Under the pieces are notes generated by a model that was given only the letters and a program-made list of their open reading frames with translations, made no database searches and was not told the DNA's origin. The position numbers and the translations under genes are program-made. A stretch of DNA of 64,000 nt from NCBI RefSeq assembly GCF_900182795.1, contig NZ_FXTX01000002.1, forward strand, positions 62,001 through 126,000, given 5' to 3'. Below are positions 1 through 64,000 of the stretch, one piece after another; position 1 is the first letter of the stretch, and every line of letters starts with the position of its first letter. The DNA comes from Venenivibrio stagnispumantis. Its GTDB lineage: Bacteria > Aquificota > Aquificia > Aquificales > Hydrogenothermaceae.

Positions 1-2
1 CA

Positions 3-614
3 TCTTCTTCTATTGATAGCATTTTCTCTAATATATATAGCAGAGATACACTTTCCGGTAAGTTTATAGTAATAAATAAACAATTAATAAAAGCCCTTGA
101 AGAACAAGGCTTATGGAATGAAGAGATAGCAGAAAAGATAAAAGCAAATAGTGGTTCAGTCCAATATATAGAAGAACTTGAAGGAAAAATAAATAAAGCA
201 TTATTTAAAACAGCTTATGAAATCCATCCAAAAAGACAGATAGATATAGCCGCAGCATTCCAAGAATATATAGACCAAGCAGTAAGTAAATCCCTTTATA
301 TAGAAGAAGATTTAAGAGATGATATGTTTAATATTTATATGTATGCTTGGGAAAAAGGATTAAAATCTACTTATTACTGCTTTATTGATAAAACAGTAAA
401 AGGAGAAAAATACACATTAAATGTAAATAAAAGAGGAGAAAGAAGAGGATTTGGTGCTGCTCTAAAAACAGCTAAAAACCAAGAGATAGAAGAAATTGAA
501 AAAATGGCACGGGAAAAATACGGTGATGAGGTAGTAGAAAAAGTAAAATCCGGCAATATAGAAGCCTGTCCAACAGACCCATTACTTGCTAAAATCTGTC
601 CAAGCTGTGAATAA
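3..614 (+). CDS. nrdA: Ribonucleoside-diphosphate reductase alpha subunit, C-terminal part (5' end outside window)
   Basis: This is the 3' part of a class I ribonucleotide reductase large subunit, which makes dNDPs from NDPs in the cytosol together with the radical-bearing NrdB. The reading frame is open from base 3 with no start, so the gene begins upstream. Visible family signatures are FKTAYEIHPKRQIDIAAAF followed by EYIDQAVSKSLYI, then the WEKGLKSTYYCF strand that precedes the tail. The protein ends in CPTDPLLAKICPSCE, a mobile tail carrying a CxxC pair; by analogy with the family this tail re-reduces the active-site disulfide. A hairpin terminator follows 6 bases after the stop. About 204 codons are visible, so catalytic residues of the barrel cannot be checked. 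Confidence 0.9.
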   Translation, partial: SSSIDSIFSNIYSRDTLSGKFIVINKQLIKALEEQGLWNEEIAEKIKANSGSVQYIEELEGKINKALFKTAYEIHPKRQIDIAAAFQEYIDQAVSKSLYIEEDLRDDMFNIYMYAWEKGLKSTYYCFIDKTVKGEKYTLNVNKRGERRGFGAALKTAKNQEIEEIEKMAREKYGDEVVEKVKSGNIEACPTDPLLAKICPSCE

Positions 615-619
615 AATCA

Positions 620-650
620 AAGCCTGCCCTTGAAGGGCAGGTTTATCATT
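620..650 (+). terminator. Rho-independent terminator after nrdA
   Basis: Perfect 7-bp stem CCTGCCC (623-629) / GGGCAGG (635-641) with a 5-base loop, extended by A-T/G-T pairs, followed by TTTATCATTT. It lies directly after the nrdA stop and separates it from queH. Confidence 0.8.
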
Positions 651-712
651 TGAATAATCTAAAATAAAGAAATAAAATATAATCTATATAAAAAAATAGG
701 AGTAGATAAATT

Positions 713-1978
713 ATGGATAAAATATTGGTGCATATATGCTGTGGAGTTGATTCTGTTTGGGCATTAAGAAAGTTAAGAGAAGATTATCCGGATGCTTATA
801 TAGAAGGATTTTTTTATGACCCGAATATTCATCCGGAAGAAGAATATGAGCTTAGATGGATTGAAACAAAAAGAGTATGTAATAGCTTAGGCATAAACTG
901 CACTAAAGGAGAGTATGACCTAAAAAATTGGTTTAATGCAGTAAAAGGATATGAAAATGAGCCGGAAAGAGGCGAAAGATGTAGTATCTGTCACGATTTA
1001 AGATTGGAAAAAACAGCACAGCTTGCAGTAGAAAAAGGATTTAACAAATTTACAACAGTCCTAATGATGAGTCCTAAGAAAGATTTTGATGTTTTAAAAA
1101 AGATAGGAGAAGATATAGCAGAAAAATATAATCTACAATTTCTTGCTGTAGATTTTAGAAAAAATAACGGAACACAAAAAATGAACCAGCTTGCCAAAGA
1201 ACAACAACTATATCATCAAAATTATTGCGGATGTATTTATGGATTGTTTTCACAAAGGAAAGTTAATTTTCAATCAGGCTCGTTTATACCGGAGTTGGTT
1301 TCTTTCTCAAAAGGAAGATTAGCCGGTAGTAGAGAAGAACTTTTATTTATAAAACAGATAAGATTATTTGCAGAAGAACTTGGATTAAAAGTAGAAGAAC
1401 AGCAATTTAGATTTCTCGGATGGAGAGTTATATCATCAAGATTACAAATAAACAAACAGGATATAAAGCACAATATATATCTTTATTCTGATAGCATAAA
1501 AGGAGTTTTAAATGATAGAGTAAAATCTATTATTGGAAATAAAATAATTCTTGAAAAATCAGATGTAGAAATTTTAATAACAGAAGATAATATAGATATG
1601 GAGCCAAGATTTACAACAAATCCTATTTTTATATTAAATAAAAAGGATATACAGGGAATAAATATAGAAAAATTAACTATGGAGCTTACTACAGAATTTA
1701 TTCCTTCTTCTAAATCTCAAAATTTATATATTGGAGATATTTATAATGCATCTGAGATTATAAAATTTTATTCAGATACAGATTTTGAAGGAAAAAATGG
1801 ATATTCTTTAAAAGAAATTAATGATACTATCTTAAAAAATAAAGAAAATATAAAAGAAGGAAAAACAGCAGTTATCGTATTTGGAGCAAACTTTTTCGGT
1901 AAAATTGGAGAAAATATTTTTAAACATTTATCCGGACAAAATTCTCTTCTAAATCCATCTGATAAAGTTTTTTGCTGA
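713..1978 (+). CDS. queH: Epoxyqueuosine reductase QueH with long C-terminal extension
   Basis: QueH reduces epoxyqueuosine to queuosine in the wobble position of tRNAs for His, Asp, Asn and Tyr. The first ~185 residues match the family (formerly DUF208): adjacent cysteines C9-C10 in HICCG near the N terminus, a CxxC at C90/C93 (RCSIC) and CxC at C172/C174 (YCGC), which are the expected Fe-S and catalytic ligands. Typical QueH proteins are about 180-210 residues; this one has 421, so residues ~186-421 are an extra region I do not recognise (no metal-binding cysteine pattern; a terminal Cys). A TATAAT box lies at 678-683. The 3' end overlaps the convergent GH15 gene by 59 bases. The QueH assignment is firm for the first half only. 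Confidence 0.85.
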   Translation: MDKILVHICCGVDSVWALRKLREDYPDAYIEGFFYDPNIHPEEEYELRWIETKRVCNSLGINCTKGEYDLKNWFNAVKGYENEPERGERCSICHDLRLEKTAQLAVEKGFNKFTTVLMMSPKKDFDVLKKIGEDIAEKYNLQFLAVDFRKNNGTQKMNQLAKEQQLYHQNYCGCIYGLFSQRKVNFQSGSFIPELVSFSKGRLAGSREELLFIKQIRLFAEELGLKVEEQQFRFLGWRVISSRLQINKQDIKHNIYLYSDSIKGVLNDRVKSIIGNKIILEKSDVEILITEDNIDMEPRFTTNPIFILNKKDIQGINIEKLTMELTTEFIPSSKSQNLYIGDIYNASEIIKFYSDTDFEGKNGYSLKEINDTILKNKENIKEGKTAVIVFGANFFGKIGENIFKHLSGQNSLLNPSDKVFC

Positions 1979-3875
1979 GATTTTGGACAACATAACAAAA
2001 TGTTGAATGTGACCATGTAAGCGGATTAACAGAAAGAGGTTCTCCTGTAAATGGGTCATACTGCTCTGCAAGTAATCCGCTTTCCGATTTTCTTTTTAAT
2101 ACCCAATTTATCAACTCAAATGTTTTATTATATTCTCCAAGCTCAAGATATACATCAGCAAGCCATAATGTAGTTATAACCCAAGGATTTCCGGCTACAT
2201 TTTCAGAAACCCTATGATAATAATCTCCTTCATATCTTGCAAGACCACCTATTCCTTCTTTTATCCATAGTTTTTCTTCAATATATTTTAAAGTGTTTAA
2301 AAATCTATAATCATCTACCGGCACTATACCAAATTTTGGAATAAGTAATAAGCTACTTTCTGCTGTAAAATCTTTATAGATAGAGCCATCTTTATTTATT
2401 TTTAACATTCTTACAAACAATCCTTCTTTTTCATCATAAAGATATTTTAATATTGCTTCTCTTACCTCTTCTGCTGCTTTTTTATATCTAATTGATTCTT
2501 CTTTATTACCGGTTATATTTGCTAAAAATGAAGCAGTATTTAATCCGGCATAAACGGTGCTTGCAGTATATGTAAATATACCTCTTTTTTCTTCCCATAA
2601 ATCATAACTTTCAAGTGGTAATTTTGTTTTTTCATCTCTATAAGAAATCATAAATTCAGCAGCCGGTCTTACATATTTGTTATACATAAAATCTATAAAT
2701 TCTATATTTTTACTGACTTTGTAATGATTATAAAGGGCATATATAACTAAGGCAGTTTCGTCTTCCTGTATAGGTAATTGAAAATTCTCTTCTTCATCTG
2801 ACCAAGGATGCCAGGAAGAACCAACAGAACCATCAGGCGAGTATTTATGAAGAAGATAACCATCTTCTGTTATTTTATCTGCACAAAATTTAAAGAAATT
2901 TTCAGTAATATGAAAATAACCTGCATTATCCAAAGCTATTGCAACAAAACTTCCATCTCTTGGCCAAAGATAGCTATAATGGTCTTTGTTAAATTTATAT
3001 ATAGATGTATCATTTGCAGCAATAATTGCTCCTCTATTATCTATATGAGCCCTTGTTATAAGTAAGCTTCTGTAATATAAACTTTTTATATCCATAGATA
3101 TTGCCGGATGTAATCTGTCTTTTTCCTGAACCCATGAACGCCAAAATAAAATAGTTTCTTCCAAAAGATGCTCCGGAGTTTCTTTATCAACCTTTTGTTT
3201 TAATTTTTTTATATCATCATATCTATAACCGGCAAGAATATAATAATATAAAGTTTCTTCTTGATTTGCTTTTATATCTTTTATCAAACCAAAAGCACTA
3301 TCTATCTCTCCCTGCACTATCTTTGTTCTTTTTAATTTTCCTTCTTCTATCTCTTTCCAGCTTCCTGATATATGATTTTTCTTTGAAACTGTATAATCAA
3401 TCTCTCCACCACTGCCTGAGATAAAAAGATATGTATTTACTTTATAATGTAGTATTCCTTTTAATTTTGGATTAAAATATGCAGTGTTTCCTATTTCTGT
3501 CTCATTTAATTTAAAAGGATGATAAAAATATATTCTAAATTTTATATCTTTATCTGTAAGGTTTTTTACTCTTATTTTTCTTAAAAACATATTACTGTAT
3601 TTATGGATAGCATCATTTATAATTAATTCTATACCAAGCTCTTGATTTTTTAAAATCACATTAGAAACTAAGGTTTTTTTCTCATAACCAAATTTTATAT
3701 CCCATCTATTATCTATCCAACTAAATTTATCATCAACCCATACACCTATACCGGATGCTTCACCATTAAGATGATTAAACATTCCAACATAAGGAAAGTA
3801 AAAATCTCTCATATTCATGAATGAATCAAAATTTATAAACATATTCCCATTACTTAAAACTATCTCTTTTTTCAT
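1920..3875 (-). CDS. GH15-family glycoside hydrolase (glucoamylase/glucodextranase-like)
   Basis: A 651-residue protein with an N-terminal beta-sandwich region (about 1-260) and a C-terminal (alpha/alpha)6-barrel. GH15 signatures are visible: YLWPRDGSF, the catalytic-acid segment SYDLWEEKRG, then ENVAGNPWVITTLWLAD and, near the end, LLAEQYDPFTGEP with PLTWSHSTF, whose Glu is the predicted catalytic base. The family hydrolyses alpha-glucosidic bonds of starch, glycogen or trehalose by inversion. No signal peptide is seen, so an intracellular substrate such as glycogen or trehalose is more likely than external starch. It is the last gene of a minus-strand run after rluB (9-base gap), and its end overlaps queH. 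Exact substrate cannot be read from sequence. Confidence 0.85.
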   Translation of the reverse strand: MKKEIVLSNGNMFINFDSFMNMRDFYFPYVGMFNHLNGEASGIGVWVDDKFSWIDNRWDIKFGYEKKTLVSNVILKNQELGIELIINDAIHKYSNMFLRKIRVKNLTDKDIKFRIYFYHPFKLNETEIGNTAYFNPKLKGILHYKVNTYLFISGSGGEIDYTVSKKNHISGSWKEIEEGKLKRTKIVQGEIDSAFGLIKDIKANQEETLYYYILAGYRYDDIKKLKQKVDKETPEHLLEETILFWRSWVQEKDRLHPAISMDIKSLYYRSLLITRAHIDNRGAIIAANDTSIYKFNKDHYSYLWPRDGSFVAIALDNAGYFHITENFFKFCADKITEDGYLLHKYSPDGSVGSSWHPWSDEEENFQLPIQEDETALVIYALYNHYKVSKNIEFIDFMYNKYVRPAAEFMISYRDEKTKLPLESYDLWEEKRGIFTYTASTVYAGLNTASFLANITGNKEESIRYKKAAEEVREAILKYLYDEKEGLFVRMLKINKDGSIYKDFTAESSLLLIPKFGIVPVDDYRFLNTLKYIEEKLWIKEGIGGLARYEGDYYHRVSENVAGNPWVITTLWLADVYLELGEYNKTFELINWVLKRKSESGLLAEQYDPFTGEPLSVNPLTWSHSTFCYVVQNLSKKLYQMDLEENFVRINV

Positions 3876-3884
3876 TTTATCTAA

Positions 3885-4595
3885 TTACCTCTTTAGCATT
3901 TTAATTTCTTTTTCTGTAAGAAATCTATATTCTTTTGGCTTTAAATTACCAAGTTCTATATTATCCATTTTAATCCTTATTAATCTTAATACTTTATGAC
4001 CAAAAGCATCCATAAATCTTCTGATTATTCTTTTTTTGCCACTATGGATTTTTATCCTGAGCCAGGTTTTACCATCTTCATATCTTAATATTTTAATATC
4101 ATCCGGTTTAAAAAATCCATCTTCTAACATAATGCCTTTTTGTAATTTTTCCAAATCTTTTACAATGCCATCTACTAATACATCATAAACTTTTTCTTTT
4201 TCAAATTTTGGATGAGATAATTTATAGGCTACTTCTCCGTTATTTGTTAATATCAATAAACCTTCGCTATCATAATCAAGCCTTCCTACCGGAAAAACTC
4301 TCTCTTTAATACCAATTTCTTGTAGTAAATCTGATAAGGTTTTCCTTCCGAATTTATCTTTTCCAAGTTGGGTTAGATATTTTCTTGGTTTGTAGATTTT
4401 TATAAATATATCTTTTTCTACCGGTTTTATTATTTTATCGTCTATCTTTACTATATCTTTTTCAGGATTTATTTTAAATGATAAATCAGTTATTTTTTTA
4501 CCATTGACAAAAACTTTTCCTTCTTTTATCAGTTCTTCTGCCTTTCTTCTGGAACAACATCCGGAAGATGCAATATATTTATTAATTCTTATCAT
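3885..4595 (-). CDS. rluB: Pseudouridine synthase of the RsuA/RluB family
   Basis: A 236-residue rRNA pseudouridine synthase. Residues 1-60 form an S4 RNA-binding domain (INKYIASSGCCSRRKAEELI), followed by the catalytic domain with the motif GRLDYDSEGLL at 104-114; D107 is the predicted nucleophile. The family modifies 23S (RluB/E/F) or 16S (RsuA) rRNA; RluB, position 2605, is the usual single-copy form in bacteria, but paralogue choice is an inference. Its ATG overlaps the stop of rsmG by 4 bases (ATGA), so the two ribosome-modification genes are probably translationally coupled. Confidence 0.88.
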   Translation of the reverse strand: MIRINKYIASSGCCSRRKAEELIKEGKVFVNGKKITDLSFKINPEKDIVKIDDKIIKPVEKDIFIKIYKPRKYLTQLGKDKFGRKTLSDLLQEIGIKERVFPVGRLDYDSEGLLILTNNGEVAYKLSHPKFEKEKVYDVLVDGIVKDLEKLQKGIMLEDGFFKPDDIKILRYEDGKTWLRIKIHSGKKRIIRRFMDAFGHKVLRLIRIKMDNIELGNLKPKEYRFLTEKEIKMLKR

Positions 4596-5197
4596 CTTTT
4601 TTGTAATACAATAAATTTTCTCTCCGTTAATCCGTAGAAATTTAATGAAATTGTAAAATCTTTAAGCTCTTCTTCAACTTCTTTTCCTTTCATTATAATC
4701 AGATAACCATTTTCTTTAAGAAGATTTTTGCCTATTTTTATAACTTCAAAAGTTTCACCGGTTGCCCTGCTTAAAACTATATCAAATTTTTCATTTATCT
4801 CTTCTGCCCTTTTACATAGCACCGTATATCCTACATTTAGCTCTTTTGAAAGCATTTCTAAAAAAATACATTTTTTACCGACAGACTCTATCAAAAAAAG
4901 ATTTATCATATCCTGATAATATATTTTTAATGGGACACCGGGAAATCCGGCACCAGTTCCAAAATCTGCAATATCTTTATTTTTTATATCTATATTTTTT
5001 ATCTCAAATAGTTTTATACAGGTTAAACTATCTAAAAAATGTTTTGTAATTATCTCTTCCTTTTTTCTTATAGAAGTTAAGTTATAAACTTTATTCCATT
5101 TTAAAAGCATATCTAAATATTTTTGAAATTTTTCAAGATGTTCCTCAGTCAGATATATTCCATTTTTTTCTGCTAATATTTTAAGTTTTTCTATCAT
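4592..5197 (-). CDS. rsmG: 16S rRNA (guanine527-N7)-methyltransferase RsmG
   Basis: A 201-residue SAM-dependent methyltransferase; the glycine-rich SAM motif DFGTGAGFPGVPLKI sits at 78-92, exactly as in the RsmG/GidB family, and the KWNKVYNLTSIR segment near residue 40 is also family-typical. It methylates G527 of 16S rRNA in the decoding centre. It overlaps both neighbours by 4 bases (ogg upstream, rluB downstream), so it is in a tight operon. It is not next to mnmE here, unlike the classical gid/mnm arrangement. Confidence 0.93.
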   Translation of the reverse strand: MIEKLKILAEKNGIYLTEEHLEKFQKYLDMLLKWNKVYNLTSIRKKEEIITKHFLDSLTCIKLFEIKNIDIKNKDIADFGTGAGFPGVPLKIYYQDMINLFLIESVGKKCIFLEMLSKELNVGYTVLCKRAEEINEKFDIVLSRATGETFEVIKIGKNLLKENGYLIIMKGKEVEEELKDFTISLNFYGLTERKFIVLQKR

Positions 5198-5862
5198 TTT
5201 AATACCTTTTTTGTTTTTATATAAAAGATATATAAATCAAGCTCTGCTTGTGTTAGATTTAAGTCTTTGGCTATCTTTTCTAAAGCTTTTTCTGACTCTA
5301 AGTATACTGATTTTGTTATGGTTTTTCTTGGTTTTACAAAATTATTTTCAAATAAAAATCTTGATATATGTCTATCTATAATAGCAACATCATCAAATCC
5401 TATATTTCTTAAAAAATGGCTCGCTTCTTTATATCCATATCCCTTTATATTTTTAACAAGGATTTCTCTTGCTTCTTTTCCATCTTGATATTTAGATATT
5501 TGATTAATAAGCTCTGATTTTTCTCTAAGTAAAACTATTCTTTCTGCTCTTTGCATTGCAAATCTATGTCCATTTTTCCGGATTATCTCAAATAATTTTT
5601 CTACGGGATATTCTTTAAATCCTTCTATTCCTATCTCTTTTTGTATCTTTATTCCCATTGATGCAGAAGAATTAGCAGTCAATATACAAAAACAAGCCTC
5701 TGAAAATATATCGGCTTTATAAGGCTCTATATTTAAAAATGGTTTAAAATCAAACTCGGTAATACCTTTATTTTTTAGATTTTTAAATTCTGATATTCTT
5801 TTATCAACAAATGGTTTGACTTGTTTTATAGCTTCTTCTAAAATCTCTTTTGGTGGTATCAA
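5194..5862 (-). CDS. ogg: 8-oxoguanine DNA glycosylase/AP lyase (Ogg2 type)
   Basis: A 222-residue helix-hairpin-helix glycosylase that excises 8-oxoguanine and nicks the abasic site. The HhH region KGYGYKEASHFLRNIG carries the catalytic lysine K145, and the following AIIDRHI holds the essential aspartate D163; no Fe-S cysteine cluster is present. Length and motif order fit the Ogg2 family found in archaea and thermophilic bacteria. Start and stop each overlap a neighbour by 4 bases. Placement in a run with rRNA-modification genes gives no functional clue. Confidence 0.87.
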   Translation of the reverse strand: MIPPKEILEEAIKQVKPFVDKRISEFKNLKNKGITEFDFKPFLNIEPYKADIFSEACFCILTANSSASMGIKIQKEIGIEGFKEYPVEKLFEIIRKNGHRFAMQRAERIVLLREKSELINQISKYQDGKEAREILVKNIKGYGYKEASHFLRNIGFDDVAIIDRHISRFLFENNFVKPRKTITKSVYLESEKALEKIAKDLNLTQAELDLYIFYIKTKKVLK

Positions 5863-6572
5863 ATTTTTGGAATACCTCTAAGTAAGTTATAACCACTATA
5901 AAATACACCTTCTTTATCTACAAATACATTATGAACAACTTCTTTATTTTGAAATCTAACTTCTTGATTACCAAATATAATTCTCAATTTATCAGCATTT
6001 CCTATGGTTTCAAAAGATATTTTTTCTTTGAAATATATGGTTTTTTCTTCATCCTTTTTAATATTAAATATACTTTTCTCTCCATTTATATCTGCCGTTA
6101 TCCAGACTTCATCATCTGCTTTTAAGATTATTTTTTGAATTATTTCTTCCGGTTGTTCTTGATTTGTATTGTTTGATACAGGAATTTTATCCGGTTTTTC
6201 TGTTTGAACTACTTGGTTTGTTTGAATTTGAGTTTTATTTATATTTGCAGAAGCAATAAATGTTAATGCTGTGAGTATCAGTAGAACTAATATATGGGAT
6301 AATTTATTACTTTTTTCTTCTAATAAATCTTCCCTACAAGATATATTACAAACCATATCTGTCTGTGGTTTAATTTTTATCTCAACCCCAAGCTCTTTCA
6401 ATATTTGCTTAGCAAGAAGCTGTTTGTGAGGCTGTAAATCATATATATTATCGCATTTTTCTATCTCATCTATGATAGATATATTTATTTTAGTTTTTTC
6501 TGCTATTTCTTCTTTTGAAATACCTTTTTCTTCTCTTAATCGTTTTATATATTCACCACTCAAAATTTCCAC
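5859..6572 (-). CDS. RodZ-like membrane protein with HTH domain
   Basis: 237 residues. Residues ~7-65 form an Xre/RodZ-type helix-turn-helix (YIKRLREEKGISKEEIAEKT), residues ~92-110 a single transmembrane helix (LVLLILTALTFIASA), then a proline/glutamine-rich linker and a C-terminal beta domain like the DUF4115 domain of RodZ. RodZ links MreB to the membrane and maintains rod shape. The start is GTG with a GAGGGG sequence upstream. It is the first gene of the ogg-rsmG-rluB-GH15 run; a TATAAT sequence lies just upstream. Assignment as RodZ proper rather than a RodZ-like cytoskeletal/regulatory protein is not certain. Confidence 0.75.
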   Translation of the reverse strand: MEILSGEYIKRLREEKGISKEEIAEKTKINISIIDEIEKCDNIYDLQPHKQLLAKQILKELGVEIKIKPQTDMVCNISCREDLLEEKSNKLSHILVLLILTALTFIASANINKTQIQTNQVVQTEKPDKIPVSNNTNQEQPEEIIQKIILKADDEVWITADINGEKSIFNIKKDEEKTIYFKEKISFETIGNADKLRIIFGNQEVRFQNKEVVHNVFVDKEGVFYSGYNLLRGIPKI

Positions 6573-6625
6573 AATTTATTATTCCCCTCTTTTTTGATTA
6601 CTAAATTATTATATCAAAAAATTTT

Positions 6626-7219
6626 TTAATCTTCCCAATATCTTTGTTCTTTCCACGGGTCGCCGAGTATATGGTATCCTCTTTTTTCCCAAAATCCCGG
6701 TTCATCTTTATCTTTAAACTCTATGGCTGTTACAAATTTTGCACTTTTCCATGAATAAAGTTTTGGAACTATTAATCTTAGAGGATAAACATTATCTGCC
6801 GGTATAGGTTTACCATTTAGCATATAGGCAAATATTACATCTTCATCAAAAAAATACTCAATTGGAACATTTGTTGTATATCCATCTAAGGAATGAACCA
6901 TAACTGATTTTGCTGTTTCTTTTATTTTTACCAACTTTTTTATCTCATCTACATGAAATCCTATCCAAGAGACATCCGGACAACTCCATCTTGTTACACA
7001 ATGAAAATCTGCTATAAGTTCTACTTTCTCAAGCTCCATTATATCATCCCATGTTAATGTAATCGGATTTTCCACTTCTCCGAATATTCTAAATCTATAT
7101 TCAGATAAATCTATATCCGGTGGGTCAGATATACCAAGAATATGAAGTTTATTTGTCCAATGTTGTCCCGGAGGTAATCTATCTTCTCTAAGATTTATAG
7201 GGCTAATTATTCTTCTCAT
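6626..7219 (-). CDS. Sulfite-oxidase-like molybdopterin oxidoreductase (cytosolic)
   Basis: A member of the sulfite oxidase/MsrP (YedY) molybdopterin superfamily. The molybdenum-ligand cysteine is in ADFHCVTRWSC (about residue 74), followed by conserved PVEY/PADNVYPLRLIVP and YSWKSAKFVTAIEF segments. There is no Tat or Sec signal, so unlike MsrP it should act in the cytosol. The ATG at 7219 is preferred over an upstream in-frame GTG (7231) because GGAGAG lies just before it; it overlaps the end of the Fur-type gene, indicating co-transcription. A moaE gene lies 6 kb away. Substrate unknown. Confidence 0.83.
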   Translation of the reverse strand: MRRIISPINLREDRLPPGQHWTNKLHILGISDPPDIDLSEYRFRIFGEVENPITLTWDDIMELEKVELIADFHCVTRWSCPDVSWIGFHVDEIKKLVKIKETAKSVMVHSLDGYTTNVPIEYFFDEDVIFAYMLNGKPIPADNVYPLRLIVPKLYSWKSAKFVTAIEFKDKDEPGFWEKRGYHILGDPWKEQRYWED

Positions 7220-7601
7220 TTTTCTCTCCACATTTTGGACATATTCCTTTAAATGTTATATCTATATCTTCAACTATAAAGCCATTTTTAGTTAGCTGTT
7301 TTATATTAATCTGCTCTATTATGTTGTTTCTGTCTATATCATAGATATTATTGCAAATCTCACATTTAAAATGAAAATGTTTATCTATCCTTGCATCAAA
7401 TCTACTTTGTCTCCCATCATTAAGTTCAAGAATTAAACCTTCCTCTTTCAAAACTTTTAAATTTCTATATACCGTCCCAAGACTTATATTCGGTATATAT
7501 TTTTTTACCTTTTCATAAATCCAATCTGCTGTTGGATGAATATCTGTATCTTTAAGTATTTCATATATTAATTTTCTTTGTTGAGTGTTTCTTCTTTGCA
7601 T
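7203..7601 (-). CDS. Fur/PerR-family metal-dependent repressor
   Basis: 132 residues. The N-terminal winged helix (NTQQRKLIYEILKDTDIHPTADWIY, with SLGTVYRNLKVLKEEG as recognition helix) and C-terminal dimerisation domain with HFHFKCEIC and CPKCGEK match the Fur family; the two CxxC pairs form the structural Zn site as in PerR. The second ATG (7601) is chosen since GAGGTG sits 6 bases before it but only 1 base before the first ATG. An 18-bp perfect palindrome lies directly upstream and may be an autoregulatory operator. It precedes the Moco enzyme. PerR, Fur or Zur cannot be distinguished by eye. Confidence 0.85.
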   Translation of the reverse strand: MQRRNTQQRKLIYEILKDTDIHPTADWIYEKVKKYIPNISLGTVYRNLKVLKEEGLILELNDGRQSRFDARIDKHFHFKCEICNNIYDIDRNNIIEQINIKQLTKNGFIVEDIDITFKGICPKCGEKNEKNN

Positions 7602-7614
7602 AACATACACCTCT

Positions 7615-7632
7615 TAAATTTATATAAATTTA
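7615..7632. promoter_or_regulatory. 18-bp perfect palindrome upstream of Fur/PerR gene
   Basis: TAAATTTATATAAATTTA is its own reverse complement and ends just before the SD of the Fur-type gene. Fur-family boxes are AT-rich palindromes of this size, so an autoregulatory operator is plausible; AT-richness makes chance palindromes possible. Confidence 0.45.
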
Positions 7633-7643
7633 TGAAATATATA

Positions 7644-9173
7644 TTATTGCATTTTATCATATTTTTGCAATAACTTTCTTTTAAATATATCTAAAAATAC
7701 CAAAAAAGAATCTTCTTTTAAAATATAAACAGCAAAAAAGAAAGATAAGATAGAGATAAAAATTGAGATAAATACTAAAAGTAGTTTACTACCTATAAAA
7801 ATTTTAAGAATCATTACGACCAAAGCCATAAATAAAGAAGATATACAAACTTTTAAAAATGTTATAAAAATGCCTTTTTTATCTATAAAAAATGGATATT
7901 TTAGATATAAAAATATAACATTTAGAAAAGCTCCCATAGAAGATGCAAGGGCAAGACCAAATACACCCATTTTGAAAATAAATGTGAATAAAAAGGCAAG
8001 AAAAATACTTCCTACGAATCCGAATATTGTTGAATAAAGTGGAGTTTTCATATCTTCTATTGCAAAAAATCCACTTTTTAATGGCCTTGTAATACCATAT
8101 CCGACAAGTCCGATTGAGTATCCGGCAAGAGCATAAAATGTAAATTCTGCATCTTGATATCCAAATTTACCTCTAACAAGAAGTATATCAATAATCTCTT
8201 TACCAAGAACTATCATACCGGTTGTAGCCGGAATAGATATTAAAATAGCAAGTTTTATTCCCATATTCATATCTTTATTAAACTCATCTAATCTGTTTTG
8301 GGCATAATGCTTAGATAGAGAAACAAGCAAAGCATTTCCAAGTCCTATTATAAATAATCCAAGTGGTAATTGAAATATTCTATTTCCATAATAAAGATAA
8401 GAAATTGCTCCGGCAGTTAAAAAAGAAGCTAAAACTGTATCAACCACAAAAGAAAATTGGCTTACTCCAAAAGATGCAAAAGCAGGAATTAATCTTTTTA
8501 AAGTAGTTTTTATTTCAGGATGAAATTTTAAAGAAGGTTTAATCAATAAATTATGTTTTATCGCCGCTGGTATCTGAAGCAAAAATTGTAATAATCCACC
8601 TACCAATGCTCCTATCACCAAAGCATAAATTCCAAAAGATTGGGCAAACAAAAATGCAGAAATTATAAAAGATAAATTAAGTAAAGCCGGAGCAACAGCC
8701 GGAACAAAAAATATATCCTTTGTATTCAGCAAAGCCATATAAAAAGAAGTCCAGCCAATAAGTATCAAATAAGGAAAAACTGCTCTTACAAGATTAACTG
8801 TTTCTTCAAAATTACCTTTTTCTACAAATCCGGGAGCCAATATCTTTACAAAAATATCTGCAAAAAGAATAATCATTATAGTGATAAATGTTAAAACAAT
8901 TGTGTAATAGCTAAATAAAGAAGATGCATACTGCTTTGCTTCTTGCTCAGATTTAGATAAAATTGAGCTATATATTGGGATAAATGCAGCATTAAAGCTA
9001 CCCTCTCCAACAAGCTGTCTTAAAGTATTAGGTAATCTCCATGCTACAAAAAATGCATCTGTAAGAGGGGTTGCCCCAAATATATAAGCGACTACTGCAT
9101 CCCTTATATATCCGAGAATTCTACTGATTAAAGTAGCTATTGAAAAGATTAATGTATTTCTTATAAATCTCAT
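7644..9173 (-). CDS. murJ: Lipid II flippase MurJ
   Basis: A 509-residue polytopic membrane protein of the MVF/MOP superfamily with about 14 hydrophobic helices. The N terminus IATLISRILGYIRDAVVAYIFG followed by TPLTDAFFVAWRLPNTLRQL and EGSFNAAFIPIY is the diagnostic MurJ/MviN signature. It flips lipid II across the inner membrane for peptidoglycan synthesis. The ATG overlaps the stop of the upstream secreted-protein gene by 4 bases. Confidence 0.93.
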   Translation of the reverse strand: MRFIRNTLIFSIATLISRILGYIRDAVVAYIFGATPLTDAFFVAWRLPNTLRQLVGEGSFNAAFIPIYSSILSKSEQEAKQYASSLFSYYTIVLTFITIMIILFADIFVKILAPGFVEKGNFEETVNLVRAVFPYLILIGWTSFYMALLNTKDIFFVPAVAPALLNLSFIISAFLFAQSFGIYALVIGALVGGLLQFLLQIPAAIKHNLLIKPSLKFHPEIKTTLKRLIPAFASFGVSQFSFVVDTVLASFLTAGAISYLYYGNRIFQLPLGLFIIGLGNALLVSLSKHYAQNRLDEFNKDMNMGIKLAILISIPATTGMIVLGKEIIDILLVRGKFGYQDAEFTFYALAGYSIGLVGYGITRPLKSGFFAIEDMKTPLYSTIFGFVGSIFLAFLFTFIFKMGVFGLALASSMGAFLNVIFLYLKYPFFIDKKGIFITFLKVCISSLFMALVVMILKIFIGSKLLLVFISIFISILSFFFAVYILKEDSFLVFLDIFKRKLLQKYDKMQ

Positions 9174-9622
9174 TTAACTTTAATCTTTATGGGAGTTGAT
9201 AGGATATATTTTTCTCCTTCTTTATCAAAAAATGTTATTCTAATTATATAATCACCGGAAGCTATATCTTTACCTTCAACATCTTTTTGGTTCCAGCACC
9301 ATTGTTTTTTTTCATTAGGCTTTACAATCGTTATTACCTGTAAAGCAATTGGAGAGTATATTACTTTTTCATTTTCTAAAATAGCCCAAGGAGCAGAAGA
9401 TGGCATAAGTAGTTCTTTATTCGTTTTATTTTCAAGATAAAAACAAACATTTTCACCTTTTAAAAATTCAGGTTTAATAGCTTTAAATATAACATTTATA
9501 TTTTTTTCAGGAATAGATTGCTTTGGTTGCTCTTTTTCTATTTTTGGATTTTCCACTTTTTTAGACATACCAAAGGCTATTGATATATTTAGTAAAACAA
9601 AAAAAATAAAAATATTTTTCAT
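9170..9622 (-). CDS. Secreted protein with BsuPI/Ig-like fold, unknown function
   Basis: About 150 residues. A hydrophobic N-terminal signal (KNIFIFFVLLNISIAFG) is followed by a Lys/Pro/Glu-rich linker and a predicted all-beta domain (VCFYLENKTNKELLMPSSAPW ending in DYIIRITFF), resembling intracellular proteinase inhibitor (BsuPI)-type Ig-like domains. The ATG at 9622 is preferred over the GTG one codon upstream because AGAGGT is 6 bases before it. It is translationally coupled to murJ, so an envelope role is possible, but no specific function can be assigned. Confidence 0.6.
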   Translation of the reverse strand: MKNIFIFFVLLNISIAFGMSKKVENPKIEKEQPKQSIPEKNINVIFKAIKPEFLKGENVCFYLENKTNKELLMPSSAPWAILENEKVIYSPIALQVITIVKPNEKKQWCWNQKDVEGKDIASGDYIIRITFFDKEGEKYILSTPIKIKVK

Positions 9623-9726
9623 CACCTAACCTCTCAAAATTTCTTTTTATCAAAAACTTGCTTTTTAATCCCGATAACATAATATAATAATATTATGGTT
9701 TGGCTAAGTCAAGAAAGGAGTAAAAG

Positions 9727-11886
9727 ATGGAAACAACACTGATAACCAATGAAACATTAAAATCATTTTATAATGAGATAGATTATCTTAAAGAAGAAGA
9801 TAAAGAAGAAATAGAAAAAGCAGTAAATTTTATAATAGAAAAACATAAAGACCAATACAGAAAATCAGGAGAGCCGTATTATATTCATCCGATAGAAGCA
9901 GCAAGAATATTAGCCCAGTTAAAGCTTGATAAAACAACAATAATATCTGCACTTTTACATGATATTTTGGAAGATACAGATACAGATATAGATACATTAA
10001 AAAATCTTTTTGGAGAAAAGGTAGCCCTTATTGTTGATGGAGTTACAAAAATAGGAAAGTATCAATTTTCATCTAAGGAAGAAGCTCAGGCAGAAAATTT
10101 TAGAAAAATGATTGTTTCAATGGCAAAAGATATAAGAGTTCTTCTTGTTAAGCTTGCAGACAGATTACATAATATGAGAACCCTTGACGCCCTAAGGGAA
10201 GATAAAAGAATAAGAATAGCAAAAGAAACCCTTGAAATATATGCACCACTTGCCAGCAGACTTGGTCTTTGGGCTATAAAGAGAGAGATAGAAGACCTGG
10301 CATTTAAATATATATATCCGGAAGAATATAAAAAAGTTAGCACATATTTTGCCATATCCAAAGAAAAAGAAGAAAAATATCTAAAAGAAGAAATAATCCC
10401 TCAAATAGAAAAAGTATTGAGAGAGCACAATATAACAAATTTTGAAATACAGTACAGATTTAAACATCTTTATAGCATTTTTGAGAAAACATTAAGAAAA
10501 AATCTAAAATTAAGTGATATATATGATGTTTATGGTGTAAGGGTTTTGGTAGAAGAAGTGCATCAATGTTATTTAGTGCTTGGATTAATTCATTCTTTAT
10601 GGCATCCGGTTCCGGGAAAATTAAAAGATTATATATCTTTACCAAAGTCTAATTTATACCAAGCATTGCATACCACAGTAGTTGGACCAAAAGGTAAATT
10701 TGTTGAAATACAGATAAAAACATACCAAATGCATAAAATAGCAGAAGAAGGTATAGCTGCCCATTGGAGATATAAAGGTGGCTCTACCCTTACAGAAAAA
10801 GATTTACAATCTTTTGTTTGGCTTAGAAATCTTCTTCAAACTGTAAAAGAAAATGAAGCCCCATCTGAACTTTTATCCTCTGTTAAAAGTGAGTTAACAC
10901 CGGAAGAAATATTTGTATTTACTCCAAAAGGAGATTTAATAAAATTACCGGTAGGCTCTACACCTGTTGATTTTGCTTATAACATTCATACACAACTTGG
11001 ACATAAAACAACCGGAGCAAAAATAAATGGAAAATTAGTTCCTCTTGATACAAAACTACAAAATGGAGATGTTGTAGAGATAATAACATCCCAAAATCAT
11101 AAACCAAGCAGAGATTGGCTTGATTTTGTAGTAACATCAAAAGCAAAAACAAATATAAAACATTTCCTTGCAAAGATAGAAAAAGAACAAGCTATCAAAT
11201 TTGGAGAAAAATTATTAGATAAAATTCTTAAAAAATTTAATAAAAAAACCAGTAGTCTAACTGAAGAAGAAAAGAAAAAATTATTAGAAAGATTTAATTA
11301 TAAAACTTTTGAAGATTTCTTAGCAGCAGTAGGAGATAGCAAAATATCTTTAAACAAGATAATAAAAATATTTAGACCTGCTGAAGAAAAACCGGAAGAA
11401 CAAAAGACTGAAAAAAAGCATAAAGACGTAGTTATTGAAGTAGATGGAGTATCAAATATATTATCTTATGTAGCAAAATGTTGTATGCCTCTTCCGGGAG
11501 ATGAAATAATCGGTGTTGTTTCAAAAGGAAAAGGAATAGCAATACATAGAAAAGAATGTCCAAATGTAATAAATATAGAAAAAACAAATCCGGAAAAGCT
11601 TGTATCACTTATCTGGAAAACAGATAAAAACCATTTATATCAAACAAATATTAAAATAATATCGGAAGATAGGGTTGGATTGTTGGCAGATGTTAGCTCA
11701 GCAGTAGCATCTACAAAAACAAATATAATAGGTGTAAATACCCAAACATTAAAAAATGGAAAAGCTATAACAAATCTAAAATTAAATGTAGCAGATAAAC
11801 AGCAACTTGATAATATAATTAATGCAATCAAAAAAGTAAAAGGTGTAAATATTGTAGAAAGGGTTATAAAAGGAGTAAGCAGTTGA
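9727..11886 (+). CDS. Bifunctional (p)ppGpp synthase/hydrolase (RelA/SpoT, Rsh)
   Basis: 719 residues in the order HD hydrolase (YYIHPIEAARIL and ALLHDILEDTDTD, with KLADRLHNMRTL further on), RelA/SpoT synthetase (DIYDVYGVRVLV, then KLKDYISLPKSNLYQALHT), TGS (FVFTPKGDLIKLPVGSTPVDF), a conserved-cysteine region (VAKCCMPLPGDEIIG) and C-terminal ACT domain. The intact HD residues indicate hydrolase activity as well as synthesis, so this is the single Rsh stringent-response enzyme. SD AAAGGAG precedes the ATG; TATAAT at 9683-9688 with a weak -35 TTGCTT (19-base spacer). The stop overlaps the truB start. Confidence 0.93.
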   Translation: METTLITNETLKSFYNEIDYLKEEDKEEIEKAVNFIIEKHKDQYRKSGEPYYIHPIEAARILAQLKLDKTTIISALLHDILEDTDTDIDTLKNLFGEKVALIVDGVTKIGKYQFSSKEEAQAENFRKMIVSMAKDIRVLLVKLADRLHNMRTLDALREDKRIRIAKETLEIYAPLASRLGLWAIKREIEDLAFKYIYPEEYKKVSTYFAISKEKEEKYLKEEIIPQIEKVLREHNITNFEIQYRFKHLYSIFEKTLRKNLKLSDIYDVYGVRVLVEEVHQCYLVLGLIHSLWHPVPGKLKDYISLPKSNLYQALHTTVVGPKGKFVEIQIKTYQMHKIAEEGIAAHWRYKGGSTLTEKDLQSFVWLRNLLQTVKENEAPSELLSSVKSELTPEEIFVFTPKGDLIKLPVGSTPVDFAYNIHTQLGHKTTGAKINGKLVPLDTKLQNGDVVEIITSQNHKPSRDWLDFVVTSKAKTNIKHFLAKIEKEQAIKFGEKLLDKILKKFNKKTSSLTEEEKKKLLERFNYKTFEDFLAAVGDSKISLNKIIKIFRPAEEKPEEQKTEKKHKDVVIEVDGVSNILSYVAKCCMPLPGDEIIGVVSKGKGIAIHRKECPNVINIEKTNPEKLVSLIWKTDKNHLYQTNIKIISEDRVGLLADVSSAVASTKTNIIGVNTQTLKNGKAITNLKLNVADKQQLDNIINAIKKVKGVNIVERVIKGVSS

Positions 11887-12743
11887 AAGACGGAATATTA
11901 CTTGTTAATAAACCGGAAAATATAACATCAAATGATTTAGTATTAAAAATAAAAAAATATTTAAATCTAAAAGCAGGACATACTGGAACCCTTGATTATG
12001 CCGCAACCGGCTTGATGATAATAACGCTACAAAAAGCAGTAAAAATAACACCATATTTACAAAATTTAGATAAAGAATATATAGCAGTTGGCGAACTTGG
12101 CAAAATAACAGATACTTATGATAGAAATGGAAGAATAATAGAAGAAAGAGAAGTTAATATAACAGAAGAAAAACTGATAGATGTTATAAAATCTTTCAAA
12201 AAAAGTTATTATCAGATGCCACCACCTTATTCAGCAAAAAGAATAAAAGGAAAAAGAGCTTATCAATTTGCAAAAAAGGGAGAAGAACCTGATTTAAAAC
12301 CAAAATTTGTGCATATTTATGATATTCAGATACTTGAAATATCTTTACCATTTTTTACAATAAAGATAAATTGCTCTTCCGGAACATATATAAGGTCTAT
12401 CATAAAAGAGATAGGAGATGAAGTTGGCACCGGTGCTTATCTAAAAGCATTACAGCGAACAAAAATAGGAAAATTCAGCCTACAAGAAAGCATAAATTTA
12501 GAAGATTTATTAAAAATGAAGCCAGAAGAAGTAGAAGCCCATATTATTCCTATTACAGATGCTTTATATTTTATGGATTCGGTTATATTGGATGAAATGC
12601 TTATAGATAGATTTACCAAAGGTCAAAGATTAAAAATAGATAAAGAAAATAAAGAATTTGTAAAAGTTTTAGATAAAAACTTAAATACAGTAGGTATAGG
12701 AAAAATAGAAGATGGTATTTTAAAACCTATCAGGATTATTTAA
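11883..12743 (+). CDS. truB: tRNA pseudouridine-55 synthase TruB
   Basis: 286 residues. The N terminus GILLVNKPENITSND and the catalytic motif AGHTGTLDYAATGLM (nucleophilic Asp in GTLD) identify TruB, which makes pseudouridine 55 in the T loop of tRNAs; a CSSGTYIRSI segment and a C-terminal PUA-like region follow. The start codon is TTG at 11883, overlapping the rsh stop (TTGA), so translation is coupled. Its stop overlaps the convergent moaE stop. Confidence 0.92.
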   Translation: MKDGILLVNKPENITSNDLVLKIKKYLNLKAGHTGTLDYAATGLMIITLQKAVKITPYLQNLDKEYIAVGELGKITDTYDRNGRIIEEREVNITEEKLIDVIKSFKKSYYQMPPPYSAKRIKGKRAYQFAKKGEEPDLKPKFVHIYDIQILEISLPFFTIKINCSSGTYIRSIIKEIGDEVGTGAYLKALQRTKIGKFSLQESINLEDLLKMKPEEVEAHIIPITDALYFMDSVILDEMLIDRFTKGQRLKIDKENKEFVKVLDKNLNTVGIGKIEDGILKPIRII

Positions 12744-13159
12744 CCACTTTCTTTCCAGCTGTATTCTTTGTTTGCAAATACTTCTTTTTTCCAGATTGGA
12801 GCTCTTGCTTTTACCTCATCTACTATATATCTACATCCGGTAAAAGCTTCCTGTCTATGTCCACCCCATACACAAACCAAGAAAGAAGGTTCTCCTACTT
12901 TCAATATACCGACTTTATGATGAACTACTGCATATTTGATTTTAAATTTTTTTATAGCCTCTTCTATTATTTCTCTAATTATTTTTTCAGCCATAGATAT
13001 ATATGCTTCATAATGAAGCTCTTCAACATCGCCATCTTCCGGTGCAGACCTTGCTACACCAAGAAATATATCAACAGCTCCACATTCTTTATTATAATAA
13101 CTATTTAATATATCTTCTATTTTAAACCAATTTTCACCTACGTATATTTGCGGTATCAT
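12740..13159 (-). CDS. moaE: Molybdopterin synthase catalytic subunit MoaE
   Basis: 139 residues from the preferred ATG at 13159, which has AGAGGT 6 bases upstream; an in-frame start at 13198 would overlap the upstream gene further. MoaE signatures: GAVDIFLGVARS, HYEAYISMAEK, AVVHHKVGILKVGEPS, and KARAPIWKKEVF with the catalytic lysines. It inserts sulfur from thiocarboxylated MoaD into precursor Z to make molybdopterin. moaD is not adjacent. Relevant in the window is the Moco enzyme at 6.6 kb. Confidence 0.93.
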   Translation of the reverse strand: MIPQIYVGENWFKIEDILNSYYNKECGAVDIFLGVARSAPEDGDVEELHYEAYISMAEKIIREIIEEAIKKFKIKYAVVHHKVGILKVGEPSFLVCVWGGHRQEAFTGCRYIVDEVKARAPIWKKEVFANKEYSWKESG

Positions 13160-13169
13160 TGTTAAACCT

Positions 13170-13679
13170 CTAACAGCTTTTTTTATCTGCAAATTCATTA
13201 AATTTAACTTTTTGATAACATCCAGAACCTATATAATCTGCCAATGATATAAACATTTCTTTTGGAATATATCCAGGTATTTGATATAAAAGCTGATAAT
13301 TTTTATTTGGGTCAAATATTGATATTGTAGGAAAACCGGTTACATTATACAAACCTGCCAAACTACTTTCTGTCATCTCTTTTTTTCCTTCCGGGTCTAT
13401 AACTTTTCTATTTCCATAAACATTTACTATTGCAACCTCTATATTATTTTTCAAAAGAGCTTGTTTTACATCCGGATTTGATAAAACTTTTTTATTTAAT
13501 TTCTCACAATACTGGCAAGTTTCCGATTCAAAAATAACCATAACATACTTTTTATTTTGGATAGCATTTTGTATTACCGGATTTGGGTCAACTGTAAATT
13601 TTGATTCTGCTTTCTCATTTTTCTGACAACTAAATAAAATTACAGAAAATATAGCTAATAATAAACTTAATTTTTTCAT
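13170..13679 (-). CDS. Thioredoxin-fold lipoprotein (SoxW-like)
   Basis: 169 residues from ATG 13679 (GGAGG 10-11 bases upstream; the longer in-frame start adds an implausible pre-sequence). A lipoprotein signal MKKLSLLLAIFSVILFSC ends in a lipobox with the modified Cys at 18. The thioredoxin domain carries CQYC at about residues 52-55 and a cis-proline GFPTISIFD. Proteins of this type (SoxW, thioredoxin_2 family) keep periplasmic thiols reduced, including sulfur-oxidation proteins. It lies between aspC and moaE on the same strand. SoxW function is an inference; no other sox gene is in the window. Confidence 0.78.
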   Translation of the reverse strand: MKKLSLLLAIFSVILFSCQKNEKAESKFTVDPNPVIQNAIQNKKYVMVIFESETCQYCEKLNKKVLSNPDVKQALLKNNIEVAIVNVYGNRKVIDPEGKKEMTESSLAGLYNVTGFPTISIFDPNKNYQLLYQIPGYIPKEMFISLADYIGSGCYQKVKFNEFADKKSC

Positions 13680-13729
13680 ATTAAAATATACCTCCAATTT
13701 ATCTATATCACCCACTAAATATATATCTT

Positions 13730-14890
13730 TTATTTTAATTTTTCCAGAGCTTCTTTTATTCTTTCTACTCCTTTTTGAATATTTTCCATTGATGTTGCAT
13801 AAGATAATCTTATGTATCCTTCTTTTCCAAATGCAGAGCCGGGGACTACTGCAACTTTTGCTTCTTCAAGCAGATATGTTGATAACTCTATATCATTTTT
13901 GTTGTAATAAGATATATTAGGAAAAGCATAAAATGCTCCTTTTGGCATAACACATTTTACACCTTTTATATTGTTTAATGCATTCACTATATAATCTCTT
14001 CTTTTTATAAATTCTTCTCTCATTTTTGCAGGAAATGCTCCGCCATCTTTGAGTGCTTCCAATGCTCCATATTGGGCAAAAGTTGTAGGATTTGATATTG
14101 TTTGACTTTGGATATTTATAATTGGTTTTATATATTCTACCGGTGCAGCAACCCAGCCAAGCCTCCAACCTGTCATAGAGTAAGATTTAGAAAATGCTCC
14201 TACTGTAAATGTTATTTTTTTAACTTCTTCCGATAATGAAGCAATGCTTATATGAGGCTCTTCATAAGAAAATTCTTCATAACATTCATCAGAAATTATA
14301 AGAATATTATGTTTTAAGCAAAATTCTGCTATTTTTTCAAGTTCTGATTTTGGGATAACTGCTCCTGTTGGGTTTGATGGAGTATTTAGGACAAGAGCTT
14401 TTGTTTTTGGCGTTAATACTTCTTTTATTTTATCTACTGTCAAAACAAATCCATTTTCTTCGTTTAGCTGAGTTATTACACTTTCTCCATCACAAAGGGC
14501 TATCTGTTCTGTATAAGATACCCAATATGGTGCAGGAACTATTACCTCATCTCCCGGATTTAAAATAGTAGCAAATATTTCATATAATCCCATTTTTGCA
14601 CCGGGGCAAATAACAACTTCTTCCATTTTGTAATCTATATTATTTCTTTCTTTTAATTTTTTAGCCACTGCTTCTCTTAATTCAGGAATACCTGCTGCAG
14701 CTGTATATTTTGTTTTTCCTTCTTTTAATGCTTTTATTGCTGCTTCTTTAACAAAATCCGGTGTATCAAAATCCGGTTCACCGGCTCCAAAACTAATAAC
14801 ATCTATTCCCTGTTTTTTCATCTCAGCAGCTTTGGCTGTAATTGCAAGGGTTTGAGAAGGCTTTATTTTTTTCACTCTTTCAGACAGCAT
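13730..14890 (-). CDS. aspC: Class I aspartate aminotransferase
   Basis: 386-residue PLP enzyme of aminotransferase family I. The N terminus RVKKIKPSQTLAITAKA with ISFGAGEPDFDTPDFVKEAA is the thermophile-type AspC signature; NTPSNPTGAVIPK, SDECYEEFSYE and the PLP-lysine region GAFSKSYSMTGWRLGW are all present, with an Arg near FYAFPN for substrate carboxylate binding. It interconverts aspartate and oxaloacetate and may accept prephenate or other acids. A TATAAT box on the minus strand lies at 14926-14931. Confidence 0.9.
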   Translation of the reverse strand: MLSERVKKIKPSQTLAITAKAAEMKKQGIDVISFGAGEPDFDTPDFVKEAAIKALKEGKTKYTAAAGIPELREAVAKKLKERNNIDYKMEEVVICPGAKMGLYEIFATILNPGDEVIVPAPYWVSYTEQIALCDGESVITQLNEENGFVLTVDKIKEVLTPKTKALVLNTPSNPTGAVIPKSELEKIAEFCLKHNILIISDECYEEFSYEEPHISIASLSEEVKKITFTVGAFSKSYSMTGWRLGWVAAPVEYIKPIINIQSQTISNPTTFAQYGALEALKDGGAFPAKMREEFIKRRDYIVNALNNIKGVKCVMPKGAFYAFPNISYYNKNDIELSTYLLEEAKVAVVPGSAFGKEGYIRLSYATSMENIQKGVERIKEALEKLK

Positions 14891-14982
14891 TTATTACTCC
14901 TTTTTTAAGGAATTCTAACAAGAATATTATACCATTTTAATAAGATGTTGTTTTATGAAGTATTAATCTATTTTTTTAACTA

Positions 14983-15102
14983 TTGGAGTATTGTATGTAA
15001 TAGATGAAAAATTATAGAAGTCGCAATGTTTGTCTTTTTGTAGCCCATATTTATCTCTCTTTTACCTGTATCTATATTTTATCATCTATTGTGCTAAATA
15101 CC
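14983..15102. repeat. Foldback (MITE-like) repeat, copy 1
   Basis: About 120 bp, nearly identical (about five differences by eye) and in the same orientation as 27606-27722. The ends form an imperfect inverted repeat of about 31 bases: GTATTGTATGTAATAGATGA near the left and TCATCTATTGTGCTAAATAC at the right end. It sits in the intergenic region between divergent aspC and speD and encodes no ORF. I see no clear target-site duplication and no transposase with matching ends. The rest of 14891-15187 is AT-rich promoter sequence, with TATAAT at 15141-15146 upstream of speD. Confidence 0.75.
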
Positions 15103-15187
15103 GTCAATTTAAAAATCCTACAAAAATTTTAAAAATGATATATAATATTTTTTCTGTTTTTAAAATCCTATAAGGAGGTTTTTTATC

Positions 15188-15277
15188 ATGGGCAGTAATA
15201 GCCCGACGAAAAATTTAAGAAAAAATTTTGTTAAGGAGGAAAGAAAATGGAAAAAACCCTCGGACTGCATATCTTAG
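15188..15277 (+). CDS. Possible 29-codon upstream ORF overlapping speD
   Basis: An ATG preceded by AAGGAGG at good spacing opens a 29-codon frame (MGSNSPTKNL...) that runs through the speD SD and terminates with TAG inside speD codon ~10. The frame differs from speD. The first codons can form a small hairpin, GGGC 190-193 / GCCC 201-204 (relative to 15,000). The arrangement looks like a leader peptide that could couple or attenuate speD translation. Whether it is translated is unknown. Confidence 0.45.
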   Translation: MGSNSPTKNLRKNFVKEERKWKKPSDCIS

Positions 15278-15654
15278 CTGACCTTTACGGAGTAGATTTT
15301 GAAAAAATTGACCACGTTGAAGATGTAAAAGCCTTATTAGAAGGTGCTGTAAAATACGCAAATCTTAGTAAATTATCATCTCATTTTCATCAATTTCATC
15401 CTCACGGAGCAACCGGAGTTATCTTATTAGAAGAATCTCATATCTCAATCCATACTTGGCCAGAACACGGTTATTGTGCAATAGATGTATACACCTGTGG
15501 TGGCAAAGAAAAAACCTTCAAAGCTATGGAATATATCATCAAAACATTAAAACCAAAGAGAATTGATGAGAAGATAGCAGAAAGAGGGGTTGTTCCTGTA
15601 TCCCAATCGCCGGTAAATATTGAGAAAGTTGAGCTTCAGCCGGTAAATAGCTAA
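15247..15654 (+). CDS. speD: S-adenosylmethionine decarboxylase proenzyme SpeD (prokaryotic type)
   Basis: 135-residue class 1B AdoMetDC. The proenzyme self-cleaves before Ser64 in LLEESHISIHTWPE to generate the pyruvoyl cofactor; the catalytic H69 and C84 (VYTCGG) are in place as in the Thermotoga enzyme. It makes decarboxylated AdoMet, the aminopropyl donor for spermidine and the longer polyamines of thermophiles. AAGGAGG lies 8 bases before the ATG. It is preceded by an overlapping ORF and followed by an unusual inverted-repeat region. Confidence 0.94.
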   Translation: MEKTLGLHILADLYGVDFEKIDHVEDVKALLEGAVKYANLSKLSSHFHQFHPHGATGVILLEESHISIHTWPEHGYCAIDVYTCGGKEKTFKAMEYIIKTLKPKRIDEKIAERGVVPVSQSPVNIEKVELQPVNS

Positions 15655-15687
15655 TAAAAATTATTTACATTAACATAAAGTAAACCT

Positions 15688-15772
15688 GTTTCTGCATAGC
15701 GATATTATCTATGTTGACAGGGATTAGTAGTTATTGTAGTGGTTTAAATGCAGAAACTATATATTTCTGCAT
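15688..15772. repeat. Three-arm inverted repeat downstream of speD
   Basis: GTTTCTGCAT (15688-15697) is complementary to ATGCAGAAAC (15748-15757), which is in turn complementary to TTTCTGCAT (15764-15772). The middle arm can therefore pair with either outer arm: a large stem enclosing 50 bases, or a short hairpin with a 7-8-base loop. The 3' side lacks a U-tract, so this is not a simple terminator. It could be a structured RNA, a switch, or a degenerate mobile repeat. Confidence 0.6.
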
Positions 15773-15790
15773 ACCATGATTAAAAAGTTA

Positions 15791-15819
15791 TTGAATTTTT
15801 GTGTATCTTAGTTTATAAT
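15791..15819 (+). promoter_or_regulatory. Sigma-70 type promoter for fabZ
   Basis: TTGAAT (15791-15796), 17-base spacer, TATAAT (15814-15819), ending 37 bases before the fabZ ATG. Good match to consensus in both boxes. Confidence 0.65.
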
Positions 15820-15856
15820 TTTGATTAAATCTTTGTCATAATGAGGAAAGATTATT

Positions 15857-16303
15857 ATGAATGTAGAAAGAGATATAGATGTTTTAAAAGTGATGGAAGT
15901 TTTGCCACATCGTTATCCTTTTTTATTTATAGATAAAATATTAGAACTTGATTTAGAAAATTTAAAAGTAAAAGCTGTAAAAAATGTTTCTATAAATGAA
16001 TATTTTTTTCAGGGGCATTTTCCGGAATATCCGGTTATGCCCGGAGTTCTTGTTATTGAAGCAATGGCTCAGGTTGGTGCATATATGATGCTTAGAAAGG
16101 CCGGATTTACCAAAGGAGAAAAAACTGTTTTTTTTGCAAGCATAGAAGAAGCAAAATTTAGAAAACAGATATTACCGGGCGACCAAATTGTATTTGAAGT
16201 TGAAGGTATAAATATAAAGAGGAATTCCGGTAAAATAAAAGGTATAGCAAAAGTAAATGAAGAAATTGCTTGTGAAGCAGTTCTTCTTGCTGTTGTTAGG
16301 TAG
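15857..16303 (+). CDS. fabZ: 3-hydroxyacyl-ACP dehydratase FabZ
   Basis: 148-residue hot-dog-fold dehydratase of fatty acid synthesis. The N-terminal VLPHRYPFLFID motif and catalytic H54 in GHFPEYPVMPG with E68 in VLVIEAMAQ are all present. It dehydrates 3-hydroxyacyl-ACP in the elongation cycle and also serves short substrates. GAGGAAAG precedes the ATG. It stands alone, and its 3' end overlaps the convergent Mrr-like pseudogene by 8 bases. Confidence 0.94.
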   Translation: MNVERDIDVLKVMEVLPHRYPFLFIDKILELDLENLKVKAVKNVSINEYFFQGHFPEYPVMPGVLVIEAMAQVGAYMMLRKAGFTKGEKTVFFASIEEAKFRKQILPGDQIVFEVEGINIKRNSGKIKGIAKVNEEIACEAVLLAVVR

Positions 16304-17057
16304 CTTTTTTTAGTTTTTCTTCTAATTCAGAAAGCCATATATCCCTTCTGGTTATTTCATCTTTTGTTTCTTGGTGTAAAATAGCAAAATTATGATATTT
16401 TGTTCTGTTTTCATAAAATTTATCAACAAAATCCAAAGATGGAAAAAATGTTACAAGATTATTATACTCAAACAAATTAAAATCATAATCAGAAATCAAT
16501 TTTTTCTGTTTTTCAGTTAAATTTCCATTTGTAATAATCTAGACTTTATTTATTTTGTATTTTTCTTTTCCTTCTGAAAGAGCTTTTAGATAATTTTCAT
16601 CTATATTTTTTGTATCTGTAAAATCAACAAAATCAACTATTATATATTCCGGTTCTTTATCAATATGTTCAACTCTTAAAATAATATCTATATTATTTTC
16701 TTTATAATTTTTAGGTTCTAAAACTTTAAATCCAAGAAGTTCAAACATATTTGTAAAATACCAGATAAATTCTGTTTCTTTTAAGTTTTTTAATCTCTCT
16801 TTTTCAAAATCATTCCATTTAAAATTTCTAAAATTTTCTTTTAATTTATGATATTCTTCCTCTGCTTCTTTTAGTTTTTGCTCTAACTCTTCTACCTTTT
16901 TACCAAACTCTTCCTTTTCTTTAATAAATTTTTCTTTTAACTTCAAAAGATTTGGAATATAATTTTCTTTTTCCTTCCTTTTTTCTTCTTTATATCGCAA
17001 ATATACATAATACAAAACAATAAAAGCTATAATAGATATAATTAAAATATCTATCAT
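16296..17057 (-). pseudogene. Mrr-like restriction-endonuclease-fold protein interrupted by an in-frame amber codon
   Basis: Two open segments, 17057-16542 and 16538-16296, are in the same frame and separated by one TAG (16539-16541). The first gives 172 residues: a transmembrane helix (ILIISIIAFIVLYYVYLRY), a Lys/Glu coiled coil (~20-95), then a PD-(D/E)xK-like core (FIWYFTNMFELLGFKVLEP, NIDIILRVEH, YIIVDFVDF). After the TAG the frame continues with IITNGNLTEKQKKL, a strand-helix that is typical directly after the core in Mrr-type nucleases, and runs 80 codons more. The TAG therefore falls inside the domain. prfA (RF1, reads UAG) is nearby. The catalytic Lys seems replaced (VDF where QxK is expected). 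Confidence 0.7.
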
Positions 17058-17143
17058 TTTATCTTTTCTAAATTTTCCTTATATATGTTGTAATCATTAT
17101 CAGTCCAGAGTATAAATCTAACTTCTTTTATTTTAACTTCCAT
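17054..17143 (-). CDS. Small 29-residue ORF coupled to thyX and the Mrr-like gene
   Basis: A 29-codon frame beginning MEVKIKEVRFILWTDNDYN. Its ATG overlaps the thyX stop (TAATG) and its TGA overlaps the ATG of the Mrr-like gene (ATGA), so both junctions show the tight coupling seen between true operon genes here. No family recognised; the WTDND segment is notable. It could be a real microprotein or the remnant of a longer gene. No independent SD is obvious. Confidence 0.55.
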   Translation of the reverse strand: MEVKIKEVRFILWTDNDYNIYKENLEKIK

Positions 17144-18063
17144 TATAAATGCTCTTGAAGTAATTCTTTCATCTGGAAAGCTACTTTTCTTATTTCCCAT
17201 TGGGCTCCTATTTCTGTTCTTTTTTCAATAAAATCCCATATCCAGCTAAGTGGTGCAGATACTACTATTGTTGTTCTCTTACCATGTGGCAATATAAATC
17301 TTGCATCTTCTCTTTTTATTTTAAAATCATAAACTAATTTTTTATATGTTTCATCAGCTATTTCTTCTGCATTTTTAAATAACTCAAGGGCTTCTTTATT
17401 TTCTTCTATAGCTGGAGGAATAACTACATAATTTTCATCTTCTTTTACATATCTTTGGCTTCTTTGTGAAAAATTAAGTGCTGTATGTCTTACAAGCTGA
17501 TGGGTCATTGTTCTTGATACATTATCTATATAAAAAACTACATATCCATCATAATCTTTAATTAATCCTATAAGGCTAACATTTTCCTTTTGTCCTAATG
17601 GAGTTATAGGTATATCATAATCTGCCATTTTTTCAAATGCTTTATAATAAGCATCTTCCGAATATTCAAGAAGCTCTTCAAGATAATGCCTTAATGATAT
17701 TCCTATAACCGTTGGATATTTTGGGTTATAATTGGATTTAAATTTTATAGAGGCTATTTTTAATGCTATTATTTTTGCTTTTATATGCTTAGGTAAATTT
17801 TTTAGTTCATCTTCAATAAATTTATTGAGTTTTTCTTCTTCTATCTGATTTAAATCTTTGTAGCTAAATGAATGGGCAAAAACAGAAAAATGTTTATAAT
17901 TTCCAAGTTTTGATAAAAATTTAGCTCTTTCTTCTCTACTGACAACCCTTGGGTCATTTAGAAGATAATCTAAATCGCCACTACTATAACAGGTTCTTGC
18001 TCCAAGAGCTGTAAAAGGTATACTTTCTTTAAAATCTTCTAAATTAAAAAATTCTAAAATCAT
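17143..18063 (-). CDS. thyX: Flavin-dependent thymidylate synthase ThyX
   Basis: 306 residues. ThyX makes dTMP from dUMP using methylene-THF and FAD/NADPH. The family motif is at 192-204: RHTALNFSQRSQR, matching the RHRxxSxxxxSxR pattern at RH, the later Ser and final Arg, but with Thr where the third residue is usually Arg. The N terminus carries TCYSSG and KHFSVFAHSFSY, also family-typical. Its ATG overlaps the proS stop by 4 bases. dcd at 33 kb supplies the dUTP/dUMP branch. Confidence 0.9.
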   Translation of the reverse strand: MILEFFNLEDFKESIPFTALGARTCYSSGDLDYLLNDPRVVSREERAKFLSKLGNYKHFSVFAHSFSYKDLNQIEEEKLNKFIEDELKNLPKHIKAKIIALKIASIKFKSNYNPKYPTVIGISLRHYLEELLEYSEDAYYKAFEKMADYDIPITPLGQKENVSLIGLIKDYDGYVVFYIDNVSRTMTHQLVRHTALNFSQRSQRYVKEDENYVVIPPAIEENKEALELFKNAEEIADETYKKLVYDFKIKREDARFILPHGKRTTIVVSAPLSWIWDFIEKRTEIGAQWEIRKVAFQMKELLQEHL

Positions 18064-19751
18064 CTTTTTCTCTCTTTAAAAAATTTTTGAATATCTTCTA
18101 TTTTTATCTCTTGCTTTAAAGATTTATCTCTTTTTTCAATCTCTACAAAACCATCTTTTAATTTTTTACCTATCACAATTCTATAAGGAATACCTATTAA
18201 ATCTGCATCTTTAAATTTCATTCCGGCAGAAATATCCCTATCATCAAGTAAAACATCGTAACCTATGGATTTTAAATTGTTATATATTTCTTCTCCTGCT
18301 TTTAAGCTTTCTTCATCTTTTGTGTTTAAAATAAGTATATGTATATCAAAAGGAGCCACTTCTTCCGGCCAGATAATACCATTTTCATCATGGGATTGTT
18401 CTACTATTGCTGCAATTAATCTGCTTACACCTATTCCATAACATCCCATAACTATTGGTTTTTCTTTTCCATCTTTATCTATAAATGTTGCTTTCATTGC
18501 ATCAGAATATTTTGTTCCAAGTAAGAATATATGCCCTACTTCCAAGCCTCTTGTGGCTTTTAATGGTGATTTACATACAGGACAGGGGTCATTTTCTTTT
18601 GCAGTAGCAAAATCATAAAATCCTTCTACCTGAAAATCTCTTGGAATATTTACATTTTTAAAATGATAATCTTTTTTGTTTGCACCTACTACAAAATTTT
18701 TAAGCTCTTCTACCGATTTATCTGCATATATTGGTAAATTAATATTTATAGGCCCAACAAAACCTTCTACAAGACCAAGTTTTTCTAAATCTTCTGATGA
18801 TGCAAGGCTAACATCTAAAACTTTAAAGTAGTTTGCAACCTTTGTTTCATTTATTTCTCTATCTCCTCTTATCAGGATTGCTACAAAATCTTGATTATCT
18901 AATTTATATATCAATGTTTTTACAATTTTTTGCTCCGGTAGATTTAAAAATTTGGCAACTTCTTCTACCGATTTTATATTTGGTGTATAAACTTCTTCTA
19001 TTGGAAGTTCTTCTTCCGGTGGTAATTTTGCATTATGAAATTTAGCTGCTTCTACATTGGCAGCATAACCGCAATTTTCACAATAAACAATATTTGCTTC
19101 TCCGTTTGCTGCTTTTACAACAAATTCGTGGGAGTATTTACCTCCAATAGCTCCAACATCTGCCTCTACCATAAGATAATCTAAGCCAAGCTGTTTGAAT
19201 ATTTTATGATAAGTTTCTTTCATTATTTCATAAGATTTGATTGCTTCTTCTTCAGAAATATCAAAAGAGTAAGCATCTTTCATTATAAATTCTCTTCCTC
19301 TAATTAAACCATATCTTGGTCTTGCTTCATCTCTAAATTTTGTTTGTATCTGATAAAAGTTATAAGGTAAATCTTTATAAGATTTTATAGTTTTTCTCAC
19401 AAGGTCTGTAATTGTTTCTTCGTGGGTTGGCCCAAGGGCAAAATCTCTATCATTTCTATCTTTTAATCTAAAAAGCTCTTTACCATATACATCCCATCTT
19501 CCTGTTTCTTTCCATAATGATGCAGGTGTTAATATAGGAAGTAAAAGTTCTAATGCTCCGGCTTCATCCATATTTTTTCTTATTATATTTTCTATTTTCT
19601 TTAATACTCTAAATCCAAGTGGTAGATATTCGTATATTCCGGCTGCAAGCATTCTGATATATCCGGCTCTGAGTAGAAATATATGGCTTGGTGTTTCTGC
19701 TTCTGAAGGATTTTCTTTTAATGTAGGCATAAAAAATTTTGATGCTCTCAT
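18060..19751 (-). CDS. proS: Prolyl-tRNA synthetase (bacterial type with editing domain)
   Basis: About 563 residues from ATG 19751. This start is chosen because GGAGGAG lies just upstream and because the longer in-frame start at 19799 would lie inside the tRNA-Arg gene. Class II motifs: LLRAGYIRMLAAGIYEYLPLG, TKFRDEARPRYGLIRGREF (motif 2), GCYGIGVSRLIAA (motif 3). Residues ~225-385 form the INS editing domain against Ala-tRNA(Pro), and the anticodon-binding domain is C-terminal. Overlaps thyX by 4 bases. Confidence 0.95.
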   Translation of the reverse strand: MRASKFFMPTLKENPSEAETPSHIFLLRAGYIRMLAAGIYEYLPLGFRVLKKIENIIRKNMDEAGALELLLPILTPASLWKETGRWDVYGKELFRLKDRNDRDFALGPTHEETITDLVRKTIKSYKDLPYNFYQIQTKFRDEARPRYGLIRGREFIMKDAYSFDISEEEAIKSYEIMKETYHKIFKQLGLDYLMVEADVGAIGGKYSHEFVVKAANGEANIVYCENCGYAANVEAAKFHNAKLPPEEELPIEEVYTPNIKSVEEVAKFLNLPEQKIVKTLIYKLDNQDFVAILIRGDREINETKVANYFKVLDVSLASSEDLEKLGLVEGFVGPININLPIYADKSVEELKNFVVGANKKDYHFKNVNIPRDFQVEGFYDFATAKENDPCPVCKSPLKATRGLEVGHIFLLGTKYSDAMKATFIDKDGKEKPIVMGCYGIGVSRLIAAIVEQSHDENGIIWPEEVAPFDIHILILNTKDEESLKAGEEIYNNLKSIGYDVLLDDRDISAGMKFKDADLIGIPYRIVIGKKLKDGFVEIEKRDKSLKQEIKIEDIQKFFKERKR

Positions 19752-19772
19752 TTCTCCTCCACAAAATCTATA

Positions 19773-19846
19773 TGCGCCCAGAGGGAGTCGAACCCCCAAC
19801 CTCGTGATCCGTAGTCACGTGCTCTATCCAATTGAGCTATGGGCGC
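19773..19846 (-). tRNA. tRNA-Arg (anticodon ACG)
   Basis: Reverse complement folds as a 74-base cloverleaf: acceptor GCGCCCA / TGGGCGC, D arm GCTC..GAGC, anticodon stem CGTGA / TCACG around loop CTACGGA giving anticodon ACG, and T arm with GGTTCGACTCC. Discriminator A; the CCA end is not encoded. Located between prfA and proS on the same strand. Confidence 0.95.
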
Positions 19847-19849
19847 TTT

Positions 19850-20932
19850 TTATTCTAAATTTAATAATGCTAATTTTTCTTCATTTTCTTTGGCAATAAG
19901 AACATCTATAATTTCGTCTAAATCACCATCTAATATATCATTTATTCTATAAGATGTGTAATTTACTCTATGGTCTGTTACCCTGTTTTGAGGGAAGTTA
20001 TAAGTTCTTATTTTTTCACTTCTTTCACCGGTTCCAACCTGTTCTTTTCTTTCTTTTGCTATCTTTTCTCTTTCTATTCTGTCATAATAATCTTTTAATC
20101 TTGCCCTTAAAATCTGCATTGCTTTTAATCTATTTTGAAGTTGGGAACGTTCATCTTGGCATGTTACAACCATACCGGTTGGAATATGGGTTATTCTTAC
20201 AGCAGAATCAGTTGTATTAACATGCTGTCCACCGGCACCACCGGCCCTCATCGTTTCTATTCTTAAATCTTCAGGTTTTATTTCTACATCTACTTCCTCT
20301 GCTTCAGGTAAAACTGCAACGGTTACCGTAGATGTATGTATTCTACCGGAGCTTTCTGTTTCAGGCACTCTTTGAACCCTATGGACACCACTTTCATACT
20401 TTAATCTGGAATAAGCACCTTTACCTTTGATTAATGCTATAACCTCTTTTATACCACCTTTTTCAGTAGGATGCAAACTAAGTATTTCTGTTTTCCAGCC
20501 TTTTCTTTCAGCATATCTTTGATACATTCTAAACAATTCTGCTGCAAATAAAGATGCTTCATCTCCACCGGCACCCTGTCTGATTTCCAAAATAACATTT
20601 TTTTCATCATTAGGGTCTTTAGGAATAAGAGCTAATTCTATTTGTTTTTCAAGCTCTTTTTCCCTTTTTTTTAACTCTTCTAACTCTTCTGCTGCCAATG
20701 CTCTAATATCTTCATCAGGTGAAGAAAGCATCTGTTTTACATCTTCAATTTGAGACTCTACCTTTTTATACTCATTATAAAGTTCTAGTATTTCAGATAG
20801 CTCTTTATGTTCTTTACCTATAGCCTGTAATTTAGACTGGTCTTTTAAAATTTCAGGGTCAGATAATAAAGCTTCTAAATTTTTTACTTTCTCTTCTATC
20901 TTGTTTAATTGATTAATAATTTTTTTATCCAT
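19850..20932 (-). CDS. prfA: Peptide chain release factor 1
   Basis: 360 residues. The GGQ peptidyl-hydrolysis motif is at 234-236 ([17 protein letters not shown]). The stop-codon reading tripeptide PxT appears as PET at 190-192 in [14 protein letters not shown], the RF1 type, so this factor should read UAA and UAG. N-terminal coiled-coil domain 1 covers ~1-100. Its start overlaps the rpmE stop by one base. Its presence shows that TAG is a working stop here, which bears on the amber-split gene at 16.5 kb. Confidence 0.95.
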
Positions 20933-21126
20933 TACTCTTGTTTTGTTGCACCCTGTAATTCAAGAAATTGTGGTTTTATTCTTAATTTTCCTGTATAAAA
21001 TGGATGGCAGTTATTACATACCTCAAGATGCACTACTCCACCTTTTACTGTATAAATTTCAAATTCATTTCCACAACCACACACAAATTTAGTTAATTTT
21101 AATTCTGGATGGATTCCTTCTTTCAA
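20932..21126 (-). CDS. rpmE: 50S ribosomal protein L31
   Basis: 64 residues from a TTG start at 21126, chosen because GGAGG lies 8 bases upstream and the resulting N terminus [10 protein letters not shown] is the canonical L31 beginning; an in-frame ATG at 21153 would precede the SD. Four cysteines (CGCG and CNNC) make the zinc-containing C+ form. Located between rho and prfA. Confidence 0.93.
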
Positions 21127-21174
21127 TTTTATACCTCCATAAAAATTTTTCAAAAAAAATATTTTATCACAAAA

Positions 21175-22443
21175 TTAAGCATTCATAGATTTGAGGAACT
21201 CTTCATTTGTTTTAAATTTACCAAGTTTGCTAAGTAAAAATTCCATTGCTTCTACTTCATCCATTGTTGATAAGAATTTTCTTAATATCCATAATCTTTG
21301 CAATTCCCAATCTTTTACAAGAAGCTCTTCTTTTCTTGTTCCTGATTTTGCTATATTTATTGCAGGGAATACTCTTTTTTCCATTAATTTTCTATCAAGG
21401 TATAACTCCATATTACCTGTTCCTTTAAACTCTTCAAATATAACATCATCCATTCTGGAGCCTGTTTCCACAAGAGCTGTTGCAAGTATTGTTAAACTTC
21501 CTCCTTCTTCTATATTCCTTGCTGCTCCAAAAAATTTCTTAGGTCTTTGTAATGCAGTAGCTTCTATACCACCCGATAAAACTCTTCCTGAAGGTGGTGT
21601 TGTTGCATTAGAAGCTCTCGCAAGTCTTGTTATTGAGTCAAGCAGTATAACTACATCTTTCTTTTCTTCTACTAATCTTTTGGCTCTTTCTATAACAAGT
21701 TCTGATATCTGGATATGTCTTTCAGGTGGTTCATCAAAAGTTGATGCTATAACTTCTGCTCCACTTCCAACTATTCTTCTCATCTCTGTAACTTCTTCCG
21801 GTCTTTCATCAATAAGTAATATAATTAGATGAACTTCCGGATGATTTTTTATTATTGCTTTTGCTATTCTTTGAATTAGGACTGTTTTACCTGCTTTTGG
21901 TGGAGCAACTATTAATCCTCTTTGCCCTTTCCCTATTGGAGAGACAAGGCTTACAACCCTTGTTGATAAATCTGAAGGGTCATATTCAAGATTAAATCTT
22001 TCTGTTGGATGGTATGGAGTTAATTTATCAAAAGAAGGTCTTGATTTTAAATCTTCCGGATTTAATGAACCAACTAAATCAATTTTAACAAGTGCTCTAT
22101 ATTTTTCTCCTTCTTTCGGAACTCTTGCTATTCCTACTATATAATCTCCGGTTTTTAATCCTATTCTCTTTATCTGGGAAGGAGAAACATATACATCCTG
22201 TGGGCTTGGAGCATAATTATTTTCCGGAAATCTTATAAATCCAAATCCTTCCGGTAAAACTTCCAAAACTCCTTTTATAAAATTTAATCCTTCTTTTTCC
22301 GCTTTTTTCTCTAAAATTTTTGCAAGAAGCTCTTCTTTTTTTAATCCGGTTACCCTTTCAAGACCAAGTTCTTTACCTATTTTTTGTAAATCAACCAATT
22401 TCATCTCTTTCAATTCTTCTGTTGAGATTGCTGTAATATCCAT
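21175..22443 (-). CDS. rho: Transcription termination factor Rho
   Basis: 422 residues. N-terminal Rho_N three-helix domain ([20 protein letters not shown]), OSB/CSD RNA-binding domain ([35 protein letters not shown]), then the hexameric RecA-type ATPase with Walker [16 protein letters not shown], Walker [15 protein letters not shown] and the Q/R loop. Rho-dependent termination is consistent with the few intrinsic terminators seen in this window. Located 11 bases after mnmE. Confidence 0.97.
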
Positions 22444-22454
22444 ATGTTCCTCCT

Positions 22455-23795
22455 TTATTTTCCTATACAGAAGCTATAAAAAATATTCCCTAAAATTTCT
22501 TCTGTTGTGATAACTCCTACTATTTCTTCTAAATATCTTAAAGATTCTTGTAAATCAAGCATTAATATCTCTTTTTGGTTTTGTAAAATCTCTAAATTTT
22601 TTAATACATTTTCTAAAACAGATTTTGCTTGGGTTAAAGCATTTAGATGTCTTACATTTATAAAAATTTCTTCTTCTTTTTCTTCGGAAATTGATAGTTT
22701 ATTTAAAATTGCTTCTTCAAGTTTTTTTAGACCTTCAGATGTTTTACTGCTAACTAATATTATACTATCATTTTTAAATTCGTCAAGATTTTTTGCTATA
22801 TCAAGTTTGTTTCCAACTATAATTGGAGATTTGTCTTTTATCTCTTCATATAGCTTTTTATCTTCTTCTGTAAATCCTTTTGATAAATCAAAAACAAATA
22901 AAATTATATCTGCTTCTTCAATCTTTTCTTTTGCTTTTTGGATACCTATTTTTTCAACATAATCTGAACTTTCTCTTATACCGGCAGTATCAAGTAATAT
23001 AATAGGAATACCCTGAATAACTGCCCTTTCTTCTATAAAATCTCTTGTTGTTCCCTCATACTGAGACACTATAGCCCTTTCATATCCAATTAAGGCATTA
23101 AAAAGAGAAGATTTACCTACATTTGGTCTTCCAACAATTGCAAGTTTTATTCCTTCTTTTATTATTCTTCCTTTATTATAACTCTCTATAAGCTTATTTA
23201 TTTGATTGATAACTTCTAAAAGATTAGATTGTATGATTTTTATATCTATTTCTTCTACATCTTCCGGAAAATTAATCTCTGCTTCAATTAAAGATATTAA
23301 TTCAATCAATTTTTCTCTTAAATAATTTATCTTTTGAGATAATTTTCCTTCTAATATATTTAAAGCAATTTTTGATGCTTTCTCTGTTTTTGCTGATATT
23401 AACTCTGCTATTGCTTCTGCCTGAGTTAAATCTATTTTTCCATTTAAAAATGCTCTTTTTGTAAATTCCCCTGGCTGGGCTAATCTTGCACCAAAATAAA
23501 TAGCTTCTTCTATAACCCTTCTAACAACCGGCACACTTCCATGGGTATGTATCTCAACAACATCTTCACCGGTAAAACTTCTCGGAGCTTTAAAAAAAAT
23601 AAAAAGCCCTTCATCAATAATTTCTCCTTTCCTATTTAAAACTTTTCCAAAGTATACTTTTCTTTCTTGGATTTGGGAAGGAGTTGCAAAAATCTTTTTA
23701 CCTATTTCTAAAGCCTTTTCACCACTAATCCTTATGATAGATACACCGGAAGGGATTAGTGGTGTTGCATTGGCTACAATTGTGTCTTTTATCAT
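22455..23795 (-). CDS. mnmE: tRNA modification GTPase MnmE
   Basis: 446 residues. N-terminal folate-binding domain starts [22 protein letters not shown]; helical domain flanks the G domain with G1 [13 protein letters not shown]3 [10 protein letters not shown] and G4 GNKLD; C-terminal CIGK carries the conserved Cys. With MnmG it builds the 5-substituent on wobble U34. Overlaps yidC by 4 bases, completing the classic rpmH-rnpA-yidD-yidC-mnmE order. Confidence 0.96.
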
Positions 23796-25330
23796 TTTTT
23801 CATAGTTTTGTTAATAATGAAACTTTGTAATATACCTAATAAATTATTCACAAGCCAGTATAAAACAAGTCCTGATGGAAAATTCATAAACATAAATGTA
23901 AATACACCTGCCATTATATACATTATCATTTTTTGATTTTTATCTGAAGAAGGAGTTATCCATTGCTGAGCTACCATAGATAATCCCATCAAAATAGGAA
24001 GTATATAATAAGGGTCTTTTTCAGATAAATCCTGTATCCATAACATAAAAGGAGCATTTTTTAGTTCAACTGTTACCATTAATACATTATACAAAGCTAT
24101 AAATACAGGAATTTGAACCAATATAGGAAGACATCCGCTCATAGGATTTGCTCCTGCCTCAGCATATAATCTCATAATTTCTTCTTGAAGTTTTTGAGGG
24201 TCTTTTGCATACTTTTTCTTTAATTTTTCTATCTCAGGAGCCAAATCTGCCATTTTTTTCATAGCTTTTAAACTTTTGTGATTTAATGGGAAGAATAACA
24301 ATCTAATCAATATAGTTAATATAATTATTGCTACTCCCCAGTTTGGTATATAACTATAGAAAAAGTGCAGTAATAAGAATAAAGGCTTTCCAACTATTCC
24401 GAAAAATCCAAAATCAATAGAAGCTCTTAAATCTAAATCTACATTCCATTTTGATAAATATTCTTCAGTTATTTTACCAAGCAATGAATATAATTTTGGC
24501 CCAACATATCCAAATCCTTCAATATTTGATGGAATAGCTTGAAGAACGACAGTATTATCTTTTGAGATAGATTTTATAACTGCTTGATTAGAGCCATTTT
24601 TTATTGCAAACATCTGTAAGAAATATTTATTTTCTTCACCAGCCCATAAAATTTTGTCTGTTATAATCTTTTCACCGGAAAAATCTTTATCTATTTTTAT
24701 AAGTTCTTTATCTGTTTTTATAATTGCTCCCGAATGTCCAAAGCTATAATTACTTTGGATAGAAATACCGGAAAGTAGCAGTAAAGATTGATTTTCCAAG
24801 CCGGAGCTTTTTAAAGAAAAAGATATTGTTCCATCTTCATTTATTGTATAAATTTTTTCTAATTTAATAGAATCTGTATTTAAACTAAATATTAATTTAT
24901 TGCCATCCTGTTTAAACTCATACTTAGAAAAATTAAGTAATTTTGTTATCAAAGGATTATTACTTATAATCTCACCTAAAAATATTCTGTTTTGCTTTGA
25001 TAAATCAGAAACTAAATCTATCTTATATTTATCCCAGTAATTAGAAACAACTCTACCACCTATTTTAGAAAATTCTATATACCCATAATTTGTATTTATC
25101 TTAACAATATCTTTCAGATTATCAGAGGTAGCTCTTTCATTATTTAAAATTAAATCAATATTACCAACAGGATTAATAATCTGTTTTTGCTCAATATTTT
25201 GGGTTTTTTGTTCTTTCTTTGGTTCTTTGGGTAGAAAATATTGGGAGAAAAAACTAAAAGATATAAGTAAAACAGAAACAACTACAAAAAATATTAAAAT
25301 CCTTTTCTGCATATCTTGATTTTCATTCAT
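23792..25330 (-). CDS. yidC: Membrane protein insertase YidC
   Basis: 512 residues from ATG 25330, which has AGAGGTG 6 bases upstream; an in-frame GTG three codons earlier lies on the SD itself. N-terminal signal-anchor (ILIFFVVVSVLLISFSFFS), a large periplasmic beta domain (~50-320) and the conserved five-helix insertase core beginning GVAIIILTILIRLLFFPLNH. It inserts inner-membrane proteins such as the F0 c subunit, whose gene atpE is in the same run. Confidence 0.95.
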   Translation of the reverse strand: MNENQDMQKRILIFFVVVSVLLISFSFFSQYFLPKEPKKEQKTQNIEQKQIINPVGNIDLILNNERATSDNLKDIVKINTNYGYIEFSKIGGRVVSNYWDKYKIDLVSDLSKQNRIFLGEIISNNPLITKLLNFSKYEFKQDGNKLIFSLNTDSIKLEKIYTINEDGTISFSLKSSGLENQSLLLLSGISIQSNYSFGHSGAIIKTDKELIKIDKDFSGEKIITDKILWAGEENKYFLQMFAIKNGSNQAVIKSISKDNTVVLQAIPSNIEGFGYVGPKLYSLLGKITEEYLSKWNVDLDLRASIDFGFFGIVGKPLFLLLHFFYSYIPNWGVAIIILTILIRLLFFPLNHKSLKAMKKMADLAPEIEKLKKKYAKDPQKLQEEIMRLYAEAGANPMSGCLPILVQIPVFIALYNVLMVTVELKNAPFMLWIQDLSEKDPYYILPILMGLSMVAQQWITPSSDKNQKMIMYIMAGVFTFMFMNFPSGLVLYWLVNNLLGILQSFIINKTMKK

Positions 25331-25342
25331 CTTAAACACCTC

Positions 25343-25549
25343 TTAAGGATAATCTACACCACCTTTTGAAAAAGGATTACATCTCAAAATTCTCCATATA
25401 GCTTTAATGCTACCTTTTATTACTCCGTATTTTTCTATTGCTAATATAGCATACGTAGAGCAAGAAGGATAATATCTACAACTTGAAGGTAGCACCGGAG
25501 ATATAAACTTCTGATAAAATTTTATTAAGCTAATTAAAATTTTTTTCAT
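25343..25549 (-). CDS. yidD: Membrane protein insertion efficiency factor YidD
   Basis: 68 residues with the full YidD (Haemolytic/DUF37) signature: [34 protein letters not shown] and [13 protein letters not shown]. Small amphipathic protein that assists YidC. Overlaps rnpA by 20 bases. Confidence 0.94.
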
Positions 25550-25871
25550 TTTGTAATAATATAGGAATATCTTTAATATCTTGCAAAATATTTTGCAATT
25601 TTAGACCGATAATATCAAACCTTGCAATAAAAATAATATCATAACTTAAATCTTTAAATAAATCAAAATTTAATCTAACTGCTTCTCTCATAAGCCTTCT
25701 TGCCCTATTTCTAAGAACAGCTTTTTTAAAAACTTTCTTAGGTGCTATAAAAGCAAATCTCGGAAAAGATAAATCATTTTTTCTATAAAAAACCTTAAAA
25801 AAAGGTTTATTTATTATCTTTCCTTCTTTTAATACCTTTGTTATATCTTCCGATTTTTTAATAGTTTGCAT
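25530..25871 (-). CDS. rnpA: Ribonuclease P protein component
   Basis: 113 residues; the RNR motif region [18 protein letters not shown] is diagnostic. It binds RNase P RNA to mature tRNA 5' ends. The ATG overlaps the rpmH stop (TAATG). The RNase P RNA gene was not found in this window. Confidence 0.93.
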
Positions 25872-26017
25872 TATGAGATTGCAATTCTTTTTCTACCTTT
25901 AGCTCTTCTTCTTGCAAGTATTTTTCTTCCGGATTTAGTTTTCATTCTTGCTAAGAATCCTGATGTTCTCTTCCTCTTTTTATTAGAAAGATGAGATTTA
26001 GCTTTCATATTTGCCAT
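25871..26017 (-). CDS. rpmH: 50S ribosomal protein L34
   Basis: 48 residues, highly basic. The [20 protein letters not shown] stretch and the following [12 protein letters not shown] are the L34 signature. AAGGAGG lies 8 bases before the ATG. The usual N terminus (MKRTFQPS) is replaced by [12 protein letters not shown]. An intrinsic terminator separates it from atpE upstream. Confidence 0.95.
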
Positions 26018-26039
26018 TTTTTATACCTCCTTATAAATA

Positions 26040-26066
26040 AATTAAGCGGCATAAAGCCGCTTTCAA
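26040..26066 (-). terminator. Intrinsic terminator after atpE
   Basis: Perfect 7-bp stem AAGCGGC (26044-26050) / GCCGCTT (26056-26062), 5-base loop; on the minus strand it is followed by AATTTATTT. Sits between the atpE stop and the rpmH SD. Confidence 0.75.
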
Positions 26067-26095
26067 TTAAAAGAAATTTTTAATATTGATTAAAC

Positions 26096-26446
26096 TTAGA
26101 ATCCAGCTTTAGAATCAAAGATTCCTGTAAAGATGAATATAATTGCTATTAAAAGAGCATAAAGAACGAATGTTTCTATTAATGCCATACCAATAAACAT
26201 TGTTGTTAAAAGCTTTCCACCCATATTTGGGTTTCTTGCCATACCTTCAAGAACTCCTCTAATAGCATTACCAAGACCTGCTGCACCACCACCAGCTGCC
26301 GCACCAATAGCTACACCGGCACCAATAGCTAATGCACCATAAAATATGGCTCTTGCCATAGGGTCAGCATTGCCTTCTGCTGCAAATGCTGCTGAAACTG
26401 CACCTGCTACCAACATCACCATTAAAACTTTTGAAAGTTTTACCAT
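26096..26446 (-). CDS. atpE: ATP synthase F0 subunit c with N-terminal signal peptide
   Basis: 116 residues, longer than the usual 70-90 because residues 1-23 form a signal peptide ([17 protein letters not shown]). The mature part has two helices, the first with glycine/alanine repeats, a polar ARNP loop at ~70-73, and the ion-binding Glu91 in [10 protein letters not shown]. The first helix lacks the Gln/Glu of Na+-binding c rings, suggesting proton coupling. A signal peptide on c is a known feature of Aquifex. The F1 genes are not in this window. Confidence 0.93.
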
Positions 26447-26471
26447 TATAAAAACGACCTCCTTAAAGTAT

Positions 26472-26870
26472 TTATTTAATCAAAAATACATTCTGTTTTA
26501 TTTTGCCTATCAAGTCTTGGCATTCTGAAGTGATAACTACCAAATCTGGATTTTCTTCTTCTATTGTTTTTAACAATCTATCTTTCATTTTACCACAACA
26601 ATCTACGATAGGTTTATATTTACCTTCAAAATTTTTCATTGCTTCTTGCATTTTCAACTGGGCAGTTTTTCTTGATTTTTCTTCCAAATCCGGTGGAACA
26701 GGCATTCCAAAGCCAACACTTGCTCTTTTCAAGATATATACATCTTCCATTTCATAAAAAACTACCAGCTCGGCAGAATATTTATTAGCTAAATCTTTTG
26801 CATATTCTAAGGCTTTTAATGTTGGTGTTGTAAAATCTACATTAACTAAAATCTTTGATATTTTCACCAT
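26472..26870 (-). CDS. Universal stress protein (single domain, ATP motif absent), inside the F0 gene pair
   Basis: 132 residues. The N terminus [26 protein letters not shown] and the [10 protein letters not shown] strand fit UspA folds. The usual G-2x-G-9x-G-S/T nucleotide loop after that strand is missing: the sequence goes straight to [14 protein letters not shown], so ATP binding is doubtful. It lies between atpB (12-base gap) and atpE (25-base gap) on the same strand, an uncommon insertion that suggests co-expression with the F0 sector. Confidence 0.8.
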
Positions 26871-26882
26871 TCTATCTCTCCA

Positions 26883-27515
26883 TTAATGTTCTACGTGGGT
26901 TATAGCACCGGCAATATAAACAGTTGTTAATACCATAAATACATAAGTTTGTAAAAATACAGCTATAAAGTGTATTAACATACCAGGTAATGGAACAAGT
27001 AAAGGAACAAGCATTATTAAAACAACACTAATAAGCTCACCACCTGTCATATTTGCAAATAAACGTAATGCCAAAGTAATAGGTCTACTTAAATGGCTAA
27101 GTAATTCTATTATAATAAAAACAGGAGCCATAGCAGGAATAGGACCTAAGAAATGTTTAAAATAACCAAGCCCGTTTTCTCTAATTCCTTCGAAATTATA
27201 ATAGAAAAATACAAGTAATGCTAATGCCATGGTTGTGTTTAAATTTGCAGTAGGAGATTCAAATCCAGGTATCATTCCGATAAGATTACCAAAGAATACA
27301 AATAAACCAATACCGGCTACAAGAGGAAAATATTTTCTTCCTTTTTCACCCATATTTTCTTTAAGCATATTATCAACAAACTGAATATAAATTTCAAAAA
27401 TATTTTGCACCGGAGTTGGAACTAAACCAGGTCTTTTTGCCAATATACTAAATAATATAGGAACCGCTATAACTATAATTAAAGCCATAATTACATGAGT
27501 CATGTTTTCCAACAT
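26883..27515 (-). CDS. atpB: ATP synthase F0 subunit a
   Basis: 210 residues, five to six membrane helices. The essential Arg151 is in LALRLFANMTGGE and Glu137 in IIIELLSHLSRP; the N-terminal FPLVAGIGLFVFFGNLIGM region is also family-typical. It forms the proton half-channels facing the c ring. GGAGG lies 3 bases before the first ATG; a TTG at codon 2 has better spacing, so the exact start is ambiguous. First gene of the long minus-strand run. Confidence 0.94.
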   Translation of the reverse strand: MLENMTHVIMALIIVIAVPILFSILAKRPGLVPTPVQNIFEIYIQFVDNMLKENMGEKGRKYFPLVAGIGLFVFFGNLIGMIPGFESPTANLNTTMALALLVFFYYNFEGIRENGLGYFKHFLGPIPAMAPVFIIIELLSHLSRPITLALRLFANMTGGELISVVLIMLVPLLVPLPGMLIHFIAVFLQTYVFMVLTTVYIAGAITHVEH

Positions 27516-27605
27516 ACTCCTCCAATCTTAGAATATTATCTTTGACTTTCTAATTTTAAAAAGCTAAAAATAGTTTAAAACAAAATTAAAAAAATATCAA
27601 GTATT

Positions 27606-27722
27606 GGGTATTGCATGTAATAGATGAAAAATTATAGAAGTCGCAATACTTATCTTTTTGTAGCCCATATTTATCTCTCTTTTACCTGTATCTATATTTT
27701 ATCATCTATTGTGCTAAATACC
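27606..27722. repeat. Foldback (MITE-like) repeat, copy 2
   Basis: Near-identical to 14983-15102. Left end GGTATTGCATGTAATAGATG; the right end, reversed, reads GGTATTTAGCACAATAGATG. The two ends match at about 23 of 31 positions as an inverted repeat. As with copy 1 it lies between divergent genes (atpB and yebC). No coding capacity seen. The remainder of 27516-27791 is AT-rich, with the yebC promoter region. Confidence 0.75.
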
Positions 27723-27731
27723 TTAATCTTA

Positions 27732-27750
27732 ATTTGATAGATTATCAAAT
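27732..27750. promoter_or_regulatory. Inverted repeat upstream of yebC
   Basis: ATTTGATA-GAT-TATCAAAT: perfect 8-bp arms with a 3-base centre, 11 bases before a TATAAT box (27762-27767). A possible operator next to the yebC promoter. Confidence 0.4.
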
Positions 27751-27803
27751 AGGTAATATGTTATAATCTTTAATATATATTCACAAATTTTTTGGAGGTT
27801 TTT

Positions 27804-28559
27804 ATGGCAGGTCATAGTAGATGGCATAATATAAAAAATAAAAAAGCAAAAGCAGATGCACAAAGAGGAAAGATATTTACTAAGATTATAAAAGAGATTA
27901 CTGTAGCAGCAAGATTAGGTGGCGGAGACCCACAAGCAAATCCAAGACTTAGAATGGCAATAGAAAAGGCAAAAGAAGTAAATATGCCTTCTGAAAATAT
28001 AGAAAGGGCAATTAAAAGAGGAACCGGTGAGCTTGAAGGTGTTACTTATGAAGAAGTAAGATACGAAGGATATGGTCCGGAAGGTGTAGCTATTATAGTA
28101 GATGCAATGACAGATAATAGAAATAGAACAACAGCAGAGATAAGACATATATTCTCTAAATATGGTGGTAATCTTGGGGCTTCCGGCTGTGTATCATTCT
28201 TATTTGAAGATAAAGGTGTTATATATGTAGATAAATCAAAATATAATGAAGATGAAATATTTGAGAAAGCAATAGAAGCCGGTGCAGAAGATGTAATAAC
28301 AGATGACCAAGATTATTATGAAATAAGAACATCCGCAACAGATTTATACACTGTAAAAGAAAATTTAGAAAAAGCAGGTGTAGAAATAGCAAAAGCAGAA
28401 CTTACAAAATTACCTACAACAACTGTAAAAATAAATGATGAAGAAACAGCAACAAAATTAATGAAACTTTTAGATGCTCTTGAAGATAATGATGATGTCC
28501 AAAAAGTATATGCAAATTTTGATATTCCGGAGAATATACTTGAAAAGGTTGAAGGCTAA
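27804..28559 (+). CDS. YebC/PmpR family protein
   Basis: 251 residues from ATG 27804; GGAGG lies 5-6 bases upstream, and the TTG at 27792 is on the SD itself. The N terminus [23 protein letters not shown] and [22 protein letters not shown] segments are the YebC signature. The family was named as transcriptional regulators; members have recently been linked to relief of ribosome stalling at proline stretches. Followed 10 bases later by pabB. Confidence 0.93.
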
Positions 28560-28569
28560 TAACCAATAA

Positions 28570-29691
28570 ATGATATATCTTTACAGCGAAAATAGTTGGC
28601 TACCGGAAAATGGACTTATTATTTTTAATAAACCTATATACCAGATAAAAATTTATAAAAGAGTAAAAAATTTAGATAATTTTCTTTTATTACTACAAAA
28701 ATTTATAAAAAAGAATAAACTTTATGCAGTTAGTTTTTTTTCCTATGATTTAAAAGAAGAAATTTTTGGAATAAAAAAATTAAAGAAAGATATCATAAAA
28801 ATACCAAAGATTTATATTAATTTTTACAAAAATTATGAAATTATTCAAGATTTAGAAAAAACCGGAAAAAATATTATAAAAAATATAGAATATCAAACAA
28901 CAAAAGAAGATTTTATAAAAAAAGTTGAGAAAGCGAAAAAATATATAGAAAATGGAGATATTTATCAAATAAATTTAACCCATAGAATAAAGATAGATGG
29001 ATATTTTGACAAATTATATACATTCAAAAATCTGCTAAATATTCAAAAAACACCATATCTTATTTTAATAAAAGATAAAGATTTTTCAATAATATCCGGT
29101 TCAATGGAGTTATTTTTAAAAAAAGAAAATAACAAAATAACAACAGAGCCAATTAAAGGCACAATAAAAAGGGGTAAAAATAAGGAAGAAGATATATATC
29201 TTGAAAATTTATTAAAAAATAGCCAAAAAGAAAGAGCAGAAAATCTTATGATAACAGATTTAATGAGAAATGATTTAGGAAGAATAGCAAATAATATAAA
29301 AGTGAAAGAACTATTTAAAATAACAAAATATAATTCATTATTTCAGATGAGTTCTGTTGTAGAAGGTGATTTAAAAAAAGATATAACTTTAAAAGATATT
29401 ATATATTCAACATTTCCACCGGGTTCAGTTACAGGAGCACCTAAATTTAGAGCTATGCAGATAATAGATGAGCTTGAAGATTATAAAAGACATATATATT
29501 GTGGAGCTATTTTTTTGATTAGACCAAATTTAGATTTTGTGATGAGTGTAGCAATCAGGCAGATTATATTTCAAAATAAAAATGCATATATATATGTAGG
29601 AAGTGGTATTGTAGCCGATTCTAATCCGGAAAAAGAATATGAAGAAACATTAATAAAAGCAAAAGCAAATTTAGAAAGTTTACTACTTTAA
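28570..29691 (+). CDS. pabB: Aminodeoxychorismate synthase component I
   Basis: 373-residue chorismate-binding enzyme. C-terminal catalytic core shows ENGDIYQINLTHR, EPIKGTIKRG, PGSVTGAPKFRAM and GSGIVADSNPEKEYEE. It converts chorismate to 4-amino-4-deoxychorismate for folate using ammonia from PabA. Length is short of TrpE (~450-500) and it ends in the PabB manner, so PabB is favoured. No SD is obvious before the ATG. Its stop overlaps mgtA convergently by 4 bases. Confidence 0.88.
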   Translation: MIYLYSENSWLPENGLIIFNKPIYQIKIYKRVKNLDNFLLLLQKFIKKNKLYAVSFFSYDLKEEIFGIKKLKKDIIKIPKIYINFYKNYEIIQDLEKTGKNIIKNIEYQTTKEDFIKKVEKAKKYIENGDIYQINLTHRIKIDGYFDKLYTFKNLLNIQKTPYLILIKDKDFSIISGSMELFLKKENNKITTEPIKGTIKRGKNKEEDIYLENLLKNSQKERAENLMITDLMRNDLGRIANNIKVKELFKITKYNSLFQMSSVVEGDLKKDITLKDIIYSTFPPGSVTGAPKFRAMQIIDELEDYKRHIYCGAIFLIRPNLDFVMSVAIRQIIFQNKNAYIYVGSGIVADSNPEKEYEETLIKAKANLESLLL

Positions 29692-32105
29692 AATCTATAT
29701 TTTCTATAAAAATACTGTTTTGTTATCTCAACAACCAAAAGATAAATTAACACAATCACTGAAACACCTAAATATATATCTAACGGTAAAGGTTTTAACT
29801 CTAAAATTTTTCCAATTATTGTATAAGGTATAAAAATTGTAGCCAAAAATATAAAAGACACGGAAGCAATAAGATATTTACTTGGTAGTGAGCTAAATAT
29901 ATTTTTCCTTGTTCTTAAAACCAGTAAAACAAAAATCTGTGTTAACATGCCTTCTAAAAACCAGCCAGACCTAAAAATTTCTTCAGATGCTTTAATAATA
30001 ATAAGTAAAAATCCAAATGTTATATAATCAAAAACAGAGCTAATTAATCCAAATACTATCATAAAATGTTTTATAAATTCCAAGTTCCATCTTTTAGGTT
30101 CTTTTAACCATTCTTTATCAACATTATCATAAGGAATAGACATAACAGCTATATCTGTAAGTAAGTTCTGGGTTAAAACCTGTTTTGGCAGTAAAGGTAA
30201 AAAAGGAATAATAAAAGAAGCTCCTGCCATCGAGAATATATTTCCAAAATTTGAGCTTGTTTGCATAAATAGATATTTCATTGTATTTATAAATGTTTTT
30301 CTACCTTCTAAAATAGCATTTATCAAAATATTTAAATCAGGTTTTAACAACACAATTTCTGCTGTTTCTTTAGCTATATCTACTGCATTATTTACAGATA
30401 TTGCAACATCTGCTGACCTCATGGCTGCAATATCGTTTATTCCATCTCCCATATATCCTACTACATTTCCGGCTTTTCTTAATGAAGTTATAACCCTTTC
30501 TTTTTGCAAAGGATTTAGTTCTGCAAAAATATCTACATCTTGCACAACTTTTATGAGAGCCTCTTCTGATAGATTGTCTATTTCTTTTCCTGTCAGAATT
30601 TTTGTAGATAAATTAAGTTCGTTTGCTATATATATTGACACAGAACTATTATCTCCTGTTAAAATTTTTAATTTAACTCCTATTTCAGATAATTTTTGTA
30701 TTAGCTCTTTTGCATCTTTTTTCGGAGGGTCAAATAATATCAAAAACCCGAGAAATACCATATCATTTTCATCTTCAAAAGAAATCTGCTCTTTATTAAT
30801 TTCTTTAAAAGATACTGCTATAACTTTAAATCCTTTTTTACTATATTCATCAAAAGTTTTTTCAATTAAATCTTTATAATTTTCAATATCTTGAATATTG
30901 TTATCTATAAAAACATATTTTGAAATTGAGATAATATTCGGAAATGCTCCTTTTGTTATAAGGATATTTTTATTTTCTTTTTTAACTAAGATTGATAATC
31001 TTTTTCTATTAAAATCATAAGGAATTTCATCTAATTTTTTATATTTTGTAATATCTATATCATCTTTTAAGTTATTTCTTATTGCATCATCTATTGGATT
31101 TTTATAACCGGTTTCAAAAAAAGAATTGACATATATATATTCTGCAATCAATGGATTATCCATATCTAAAGCATCTTTATAACCGTATATTTTCATTTCT
31201 CCTTCTGTCAATGTGCCGGTTTTGTCAGAACAAAAAACATTCATACTTCCAAAATTTTCTATGGATACAAGTCTTTTTACTATCGCACCTGCTTTTGCAA
31301 TATGCTTTGCACCATAAGATAGATTTAATGTTATTACAGCCGGAAGTAAAGAAGGAGATAATCCAACTGCCAAAGACAATGCAAATAATAAGGAATCAAT
31401 AAACGGTCTGTGAAAATAGATATTTACTGCAAATACTACAAAAACAAGTAATATAGCAATATCAACAAGTAAGTATCCAAATTTTCTTAAACCTCTTTCA
31501 AACTCGGTTTCTTCTTTGCCTAATTTTAATTTTTTTGCTAATTTTCCAAATTCTGTATTTTGACCGGTTTTTTCTACAACTGCTAAACCATAGCCACTAA
31601 CCACATGAGTTCCCATAAAGATTTTATCATTTTCTCTTTTTTCTACAGGATATGGCTCTCCTGTAAGAAGTGCTTCATTTATAAACAAATCTTTGCTTTC
31701 TATAATTTTTCCATCAGCAGGGACAATATCTCCTGCTCTAAGAACTACGATGTCTTCCGGAACAACATACTCTATTGGAATTTCTACTTCTTTATTATCT
31801 CTTATAACATTTACATATACTTTAACAATAGAAAGAAGTTTTTGTATTGCTTTATTTGCAGAACGCTCTTGCCAGAATGTTAAAAATGTGCTAATTATGA
31901 TAATAAATAAAATAATTAAAGATTCTAATTTATCTCCCAAAAAATAAGCTAAAATTGTGGCAAATATTAGAAGTATCATAAAAGGGTTTTTAAATTGGGA
32001 TAAATAAAGCTTTATATCTGAAATCTCTTTTTTTTCTTTTATTATATTAAATCCATACTGTTTTAATCTTTCTTCTGCTTCTTTTGAGCTCAAACCTTTA
32101 ATCAT
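29688..32105 (-). CDS. mgtA: P-type ATPase of the MgtA (P3B, Mg2+-importing) family
   Basis: 805 residues. TGE actuator motif at 148-150, phosphorylated Asp294 in CSDKTGTLT, hinge GDGINDIAAMRSADVAI, and ten predicted membrane helices. Before the P domain, AVGLSPSLLPAVITLNLS replaces the metal-binding CPx of P1B pumps and resembles the GLTPEMLP region of MgtA. The N-terminal extension of enteric MgtA is shorter here. Imports Mg2+ at low external supply. No leader of note was seen in the 91 bases upstream. Confidence 0.85.
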   Translation of the reverse strand: MIKGLSSKEAEERLKQYGFNIIKEKKEISDIKLYLSQFKNPFMILLIFATILAYFLGDKLESLIILFIIIISTFLTFWQERSANKAIQKLLSIVKVYVNVIRDNKEVEIPIEYVVPEDIVVLRAGDIVPADGKIIESKDLFINEALLTGEPYPVEKRENDKIFMGTHVVSGYGLAVVEKTGQNTEFGKLAKKLKLGKEETEFERGLRKFGYLLVDIAILLVFVVFAVNIYFHRPFIDSLLFALSLAVGLSPSLLPAVITLNLSYGAKHIAKAGAIVKRLVSIENFGSMNVFCSDKTGTLTEGEMKIYGYKDALDMDNPLIAEYIYVNSFFETGYKNPIDDAIRNNLKDDIDITKYKKLDEIPYDFNRKRLSILVKKENKNILITKGAFPNIISISKYVFIDNNIQDIENYKDLIEKTFDEYSKKGFKVIAVSFKEINKEQISFEDENDMVFLGFLILFDPPKKDAKELIQKLSEIGVKLKILTGDNSSVSIYIANELNLSTKILTGKEIDNLSEEALIKVVQDVDIFAELNPLQKERVITSLRKAGNVVGYMGDGINDIAAMRSADVAISVNNAVDIAKETAEIVLLKPDLNILINAILEGRKTFINTMKYLFMQTSSNFGNIFSMAGASFIIPFLPLLPKQVLTQNLLTDIAVMSIPYDNVDKEWLKEPKRWNLEFIKHFMIVFGLISSVFDYITFGFLLIIIKASEEIFRSGWFLEGMLTQIFVLLVLRTRKNIFSSLPSKYLIASVSFIFLATIFIPYTIIGKILELKPLPLDIYLGVSVIVLIYLLVVEITKQYFYRKYRF

Positions 32106-32196
32106 TATACCTCTCCTTTTTTATAAATTTAAATTATATTTGTGAAAATTCAATTATTAGTATATATTGTTTTTCAAAAAAGATAAGGTGAGATAA

Positions 32197-33300
32197 ATGT
32201 TGTTTATAATAATCTTTTTAACGATATATTTTTTTATTAATTTTTATTTTTTTTATAAGATAAAGCATTTTCTAAATATTAAATCTAAATATATATACAT
32301 ATTTCCTGTATTAATGACCTTATCGCCGGTTTTTTATAGATTTTATGATAAAGCCGGATTTGATAATTTTTATTTATCTTTTTTTATTTTATGGTATATG
32401 GGTTTTGTTATTTTGTTTGGAATATATTACTTTTTTATAGATTTTTATCATTTTTTGTTAAAAATAATCCATAAAATTGTAGGACATAATCCTTTACCCC
32501 ATATATCTATTAAAAAAGGATTTATTTTTGTTTTTGCTTTATCTATCTTATCAACAGCTTATGGATATTATGAAACTTTAAATCTTCAAGTTTATAGATT
32601 TATTATCTATTCAGATAAAGTTGAAAAAGATTTTAAAATACTCCATATTTCTGACTTACATCTAAATCAAGTTATGAGAGAAGATAAAATAAAAAAGATT
32701 ATAGAGATTTATGAAAAGGAAAAGCCGGATATTGTTATATCTACCGGTGATTTAGTTGATGGAAATGTTAAAAATAAAATTTCTTATATAAATCTTCTCA
32801 GAAAGATAAATCCTCCTCTTGGGAAATATGCAATTCTTGGAAATCATGAATATTATGCAGATGTAGAGCAAGCTATTGATTTTACACAAAAATCAGGTTT
32901 CTTATTGCTAAGAGATAGTTTTATTTATCTTCCTTACAATGTAGCCATAGTTGGTGTTGATGATATTGAAGCTGAAAGGTTTGGCATTTTAAGAAAATAT
33001 AATGATTTAGAGATTTTAAATAAAGTGGATAAAGATAAATTTATAATTTTTTTAAAGCATCAGCCTAAAATTGATAAAAATATTATAGGTAAATTTGACC
33101 TTGCTTTGTGTGGTCATACCCATGGTGGAGTTATTTTCCCTGTTAAATATATACTACGAAAAATCTTTATAACAGATGCAGGCTTTTTAAAAGGTGGTAA
33201 TAGTTATATTTTTGTAAGTAGAGGAGTTGGAACCGGTGCAGCTCCACTTAGAATAGGAGCATTGCCGGATGTAGCAATTTTTGAGATTAAGAAAAAATAA
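32197..33300 (+). CDS. Membrane-anchored metallophosphoesterase (YaeI-like)
   Basis: 367 residues. Residues 1-~130 contain about four hydrophobic helices; the C-terminal calcineurin-like domain has the full metal-site set: SDLHLN, STGDLVDG, GNHEYY, HQP and CGHTHGG. Related proteins act on phospho- or UDP-linked lipids, but the substrate is unknown. SD AAGGTGAG upstream. Ends 2 bases before the convergent dcd. Confidence 0.87.
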   Translation: MLFIIIFLTIYFFINFYFFYKIKHFLNIKSKYIYIFPVLMTLSPVFYRFYDKAGFDNFYLSFFILWYMGFVILFGIYYFFIDFYHFLLKIIHKIVGHNPLPHISIKKGFIFVFALSILSTAYGYYETLNLQVYRFIIYSDKVEKDFKILHISDLHLNQVMREDKIKKIIEIYEKEKPDIVISTGDLVDGNVKNKISYINLLRKINPPLGKYAILGNHEYYADVEQAIDFTQKSGFLLLRDSFIYLPYNVAIVGVDDIEAERFGILRKYNDLEILNKVDKDKFIIFLKHQPKIDKNIIGKFDLALCGHTHGGVIFPVKYILRKIFITDAGFLKGGNSYIFVSRGVGTGAAPLRIGALPDVAIFEIKKK

Positions 33301-33302
33301 TT

Positions 33303-33848
33303 TTATTTTTTATCTAAGAATATTTTTGAAGCAGTAGTTCCTCTTTGACCTTGATATTTTCCTCTGTAAGGTCTCTCTGCTTTTTCTGTCATTTGTGCAA
33401 ATACAAGCTGACAGATTCTCATTTGAGGATATATTTTTATAGGTCTGGAATTAGCATTGTAAAATTCAAGGGTTATATTTCCTTCAAATCCAGCATCTAC
33501 CCATCCGGCATTTTCAATAAACAATCCAAGCCTTCCAAGAGAAGACCTACCTTCTACAAAAGCAGTTAGATAATCAGGAAGTTTAATATATTCTATTGTT
33601 GTAGCTAATATAAACTGCTTTGGTTTTATAATAAAACCTTCATCTGTTGCTTCAATAGTTTGCATATGCTGATGGAAATAAGGCTCTTTCACATCAATTA
33701 AATCAATTGTATCCGGATAAACAAGAAAATCATAACCAAGTCTTAAATCAACAGAAGATGGTTGAATCTGAAGCTCTTCATCAATTGGCTCAATTATTAA
33801 CTCTCTCTTATGTAAAAGATTTCTTATTGTTTTATCATTCAAAATCAT
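33303..33848 (-). CDS. dcd: dCTP deaminase
   Basis: 181-residue trimeric dUTPase-fold enzyme. QPSSVDLRLGYDFLVY near residue 30 and VEGRSSLGRLGLFIENAGWV with the catalytic Glu in VDAGFEGNITLEF are diagnostic. Deaminates dCTP to dUTP for ThyX. A minus-strand TATAAT (33855-33860) ends only 6 bases before the ATG and no SD is present, so the mRNA is probably leaderless. Whether it is the bifunctional dCTPase/dUTPase form is not clear. Confidence 0.92.
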   Translation of the reverse strand: MILNDKTIRNLLHKRELIIEPIDEELQIQPSSVDLRLGYDFLVYPDTIDLIDVKEPYFHQHMQTIEATDEGFIIKPKQFILATTIEYIKLPDYLTAFVEGRSSLGRLGLFIENAGWVDAGFEGNITLEFYNANSRPIKIYPQMRICQLVFAQMTEKAERPYRGKYQGQRGTTASKIFLDKK

Positions 33849-33853
33849 AATAA

Positions 33854-33877
33854 AATTATAACATAAATGTTATAATT
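33854..33877. promoter_or_regulatory. Symmetric divergent promoter palindrome between dcd and yceD
   Basis: AATTATAACAT-AA-ATGTTATAATT: perfect 11-bp arms. Each arm contains TATAAT reading outward, so the same palindrome offers a -10 box to dcd (minus) and to yceD-rpmF-plsX-fabH (plus). It could also bind a dimeric regulator that controls both. Confidence 0.55.
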
Positions 33878-33938
33878 GTTTTTAATAAAATTTTGCATAA
33901 ATTCTCTACCTTAAAAATTTTAAAAAGGGGTGATTAAA

Positions 33939-34475
33939 TTGACAGCAATTATACTAAACCTTAAAGAAGAGTTAAAAAAAGAGCCTTTTAGAGAATATGA
34001 GTTTGAAATCCCTTTAAAAGAGCTGGATTTACCAGAAGAATATATGATAGATGAAAATGAGAAATTAAAGGTAAAAATACATCTTGTAAAAGATAAAGAT
34101 GATTATATTGTTTCAGTTGCTTTTGATACTTATATAAATGTAGAATGTGCAAGATGCTTAGAACCGGCAAAAACAAAATTTGCAGTATCTGAAAGCATTA
34201 TATTAACTAAAAAACCATCAAAAGAACAAGAACTTCATGAAGAAGATTTATTTACAGAATATCTTGAAGATGAAGAACATTTTAATCTAAATGAATTAAT
34301 AAGAGAAGAAATTATTGTAAATACTCCTATGAAAGTTTTATGTAGTGAGGATTGCAAAGGACTTTGTCCGGTATGTGGAGCAAATAAAAATTTTGAAAGT
34401 TGTGATTGCGAAATAAAATTAAGAAGAAAAGAATCTCCTTTTGCTAAGTTAGAAAATCTTCTGAAAAAATCCTGA
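33939..34475 (+). CDS. yceD: YceD/DUF177 family protein
   Basis: About 178 residues from TTG 33939, preceded by GGGGTG at 6 bases; an in-frame GTG at 33930 lies within that SD. YceD-type features: central VECARCLEP and C-terminal CSEDCKGLCPVCGANKN with four cysteines. The family is linked to 23S rRNA/L32 accumulation and almost always precedes rpmF, as here. Confidence 0.85.
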   Translation: MTAIILNLKEELKKEPFREYEFEIPLKELDLPEEYMIDENEKLKVKIHLVKDKDDYIVSVAFDTYINVECARCLEPAKTKFAVSESIILTKKPSKEQELHEEDLFTEYLEDEEHFNLNELIREEIIVNTPMKVLCSEDCKGLCPVCGANKNFESCDCEIKLRRKESPFAKLENLLKKS

Positions 34476-34489
34476 TTTTCTGTTATAAT
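34461..34489 (+). promoter_or_regulatory. Possible promoter for rpmF-plsX-fabH
   Basis: CTGAAA (34461-34466), 17-base spacer, TATAAT (34484-34489), straddling the yceD stop and 40 bases before rpmF. The -10 is perfect, the -35 4 of 6. Confidence 0.4.
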
Positions 34490-34529
34490 TATTGTTTGTC
34501 TTAAATTTGAAAAAAGGAGGTTTTTTATA

Positions 34530-34712
34530 ATGGCAGTACCAAAGAGGAAAAAATCTAAAGCTAAAACAGCTATGAGAAAAGCCCAATGGATGAGAAAATT
34601 AAAAATGCCGGGAATGTCTATTTGTCCGGAATGCAATCAACCAAAATTACCTCACAGAGTTTGTCCTCATTGTGGATATTACAAAAATAAAGAGGTAATT
34701 CAGGTAGTTTAA
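34530..34712 (+). CDS. rpmF: 50S ribosomal protein L32
   Basis: 60 residues; [20 protein letters not shown] start is canonical and two CxxC pairs (CPEC, CPHC) form the zinc site. AAAAGGAGG precedes the ATG. The stop overlaps the plsX ATG by one base (TAATG). Confidence 0.96.
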
Positions 34713-35755
34713 TGTATATTGCTCTTGATGCAATGGGAGGAGATTATGCTCCTCTCTGTAATGTAAAAGGTGCAATAGAATTTGCAAAAGAAACAAAGCA
34801 CGGCGTTTATTTAGTAGGCGATGAAAATATATTAAAAAAAGAATTAATTAAGTATGGCGGGGAAGGATTACCAATAGAGATAGTCCATGCAGATGAAGTT
34901 ATAGAAATGGATGAACCTCCTTCTATAGCTCTCAGAAAAAAAAGAAATTCTTCTATGCATGTAGCAGGAAAATTAGTAAGAACAGGAAAAGCTGTTGGAT
35001 TTGTATCTGCAGGTAATACCGGTGCTGCAATGAGCATCGGTAAATTTATAATTGGAGCAACGGAAGGAATAGAAAGACCGGCAATAGCAGTAGCATTTCC
35101 AAACAAAAAAGGAAGTAAAACAGTTTTAATAGATGTAGGTGCAAATGTAGATTGCAGACCAAGACATCTTATAGATTTTGCAGTTCTTGGATATACTTAT
35201 GCAAAAGAGATTTTAAATATATCTGACAATCCAAAGATAGGAATACTTAGTATAGGTGAAGAAGAAGGCAAAGGAAATGAACTTGTAAAAGATACATATC
35301 CATTGCTTAAAATGACAAAACTAAATTTTTTAGGAAATGCAGAAGGTAGGGATATATTTACCGGAGATTTTGATGTAATTGTTTGTGATGGTTTTGTCGG
35401 TAATGTTGTATTAAAAACAAGTGAAAGCTTAGGGATGATAATCCTTGAGATGATAAAAGCAGAAGTTGAAAAAAGTTTTATATCAAAATTCGGTGCAATG
35501 CTTATGATGCCTGCATTAAAAAGATTTAAAAGAAAAGCAGATTTTACAGAATACGGAGGAGCTCCTCTTCTTGGAACAAAAGGAACTACAATAATAACCC
35601 ATGGAAGAGCAGATGAAAAAGCTATAAAGAATGCATTAAAAGCTGCAATGAATTTTGTAGACCATCATTTTAATGAAAAATTAAAAGAAAATATACAAAA
35701 TCTAATTCCGGAAGAGCTCAGAAGATACAGAGAGGAGATACCAAATAATGTTTAA
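34712..35755 (+). CDS. plsX: Acyl-ACP:phosphate acyltransferase PlsX
   Basis: 347 residues. [43 protein letters not shown] and the C-terminal [12 protein letters not shown] are the PlsX signature. It makes acyl-phosphate from acyl-ACP for PlsY in phosphatidic acid synthesis. Overlaps fabH by 8 bases in the common yceD-rpmF-plsX-fabH cluster. Confidence 0.96.
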
Positions 35756-36683
35756 ATCTAAGATAACCGGTATAGGTATGTATGTTCCAGAAAGAGTATT
35801 GACTAATTTTGACCTTGAAAAATTTCTTGATACATCAGATGAATGGATAACAACCAGAACAGGTATAAAAGAAAGAAGAATTGCAGAAGAATGGACAAAA
35901 GCAAGTGATTTGGCAGTTAATGCATCTAAAATAGCTATCCAAGAAGCAGGTATCTCTGAAAAAGATATAGATGTTGTAATAGTTGCAACTTCAACTCCGG
36001 ATATGACATTTCCTTCAACAGCATGTTTTTTAGCAGATAAACTTGATTGTAATAAACCTATGGCTTTTGATATATCAGCAGCATGTAGTGGATTTATATA
36101 CGGATTGACTCTTGGAGATACATTTATTAAATCAGGAAAAGCAGAAAATGTTTTAGTTGTTGGAACAGAGGTTTTCTCTCATATTATTGATTGGTCAGAT
36201 AGAACAACGGCAGTTTTATTTGGAGATGGGGCAGGAGCAGTTGTTTTATCTAAAGGCAATGATGAAAGTGATATATTATCAACTGTAATGAAATCAGATG
36301 GCTCAAACTGGAATTTATTACATTGTCCGGTTGGGGAAAAATTAAGAATGCAAGGAAGGGAAACTTTCAAACTTGCAGTTAGAAATATGGAAGTAGCTTG
36401 TAATAAAGCTTTATCAAAAGCAGGTATAAAAAAGGAAGATATAAAATTGGTTATACCTCATCAGGCTAATATAAGAATTATAAATGCCCTTGCAGAAAAA
36501 CTTGAAATTCCTCAAGAAAAAGTTTATAGCAACATACATAAATACGGAAATACAAGTGCTGCATCTATTCCGATTGCTATGTATGAAGCTTATAAAGAAG
36601 GGAAGTTTGAGAGAGGAGATTATATACTCCTCACCGCATTCGGCGGCGGTTTAACTTGGGGTGCTATCGTAATTAAATTTTAA
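35748..36683 (+). CDS. fabH: Beta-ketoacyl-ACP synthase III
   Basis: 311 residues. Catalytic triad: Cys113 ([12 protein letters not shown]), His in IPHQANIRI and Asn in [11 protein letters not shown]. Condenses acetyl-CoA with malonyl-ACP to start fatty acid synthesis. Conserved [11 protein letters not shown] near residue 37. Its end overlaps the convergent DUF151 gene by 4 bases. Confidence 0.96.
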
Positions 36684-37153
36684 AATTCTATATTTTTTTC
36701 AAAATCTTCCGGTTTAAGTGATTCAAGCCATTCCTTAATATCTTCTTCATCTATTTTCTCTTCATTATCTATTTCTAAAAGTTGCTGCGAAACATAAATA
36801 GGTGATTCTGTTCTGAGGGCTACATTTATAGCATCACTTGGTCTTGAATCAATCTCAATTTTGGTTCCATTTCTATCAATTATCACTACAGAAGCATAAT
36901 AAGTGTTATCTTGTAAAGTGTGAATTTTGATACTATCTACTTTTGCAGATAATGAATCAATAAGATTTACCATTAAATCATAGGTCATTGGTCTTGGTGT
37001 TTGAACATTTTCTAAAACTGTTGCTATTGAGTTTGCTTCAAAAATTCCTATCCAGATTGGTAATATTTTTGCACCTTCTTTGGATTTTAGTATTACTATT
37101 GGCATATTTGTTGTAGGGTCAAGTGTAATGCCTTGGACTTCCATTTCAACCAT
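36680..37153 (-). CDS. Bifunctional nuclease family protein (DUF151)
   Basis: 157 residues with the DUF151/BFN signature: [33 protein letters not shown] and [16 protein letters not shown] plant member has been reported to have RNase and DNase activity; function in bacteria is unsettled. AAAAGGAGG lies before the ATG, 15 bases after miaB, so they form an operon. Confidence 0.88.
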
Positions 37154-37167
37154 AGCTTTTCCTCCTT

Positions 37168-38475
37168 TTAGTTTAATACACCTTCTAAACTGAATCTATT
37201 AACTTTTTCAATTTTTACATCAACTATCTCACCTAATAAATTATCCCTTCCGTAAAAATGGACAAGTTTATTTGTTCTTGTTCTTCCTACATACTGTCCA
37301 TCTTCTTTTTGTTCTTCTACAAGAACTTCTACAACTTTATTTTCATAAGCCAGATTTTTCTTAAATGTTATATCTTTTTGCATATTGATTAAATCATTTA
37401 ACCATTTTGATAATGTTTCAGGAGTTTCTGCCATAGGCATATCTGCTGCCGGTGTTCCAGGTCTTGGTGAGTATTTAAAAGCAAATACTTGGTCATATTC
37501 TACTTCTTTTAATACTTTTATTGTTTCAAGATAATCTTCATAAGTTTCCCCCGGAAAACCTACTATAATATCTGTAGATAAAGCTATATCCGGTATATAT
37601 TTTTTTAATAGTTCTATTTTATGAAGATACTCTTTTTGTGTATAACCTCTGTCCATTGCTTGAAGTATTTTGTCTGAACCGGCTTGAATTGGTAGATGTA
37701 GGGCTTCACAAACTTGGGGTATATCTGCCATTGCTTTTATTGTTTCTTCATCTAAATCCCTTGGATGCCCCGTTGTAAATCTTATTCTTTCTACTCCTTT
37801 TATATCCGCTACTGCATATAAAAGCTCATAAAATTTAACATCTCCTAAATCTTTTCCATAAGCGGTAACATTTTGACCAATAAGATGTATCTCTTTTACT
37901 CCATCTTCTACAAGGAATTGAATTTCTCTAAGAATATCTCCTATTCTTCTACTTCTTTCTTTTCCTCTTGTTGTTGGAACTATACAATATGTGCATTTTT
38001 TATCACATCCTCTTATTACAGTTACAAATGCAGTATATTTATTTTCCCTAACGGTAGGATATTGGTCTAATTCAAATTCTGAGCTATCTATCTCTTCAAG
38101 TATTTCTACTGCTTTATTTCCTTCTTTAGCTTCTTGTAGTAATTTTGGTAAGTGATGAATATTTGTTGTTCCAAATACCATATCTATAAATGGTGCTTTT
38201 TGTAAAATTTCATAACCGGCTCTTTGTGCCAAACATCCACAAACCCCAATTATTGCATTTGGGTTTTGTTTTTTTATTTTTTTAAATTCTCCAAGGGCTG
38301 ATAATACTTTTTGGTCTGGTTTTTCTCTTACAGAGCATGTATTTACTAATATTACATCTGCTTCTGTCCAGTCCTGTGCCAGCTCATAACCAAGGGTTTT
38401 TAATATTCCTGCCATTTTTTCGGAATCATTAACATTCATCTGACATCCAAATGTTCTTATATAAAATTTCAACAA
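37168..38475 (-). CDS. miaB: tRNA-2-methylthio-N6-dimethylallyladenosine synthase MiaB
   Basis: 435 residues: N-terminal MTTase domain with three cluster cysteines (RTFGCQMN, VNTCSVRE, GVCGCLAQR), radical-SAM core with GCDKKCTYCIVPTTRG, and C-terminal TRAM domain. Adds methylthio to i6A37 of tRNAs. The length and TRAM end fit MiaB rather than RimO. GTAGGAGG upstream of the ATG. Confidence 0.94.
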   Translation of the reverse strand: MLKFYIRTFGCQMNVNDSEKMAGILKTLGYELAQDWTEADVILVNTCSVREKPDQKVLSALGEFKKIKKQNPNAIIGVCGCLAQRAGYEILQKAPFIDMVFGTTNIHHLPKLLQEAKEGNKAVEILEEIDSSEFELDQYPTVRENKYTAFVTVIRGCDKKCTYCIVPTTRGKERSRRIGDILREIQFLVEDGVKEIHLIGQNVTAYGKDLGDVKFYELLYAVADIKGVERIRFTTGHPRDLDEETIKAMADIPQVCEALHLPIQAGSDKILQAMDRGYTQKEYLHKIELLKKYIPDIALSTDIIVGFPGETYEDYLETIKVLKEVEYDQVFAFKYSPRPGTPAADMPMAETPETLSKWLNDLINMQKDITFKKNLAYENKVVEVLVEEQKEDGQYVGRTRTNKLVHFYGRDNLLGEIVDVKIEKVNRFSLEGVLN

Positions 38476-38586
38476 TATTCCTCCTACCTTAAATTTTCCA
38501 ATTTTACATAATATGTAAATTTATTTGATTTTTCAAGAAGAAAGATATATTATAAGTTTAATATTTATTTTTGAGTGAAAAGAAAA

Positions 38587-38823
38587 ATGAGTAAAAAAAA
38601 TGAAATTTTAAATATTTTACAGAAAAATAAAGAGGAATTAAAAAAGTTTGGTGTTAAAAGAATTGGTATATTTGGCTCGGCAGTAAGAAATGAGTTAAAA
38701 AAAGATAGTGATATTGATTTTATTGTTGAGTTTGAAGAAAATAGAGGAGATATGAAAGATTTTATTGGTGTTATTGAATTTCTTGAAAATTTATTTAATA
38801 GAAATGTTGAGGTACTCTTATAG
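38587..38823 (+). CDS. MNT-type nucleotidyltransferase, C-terminally truncated
   Basis: About 78 residues (an in-frame GTG at 38575 could add four). The GSx10DxD nucleotidyltransferase motif is intact: GIFGSAVRNELKKDSDIDF. Proteins of this family are usually ~95-105 residues, continuing about 20 residues past the strand NVEVLL where this one stops. The stop is 14 bases before the inverted repeat bounding the tnpB element, so the 3' end was probably lost at that insertion. No HEPN partner follows. Likely a remnant of a MntA/HepT-type module. Confidence 0.65.
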   Translation: MSKKNEILNILQKNKEELKKFGVKRIGIFGSAVRNELKKDSDIDFIVEFEENRGDMKDFIGVIEFLENLFNRNVEVLL

Positions 38824-38836
38824 ATAGTAAAAGGTA

Positions 38837-38863
38837 ATCAAATATAATCAAAAGATTATAAAA
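38837..38863 (+). repeat. Right inverted repeat of the tnpB element
   Basis: ATCAAATATAATCAAAAGAT and following bases match the reverse complement of 40535-40561 at about 23 of 27 positions. It overlaps the last codons of tnpB and lies just beyond the truncated MNT gene. AT-rich, so part of the match may be chance. Confidence 0.5.
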
Positions 38864-40526
38864 AGTTATATCCTTCTACTATCTTGCAGAGTACCCGATT
38901 TTGCCTACTACCCGTTATTTGTAGCATTTCTACTACAAACTCACGGGATACTTGTAATAAATCTTTTATCTTTAACTTAATTGGTCTTGATAACTTGTCA
39001 ATTAATAGTTTAGTGTTATTTATTAGTGGCATAGCCACTTTTCTTAATATGTTATAACTTCCTACTGCATCTGCATTAAATATTTTGTTTGTAATATAAT
39101 CTTTAAATAATCCCCTTTTTATCCTTTTACCTTGATAAAGAGTATTTAATTGTTCCCTTAATTCTTTTTCCTTTTCTTTTAACTGATTTAATTCTTTTTC
39201 CGGTAAATTGGTATTATTTAGTTCTCTTTTTACCTTTAAATATTCTTCTCCAATTTCTAAAACTTCATTCAGATTAGCAAATGGTGATGTTTTGCTTGTA
39301 AATTCTTCTGATATTTCTTCTGTTTCTATTCCATATTCTTCAAGTTTATATTTTAGCATATCTATTATTTTTCTAAATGGTATGCTTACAAAATGTTGAT
39401 TTGTTTTATTCCCTAAATCTATTCCATCTTTACTATTCGTTGCTCCATTTCCTATTATTACTTTTTTGTGTCCTGTTTCATATAGATAATCTGCTATCTT
39501 TTTTGTTATTTGATGGAAAATATTATTTAAATATCTTTCTCTGAATGCTGATAGTTGTTTTTGTTTATTTATTAATTCTCCTTTCTTTTGTTTTAAACCA
39601 TCAGTATTTAAATCATCTTTTGATAATTTATTTATTTGATTTTGCAGTAAATCTATTTCTGATTGTATTTTTGCTTTTTCTTTGTTAAACCATTGATTGA
39701 ACGATTTTATTTCTTTACCACTGATTATTAGAGTTCTTAAACTTGGATTATTGCTAAATATTGTAATCAGATTATTTAATCCTAAATCTATTCCTGCAAT
39801 ATATTTTTGTTCTGCTTTTTCTATCTCAATTTTTTTTGTATAAACTACATCAATATAAGCATCAGTTCCTATGGTTTTTATTTTTATTGATTTTATCTTC
39901 TCTCCATCTATATATTCTGGTAATTTAACTTTTATATATCTTGAATTCTCATCATCAAATGTTAATCTAACTAATAAATATCTATCATCTATAATATCAA
40001 AACTATTAGCATTTAACTCAACGGTAAAAGATACAATATCCTTTAATTTCTTTGCTTTCGGTGGTTTTGGTTTTCCTCTGAATTTACTTGGATTTTTTGC
40101 ATATTTTTTTATAGATTTGAAATAACTATTATAATCTTTGATATATTGTCTTATTACTGATTGAACAGCATAAACATTTTTTACCTTTTCTTTTTGCTGT
40201 TTTAATTTAACTATAAAATCTTTTAATTCTTGATTTTTCTCAATATTTTGTAAAATACCATTATATTCTTTTAATTTTTCTTCTTTAGATTTTTTAATAT
40301 TACCATTTTCATCTTTTGTATCTCTTGGTCTATATGGTTTATCTGATAAAAGATTAAATAAATAACTTTCGTTTAAAATGATATATCCATAAGTTTTGTA
40401 ATAGATTTGGTTAAAGATAATAAGGAGATTCCTAAAATGTGCTAATTCATATTGAAGATTTAAAATTCTATCTTTTCTTTGTTTTCCACTTATCCTAATG
40501 CTTAATGCTCTTTTATAGGATTTCAT
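38856..40526 (-). CDS. tnpB: TnpB-family (IS200/IS605 OrfB) RNA-guided nuclease, solitary
   Basis: 556 residues, longer than typical TnpB (~400). RuvC-like residues are intact: D247 in AGIDLGLNNLIT, E407 in EISEEFTSKTSPF, and D486 in FNADAVGSYNILRK, so it may be active. The usual CxxC...CxxC zinc finger between the last two motifs is absent; instead ~60 residues of charged helix (~420-465) and GKRIKRGLFKD are present, as in one TnpB branch. No TnpA is near. CCGG occurs about once in the gene, far below the neighbours, consistent with foreign origin. An omega-RNA would be expected at its 3' end. Confidence 0.85.
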   Translation of the reverse strand: MKSYKRALSIRISGKQRKDRILNLQYELAHFRNLLIIFNQIYYKTYGYIILNESYLFNLLSDKPYRPRDTKDENGNIKKSKEEKLKEYNGILQNIEKNQELKDFIVKLKQQKEKVKNVYAVQSVIRQYIKDYNSYFKSIKKYAKNPSKFRGKPKPPKAKKLKDIVSFTVELNANSFDIIDDRYLLVRLTFDDENSRYIKVKLPEYIDGEKIKSIKIKTIGTDAYIDVVYTKKIEIEKAEQKYIAGIDLGLNNLITIFSNNPSLRTLIISGKEIKSFNQWFNKEKAKIQSEIDLLQNQINKLSKDDLNTDGLKQKKGELINKQKQLSAFRERYLNNIFHQITKKIADYLYETGHKKVIIGNGATNSKDGIDLGNKTNQHFVSIPFRKIIDMLKYKLEEYGIETEEISEEFTSKTSPFANLNEVLEIGEEYLKVKRELNNTNLPEKELNQLKEKEKELREQLNTLYQGKRIKRGLFKDYITNKIFNADAVGSYNILRKVAMPLINNTKLLIDKLSRPIKLKIKDLLQVSREFVVEMLQITGSRQNRVLCKIVEGYNFL

Positions 40527-40534
40527 ATATAATA

Positions 40535-40561
40535 TTATACAATCTTTTGTTATTATTTGAT
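40535..40561 (-). repeat. Left inverted repeat of the tnpB element
   Basis: Partner of 38837-38863, starting 9 bases upstream of the tnpB ATG. Together they bracket a unit of about 1.7 kb. Confidence 0.5.
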
Positions 40562-40568
40562 ATAATTT

Positions 40569-41630
40569 TTATAAAAATAAGGAACTATATTTAATTATTT
40601 TAGTAAAAAATGAGATGAAATCCTTGGAGATTTCTATTCTTGGAAGTTTGTGAAAATTTTGATTTTTTCTTATTATATCTTTTTCGGTAGTATATCCGGT
40701 AAGGTAAATTTCGGAAGATAGATTAATAAGAACATCATCATAATGTCCAAATGGATAAGATATATGATTTACCTTTTGCCCTATCATCTCTTCAAGTTCT
40801 CTTTTTGCTTCTATTAGCTCATTTTTTACCCGATTTATTCTTTCTTCTTCTGTTTCAAAATACAAAAATGAATTAAAATTTTTTTCAAGCTCTTTTCTTA
40901 AATTTTCTTTCCAATTTTTCTTATTGAAAAAAGATTTATCTAAATTTTTAATAAAATCCTTTATTTCTTTTTTCAAAAAGCCTCTTTTTACTGCAAGATT
41001 ATTTTTATCCGGAAAAATAGGATATCCAACTACCGGATATTCAAGAGATGAAAAATCATTTTTTTCTGAATAAGAATAAGGGGCACTCCAATGTCCATTT
41101 TTACCATCATAAAAATCTAAAATTTTATCTTCATAAAAAACCTTAGCATGAATTTTTGCATGACCTTCTATATTAAAAACATCTTTCATTTTATTTAGTT
41201 CTGCAACTGTAAGAAAATCATAACTTTTGCCTTTTTCAAGAAATTCTTTATGTGCTTCACCCATCCCAAGCGGTTGATATAACTGATTTTTACTTATTTT
41301 ATTGTTCCAATAATCTTCCAAGCTTGGTCTTACAAAATCTTCTTTTATTATCCTTGAAGTAATAGGAAAGATTGTTGCTTTTAAATTATACTTTTTTAGT
41401 ATAGGATATGCATATACAAAATTATCTACAAAACCATCATCAAATGATATAACTATGGAGTTCCTTTTTGGTTGTTTATTTGTTGTGAGATATTCATAAA
41501 CATCATCTAAGGTGATACAATCAAAATATTTTTTTATTATTTTCATCTCTATATCAAATGTAGATACTGCCTTAGAATGTCCCCATTTTGGAATTATTTT
41601 ATGATAAAAAATTACAAAAATATTAGGCAT
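40569..41630 (-). CDS. Polysaccharide deacetylase (CE4 fold)
   Basis: 353 residues. NodB-homology motif 1 is clear: NSIVISFDDGFVDNFVYAYP, with KYNLKATIFPITSRI after it and HISYPFGHYDD near residue 300. A ~150-residue insert separates these, including a long charged helical part. No signal peptide, so a cytosolic sugar-nucleotide or lipid-linked glycan, or unusual export, is possible. Members of this layout often sit in polysaccharide loci, but none is seen here. An AGAGGT SD precedes the ATG. Confidence 0.8.
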   Translation of the reverse strand: MPNIFVIFYHKIIPKWGHSKAVSTFDIEMKIIKKYFDCITLDDVYEYLTTNKQPKRNSIVISFDDGFVDNFVYAYPILKKYNLKATIFPITSRIIKEDFVRPSLEDYWNNKISKNQLYQPLGMGEAHKEFLEKGKSYDFLTVAELNKMKDVFNIEGHAKIHAKVFYEDKILDFYDGKNGHWSAPYSYSEKNDFSSLEYPVVGYPIFPDKNNLAVKRGFLKKEIKDFIKNLDKSFFNKKNWKENLRKELEKNFNSFLYFETEEERINRVKNELIEAKRELEEMIGQKVNHISYPFGHYDDVLINLSSEIYLTGYTTEKDIIRKNQNFHKLPRIEISKDFISFFTKIIKYSSLFL

Positions 41631-41709
41631 TAACTAAACCTCTTAAATGGATAATGAGATTGATATTATAGCATATTTAAAAAACTGAAAAATCAATGCT
41701 ATCTAATGA

Positions 41710-41725
41710 TATAATTATATACATG
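41710..41725 (+). promoter_or_regulatory. -10 box placing the murE transcript start at or next to its ATG
   Basis: TATAAT (41710-41715) ends 7 bases before the murE ATG (41723); no SD lies between. A 4-of-6 -35 match CTGAAA is at 41685-41690 (19-base spacer). Predicts a leaderless mRNA. Confidence 0.5.
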
Positions 41726-43198
41726 AAAATAGAAAAAATATTAAATTATGTAGAGCTTTTTTATAAAGGGAATGATAAAGAGATATTACATATTACCCAA
41801 AACTCAAAAGATATAAAAGAAAATACATTATTTATTGCCATAAAAGGAACTAAATTTGATGGGCATTCTTTTGTCCTTGATGCTATAAAAAATGGTGTAA
41901 TTGGAGTTGTTTTAGAAGATAGGCAGTTAGCCGATAAATTAAAAAAAGAGTTTAATGATATAAATATATTTTTATCTGATAACACAAAAAAAGCATTATC
42001 TTTTATTGCTTCTGAATTTTTTGAAAATCCTTCAAAAGATTTAAAAATAATCGGTATTACCGGAACAAATGGTAAAACTACAACTTCAAATTTACTTGCT
42101 ACATATTACGAACTACTTGGAGAAAAAGTAGGAATAATAGGAACTATAAATCATAGAGTTGGAAATGAGATACTATCAGAAGGTATGACAACGCCGGACC
42201 ATATAAAATGGCAACAATTGCTTAAAACAATGAAAGATAAAGGAGCCTCTGTTGTAGTTGCAGAAATATCTTCCCATGCATTAGACCAAGATAGAGTTTA
42301 TGCAACAAAGTTTCACGGAGCAATATTTACCAATCTAACCCAAGACCATCTTGATTATCATAAAGATATGGAAAATTATTTTTTGGCTAAAAGAAAATTA
42401 TTTGAAATGCTTGATAATAACCGGACTGCTTCCATTAATACAGATGATTTTTATGGAAAAAGAATTTACCAAGAATTTAAAGATAGATTAAATATAATCA
42501 GTTATGGAAAAGAAAATGCAGATTTTAAAATCGGTGATATAAAACAAGATTTAGAAGGGACAGAGTTTGAATTTATTTATAATGGAGAAAAAAGCATTGT
42601 AAAAACAAAATTAATCGGTGAATTTAATGTTTATAATCTTTCTGCTGTAATCTCATTTCTAATAAAAGAAGGAGTAGATAAAGATTTTTTAATAAAAAAT
42701 GCTGTTAAATTAAATCCGGTAAAAGGAAGATTTGAAATAGTTAAAGGTAAAGGATTTATAGCTGTTATAGATTATGCCCATACGCCGGATGGATTAGAGA
42801 ATTTGTTAAAAACAGTCAGAAAGCTAAAAAATATAAATAGGGTTATAACAATATTTGGAGCCGGTGGAGATAGGGATAAAACAAAGAGAGCACCTATGGG
42901 AGAGATTGCAGAAAGATATTCAGACATAATAATATTAACATCAGACAATCCAAGGTCAGAAAATCCTTTAGATATAATAGAAGATATAAAAAAAGGAATA
43001 AAATCAAAAAATATCATCATTCAGCCAGACAGAGAAAAAGCAATAAAAACCGGTATAGAGATGGCAAAAGAAGGAGATATTGTAGTTATAGCCGGTAAAG
43101 GACATGAAAATTATCAAATAATAGGAGATAATATTATATATTTTGATGATAAAGAGATAGCAGAAAAATATATAAGGAGCAGAGATGATAATAGATGA
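41723..43198 (+). CDS. murE: UDP-MurNAc-tripeptide synthetase MurE
   Basis: About 491 residues from ATG 41723 (longer in-frame start rejected: it lies upstream of the -10 box). ATP loop GITGTNGKTTTSNL, substrate motif GTINHRVGNEILSEGMTTPD, carbamylated Lys region AKRKLF, and the DNPRSENPLDI motif whose Arg/Asn selects meso-diaminopimelate. Cytosolic peptidoglycan precursor step. Overlaps the next gene by 14 bases. Confidence 0.93.
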   Translation: MKIEKILNYVELFYKGNDKEILHITQNSKDIKENTLFIAIKGTKFDGHSFVLDAIKNGVIGVVLEDRQLADKLKKEFNDINIFLSDNTKKALSFIASEFFENPSKDLKIIGITGTNGKTTTSNLLATYYELLGEKVGIIGTINHRVGNEILSEGMTTPDHIKWQQLLKTMKDKGASVVVAEISSHALDQDRVYATKFHGAIFTNLTQDHLDYHKDMENYFLAKRKLFEMLDNNRTASINTDDFYGKRIYQEFKDRLNIISYGKENADFKIGDIKQDLEGTEFEFIYNGEKSIVKTKLIGEFNVYNLSAVISFLIKEGVDKDFLIKNAVKLNPVKGRFEIVKGKGFIAVIDYAHTPDGLENLLKTVRKLKNINRVITIFGAGGDRDKTKRAPMGEIAERYSDIIILTSDNPRSENPLDIIEDIKKGIKSKNIIIQPDREKAIKTGIEMAKEGDIVVIAGKGHENYQIIGDNIIYFDDKEIAEKYIRSRDDNR

Positions 43199-43793
43199 AA
43201 AAATAAAAGAGCAGTTAAAAAATGAGTTTTTACAGCTTAAAGAACCGGTTAATTTAGTTTTAAAATCAGATAATAGCCAAAACTCATTAAAGATAGAAAA
43301 ATTACTTGAAGAGATAGCTTCTTTATCCGAAAAAATAACTTTTTTGAAAGAAGATTTTGACACAAAATATTCACCATGTATAGCAATAAACTGGCCTGAG
43401 AAAGAAACAGGAATAAGATTTGCAGGTATTCCAGTAGGAGGAGAATTTAAAACATTTATAGATAGTATTATTATGGTTTCAAGGAATGAGTATGATATAT
43501 CAGAAAGGATTTTAGAGTTTTTGGAAGAGATAGATAAACCGGTAGATATAAAAATATTTATTACAAATAGTTGTGGTTGGTGTCCGCCGGCAGTTAAAAA
43601 AGCATACAGCTTTGCCCTTGCTAATGATTTTATAAAAGCAACTGCCATAGATTGTTATCTTTTTCAGGAAGAAGCATTAAAATACAATGTTTCAGCAGTT
43701 CCCAAAATAGTTATAAATGATAAAGTTGAATTTGTAGGAGCAAGAGAAGATAATGAATTCCTTGGTTATATAATTTCTGCTATTGAGAGGTAA
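43185..43793 (+). CDS. Protein disulfide oxidoreductase-like protein (two thioredoxin folds, one CxxC)
   Basis: 202 residues. Two tandem thioredoxin-like units as in thermophile PDO: the second has C130-C133 in NSCGWCPPAVKKA and cis-Pro AVPKIVIND. The first unit keeps FAGIPVGGEF but has no CxxC (only Cys65 in KYSPCIA). PDOs handle cytosolic disulfides, which are abundant in hyperthermophiles; only the C-terminal site can be redox-active here. Located between murE and dxr in a tight operon. Confidence 0.82.
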   Translation: MIIDEKIKEQLKNEFLQLKEPVNLVLKSDNSQNSLKIEKLLEEIASLSEKITFLKEDFDTKYSPCIAINWPEKETGIRFAGIPVGGEFKTFIDSIIMVSRNEYDISERILEFLEEIDKPVDIKIFITNSCGWCPPAVKKAYSFALANDFIKATAIDCYLFQEEALKYNVSAVPKIVINDKVEFVGAREDNEFLGYIISAIER

Positions 43794-43795
43794 TA

Positions 43796-44920
43796 TTGAA
43801 AACAATAGCAATACTTGGTTCAACCGGTTCAGTAGGTTCCCAAACGGTAGATATAGCATTAAAATATAAAGATAAGATAAAAGTTAAAGCTATTTCAGCC
43901 TCCAAAATCTCCGAAAAATTGATTAAACAAATAGAAATTCTAAAACCTGAATATGTTTATATAGAAAATCCAAACCAAAAATTAAACAATGTAAAATTAT
44001 TAACCGGTGAAGATGGCTTAAAAAAGCTTTGTGATTTAGAGATTGATTTATATATAAATGCAGTATCCGGTATAAACGGAATAAAGCCAACATATTATTT
44101 ATTAAACAACGGAAAAAATCTTGCAACTGCAAATAAAGAAGCAATTATCTGCCTTGGAGAGATATTAAAAGAAAAATATAAATATATATTTCCTATAGAT
44201 AGCGAGCATTCTGCTATTTTTCAGGTATTAAAAACTGGAAAGAAAGAAGATATAAAAAGAATAATTCTAACAGCATCAGGCGGACCTTTTTTATACAAAG
44301 ATATAAAAGAGTTTGAAAATATAACAATACAAGAAGCCCTTTCCCATCCAAAATGGAAAATGGGAAACAAAATAACAATAGATAGTGCAACCCTTATGAA
44401 TAAAGGCTTAGAAGTAATAGAAGCCCATTATTTATTTGATATTCCTTATAAAAAGATAGATGTAGTTATTCATCCGGATAGTATTATCCATGGAATGGTT
44501 GAATTTATAGATGGGACAGTAATAGCAAATTTATCTGTGCCTGATATGAGAATACCTATATCTTATGCAATATCTTATCCTGAGAGATGGATAATAGATA
44601 ATAATTATTTAGATTTTTCAAAAATTGGAAATTTAAAATTTTTAAATCCTGATAAAGAAAAATTTCCTTTACTTGATATTGCTATACAAGCAGGTAAAAA
44701 AGGCTCATTTTATCCAATCGTTTTAACAGTTGCAGATGAAATAGCTGTTAGCTGGTTTTTGGAAGGAAAAATAAAATTTATAGATATTCCTGAAATCATT
44801 CAGAAAACTATTGAAAAATCAAATTTTAAAACTCCTGAAAATCTTGATGATATATTAAATATAATTGATGAAACAAAGAAATATATGGATAATTTATTAA
44901 TTTCTATCATACAAAATTGA
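43796..44920 (+). CDS. dxr: 1-deoxy-D-xylulose 5-phosphate reductoisomerase
   Basis: 374 residues from a TTG start 2 bases after the previous stop. NADPH motif IAILGSTGSVGSQTVDIA, TANKEAIICLGE, IDSEHSAIFQ, LTASGGPF and HPKWKMGNKITIDSATLMNKG are diagnostic. First committed step of the MEP isoprenoid pathway. Adjacent to rseP, as in many bacteria. Confidence 0.95.
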   Translation: MKTIAILGSTGSVGSQTVDIALKYKDKIKVKAISASKISEKLIKQIEILKPEYVYIENPNQKLNNVKLLTGEDGLKKLCDLEIDLYINAVSGINGIKPTYYLLNNGKNLATANKEAIICLGEILKEKYKYIFPIDSEHSAIFQVLKTGKKEDIKRIILTASGGPFLYKDIKEFENITIQEALSHPKWKMGNKITIDSATLMNKGLEVIEAHYLFDIPYKKIDVVIHPDSIIHGMVEFIDGTVIANLSVPDMRIPISYAISYPERWIIDNNYLDFSKIGNLKFLNPDKEKFPLLDIAIQAGKKGSFYPIVLTVADEIAVSWFLEGKIKFIDIPEIIQKTIEKSNFKTPENLDDILNIIDETKKYMDNLLISIIQN

Positions 44921-44969
44921 TTATGGATGTGTTATCTTAATTAGTTAATTTTTAAAGGAGGAAGAAAAG

Positions 44970-46292
44970 TTGCTTAGTTTAGTTGCATTTTTAATAATGA
45001 TAGGATTACTTATCACGATACACGAACTTGGACATTTTTTATTTGCAAGAATGTTTGGTGTTAAAGTTGAAACATTTTCCATAGGATTTGGCCCACCATT
45101 AATTAGATGGAGAGGAAAAGAAACAGAATATCAGATTGCAGCCATTCCACTTGGTGGATATGTAAAAATGTATGGTGAAGATTCTATGACAGAGCCGGTT
45201 CAGGGAAAAGTTAATAAAGAAGCTTATAACGACCCCCGTTCTTTCCATTCTAAACCAAGATGGCAAAAAATGTTAATAGCATTTGCAGGACCTTTATTTA
45301 ATATTATTCTTGCTATTATACTTTTTATAGTTGTTTATACAACCGGCATTACAGAACCGGCTTATCTAACACAGCCGGTAAAAGTAGGATATGTAGAAAA
45401 AGGAAGTTATGCAGAAAAAGCAGGCATTCAAGTTGGAGACCAGATTATTAAAGTAAATGGAAAAGAGATTAAAAATTGGAAAGAATTTACCGTAGAAGTT
45501 GGGATGAAAGCCGGAAAAACTGTTAATTTTGAAATACTCAGAGGCTCGGAAAAAATTATAATTCCTGTATCTGTTCCGGAAGATATAACAAAAGAAAACA
45601 TAGGAATATCTCCTATTATAAAGCCGATAGTTGGAGCAGTTATGAAAAACTCTCCAGCAGAAAAAGCCGGACTTAAAGAAAAAGATATAATTCTTGCAGT
45701 CAATGGAAAACCTATAAATACATGGTTTGAGTTTGTAGATTATATGCTTTCTTTAAAAGAAAATAAACCACTAAATTTACTTATTAAAAGAGATAACCAG
45801 ATTATAACAGTTAATTTAACTCCGGAATACAATGAAACAGTTAAAAGATATACCATAGGAATATCTCCACTTTTTGAAACAAAGATTATAAAATATCCAT
45901 TTGTGGAAGCTATAAATAAAGCATTTGAAAAAACAAAAGAGTTAACAGTTGCAATATATAAAGTGGTTGTCGGATTATTTACAGGAGAAGTTTCTTTTAA
46001 AACCCTTGGAGGCCCCATTGCAATAGCCCAATTCTCCGGTCAAGCATTGGAAACAGGTATAACAACTTATCTATTTACCATAGCATTTATATCTCTACAA
46101 CTTGGGTATCTAAATTTATTACCGATACCTGTATTAGATGGAGGTTTAATATTTATCCTTTTAATAGAAAGTATTATCAGAAGACCTTTACCTGAAAAAG
46201 CAAAAGAATATCTTGCTTATGTAGGATTTGCATTGCTTGGAACACTTATGATATTCGTCATTTTCAATGATATATTAAAGGTATTAAGATAA
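44970..46292 (+). CDS. rseP: Site-2 intramembrane metalloprotease RseP, two PDZ domains
   Basis: 440 residues from TTG 44970 with AAAGGAGG upstream. Zinc motif HELGH at 18-22 in the first helix, second metal region NLLPIPVLDGG near residue 385. Two PDZ domains lie between (KAGIQVGDQIIKVNGKEI and KAGLKEKDIILAVNGKPI). Cleaves anti-sigma factors or signal-peptide remnants in the membrane. Confidence 0.94.
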   Translation: MLSLVAFLIMIGLLITIHELGHFLFARMFGVKVETFSIGFGPPLIRWRGKETEYQIAAIPLGGYVKMYGEDSMTEPVQGKVNKEAYNDPRSFHSKPRWQKMLIAFAGPLFNIILAIILFIVVYTTGITEPAYLTQPVKVGYVEKGSYAEKAGIQVGDQIIKVNGKEIKNWKEFTVEVGMKAGKTVNFEILRGSEKIIIPVSVPEDITKENIGISPIIKPIVGAVMKNSPAEKAGLKEKDIILAVNGKPINTWFEFVDYMLSLKENKPLNLLIKRDNQIITVNLTPEYNETVKRYTIGISPLFETKIIKYPFVEAINKAFEKTKELTVAIYKVVVGLFTGEVSFKTLGGPIAIAQFSGQALETGITTYLFTIAFISLQLGYLNLLPIPVLDGGLIFILLIESIIRRPLPEKAKEYLAYVGFALLGTLMIFVIFNDILKVLR

Positions 46293-46333
46293 TTTATATA
46301 ATTTTTATATTTTCTATATATGAGGTATATTAA

Positions 46334-46807
46334 ATGGCTACTAAAGTCGGGATTATTGTTTTAAGTGGAACCCTTGATAAAGCTATGCCTGCATTTATCA
46401 TTGGAACGACTGCTGCAGCAATGGGTATGGAAGTAGGAATGTTTTTCAGCTTTTATGGATTAAATGTTATTCATAAAGAAAAAATGAAAAATCTAAAAGT
46501 ATCTCCTGTTGGAAATCCTGCTATGCCTATTCCGGTTCCACAGATATTTACAATACTTCCCGGAATGATGGATTTTGCCACAGCAATGATGAAAGATATG
46601 ATGAAAAAGCATAAAGTTCCATCTATAGAAGAGCTAATAAATCAAGCAAAAGAGCTTGATGTTAAATTATATCCTTGTCAGATGGCTATGAGTTTATTTG
46701 GATATAAAGAAGAAGATTTAATAGATGGATTACAAAAACCTGCCGGTGCTGCTACATTTTTAAATTTTGTAAATGCAGGAGAAAAATCCCTTATCCTAAA
46801 TTTCTAA
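46334..46807 (+). CDS. DsrE/DsrF-like sulfur-relay family protein (DsrE2 type)
   Basis: 157 residues. VGIIVLSGTLDKAMPAFIIG at the start, EVGMFFSFYGLNV, and the conserved Cys in KLYPCQMAMSLFGY match the DsrE2 subgroup, which binds persulfide sulfur and is often found in sulfur oxidisers. A hydrophobic central part suggests membrane association. Monocistronic; 3' end overlaps cvpA by 17 bases. Confidence 0.82.
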   Translation: MATKVGIIVLSGTLDKAMPAFIIGTTAAAMGMEVGMFFSFYGLNVIHKEKMKNLKVSPVGNPAMPIPVPQIFTILPGMMDFATAMMKDMMKKHKVPSIEELINQAKELDVKLYPCQMAMSLFGYKEEDLIDGLQKPAGAATFLNFVNAGEKSLILNF

Positions 46808-47225
46808 AAATTTCTATAATTTTAGATTTAGAAACTAAAAGATTAATAATCTGATTATTTTTTGATAGGGCATTCAATAGATATAAAATAGAAAAAAAGA
46901 TAGCGATGCCGAGTATAAAACCGGCTATCCTATCTGTTATTTTTATATATTTTTTCTTATGGATATATTGTCTCAACGTTATATATAAAAATTGAGAAAC
47001 AGAAAGAGACAAAATAACAATAAAAATAAATGATAATAAATCAATAATCATTATATTTCCACCAAAAAAATGGGACATAAATACAGATAAAGATTTATGA
47101 AAAGGAATAGCAATTAATATACCGGCAATTAAGCCAATATATTTAAAAAAAATATTTGTAAATCCTTTATAAATACCACCTATTGTAAGATATAAAAACA
47201 AAGAAAGAAAAGCAATATCTATCAT
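46791..47225 (-). CDS. CvpA family membrane protein
   Basis: 144 residues with four hydrophobic helices; DIAFLSLFLYLTIGGIYKGF and KYIGLIAGILIAIPF at the N terminus and RIAGFILGIAIFFSILY later fit CvpA. The family is linked to colicin V production and envelope integrity. Three bases after yqeY, probably the same mRNA. Confidence 0.78.
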   Translation of the reverse strand: MIDIAFLSLFLYLTIGGIYKGFTNIFFKYIGLIAGILIAIPFHKSLSVFMSHFFGGNIMIIDLLSFIFIVILSLSVSQFLYITLRQYIHKKKYIKITDRIAGFILGIAIFFSILYLLNALSKNNQIINLLVSKSKIIEIFRNLG

Positions 47226-47228
47226 TTT

Positions 47229-47669
47229 TTAAGATAATTTTTCTTTAACTAAACTACTTACAACAGAACCTTCTGCTCTTCCTTTTACTTTTTCCATAAC
47301 TGCTTTTATAACTTTTCCCATATCTTTTATTGAAGTTGCATTTAGCTGGGATATTGTTTCATCTATTATCTTTTTCAGTTCTTCTTCTGATAAAGGCTGT
47401 GGTAAAAATTCCTGAACTATCTGTATCTCTTTTTCTTCTTTTTGGGCTAAATCTTCTCTATTTGCTTTTTTATATTGTTCTAAAGCTTCTTTTCTTTGTT
47501 TTACATATCTTTGTAATATCTGTATAATTTCTTCATCAGATAGCTCTTTTTTTGTATCTATCTGAACCTTTTTTATTTCAGAGATAAGCATTCTGATTGT
47601 TGATAATCTATCTTTATCACCGCTTTTCATAGCGGCTTTCATCTCTTCTTGAAGCCTTTGCAAAAGCAT
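47229..47669 (-). CDS. yqeY: GatB/YqeY domain protein
   Basis: 146 residues. LLQRLQEEMKAAMKSGDKDR, STIRMLISEIKKVQID and QEFLPQPLSEEEL are the YqeY signature; resembles the tRNA-binding tail of GatB. Commonly next to rpsU, as here. The start overlaps the rpsU stop by one base. Confidence 0.92.
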   Translation of the reverse strand: MLLQRLQEEMKAAMKSGDKDRLSTIRMLISEIKKVQIDTKKELSDEEIIQILQRYVKQRKEALEQYKKANREDLAQKEEKEIQIVQEFLPQPLSEEELKKIIDETISQLNATSIKDMGKVIKAVMEKVKGRAEGSVVSSLVKEKLS

Positions 47670-47869
47670 TATAACAACCCTTTTTTCTTTAATGCCTTAA
47701 TTAATCTTTTTCTTGCAGCTCTTTGTTTTCTTTTTCTTTTAACAGATGGTTTTTCATAAAACTCTCTTCTTTTCATTTCTGTAAGAATACCTTCTTTTTC
47801 ACATATCTTTTTAAACCTTTTTAATGCTTTGTCAAAACTCTCATTGTCTTGCACATAAACTACAGCCAT
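47669..47869 (-). CDS. rpsU: 30S ribosomal protein S21
   Basis: 66 residues, basic; [20 protein letters not shown] and [20 protein letters not shown] are diagnostic. GGAGG upstream of the ATG. S21 helps mRNA selection at initiation. Confidence 0.95.
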
Positions 47870-47931
47870 TAAATCTTAAACCTCCTAATTTAAAATTTTT
47901 CAATATAATAAGATAACATTTATTTTAAAAT

Positions 47932-47961
47932 TTAGCAAGGAGTTTTGATAAAGTGTATAAT
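47932..47961 (+). promoter_or_regulatory. Possible promoter for serA
   Basis: TTAGCA (47932-47937), 18-base spacer, TATAAT (47956-47961), 38 bases before the serA ATG with its AGGAGG. Confidence 0.45.
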
Positions 47962-47998
47962 ATTTTAAAAACTTTTTATCAGGAGGAAATTTTTAAAA

Positions 47999-49588
47999 AT
48001 GTTTAAAGTATTGATTACGGAAGATATTTCAAAGGCAGGTATTGATATTTTAAATGCCGATGAAGAGATTGAAGTTGATTACCAACCGGGAATTAAATGG
48101 GCTGAGCTATTAGAGATTATAAAAGATTATGATGCAATAATAACAAGAAGTGGAACACCTGTAAATAAAGAATTACTTGATAGAGCTGAAAAATTAAAGG
48201 TAGTAGGAAGAGCCGGAGTAGGAGTAGATAATATAGATTTAGAAGAAACATCAAAAAGGGGTATCTTGGTAGTAAATACTCCCGGAGCAAATACTATCGG
48301 TGCTGCCGAGATAACTATGGCTCATTTATATACAGTATTAAGAAGATTACATCTTGCTCACCAATCTATGTTAAATGGCGAATGGAATAGAAAAAAATTT
48401 ATGGGTGAAGAGCTTGATGGTAAAGTTGTAGGCATTATAGGACTTGGAAATGTTGGAACACAGGTTGCAATTAGATGTAAAGCTGCCGGAGCAAAAGTTA
48501 TTGCTTATGACCCTTACATTCCAAGAGAAAAAGGTGATAAATATGGTGTTCAGATAATAGATGATTTACATGATTTAATAAAAATGAGTGATATTATAAC
48601 CCTTCATTGTCCTCTTACAGAAGAAACAAGAAATATGATAAGCAAAAAAGAATTTGAGTTAATGAAAGATGGAGTTTATTTTATAAATTGTGCAAGAGGT
48701 GGTATAGTAGATGAAGAAGCTTTATATGAAGCTATCCAAAAAGGAAAAATAGCCGGACTTGGTCTTGATGTTTATTCAAAAGAACCACCGGATGATAAAA
48801 TAAGAAGATTATTTGATTTTCCAAATATAAGCTTATCTCCACATATTGGAGCAAATACTTACGAATCTCAAGATAATGTAGCAATAAAAGTAGCCCAGTA
48901 TGTAATAGCAGCTCTAAAAGGAGAATTTGTGGAAGCAGCTGTAAATGCTCCATTTACAATAGAAGAAGGATTTGAAGAGATAAGAGCATACCTTGAGCTT
49001 TCTGAAAAACTTGGAAGCTTTTTAACCCAATATGCAGGTGGACATTATCAAGAAATTCAGATAGAAGTAAGAGGAACTATCGCAAAACATTTAAAACCGA
49101 TAGTTGCTTATGTTTTAAAAGGATATTTATCTCCTGTATTAGATAGACCGGTAAATGTGGTAAATGCTTTATTCTTAGCAAAAGAAAGAGGAATCAATAT
49201 TATAGAATCAACAAGAGAAGCAGGTCTTAATTTCAAAGAGTTTATTAAAATTACTGCAAGAAACAAAGATAAAGAAGTATCAGTAGGTGGAACTGCTTTA
49301 TATGATAAATTCCCAAGAATTATGATGGTTGATAATTACTGGATAGATATAGAACCTCAAGGTGTAATATTAATGTTTGAAAATAAAGATGTGCCGGGAG
49401 TTATCGGAAAATTAGGAACATTACTTGCAAGACATAATATCAATATTGCCGGTTTTAGACTTGGAAGATTGGAAAAAGGAAAAATAGCCCTTGGAGCTTT
49501 ACAACTTGATGATAGATTAAATGAAGCAGTTTTAGAAGAGATACATCAAATTCCGGAAATAATAAAAGCAAAACAAGTTATATTATAA
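47999..49588 (+). CDS. serA: D-3-phosphoglycerate dehydrogenase
   Basis: 529 residues, the long type with ASB and ACT domains. NAD motif [17 protein letters not shown] near 143-159, catalytic Arg/Glu/His region [15 protein letters not shown] and [14 protein letters not shown]-terminal [22 protein letters not shown] for serine feedback. First step of serine synthesis. AGGAGG before the ATG. Confidence 0.95.
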
Positions 49589-49601
49589 GGAGGAAATAAA
49601 A

Positions 49602-50711
49602 TTGTCCGAGAAAAAAATCAGAGTAGCAATTGCTGGTGTTGGAAATTGTGCAAGCTCCTTAATACAAGGAATTTATTATTACAAAAAAAAGCAAAATATA
49701 GAAGCCAGCGGTTTAATGCATGAAGAAATAGGCGGATATAAACCGTGGGATTTAGAAGTTGTAGCCGCTTGGGATATAGATGCAAGAAAAGTTGGATATG
49801 ATGTTTCAGAAGCTATTTTTAATTTACCCAACTGTACAACTATATTTGAAAGAGATATCCCACATATGGGAGTAAAAGTTAGAAAAGGAAAGGTTTTGGA
49901 TGGATATCCAGAACATATGAAGAACTATCCACCGGAAAATGCCTTTGTTTTATCTGATGCAAAAGAAGATAGCCTTGAAACAGTAGTAAAAGTTTTAATA
50001 GAATCAAAAGCAGATGTATTAATAAATTATGTACCGGTAGGTGCCGAACAAGCAGCAAGATTTTATGCACAGGCGTGCCTTGAAGCTGGTGTTGCTTTTG
50101 TAAATTGCATGCCAACATTTATTGTATCAGATGAAGAATGGGCAAAGAGATTTGAAGAAGCAAATATACCGGCAGTTGGCGATGATATAAAATCTCAGGT
50201 AGGAGCTACAATTACCCATAGAGTATTAACTCAGCTTCTTTTAGATAGGGGAGTAAAAATAGATAGAACATATCAATTAAATGTTGGTGGAAATACTGAC
50301 TTTTTAAATATGCTTGAAAGAAGTAGATTAGAAACAAAGAAAAAATCTAAAACAGAAGCAGTTACTTCACTTATACCTTACGGAATAGACCCAAGGAATG
50401 TCCATATAGGCCCAAGTGATTATGTTCCTTGGTTAAAAGATAAAAAACTTGCATTCATAAGATTAGAAGGAAGATTATTCGGTGATGTTCCTATGAATAT
50501 AGAACTTAGATTAGAAGTAGAAGACTCACCAAACAGTGCCGGAGTAGCAATAGATGCAATTAGATGTGCAAAAGTAGCTCAGGATAGAGGCATAGGAGGT
50601 CCTTTATACTCTATATCTGCTTATACAATGAAACATCCACCTATCCAGTATAAAGATTGGCAGGCAAGAGAGATGGTTGAAGAATTTTTAGCAGGATTAA
50701 GAGAGAGATAA
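49602..50711 (+). CDS. ino1: Inositol-1-phosphate synthase
   Basis: 369 residues, TTG start with AAGGAGG 9 bases upstream, 13 bases after ser[19 protein letters not shown] is the NAD-binding motif of the prokaryotic/archaeal [35 protein letters not shown] and [11 protein letters not shown] complete the signature. Converts glucose 6-phosphate to inositol 1-phosphate, for inositol phospholipids or thermoprotective di-inositol phosphate. Confidence 0.93.
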
Positions 50712-50713
50712 AA

Positions 50714-52638
50714 ATGGGAAAGTATTAAACAAAAATGAAATTTTAAATACGATAAAATGGCTTATTTCAGAAGCAAAGAATGAAGTTATAATACTCTCTC
50801 CTTGGATAAAAGGAGAGAGTTTTGAAGAAATAACAAAAGATATAAAACAAGATTTAAATATAACAGTTATAATAAGAAGCTCACAATTTTCAGATTTTAA
50901 TATAACAGACCCAAGATTTTTCAAAAAAGCAAAAGAATTAAATGCAGATATTTTTCTAAATCCAAAACTTCATGCAAAATTTATAATAATAGATAAAAAA
51001 ATAGCTTTAATATCTTCTTCAAATATTACACCATCGGGTTTATATGAAGATATTGGCAATATAGAAACTGCAATATTAACAGAAGAAAAAGAAGAAATAG
51101 ATAAATTAATAAACTATTATCAAGAAATAAAATCAAATTCCATTTATTTAAATAAATCAATAGGCATAATTATAAATTCAGAAAATCCATATCTATCAAA
51201 AGCTATAATATTTTCCCAGATACAAGAACAATCTTATATAAAGATAGAAACAGAAAAAGAAACAATATACGGTAGAATAACTAATCTTAAAATGTTAAAT
51301 CCTTCTTTCTTCATTACTCAGCAGTTAAATTATCAATCTGATAAAATAATTCCATTATCAGATGAAGAAAAGTGGAATTTATCAGCTATATATTCATTTT
51401 TATCAGAGAATAATCAAAATATAAAGATAGCAGATATAGAGATATTCGGTAAAATCAATAAAACTCCTTCTCCAAAAGAAGAAAGCATATTCAATCAAAA
51501 CTTAACCCCTATACCACCAACCACATTTATATATCCAATGGAAGAAAAAGATAATCTTATATTTAAAATAAATCATGCCGGATATATAATGGGCTCTCCG
51601 ATTAAATTCGGAAAACTTTTAACAACAGATATAGATATATATTTAGATTTAGATAAAATTGTTCCTATGCATATGGCAGTTCTTGGAACTACCGGTTCAG
51701 GAAAAACAACCTTTATAAGAAGATTTTTAGAAAATATAAATGAAGAAAGGATAAAGATTTATATATTTGATATATATCAGGAATATTCTAAAGTCTTAAA
51801 TGTGGATAATAAAAATATTTTGGCATTTAAAGATAGTTTATTCCCAATAGATATTGGAGATATTAAAGAGTTATTAAAAAATTCAGGGATTGATTTACAG
51901 GAAAGGTCAAGGGAAGAAAAAGCAATTTTTAATTTATTTAGAAAATATATAAAACCGGATTTAGATTTAATAGGTTTTAATCAAAAAAATCTAAAAGAAA
52001 TTATAGAAGAAGCCTCAACAATAAGATTTTTAGAAAGAGATATAAAAGAGCAAATATTGGATTTTATATCTATCTTGATAAAAGATTACTCAGAAGAGGC
52101 AATAACATCTCAAAAAGAAAATATAGAATTAATAAGAAAATCCTTAGATGCCACGGAAAAATTCATCATATATGATTTAAAAAATATAAATAATATAGAA
52201 TCAAGAATAAATATAGTAGGATTAATACTTAAAGAGATATTCAGAAAAGCCCAGCTAACAAAGGAAAAATCTTTAATAATCTTGGAAGAAGCCCATAATT
52301 TTGCACCGGAAAAAGGTTTTGGAGAGATACAAACAGGAAGAGAAAATCTTGCTTTCATAATGGCAAAAAAAATTGCAACAGAAGGAAGAAAATTTAACCT
52401 CGGACTTGTAGCAATAACCCAAAGACCGGCAAATATAAATAAATATGTTCTTTCCCAGTTAAATACCCAAGTTATTTTTAAATTAATAAACAAAAATGAC
52501 CTTGATGCTGTTTCTATCTTTTTTGAAAGCAATAAAGAAGATATATTTAACTTACTTCCTTTTTTAAAACCGGGAAGCTGTTTCATAACAGGATTGGCTG
52601 TTCCGTTTGGCATTTTAGCTAAAATAAAACTCGGATAA
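50714..52638 (+). CDS. PLD-HAS barrel-HerA ATPase fusion, probable frameshift at the start codon
   Basis: One frame is open from 50701 to 52638, but it has no ATG, GTG or TTG before 51292. The best start is ATG 50714 (2 bases after ino1, AGAGAG upstream), one base out of frame: one more G in the GGG at 50716-50718 would join it. Encoded order: a phospholipase-D-type domain with HAKFIIIDKK and SSSN (His codon 50971), a HAS-like barrel (IGIIINSENPYLSKAIIFSQ), and a HerA-type ATPase with Walker A GTTGSGKTT (51685-51711), Walker B SLIILEEAHNF (~52270) and a QRPANINKYVLSQLNTQ segment. Only one HxK motif is seen. HerA hexamers pump DNA for a nuclease; here the nuclease-like domain is fused. About 640 residues if intact. 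CCGG is absent from the PLD part. Confidence 0.75.
50793..50823 (+). terminator. Terminator-like hairpin inside the 5' end of the PLD-HerA gene
   Basis: Perfect 11-bp stem ACTCTCTCCTT (50793-50803) / AAGGAGAGAGT (50810-50820), 6-base loop, followed by TTTG. It lies ~80 bases past the ino1 stop and within the coding frame (SPWIKGES). The short U-run makes it a possible ino1 terminator or attenuator. Confidence 0.5.
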
Positions 52639-52718
52639 AAATGAGAAATATCATAATATTCTGCTATTCTTTCTTTTATTATTTTAATTGAAACTAAATC
52701 TCAATTTAAGGAGGAAAA

Positions 52719-52898
52719 ATGGCAACAAAAGAGATAAATAAAAAGATTGAAGAAATATCTAATCAATACTGCGAAATTATCCAATCTTTAAATCCGGAAA
52801 AAAGAATCAAAGCTTTTGAAACATTTTATAAAACTATAATTTTACTTCAAGAAATACAAAAATTTGAGGCTGAAAATTTTGTGAAAACTAAAAGGTAA
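52719..52898 (+). CDS. Small hypothetical protein (59 residues)
   Basis: ATG preceded by AAGGAGG at ideal spacing. The product, starting MATKEINKKIEEISNQYCEI, is strongly charged and predicted to be mostly two helices; one Cys. No family recognised. It lies 80 bases after the PLD-HerA gene and 43 before carA. The strong SD and full-length open frame support a real gene. Confidence 0.7.
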   Translation: MATKEINKKIEEISNQYCEIIQSLNPEKRIKAFETFYKTIILLQEIQKFEAENFVKTKR

Positions 52899-52941
52899 AT
52901 ATGTTAGAATAATAATGTATTTTTGATGGAAGAGGTTTAAA

Positions 52942-54060
52942 ATGAAAAGAGCAATTTTAGCCTTGGAAGATGGGCATTTTTTCTTTGGATATTTATTTTC
53001 CGGAAATGGAGAAACCGGTGGAGAAGTTATATTCAACACATCAATGACAGGATACCAAGAAATCCTTACAGACCCTTCTTATAAAGGACAGATTGTTGTA
53101 ATGACACCTTCTGAAATAGGAAATTATGGAACAAATGAAGAAGATATTCAATCAGGAAGAGTCTGGGTAAATGGATTTGTTATAAAAGATTTATCACCTA
53201 TTGCTTCAAATTATAGGGCAACAAAAAGATTACAGGAATATCTTAATGATAATAATGTGTTTGGAATATACGGAGTAGATACAAGAGCCGTAGTAAAGAT
53301 ACTTAGAGAAAGAGGAGTAATGAAAGGTTATATAGGAACAGATATATCTCCGGCTAAGGCAGTAAAGAAAGCAAGGTCTATTCCGGATATATCAGAGCTA
53401 AATTTGGTAAAAGAGGTATCAACACCATCAATATATAAATGGGAAGAAGGAAGTTGGGAATGGGGCAAAGGATTTAGAAAAAATATAGAAAAAAAATATA
53501 AAGTTGCAGTTATAGATTATGGTGTAAAAAGAGAAATTTTAAGATTACTTGCAGATAGAGGATTGGAACTTATATGTTATCCTTATAATGTTTCTGCCGA
53601 AGAGGTCTTGGCTTCTAATCCTGATGGAATATTTTTATCAAATGGTCCCGGAGACCCTGCTATCCTTACTTATCAGATAGCACAGATAAAAAAATTGATA
53701 GCATCTGAGAAACCTATATTCGGTATATGTTTAGGGCATCAGCTTCTTACTTGGGCTTATGGTGGGAAAACATATAAATTAGAGTTTGGACATCATGGCG
53801 GAAATCATCCTGTAAAAAATTTAAAAACCGGCAAGGTAGAGATAACTGCACAAAATCATAATTATGCAACAGATGAATCTTCAATACCTCAAGATATTGA
53901 AATAACCCATATAAATTTAAATGATAACACAATAGAAGGAATGAGACATAAAAATTATCCAGTATTTTCCATACAACACCATCCGGAAGCTGCACCAGGG
54001 CCACATGATTCCCATTATATATTCGATGAATTTTTAAAACTTATAGAGGAGACTAAATAA
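52942..54060 (+). CDS. carA: Carbamoyl-phosphate synthase small subunit
   Basis: 372 residues. N-terminal CPSase domain (GETGGEVIFNTSMTGYQEIL, DPSYKGQIVVMTPSEIGNYG) and a class I glutaminase domain with catalytic Cys in IFGICLGHQLL and His/Glu in FSIQHHPEAAPGP. Supplies ammonia for carbamoyl phosphate (pyrimidines, arginine). carB is not adjacent. The stop overlaps the next ATG (TAATG). Confidence 0.95.
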   Translation: MKRAILALEDGHFFFGYLFSGNGETGGEVIFNTSMTGYQEILTDPSYKGQIVVMTPSEIGNYGTNEEDIQSGRVWVNGFVIKDLSPIASNYRATKRLQEYLNDNNVFGIYGVDTRAVVKILRERGVMKGYIGTDISPAKAVKKARSIPDISELNLVKEVSTPSIYKWEEGSWEWGKGFRKNIEKKYKVAVIDYGVKREILRLLADRGLELICYPYNVSAEEVLASNPDGIFLSNGPGDPAILTYQIAQIKKLIASEKPIFGICLGHQLLTWAYGGKTYKLEFGHHGGNHPVKNLKTGKVEITAQNHNYATDESSIPQDIEITHINLNDNTIEGMRHKNYPVFSIQHHPEAAPGPHDSHYIFDEFLKLIEETK

Positions 54061-55232
54061 TGGTTGCACAAAAAAAGAAAGAAAGATGGGTTCTTGGTTC
54101 ACTTTTACTTAATGGTTCATTAACTGTTTTAAAATTTATATTTGCTATTATTACAGGTAGTCTTGCACTTATGGCAGAAGCCATCCATTCTCTTTCCGAT
54201 TTAGTTGCATCCGTTATATCTTTTATATCTGTTAAGCTATCTGCAAAAAAAACAAAAGATTTTCCTTATGGACTTTATAAATTAGAAAATATTGCATCAA
54301 TTATTATAGCCTTTTTCTTATTTTTTGCTGCTTATGAAATATTAAAAGAAGCTTTTTTTAAACATGAAGAACATCAGATACAAAATCCCCAGCTGGCAAT
54401 ATTTGTTATACTTGTAGCTATGATAGCTACATTTATTTATTCAAGACTTGAGATGAAAGCTGCAAAAGATTTAAATTCGCCAACACTTCTTGCAGATGCC
54501 CATCATATATGGGCTGATTTTCTATCTTCTTTAATTGTTTTAATTGGTTTAATTAGTATATATTTTGGATATAATCTTGATAAATATGCAGCGGCAATTG
54601 TTTCATTATTTATATTTTATTCCGGATTTGATATATTAAAAAATGGAATAAAAGTTTTACTTGATGTTTCTATACCGGAAGAAGAGATAAATTTTATAAA
54701 AAATATAATTTATAAAAATCCGGCAGTTGTGGAAATAAAGCAGATTAAAGGAAGAGAAGCCGGAAGCCATAAATTTTTAGAAATAGAACTGCTTCTTCAT
54801 AATTATGGACTTAGAGAAACCCATAAAATAGTTGATGAAATAGAAAGAGAAATAAGAGAAAAAATACCAAATATAGATTCTATATTTATACATTATGAGC
54901 CGGTAAGACAAGAAGGTTTAAGGTTGGCAGTTCTTACAGATGAAGATGGAAAGGTTAAAGATTTTGAAACAGCAAAAGCTATAGCTACAGTGGATATAAC
55001 AAAAGATTTAAAAATAAGAAAAAATCCACCTATATTTACAGAGAATGTAGGAGAAATTTTATCAAATATGAATTTAGATGTTATAATATCAAAAAACCAT
55101 CCTGCAGATTTTAATCTAAGATGGAATATAGTAAAAGCCGGTATCTTAGTTTGGGAAACAGAAGAAGAAGATTTAGATAAAGCAATAGAAGAGGTTATTA
55201 ACTCATATAAGAAATTTTTAAAGGAGAAATAA
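54060..55232 (+). CDS. CDF cation efflux transporter with C-terminal NifX/FeMo-co-like domain
   Basis: 390 residues. Six membrane helices with the CDF metal site (EAIHSLSDLVASVI in helix II and LLADAHHIWADFLSSLIVL in helix V), then the cytosolic CTD (residues ~205-282). An extra ~105 residues follow: RLAVLTDEDGKVKDFETAKA and NLDVIISKNHPADFN resemble the dinitrogenase Fe-Mo cofactor-binding fold. Exports Zn2+, Fe2+ or Mn2+; the extra domain may sense or hold metal. Coupled to carA. Confidence 0.82.
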   Translation: MVAQKKKERWVLGSLLLNGSLTVLKFIFAIITGSLALMAEAIHSLSDLVASVISFISVKLSAKKTKDFPYGLYKLENIASIIIAFFLFFAAYEILKEAFFKHEEHQIQNPQLAIFVILVAMIATFIYSRLEMKAAKDLNSPTLLADAHHIWADFLSSLIVLIGLISIYFGYNLDKYAAAIVSLFIFYSGFDILKNGIKVLLDVSIPEEEINFIKNIIYKNPAVVEIKQIKGREAGSHKFLEIELLLHNYGLRETHKIVDEIEREIREKIPNIDSIFIHYEPVRQEGLRLAVLTDEDGKVKDFETAKAIATVDITKDLKIRKNPPIFTENVGEILSNMNLDVIISKNHPADFNLRWNIVKAGILVWETEEEDLDKAIEEVINSYKKFLKEK

Positions 55233-55233
55233 A

Positions 55234-56085
55234 ATGGTGATAAACAGAATTTTAGTAGGTTTAGATGGTTCTAAAAATTCAAAAATTGCCGGTGAGTATG
55301 GTATTTATCTATCAAAAAAATTAAAAAGACCTGTGGTTGGTGTTCATATTATTGATATCAGATTATTAGAAGGTCCATTTTTGACAGATATTGCAGGAGG
55401 ACTTGGATTTACAGTATATTCAGATTTATTACCTAAAATAAAAGAGATATTGGAAACAAAGGCCGAAGCCATACTTGATGAATTTGTAAAGGAATGCAGA
55501 GAAAAAGGTGGAGATTGCACCATAGCTCAAGCTTACGGTATCGTTGTAAATGAAATAGTAGATATGGCAGACCCGGATGATTTAATTATAGTAGGAAAAC
55601 ATGGAGAGCATCCTGAATTTATTCCACTTCTTCTTGGTTCAACTGCAGAAGATATAGCCAGAAAATCTAAATCTCCGGTAATGATTGTTCCTGATTGTTT
55701 TAAAGAAATAAACAACATATTACTTGCTTTTGATGGAAGAGAAAAATCACAGCACGCAGCAAGTTATCTTTATAACTTAGCAAAAGAGCTTGGAATTAAC
55801 AATATAAAAGTAATATCGGTTTTATCTGATATGGTTAAGGATAAAGATAAAGAAGAAATGATAAAATCCCAATTAAAAGAGATTTTAAAAGATTTATCTT
55901 TTGAGATTATTTTTAGATACGGTGAGCCGGAAGAAAGAATAATGAGTTATTTAGATGAAAATAAAGATTTAGATTTAGTTGTTATGGGAGCTTATGGAGA
56001 AAGCAGAATAAGGGAACTTATTCTTGGAAGCACAACTTCTTATATTGCAATAAATTCCAAAATTCCGGTATTACTGGTGAAATGA
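55234..56085 (+). CDS. Tandem universal stress protein
   Basis: 283 residues made of two Usp domains. The first ends in GKHGEHPEFIPLLLGSTAED, the second in GAYGESRIRELILGSTTSY: both have the G-2x-G-9x-G-S/T ATP-binding pattern, unlike the single-domain Usp in the atp region. Starts 1 base after the CDF gene and overlaps tyrA by 4 bases. Confidence 0.9.
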   Translation: MVINRILVGLDGSKNSKIAGEYGIYLSKKLKRPVVGVHIIDIRLLEGPFLTDIAGGLGFTVYSDLLPKIKEILETKAEAILDEFVKECREKGGDCTIAQAYGIVVNEIVDMADPDDLIIVGKHGEHPEFIPLLLGSTAEDIARKSKSPVMIVPDCFKEINNILLAFDGREKSQHAASYLYNLAKELGINNIKVISVLSDMVKDKDKEEMIKSQLKEILKDLSFEIIFRYGEPEERIMSYLDENKDLDLVVMGAYGESRIRELILGSTTSYIAINSKIPVLLVK

Positions 56086-56960
56086 AAGATTTTGGCAACT
56101 TTAAGAATGTTTTGATTATAGGGCTTGGCTTAATAGGTGGCTCCCTTGCATTATCTTTAAAAAATGAAGGATTTAAAGGTAAAATATACGGCTTTGATTT
56201 AAATAAAGAAAGAATAAAAAAAGCATCAGAGCTAAATGCAATAGATGAAGGATTTGATAAATTTGAGGATATAAATTGGCAAGATATAGATTTAGTTATA
56301 CTTGCAACCCCTGTAAAAACATTTGAAAATATAGCAAAACAGATAAAACCATTTTTAAATAAAGACACAATAATATCAGATGTTGGAAGTGTAAAAGGAG
56401 AGCTTGTTTTAAAAATATCCAAGATATTACAGCCTAATATTTTTTTAGGAGTTCATCCAATAGCAGGCACAGAAAAAGAAGGAATAGAAAATGCAGTTAT
56501 AGGATTATTCAAAGGAGCAAGGCTTATTATAACACCTTCCGAAAATATTAATCAGGATATATTAAAAAGAATTGAAAAATTCTGGAAAGATTTAGGCTCA
56601 AAGGTAGAAATTATGGAGCCATATTTACATGATTTTGTTTTTGCATCTGTATCCCATCTGCCCCATGCAGTAGCATTTGCCCTTGTAGATGCCCTTATAA
56701 ATCTTTCAAAAGAAACAGGAATAGATTTGTTTAAATATCCCGGAGGAGGATTTAAAGATTTTACAAGGATAGCTGCAAGCTCTCCTACGGTATGGAAAGA
56801 TATATTCTTAGAAAATAAAAAAGATGTGCTACACACAATTGATGAATTTATAAAATCTATGAATAAATTAAAGGAAGCTATTGAAAAAGAAGATGAAGAT
56901 AAAATATTAAATATACTATCAGAAAGTAGAGAAAAAAGATTATCATTGGAGAAAAGTTGA
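56082..56960 (+). CDS. tyrA: Prephenate/arogenate dehydrogenase
   Basis: 292 residues. NAD motif [17 protein letters not shown] at 8-24, [26 protein letters not shown] and the helical [17 protein letters not shown] with catalytic His match TyrA. Tyrosine synthesis. Overlaps both neighbours by 4 bases. Confidence 0.93.
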
Positions 56961-58276
56961 AAAAAGTAGCAGTAATAGGTGCAGGTCTTGCAGGAAGCGA
57001 GGCAAGTTATAAAATAGCTCAGGCTGGATTTAAAGTATCTCTTTTTGAGATGAGACCAAACAAATTAACACCTGCCCATAAAACACCATATTTTGCAGAA
57101 ATAGTTTGTAGCAATTCATTTGGAAGTTTTGACCAATATTCTGCTTCCGGTTTGTTAAAAAAAGAAATGGAGATGCTTGATTCTCTTTTATTAAAAGTTG
57201 CTTACAAATACAAAGTTCCGGCAGGACAAGCCCTTGCAATAGATAGGGAAAAATTTTCAAAAGAGATAACAGAAATTTTAGAAAACCACCCAAATATAAA
57301 AATTTATAGAGAAGAAGTTAAAAATCTTCCGGATGCAGATATAATCATCATAGCAACGGGGCCTCTTACATCAGAAGATTTATCCTTGCAGATACAAAAA
57401 CTTACAGGAAGCGAATATCTATATTTTTATGATGCAATAGCACCGGTTGTAGATGCAGAAACGGTAGATTATTCAAAAGGTTTTTGGGCTGATAGATACT
57501 CAAAAGGAACCGGAGATTATTTTAATTGTGTCTTAACAGAAGAAGAGTATGAAATATTTTATAATGAACTTTTAAAAGGAGAACAGGTCCCATTAAAAGA
57601 TTTTGAAAGGGCTGTATATTTTGAAGGATGCTTGCCTATAGAAGAAATGGCAAGAAGAGGAAAAGAAACATTATTATACGGGCCGATGAAACCGGTAGGA
57701 TTGATAGACCCAAACACCGGTAAAAGACCTTTTGCAGTAGTCCAGCTAAGAAAAGAGAATATAGAAGGTAGTTTATTATCCCTTGTTGGATTTCAGACAA
57801 AATTAAAATATAACGAACAAAAAAGAATTTTTAGATTAATACCGGCATTAAAAGATGCAGAATTTGTAAAACTTGGCTCTATTCACAGAAACACATTTAT
57901 CCAATCCCAAAAAGTATTACTTCCTACATTACAGCTAAAATCAAATTTAAATATTCTTTTTGCAGGACAGATAACCGGAGTTGAAGGATATATGCCATCT
58001 GCTGCAACCGGAATAATTGCAGGAATAAATGCTGTAAAATTACTAAAAAATGAAAACCCTATAATACTGCCTAAAACCACAATGATAGGTGGGCTTATAA
58101 ATTATATAACTACAGCAAAAAATGAGCTTCAACCAATGGGAGCAAATTTTGCCCTTTTACCGGAGCTTGATAAAAAAATAAAAAATAAAGAAGAAAGAAA
58201 AAAAGCAAAAGCCCAAAGGGCTATTCAGGATATGGAAGATTTTATTAAACAAAATTTGATAGATACATTGCAGTAA
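56957..58276 (+). CDS. trmFO: tRNA (m5U54) methyltransferase TrmFO
   Basis: 439 residues from TTG 56957 overlapping the tyrA stop. FAD motif [44 protein letters not shown] and [16 protein letters not shown] are diagnostic. Folate/FAD-dependent methylation of tRNA U54. No terminator is seen in the 45 bases after the stop. Confidence 0.95.
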
Positions 58277-58321
58277 CCGTATCCATAGTTTGAATATGAT
58301 TGTAAAGCCTATGTTTTTTAT

Positions 58322-58639
58322 TTATAGAAAATTTTTAAGCTGCTCTACCTCTTGTTTAAATTCTTCAACCATAGTTGGATGGTTAAATTTCATAGCTTTT
58401 TTTATACCTTCTTCATAGGTTTCAATAGCTTTTTCTAAATTTCCAATTTGAATGTAGCATTGGGCAAGTGTTCTGTAAGCCGCTCCCTGGTCTTCATAAA
58501 GAGATAGATATTTATTAAATATCTCAATTGCTTCATTATATTTTTTATTTTTATAAAGTTCCATAGCATAACCATATAACCCAAGAGGATTATTCGGGTC
58601 TTTTTCTAATGCCTTTTTTAGAACTTCTAATCTATCCAT
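58322..58639 (-). CDS. Tetratricopeptide repeat protein
   Basis: 105 residues holding about three TPR units (NPLGLYGYAMELYKNKKYNE, AAYRTLAQCYIQIGNLEKAI, then a third helix pair). No signal peptide, so cytosolic. Lies 1 base after the HhH-protein gene in the nurA cluster; partner unknown. Confidence 0.8.
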   Translation of the reverse strand: MDRLEVLKKALEKDPNNPLGLYGYAMELYKNKKYNEAIEIFNKYLSLYEDQGAAYRTLAQCYIQIGNLEKAIETYEEGIKKAMKFNHPTMVEEFKQEVEQLKNFL

Positions 58640-58640
58640 T

Positions 58641-58949
58641 TTATTTTTCCACCTTTATAAAATATTTAAATTTTTTAAAATTTCTTATATCTGATAACTC
58701 ATTTATATTTTTATAATATCCTAATTCTTCTCTTCTTTCTATGATTTTTATTGCAGTTTTTTCCCCTATATATGGTATTTTTTCAAGTTCTTCAATATCG
58801 GCTTTATTTATATCTACTTTTAAATCTTCTATATTTCCTTTTTTCTTAAATAAATCCAAATTAAGTATGTTAAATAGTATGTATAGCATTAGAATTATAG
58901 ATAATGCATTTTTTTGAAGGTCTAAAAGCTGAGAATCAATCTTTATCAT
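58641..58949 (-). CDS. ComEA-like helix-hairpin-helix protein
   Basis: 102 residues: one N-terminal hydrophobic helix (NALSIILMLYILFNILNL) and a ComEA-type HhH pair (VDINKADIEELEKIPYIGEK, KIIERREELG). The membrane anchor plus DNA-binding fold resembles ComEA, the DNA receptor of natural transformation, but it lies in the nurA cluster. Start overlaps the nurA stop by 4 bases. Confidence 0.82.
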   Translation of the reverse strand: MIKIDSQLLDLQKNALSIILMLYILFNILNLDLFKKKGNIEDLKVDINKADIEELEKIPYIGEKTAIKIIERREELGYYKNINELSDIRNFKKFKYFIKVEK

Positions 58950-60073
58950 TCTAACCCTTCTCTTCCGGTAATTTGTGAAGAAAAACCGAGGATATTTTCA
59001 ATTAATTTAAAATCATCTGATTTTATTCTTACTTCTTTATCTACAAAATTTAGAGGAAAAGGATATCCGTTTATTTCATAAAAATGAAGTATATCAATTA
59101 TTTCTTCTTGTGAAATTGTTTCCATATCCGGATTTTGATAAACTTCAATTAATGATATTATTTTTTTCTCTCCATATTTTGCATAAAAATATTGTAAATC
59201 TATATCTTGTAATTTAAATTTTACTTTATCTTCATATATTTCCGGAAATTGCCATTTTATTTTTTCAACATCTATATATAATTTTTCGGTATATCCGGTT
59301 TCTTCAACAAATTCATAAAATATTCTAATATCCGGCACAGATTTATTAAAAATTTTAGTATCATCGGAAGTTTTTGCTACACCAAATATTAAAGGTTTAT
59401 AATCTAAATTTAATAATTTTGATAAAGTTATAAGTAATTCAAAATAAGCTATTTTTGCAATTATTGCTTCAATTATATCTCTTCTTATTTCTATATTTTG
59501 TTTTTCCAATTTTTTTAAAATTTTGTCTTCTAAATTAAATGCAACTATTTCTTGATTATCTTTTTCAACTTCTTCAATAAAATATGAGGCTATTTCTGAA
59601 AGTTTTTCATCTATATCTTCTTTTATAAACCAATCTGCTTTTGGAAATGGTGTTATAAATCTACTTGATATTGTTCCATCTAATATTATGATATTTGGCT
59701 TATTTTCTTTTGATAGATTATAAAGGGCTTTTGTTTCTGATAAAAACATAACTAATTTAAAATAAGCATCTGCAAAGTTGCTATTTTTTATAACAGATAT
59801 ATCTATATCTCCTACGAATTTTTCTGCTTTTATATTTTCATTTTCAAATAAAATAGAATATCCACCAAATACATAAAGATAAAATCCAAGGTAATGTTTT
59901 TTGTTAAAAGAACCATCTGAAACAGCAACTTTTAAATCTGTAATTGGCTTTGGCTTATAATTTTGCCATTTTGATAGGACTTCCTCTTTTCTTAAAGATA
60001 AATCAATTTTTTTTAGAATTTGGGATAATTTATTTTTTTTTCTTTCTACTTTCTCAATTAGTTCTATTCTCAT
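58946..60073 (-). CDS. nurA: NurA-domain nuclease
   Basis: 375 residues. The NurA metal motifs are visible: KVAVSDGSFNKKH (Asp53) and PNIIILDGTISSRF (second Asp), then a KTSDDTKIF segment and a late LIEVYQNPD. NurA is a 5'-3' nuclease driven by a HerA hexamer in archaeal end resection; bacterial NurA-HerA pairs also occur in defence. A HerA-type gene lies 6.3 kb away on the other strand. Downstream coupling with an HhH and a TPR protein is notable. Confidence 0.85.
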   Translation of the reverse strand: MRIELIEKVERKKNKLSQILKKIDLSLRKEEVLSKWQNYKPKPITDLKVAVSDGSFNKKHYLGFYLYVFGGYSILFENENIKAEKFVGDIDISVIKNSNFADAYFKLVMFLSETKALYNLSKENKPNIIILDGTISSRFITPFPKADWFIKEDIDEKLSEIASYFIEEVEKDNQEIVAFNLEDKILKKLEKQNIEIRRDIIEAIIAKIAYFELLITLSKLLNLDYKPLIFGVAKTSDDTKIFNKSVPDIRIFYEFVEETGYTEKLYIDVEKIKWQFPEIYEDKVKFKLQDIDLQYFYAKYGEKKIISLIEVYQNPDMETISQEEIIDILHFYEINGYPFPLNFVDKEVRIKSDDFKLIENILGFSSQITGREGLE

Positions 60074-60080
60074 ATCTTCC

Positions 60081-60863
60081 TCAAAGATTACATATTTGAG
60101 AAAGCTCTATTTTTTCTGTTTTTCCTTCCGGAACTAATAAATTTTTTAATTTTTCAAAAGCCGGTGATTCATCTGTTATATATATATGCTTTATTGAGTT
60201 TTCTTCTGTATTTATTTTTAAATTTTTGATATGTGAAACTATATTTTGGGAAGAGTCTACTATGCTAATATCCGGATATATATTTTTAATTGTATCTTTT
60301 AAAAGTGGGTAATGGGTGCATCCAAGGATTAATGTATCTATACCTTTATCTATAATTTCTTGTAGATATTCTTTTATTACAAGCTTTGCTATTTGGTTAT
60401 CTATCATTCCTTCTTCAACAAGAGGGACAAATAATGGACAGGCTTTTTGGTAAAGCTCAATATCTTTATCAAGTCTTTCAATTGCTTCTTTGTAAGCATT
60501 GCTTCTTATTGTTGCAATTGTGCCGATAACTCCTACCTTTTTATTTTTTGTTGTTTTTACTGCCATTTCTGCACCGGGAATAACTACACCAATAACCGGT
60601 ATCTGTAAATATTTTTTTAAGATATCAAGGGCATGGGAAGATGCAGTATTACAGGCTACAACCAATATATCCACATCAAAATTTTTAACTAAAAAATCTG
60701 CACATTCTATACTATACCTTATTATAGTTTCTTTTGATTTATTACCATAAGGAACCCTTGCAGTATCTCCAAGATAGTATATATCTGCTTTTGGAAATGC
60801 TTTCGCAATTTCTTTAAAAACTGTTAAACCACCTATACCTGAATCAAAAATGCCAATACTCAT
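60081..60863 (-). CDS. murI: Glutamate racemase
   Basis: 260 residues. IGIFDSGIGGLTVFKEI, YLGDTARVPYGNKS, catalytic cysteines in VACNTASSHA and LGCTHYPLL. Makes D-glutamate for peptidoglycan. Start shares one base with the rsfS stop. Confidence 0.96.
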   Translation of the reverse strand: MSIGIFDSGIGGLTVFKEIAKAFPKADIYYLGDTARVPYGNKSKETIIRYSIECADFLVKNFDVDILVVACNTASSHALDILKKYLQIPVIGVVIPGAEMAVKTTKNKKVGVIGTIATIRSNAYKEAIERLDKDIELYQKACPLFVPLVEEGMIDNQIAKLVIKEYLQEIIDKGIDTLILGCTHYPLLKDTIKNIYPDISIVDSSQNIVSHIKNLKINTEENSIKHIYITDESPAFEKLKNLLVPEGKTEKIELSQICNL

Positions 60864-61210
60864 TAGCTTACCTTATATTCTTTTTTAGGCGCATCTGACC
60901 ATAGCCATTCAAGTTGATAGTAATCTCTAAGTTCCGGTATAAATATATTAACCATAATATCGCCGTAATCTATGGCTATCCATCTTCCTTCATTATAACC
61001 TTCTATGTGGGAAGGATATATCCCTTCTTTTTTAAGTTCTTCTGTTATAAAATCACAGATAGCTTTTGTATGTAGTGGCACAGAGCCGGAAATTATTATC
61101 ATATAATCAGCAATAGGTGAAATTTTTCCTATTTCAAGAACAACTATATTTTCACCTTTTTTTTCAGAAGCTTTTTCTACTATTTTTTCTACAACTTTTT
61201 CTGTTTCCAT
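60863..61210 (-). CDS. rsfS: Ribosomal silencing factor RsfS
   Basis: 115 residues. ISPIADYMIIISGSVPLHTK and IEGYNEGRWIAIDYGDIMVN are the RsfS/YbeB signature. Binds L14 to block subunit joining during starvation. In line with bamD, murI and nurA. Confidence 0.94.
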   Translation of the reverse strand: METEKVVEKIVEKASEKKGENIVVLEIGKISPIADYMIIISGSVPLHTKAICDFITEELKKEGIYPSHIEGYNEGRWIAIDYGDIMVNIFIPELRDYYQLEWLWSDAPKKEYKVS

Positions 61211-62116
61211 CTATTTTTCCACCTTACTTAATAAATTTTCTGCATCTTTTTTATACTTAGAGTCAGGAAATGCTTTTGAAAATAATTTTAATATATCTAT
61301 GGCTCTTTCTTTTGATTTTTCAATTCTTTCATTTAATAAAGCAAGATGGTCTTCTATAACTTTTTTTCTATTTATCATTGCATTTTTTGCTTCTAAATCC
61401 TGTTCTTTTTCAATAGCTTTTTCTGTATCTTTAAGATATTCTGTATATTTCTTTATCTCGTCTTCATACTGTTTTTTTGCATTTATTAAATTATAAGCAA
61501 GTTTATAAGCTATATAATCTTTTTCTATATAATCTTTATATTTTTCATACACATCGGAATAATATAATGAAGCAGAATAAAATTTTCCATATTTTTCATA
61601 GGTATCTGCTATATATATAAGATGTTTTGCTTTTATCTCTCTTGCCTTTGCTATTACTTTTTTGGCTCCATTTACAAACTCTGAATCAGGATAACTATCT
61701 AATATCTCCTGTGCTTTTTCTTCTGCTTTGTTTATATAGGTTATATCTCTTTTATAATCTGGAGCAACGCTCAAATAAGAAAGAGATAATTTGAATAATG
61801 CTTCCGGAACCTTTGGTGATGTAGGATAAAGAGATATAAACTCTTCAAACTCAACAATTGCATCTACATATTCCTCTCTTTGATAATAGCTATCTGCAAG
61901 GGCAAATCTTGCTTCCATTATCTGCTGTGGTGTTACTCCTTCTGCAGAAAAAATTGTTTTTCTAAGTTTATCTTTTGCTGTTTTGTAATCTCCGGATTTA
62001 TAAGCCTGCATTGCTTGTTCATATACATTACCGGAATAAACCATATTTTCTTTTTTTGAAGCACAGGATATTAATATAAAGCTACTAACTGCACAAATAA
62101 TTAATTTCCTTTTCAT
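61211..62116 (-). CDS. bamD: Outer-membrane assembly lipoprotein BamD-like
   Basis: 301 residues. Lipoprotein signal with lipobox ISC (Cys18 in SFILISCASKKEN) followed by TPR-type repeats, including ALADSYYQREEYVDAIVEFE and FISLYPTSPKVPEALFKLSL, as in BamD/YfiO; a longer helical C-terminal part than E. coli BamD (245). With BamA it inserts outer-membrane proteins. Overlaps rng by 4 bases. Confidence 0.87.
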   Translation of the reverse strand: MKRKLIICAVSSFILISCASKKENMVYSGNVYEQAMQAYKSGDYKTAKDKLRKTIFSAEGVTPQQIMEARFALADSYYQREEYVDAIVEFEEFISLYPTSPKVPEALFKLSLSYLSVAPDYKRDITYINKAEEKAQEILDSYPDSEFVNGAKKVIAKAREIKAKHLIYIADTYEKYGKFYSASLYYSDVYEKYKDYIEKDYIAYKLAYNLINAKKQYEDEIKKYTEYLKDTEKAIEKEQDLEAKNAMINRKKVIEDHLALLNERIEKSKERAIDILKLFSKAFPDSKYKKDAENLLSKVEK

Positions 62117-63531
62117 GATATTTTCTCCAATTCAAATTTATCTACCATTAATTTATTATTATACTCTATTGAGACAATATCTTCTAAATTTAAATTTTTT
62201 ATCAGTTCTGAAACAGATTTTGCTATTTTTGGATTTATTTTTATAATAAGTTTTACAAATGGCTTTAATTGATTTATTGCTTTTTCTATTTCAAATAGGA
62301 CAATATCTTCGGATTTTATAAATCCTTTTCCATTACAAACAGGGCAACTTTCTGATAGCTGTTTTATAAGGCTTTCATCTATTTTTTTTCTTGTCATCTC
62401 AAGAAGACCAAGCTCTGTTATGCCTTTTACTTTTATTGGTCTTTTATCTTTTTTAAACTCTTCCTTTATAAAATTTATAAGGGCTTCTTTATGTTCTTTT
62501 TGTTGCATATCTATAAAATCTATAATAATGATACCGGCTAAATCTCTAAGTCTTATTTGGTAGGCTATCTCTTTTGCTGCCTCTAAATTGATAGAGTAGG
62601 CTAAATCTTCTAAATTTTTTTGTTTACAATAACTTCCACTATTTACATCTATGACGGTGAGAGCTTCTGTTTCTTCTATTATAAGATAAGCTCCACTTTT
62701 TAGCCATACATAAGGTGATAATATCTTATTAATAATTTTATCTATCTGATATTGGTAATATAAAGATTGTTTTCTTTTTCTGTAAGGTGTAAGTTTTATA
62801 TTAACATTTGGAAAATTTTTTGTTATATATTTTTTTATCTCTTTTAATATATTTATATCATCTGATATTATCTCTTCAAATTCGCCTGCATAATCTCTTA
62901 AAATTGAGTATGCCTTAAAGCTTTCTTCATAAATCAAAGAAGGTGCTTTTTGCTTTTCTGCAGATTTTAATATTTCTATCCATTCCTGTTTTAGATGTAA
63001 AAAATCTTCAATTATTTGCTGGTCTGTGGCTTTTTCTGAAGATGTTCTTATTATAAAGCCATATTTTTCTTCATTATAAGGTTTTAGTATGTTTGATATA
63101 TGCTCTTTTAAATTCTCTCTAAATTCTTGGTCTTCAAATTTAGATGATATGGATATTTGATTTTTTAATCTTGGTAATAAGACTAAATATTTTCCCGGTA
63201 TTGCTATTTTGCAAGATAGTTTTGCTCCTTTTGTGCTAACAGGTGAGCGTCTAACCTGAGCTATAACAGTATCTCCAACTTTTAAGTTTTTACATTCTTT
63301 ATCTTCTTTACATAAATCTTTTACAGGTAAAAAAGCTTCTTTATCTTCACCTATATCTACAAAGTAAGCATTCATAGCAGGAACAACTTTTTTAACTTTT
63401 CCTTTATATATATTTCCGGTTTGTTTTGATAATTCCTTATCTTCTACTTTTAGTTCCACCGGAATATTATCTTCCAAAATAAGATAAAAAATACTCTTCA
63501 AAGAAGAAGTTATCACTAATTTTCTATTCAT
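62113..63531 (-). CDS. rng: Ribonuclease E/G family endoribonuclease
   Basis: 472 residues. N-terminal S1 domain (GNIYKGKVKKVVPAMNAYFV, DIGEDKEAFLP), DNase-I-like catalytic domain with Mg2+ Asp in ALTVIDVNSG and IIIDFIDMQ, and the Zn-link CPVC in SESCPVCNGKG. No long RNase E C-terminal scaffold, so RNase G type. mRNA turnover and rRNA 5' maturation. Confidence 0.93.
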   Translation of the reverse strand: MNRKLVITSSLKSIFYLILEDNIPVELKVEDKELSKQTGNIYKGKVKKVVPAMNAYFVDIGEDKEAFLPVKDLCKEDKECKNLKVGDTVIAQVRRSPVSTKGAKLSCKIAIPGKYLVLLPRLKNQISISSKFEDQEFRENLKEHISNILKPYNEEKYGFIIRTSSEKATDQQIIEDFLHLKQEWIEILKSAEKQKAPSLIYEESFKAYSILRDYAGEFEEIISDDINILKEIKKYITKNFPNVNIKLTPYRKRKQSLYYQYQIDKIINKILSPYVWLKSGAYLIIEETEALTVIDVNSGSYCKQKNLEDLAYSINLEAAKEIAYQIRLRDLAGIIIIDFIDMQQKEHKEALINFIKEEFKKDKRPIKVKGITELGLLEMTRKKIDESLIKQLSESCPVCNGKGFIKSEDIVLFEIEKAINQLKPFVKLIIKINPKIAKSVSELIKNLNLEDIVSIEYNNKLMVDKFELEKIS

Positions 63532-63580
63532 ATCTGTATCTCTCTTTGATTAAACATAACAATGAAAATTTTATCATAAA

Positions 63581-64000
63581 TTAAAAATCAAAAGGCAGGC
63601 TAAATGTTATATCTAAGCCGTGGGTATTATTTTCAAAAGATTTAAATGTTATAGATGTTCTTTCTGATGTTTTTACTCCAAATTCATACCATCCTATATA
63701 ATTTTCAAATTTTGATATAGGTTTTGATAGGGCTATATATAATCTTCTGGATAGATATTTTTGAGCGTATAGAGAAAATGTAACACCTTCTGTTGGATTA
63801 TAAGATGGTATAACATTAATATTTACACCGGTTCCGAATAAGCCTTTTTCTTCTTCCTCTTGTTTAGTAGGAACTAATGTTTTTGCCACTTCTCCAACGA
63901 TACTGAATATTGGTAGTTCTTCAAATTGGCTTGGGGCTCTTTTCAAAAGAAGCATTGTTAATATTTCATCTTTTGTTTTAGGTGGTGTAGAATAAAAATC
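63581..64000 (-). CDS. tamB: TamB/DUF490 family protein, C-terminal end (5' part outside window)
   Basis: 140 codons open to the window edge. PPKTKDEILTMLLLKRAPSQ followed later by KYLSRRLYIALSKPI and GLDITFSLPFDF as last residues match the C terminus of TamB/AsmA-like envelope proteins, which carry lipids to or help assemble the outer membrane. The ATG at 63955 is internal, not the start. Confidence 0.8.
   Translation of the reverse strand, partial: DFYSTPPKTKDEILTMLLLKRAPSQFEELPIFSIVGEVAKTLVPTKQEEEEKGLFGTGVNINVIPSYNPTEGVTFSLYAQKYLSRRLYIALSKPISKFENYIGWYEFGVKTSERTSITFKSFENNTHGLDITFSLPFDF

Follow-up and report, generated by a model that had tools for sequence, protein, structure and literature searches.

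A PLD nuclease domain fused to a HerA-type ATPase in Aquificota, probably a self-contained DNA translocase-nuclease

HerA motors work with separate nuclease partners, and docking activates them. The question raised by the present locus is whether motor and nuclease can also be carried by one chain. In a 64,000-nucleotide stretch of the Venenivibrio stagnispumantis genome, referred to here as the window, a single reading frame appears to encode both, yet it lacks a normal start. It has therefore to be decided whether the fusion is genuine, what the broken start means, and what the protein might do.

The stop-to-stop frame at 50701–52638 on the plus strand is open throughout its 645 codons. Over the 591 bp in front of the ATG at 51292 the other two frames have 33 and 12 stops and this one has none, a result that 3001 Markov shuffles did not once reproduce; this part is therefore coding. 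The conserved coding part, stop codon included, spans 50719–52638, and all of its features lie on the plus strand. The PLD (HKD) nuclease domain occupies 50719–51150 (Pfam PLDc_2 at residues 21–142, 1.8e-11; PLDc motif, 1.7e-5) and holds the active-site motif H-x-K-x4-D-x6-S-S-x-N at 50971–51024, with H91, K93, D98, S106 and N108 as its residues. A probable HAS-like beta barrel follows at 51163–51459, limits approximate, where a weak Pfam HAS-barrel match (residues 154–206, E 0.0059, 17.1 bits, under the cut-off of 25.2) coincides with strands in the AlphaFold model. The HerA-type RecA ATPase domain at 51601–52626 (Pfam DUF87/HerA at residues 301–513, 9.5e-25, 88 bits against a cut-off of 23.2) contains Walker A, GTTGSGKT, at 51685–51708 and Walker B, LIILEEA, at 52273–52293. 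PADLOC models for HerA (1.7e-41) and for a DrmC-like PLD protein (2.1e-12) match as well. Pfam, motifs and AlphaFold thus bear out the first-pass annotation, which had placed a PLD HxK motif, a HAS-like barrel and the HerA Walker motifs in one frame. Its frame is indeed open from 50701, but coding probably starts at about 50714–50719 and not there. Directly 5′ lies an inositol-phosphate-synthase-like gene (49602–50711), and downstream are a small ORF and a carA-like gene, all named from their translations.

Judged by sequence comparison, the fusion is not an artefact. Within the window's taxonomic family, 17 further genomes carry full-length single-ORF relatives with 46–52% identity, and together with many other Aquificota proteins these form a discrete single-ORF family, PLD-HerA, of about 610–670 aa. 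At E ≤ 1e-60, matches occur in 77 of 136 Aquificota genomes, most of them full-length single ORFs and some contig-edge fragments, and in 56 of the 88 of good quality. Across the alignment of 39 members, the motif HxKx4Dx6(G/S)SxN keeps its H, K, D, S and N throughout, and the core residues of Walker A and Walker B are likewise retained. Next in ranking below the family come ordinary HerA proteins, which align over the ATPase only and have no HKD motif. Comparison of orthologues, proposed in the first-pass annotation as a check on its single polypeptide, thus revealed full-length relatives carrying the PLD part, and none in the family that starts at 51292 without it. The PLD part and the ATPase part, each in its own tree, show an identical deep division of the family into 26 members, including that of the window, and 13 members (87/87 and 100/100); this would be expected had the two domains come together a single time and then been passed on as a unit, which is probably what happened. 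A search for separate PLD genes adjoining an ordinary HerA gave one weak case, with the two about 5 kb apart (L086).

Beyond Aquificota, about 85,000 species genomes were scanned, and members turned up on a small number of contigs with the labels Thermotogota, WOR-3, Archaeoglobaceae and Acidobacteria; the scan relied on two ATPase peptide patterns, and more distant fusions could therefore be missed. Genome scanning with a single sequence gave no matches, and an alignment-based scan gave matches. Targeted searches found the fusion in 3 of 147 genomes of the group containing the Thermotogota and WOR-3 contigs and in 1 of 59 of the archaeal class. In the tree the Acidobacteria contig groups within Aquificota, which makes mis-binning probable. 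The Thermotogota, WOR-3 and Archaeoglobaceae members are deep branches, and their MAG contigs may also be mis-binned. A phage or viral origin is rejected, since no full-length match was found in the phages and viral contigs searched. Two relatives are not intact as annotated: in G015, of the same taxonomic family as the window, the gene is broken into several frames and is a clear pseudogene (L022), and the copy on plasmid ece1 of Aquifex aeolicus (L120:5001–6945) is annotated as two genes.

The start of the window copy is where the difficulty lies. A sequence scan finds no ATG, GTG or TTG in the PLD-HerA frame before 51292, the first normal start, and the ATG at 50714 misses that frame by one base at the run GGG (50716–50718) and reads M-G-K-Y-stop; on both points the first-pass annotation was correct. 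At the equivalent position an in-frame ATG is present in 17 of 17 other sequences of the family, and therefore the break is private to the window copy and intact copies exist. Of the sites that are invariant in the rest of its family, this copy carries private changes at 10: 8 in the barrel and linker, 1 at the broken start and 1 near the C-terminus. We read the misplaced start as the result of a one-base indel, whether introduced in sequencing or by recent mutation, and the window copy may not be translated. Phase variation, suggested earlier, finds little support in a run of only three G and is set aside.

That the break is an error of sequencing or assembly, with the gene intact in the organism, is a serious candidate to which we give somewhat less than even odds. 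The remaining frame is perfectly kept, and a frameshift survey of 252 kb of the window's genome against a relative, covering 146 conserved genes, met one more apparent single-base break, in an A9 run of a small conserved gene (L137; G000:C3 about 74976–74990). GGG is nevertheless a short run, and the assembly is clean for the most part, with 138 of the 146 genes running close to full length without a change of frame. Alternatively, a real indel at the second codon may have recently stopped production of the full protein, the rest being undecayed so far. Such a recent pseudogene, which we consider with roughly one-in-three expectation, agrees with the privacy of the break, with the decayed or split relatives in G015 and on ece1, and with a long terminal branch (0.74). 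However, no second lesion occurs in 639 codons, every catalytic residue is retained, the private changes fall chiefly in the barrel and linker, and low G+C together with a lack of close relatives confounds the length of the branch. The decayed gene of the first-pass annotation is accordingly narrowed: advanced decay is disfavoured by the intact catalytic motifs, and it is the recent inactivation that keeps its place.

The protein could also be made from the broken start by ribosomal slipping. The out-of-phase ATG (50714–50716) overlaps a heptamer G-GGA-AAG (50716–50722), an exact X-XXY-YYZ site for −1 slipping in the ATG frame; the element as a whole spans 50714–50722 (+). Slipping two codons past the ATG would give M-G-K-V-L-N-K-N-E-I, which aligns with the family N-terminus, and a purine-rich stretch, AGAGAGAG, lies about 10 nt upstream. 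This route is unlikely, since ATG followed by GGAAAG yields the heptamer automatically, the heptamer is not conserved in relatives, which start in frame, and the downstream RNA has no notable structure (z −1.35). Less probable still is production of only a HerA fragment of 448 aa with a vestigial PLD part. Although 51292 is the first normal in-frame start, initiation there would cut the barrel, and every full-length relative has the PLD domain with its invariant motif; a stand-alone HerA from this ATG is rejected.

Structure models provide the second line of evidence. The AlphaFold2 monomer, built with the family alignment, reaches pLDDT 87.3 and pTM 0.74, and a Foldseek search of the PDB ranks HerA from the HerA-NurA complex of Thermococcus first (9x1m, 2.4e-30), Sulfolobus HerA next, and then the HerA subunits of the complexes with SIR2 and with DUF4297. 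Modelled alone, the PLD domain reaches pLDDT 95; its nearest structure is NucT of Helicobacter pylori (1.4e-9), and Nuc, SauUSI and BfiI are also matched. With domains and motifs intact, the fusion conserved as a unit, no recurrent partner gene, and both parts matching HerA of HerA-NurA and known single-HKD or PLD nucleases respectively, the best explanation is that PLD-HerA is a self-contained DNA translocase-nuclease, for which we put the probability at about 0.65.

HerA rings are hexamers, and PLD superfamily chemistry does not require metal. Six PLD-HerA chains would accordingly form a HerA ring, with an HKD domain tied to the barrel end of each subunit; six per ring would be enough for three dimers. 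The HKD domains are expected to work as dimers, since each active site takes two motifs and an enzyme of the single-HKD type supplies one per chain. Double-stranded DNA would be threaded through the ring by ATP and delivered to the HKD dimers, which would cut it by the phospho-histidine chemistry of the superfamily. Since that chemistry is metal-free, EDTA-resistant cutting is a specific prediction for PLD-HerA. One polypeptide would thereby do what HerA does with a separate NurA, SIR2 or DUF4297. Precedent for the geometry exists in HerA-NurA, where a NurA dimer caps the HerA ring and dsDNA passes through to NurA (PMC12977600), and in DUF4297-HerA, where the nuclease sits stacked against the hexamer of HerA and becomes a dimer as the complex assembles (PMC11291478).

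The DUF87/HerA domain with Walker A and B places the protein in the HerA branch of the HerA/FtsK superfamily, and the HxKx4Dx6(G/S)SxN motif with the PLD fold places it in the PLD (HKD) superfamily, with one HKD motif per chain. With HerA-NurA it has in common the ATPase and, probably, the barrel, and differs in that its nuclease is of the PLD type and in the same chain, whereas NurA is separate and encoded elsewhere in the genome. It scores 98 bits against a cut-off of 970 for the repair-type HerA equivalog (NCBIfam NF040819), and NurA is not adjacent in most relatives. The SIR2-HerA and DUF4297-HerA anti-phage systems likewise combine HerA with a nuclease-type effector, and their PADLOC and PDB HerA models match; PLD-HerA, in contrast, has neither SIR2 nor DUF4297, is one gene, and lies in neighbourhoods that are not defence-rich. 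Like the PLD-helicase restriction enzymes (SauUSI, the PbeA-type HKD-SF2 proteins and BrxL-HKD), it fuses an HKD nuclease to a nucleic-acid motor, but that motor is a HerA/FtsK ring ATPase instead of an SF2 helicase or the Lon-like AAA+ of BrxL. Fold and motif are shared with the single-HKD nucleases NucT, Nuc and BfiI, which, unlike PLD-HerA, are not fused to a HerA motor. The likeness to DrmC of DISARM amounts to 31 bits against an NCBIfam cut-off of 133, and no DISARM genes were found among the matches listed for flanking proteins. HKD-SF2 and BrxL-HKD fusions have already been described (PMC10853773, PMC12839542). Both domains of PLD-HerA are thus well known, and no description of HKD fused to HerA was found in our literature search; the 2004 FtsK-HerA survey lay outside that search, and an earlier mention there is possible.

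Which genes surround PLD-HerA depends on the lineage; for the most part they have housekeeping functions (dephospho-CoA kinase, D-Tyr-tRNA deacylase, Obg and others), and they do not form defence islands. No partner gene recurs across the lineages compared, and the defence-type genes among the flanking proteins are isolated (one pAgo, one type III-like methyltransferase, one AbiEii-like gene); a separate partner gene is therefore rejected. Neither SIR2 nor DUF4297 is among the Pfam and PADLOC matches listed for 105 flanking proteins, and neither is recognisable adjoining the window gene. NurA is found in 109 of 136 Aquificota genomes and co-occurs with PLD-HerA, so that PLD-HerA as a NurA replacement is rejected. 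The window's NurA gene (58946–60073, minus strand) lies 6 kb from PLD-HerA on the opposite strand, and the ordinary HerA is on another contig (L002); since both exist separately in the same genome, PLD-HerA adds to them and does not replace them. A distance of 10 kb or less to NurA is seen in Persephonella-type genomes, g7 and the window's genome, not in several other genera, and may be inherited gene order. A small helix-hairpin-helix-type gene (58641–58949) adjoins the window NurA, and in Persephonella-type contigs NurA and such a gene are also found, a few genes 3′ of PLD-HerA.

As to its role, the most likely one, though weakly inferred, is that of an accessory destroyer of unwanted DNA, whether invading or broken, alongside the cell's own HerA and NurA. 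Patchy distribution across the phylum, losses and apparent transfers slightly favour it over core repair, and the housekeeping neighbourhoods, which show no defence sign, count against defence. The alternative of a DNA-repair enzyme for end resection or fork processing, not directed at invaders, is a minority expectation with some substance. Chromosomal, mostly housekeeping settings agree with it, as do the RecJ-like gene just 5′ of PLD-HerA in two WOR-3 contigs and a NurA less than 10 kb away in Persephonella, g7 and the window. Against repair, whole genera that retain HerA and NurA lack PLD-HerA (for instance g10), the gene is decayed in G015, and NurA and HerA are already in the genome. The broadest form of the accessory reading, a tentative one that we hold at rather below an even chance, is an undescribed, phylum-scale set of one-gene pump-nucleases in Aquificota, stand-alone destroyers of foreign or broken DNA that spread to other vent thermophiles, including an archaeon in which the gene stands beside a prokaryotic Argonaute.

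Because the fusion fixes one nuclease per motor subunit and drops the assembly step, it would offer a simple system for the feeding of DNA from pump to nuclease. Should one-gene defence be true, the phylum, in which little work has been done on such systems, gains a compact anti-invader machine. Purification should be easy with the thermophilic orthologues.

Several single neighbourhoods are recorded as observed. In the Archaeoglobaceae MAG (L076:867–5181), PLD-HerA overlaps an 806-aa Piwi/pAgo gene by 29 nt (PF02171, 9e-19; PADLOC pAgo), which suggests one operon. This overlap is the only case seen, and Piwi genes occur in 15 of 136 Aquificota genomes with no listed place close to PLD-HerA; a general Argonaute partnership, with adjacency in one archaeal contig only, is rejected. 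In the two WOR-3 contigs, the RecJ-like gene (DHH, DHHA1 and RecJ_OB; L073:4353–5957 and L081:4343–5962) ends about 35–40 nt 5′ of PLD-HerA on the same strand. In an Aquificaceae contig (L063:7939–10251), a type III-like DNA methyltransferase gene lies directly 3′ of a group II PLD-HerA.
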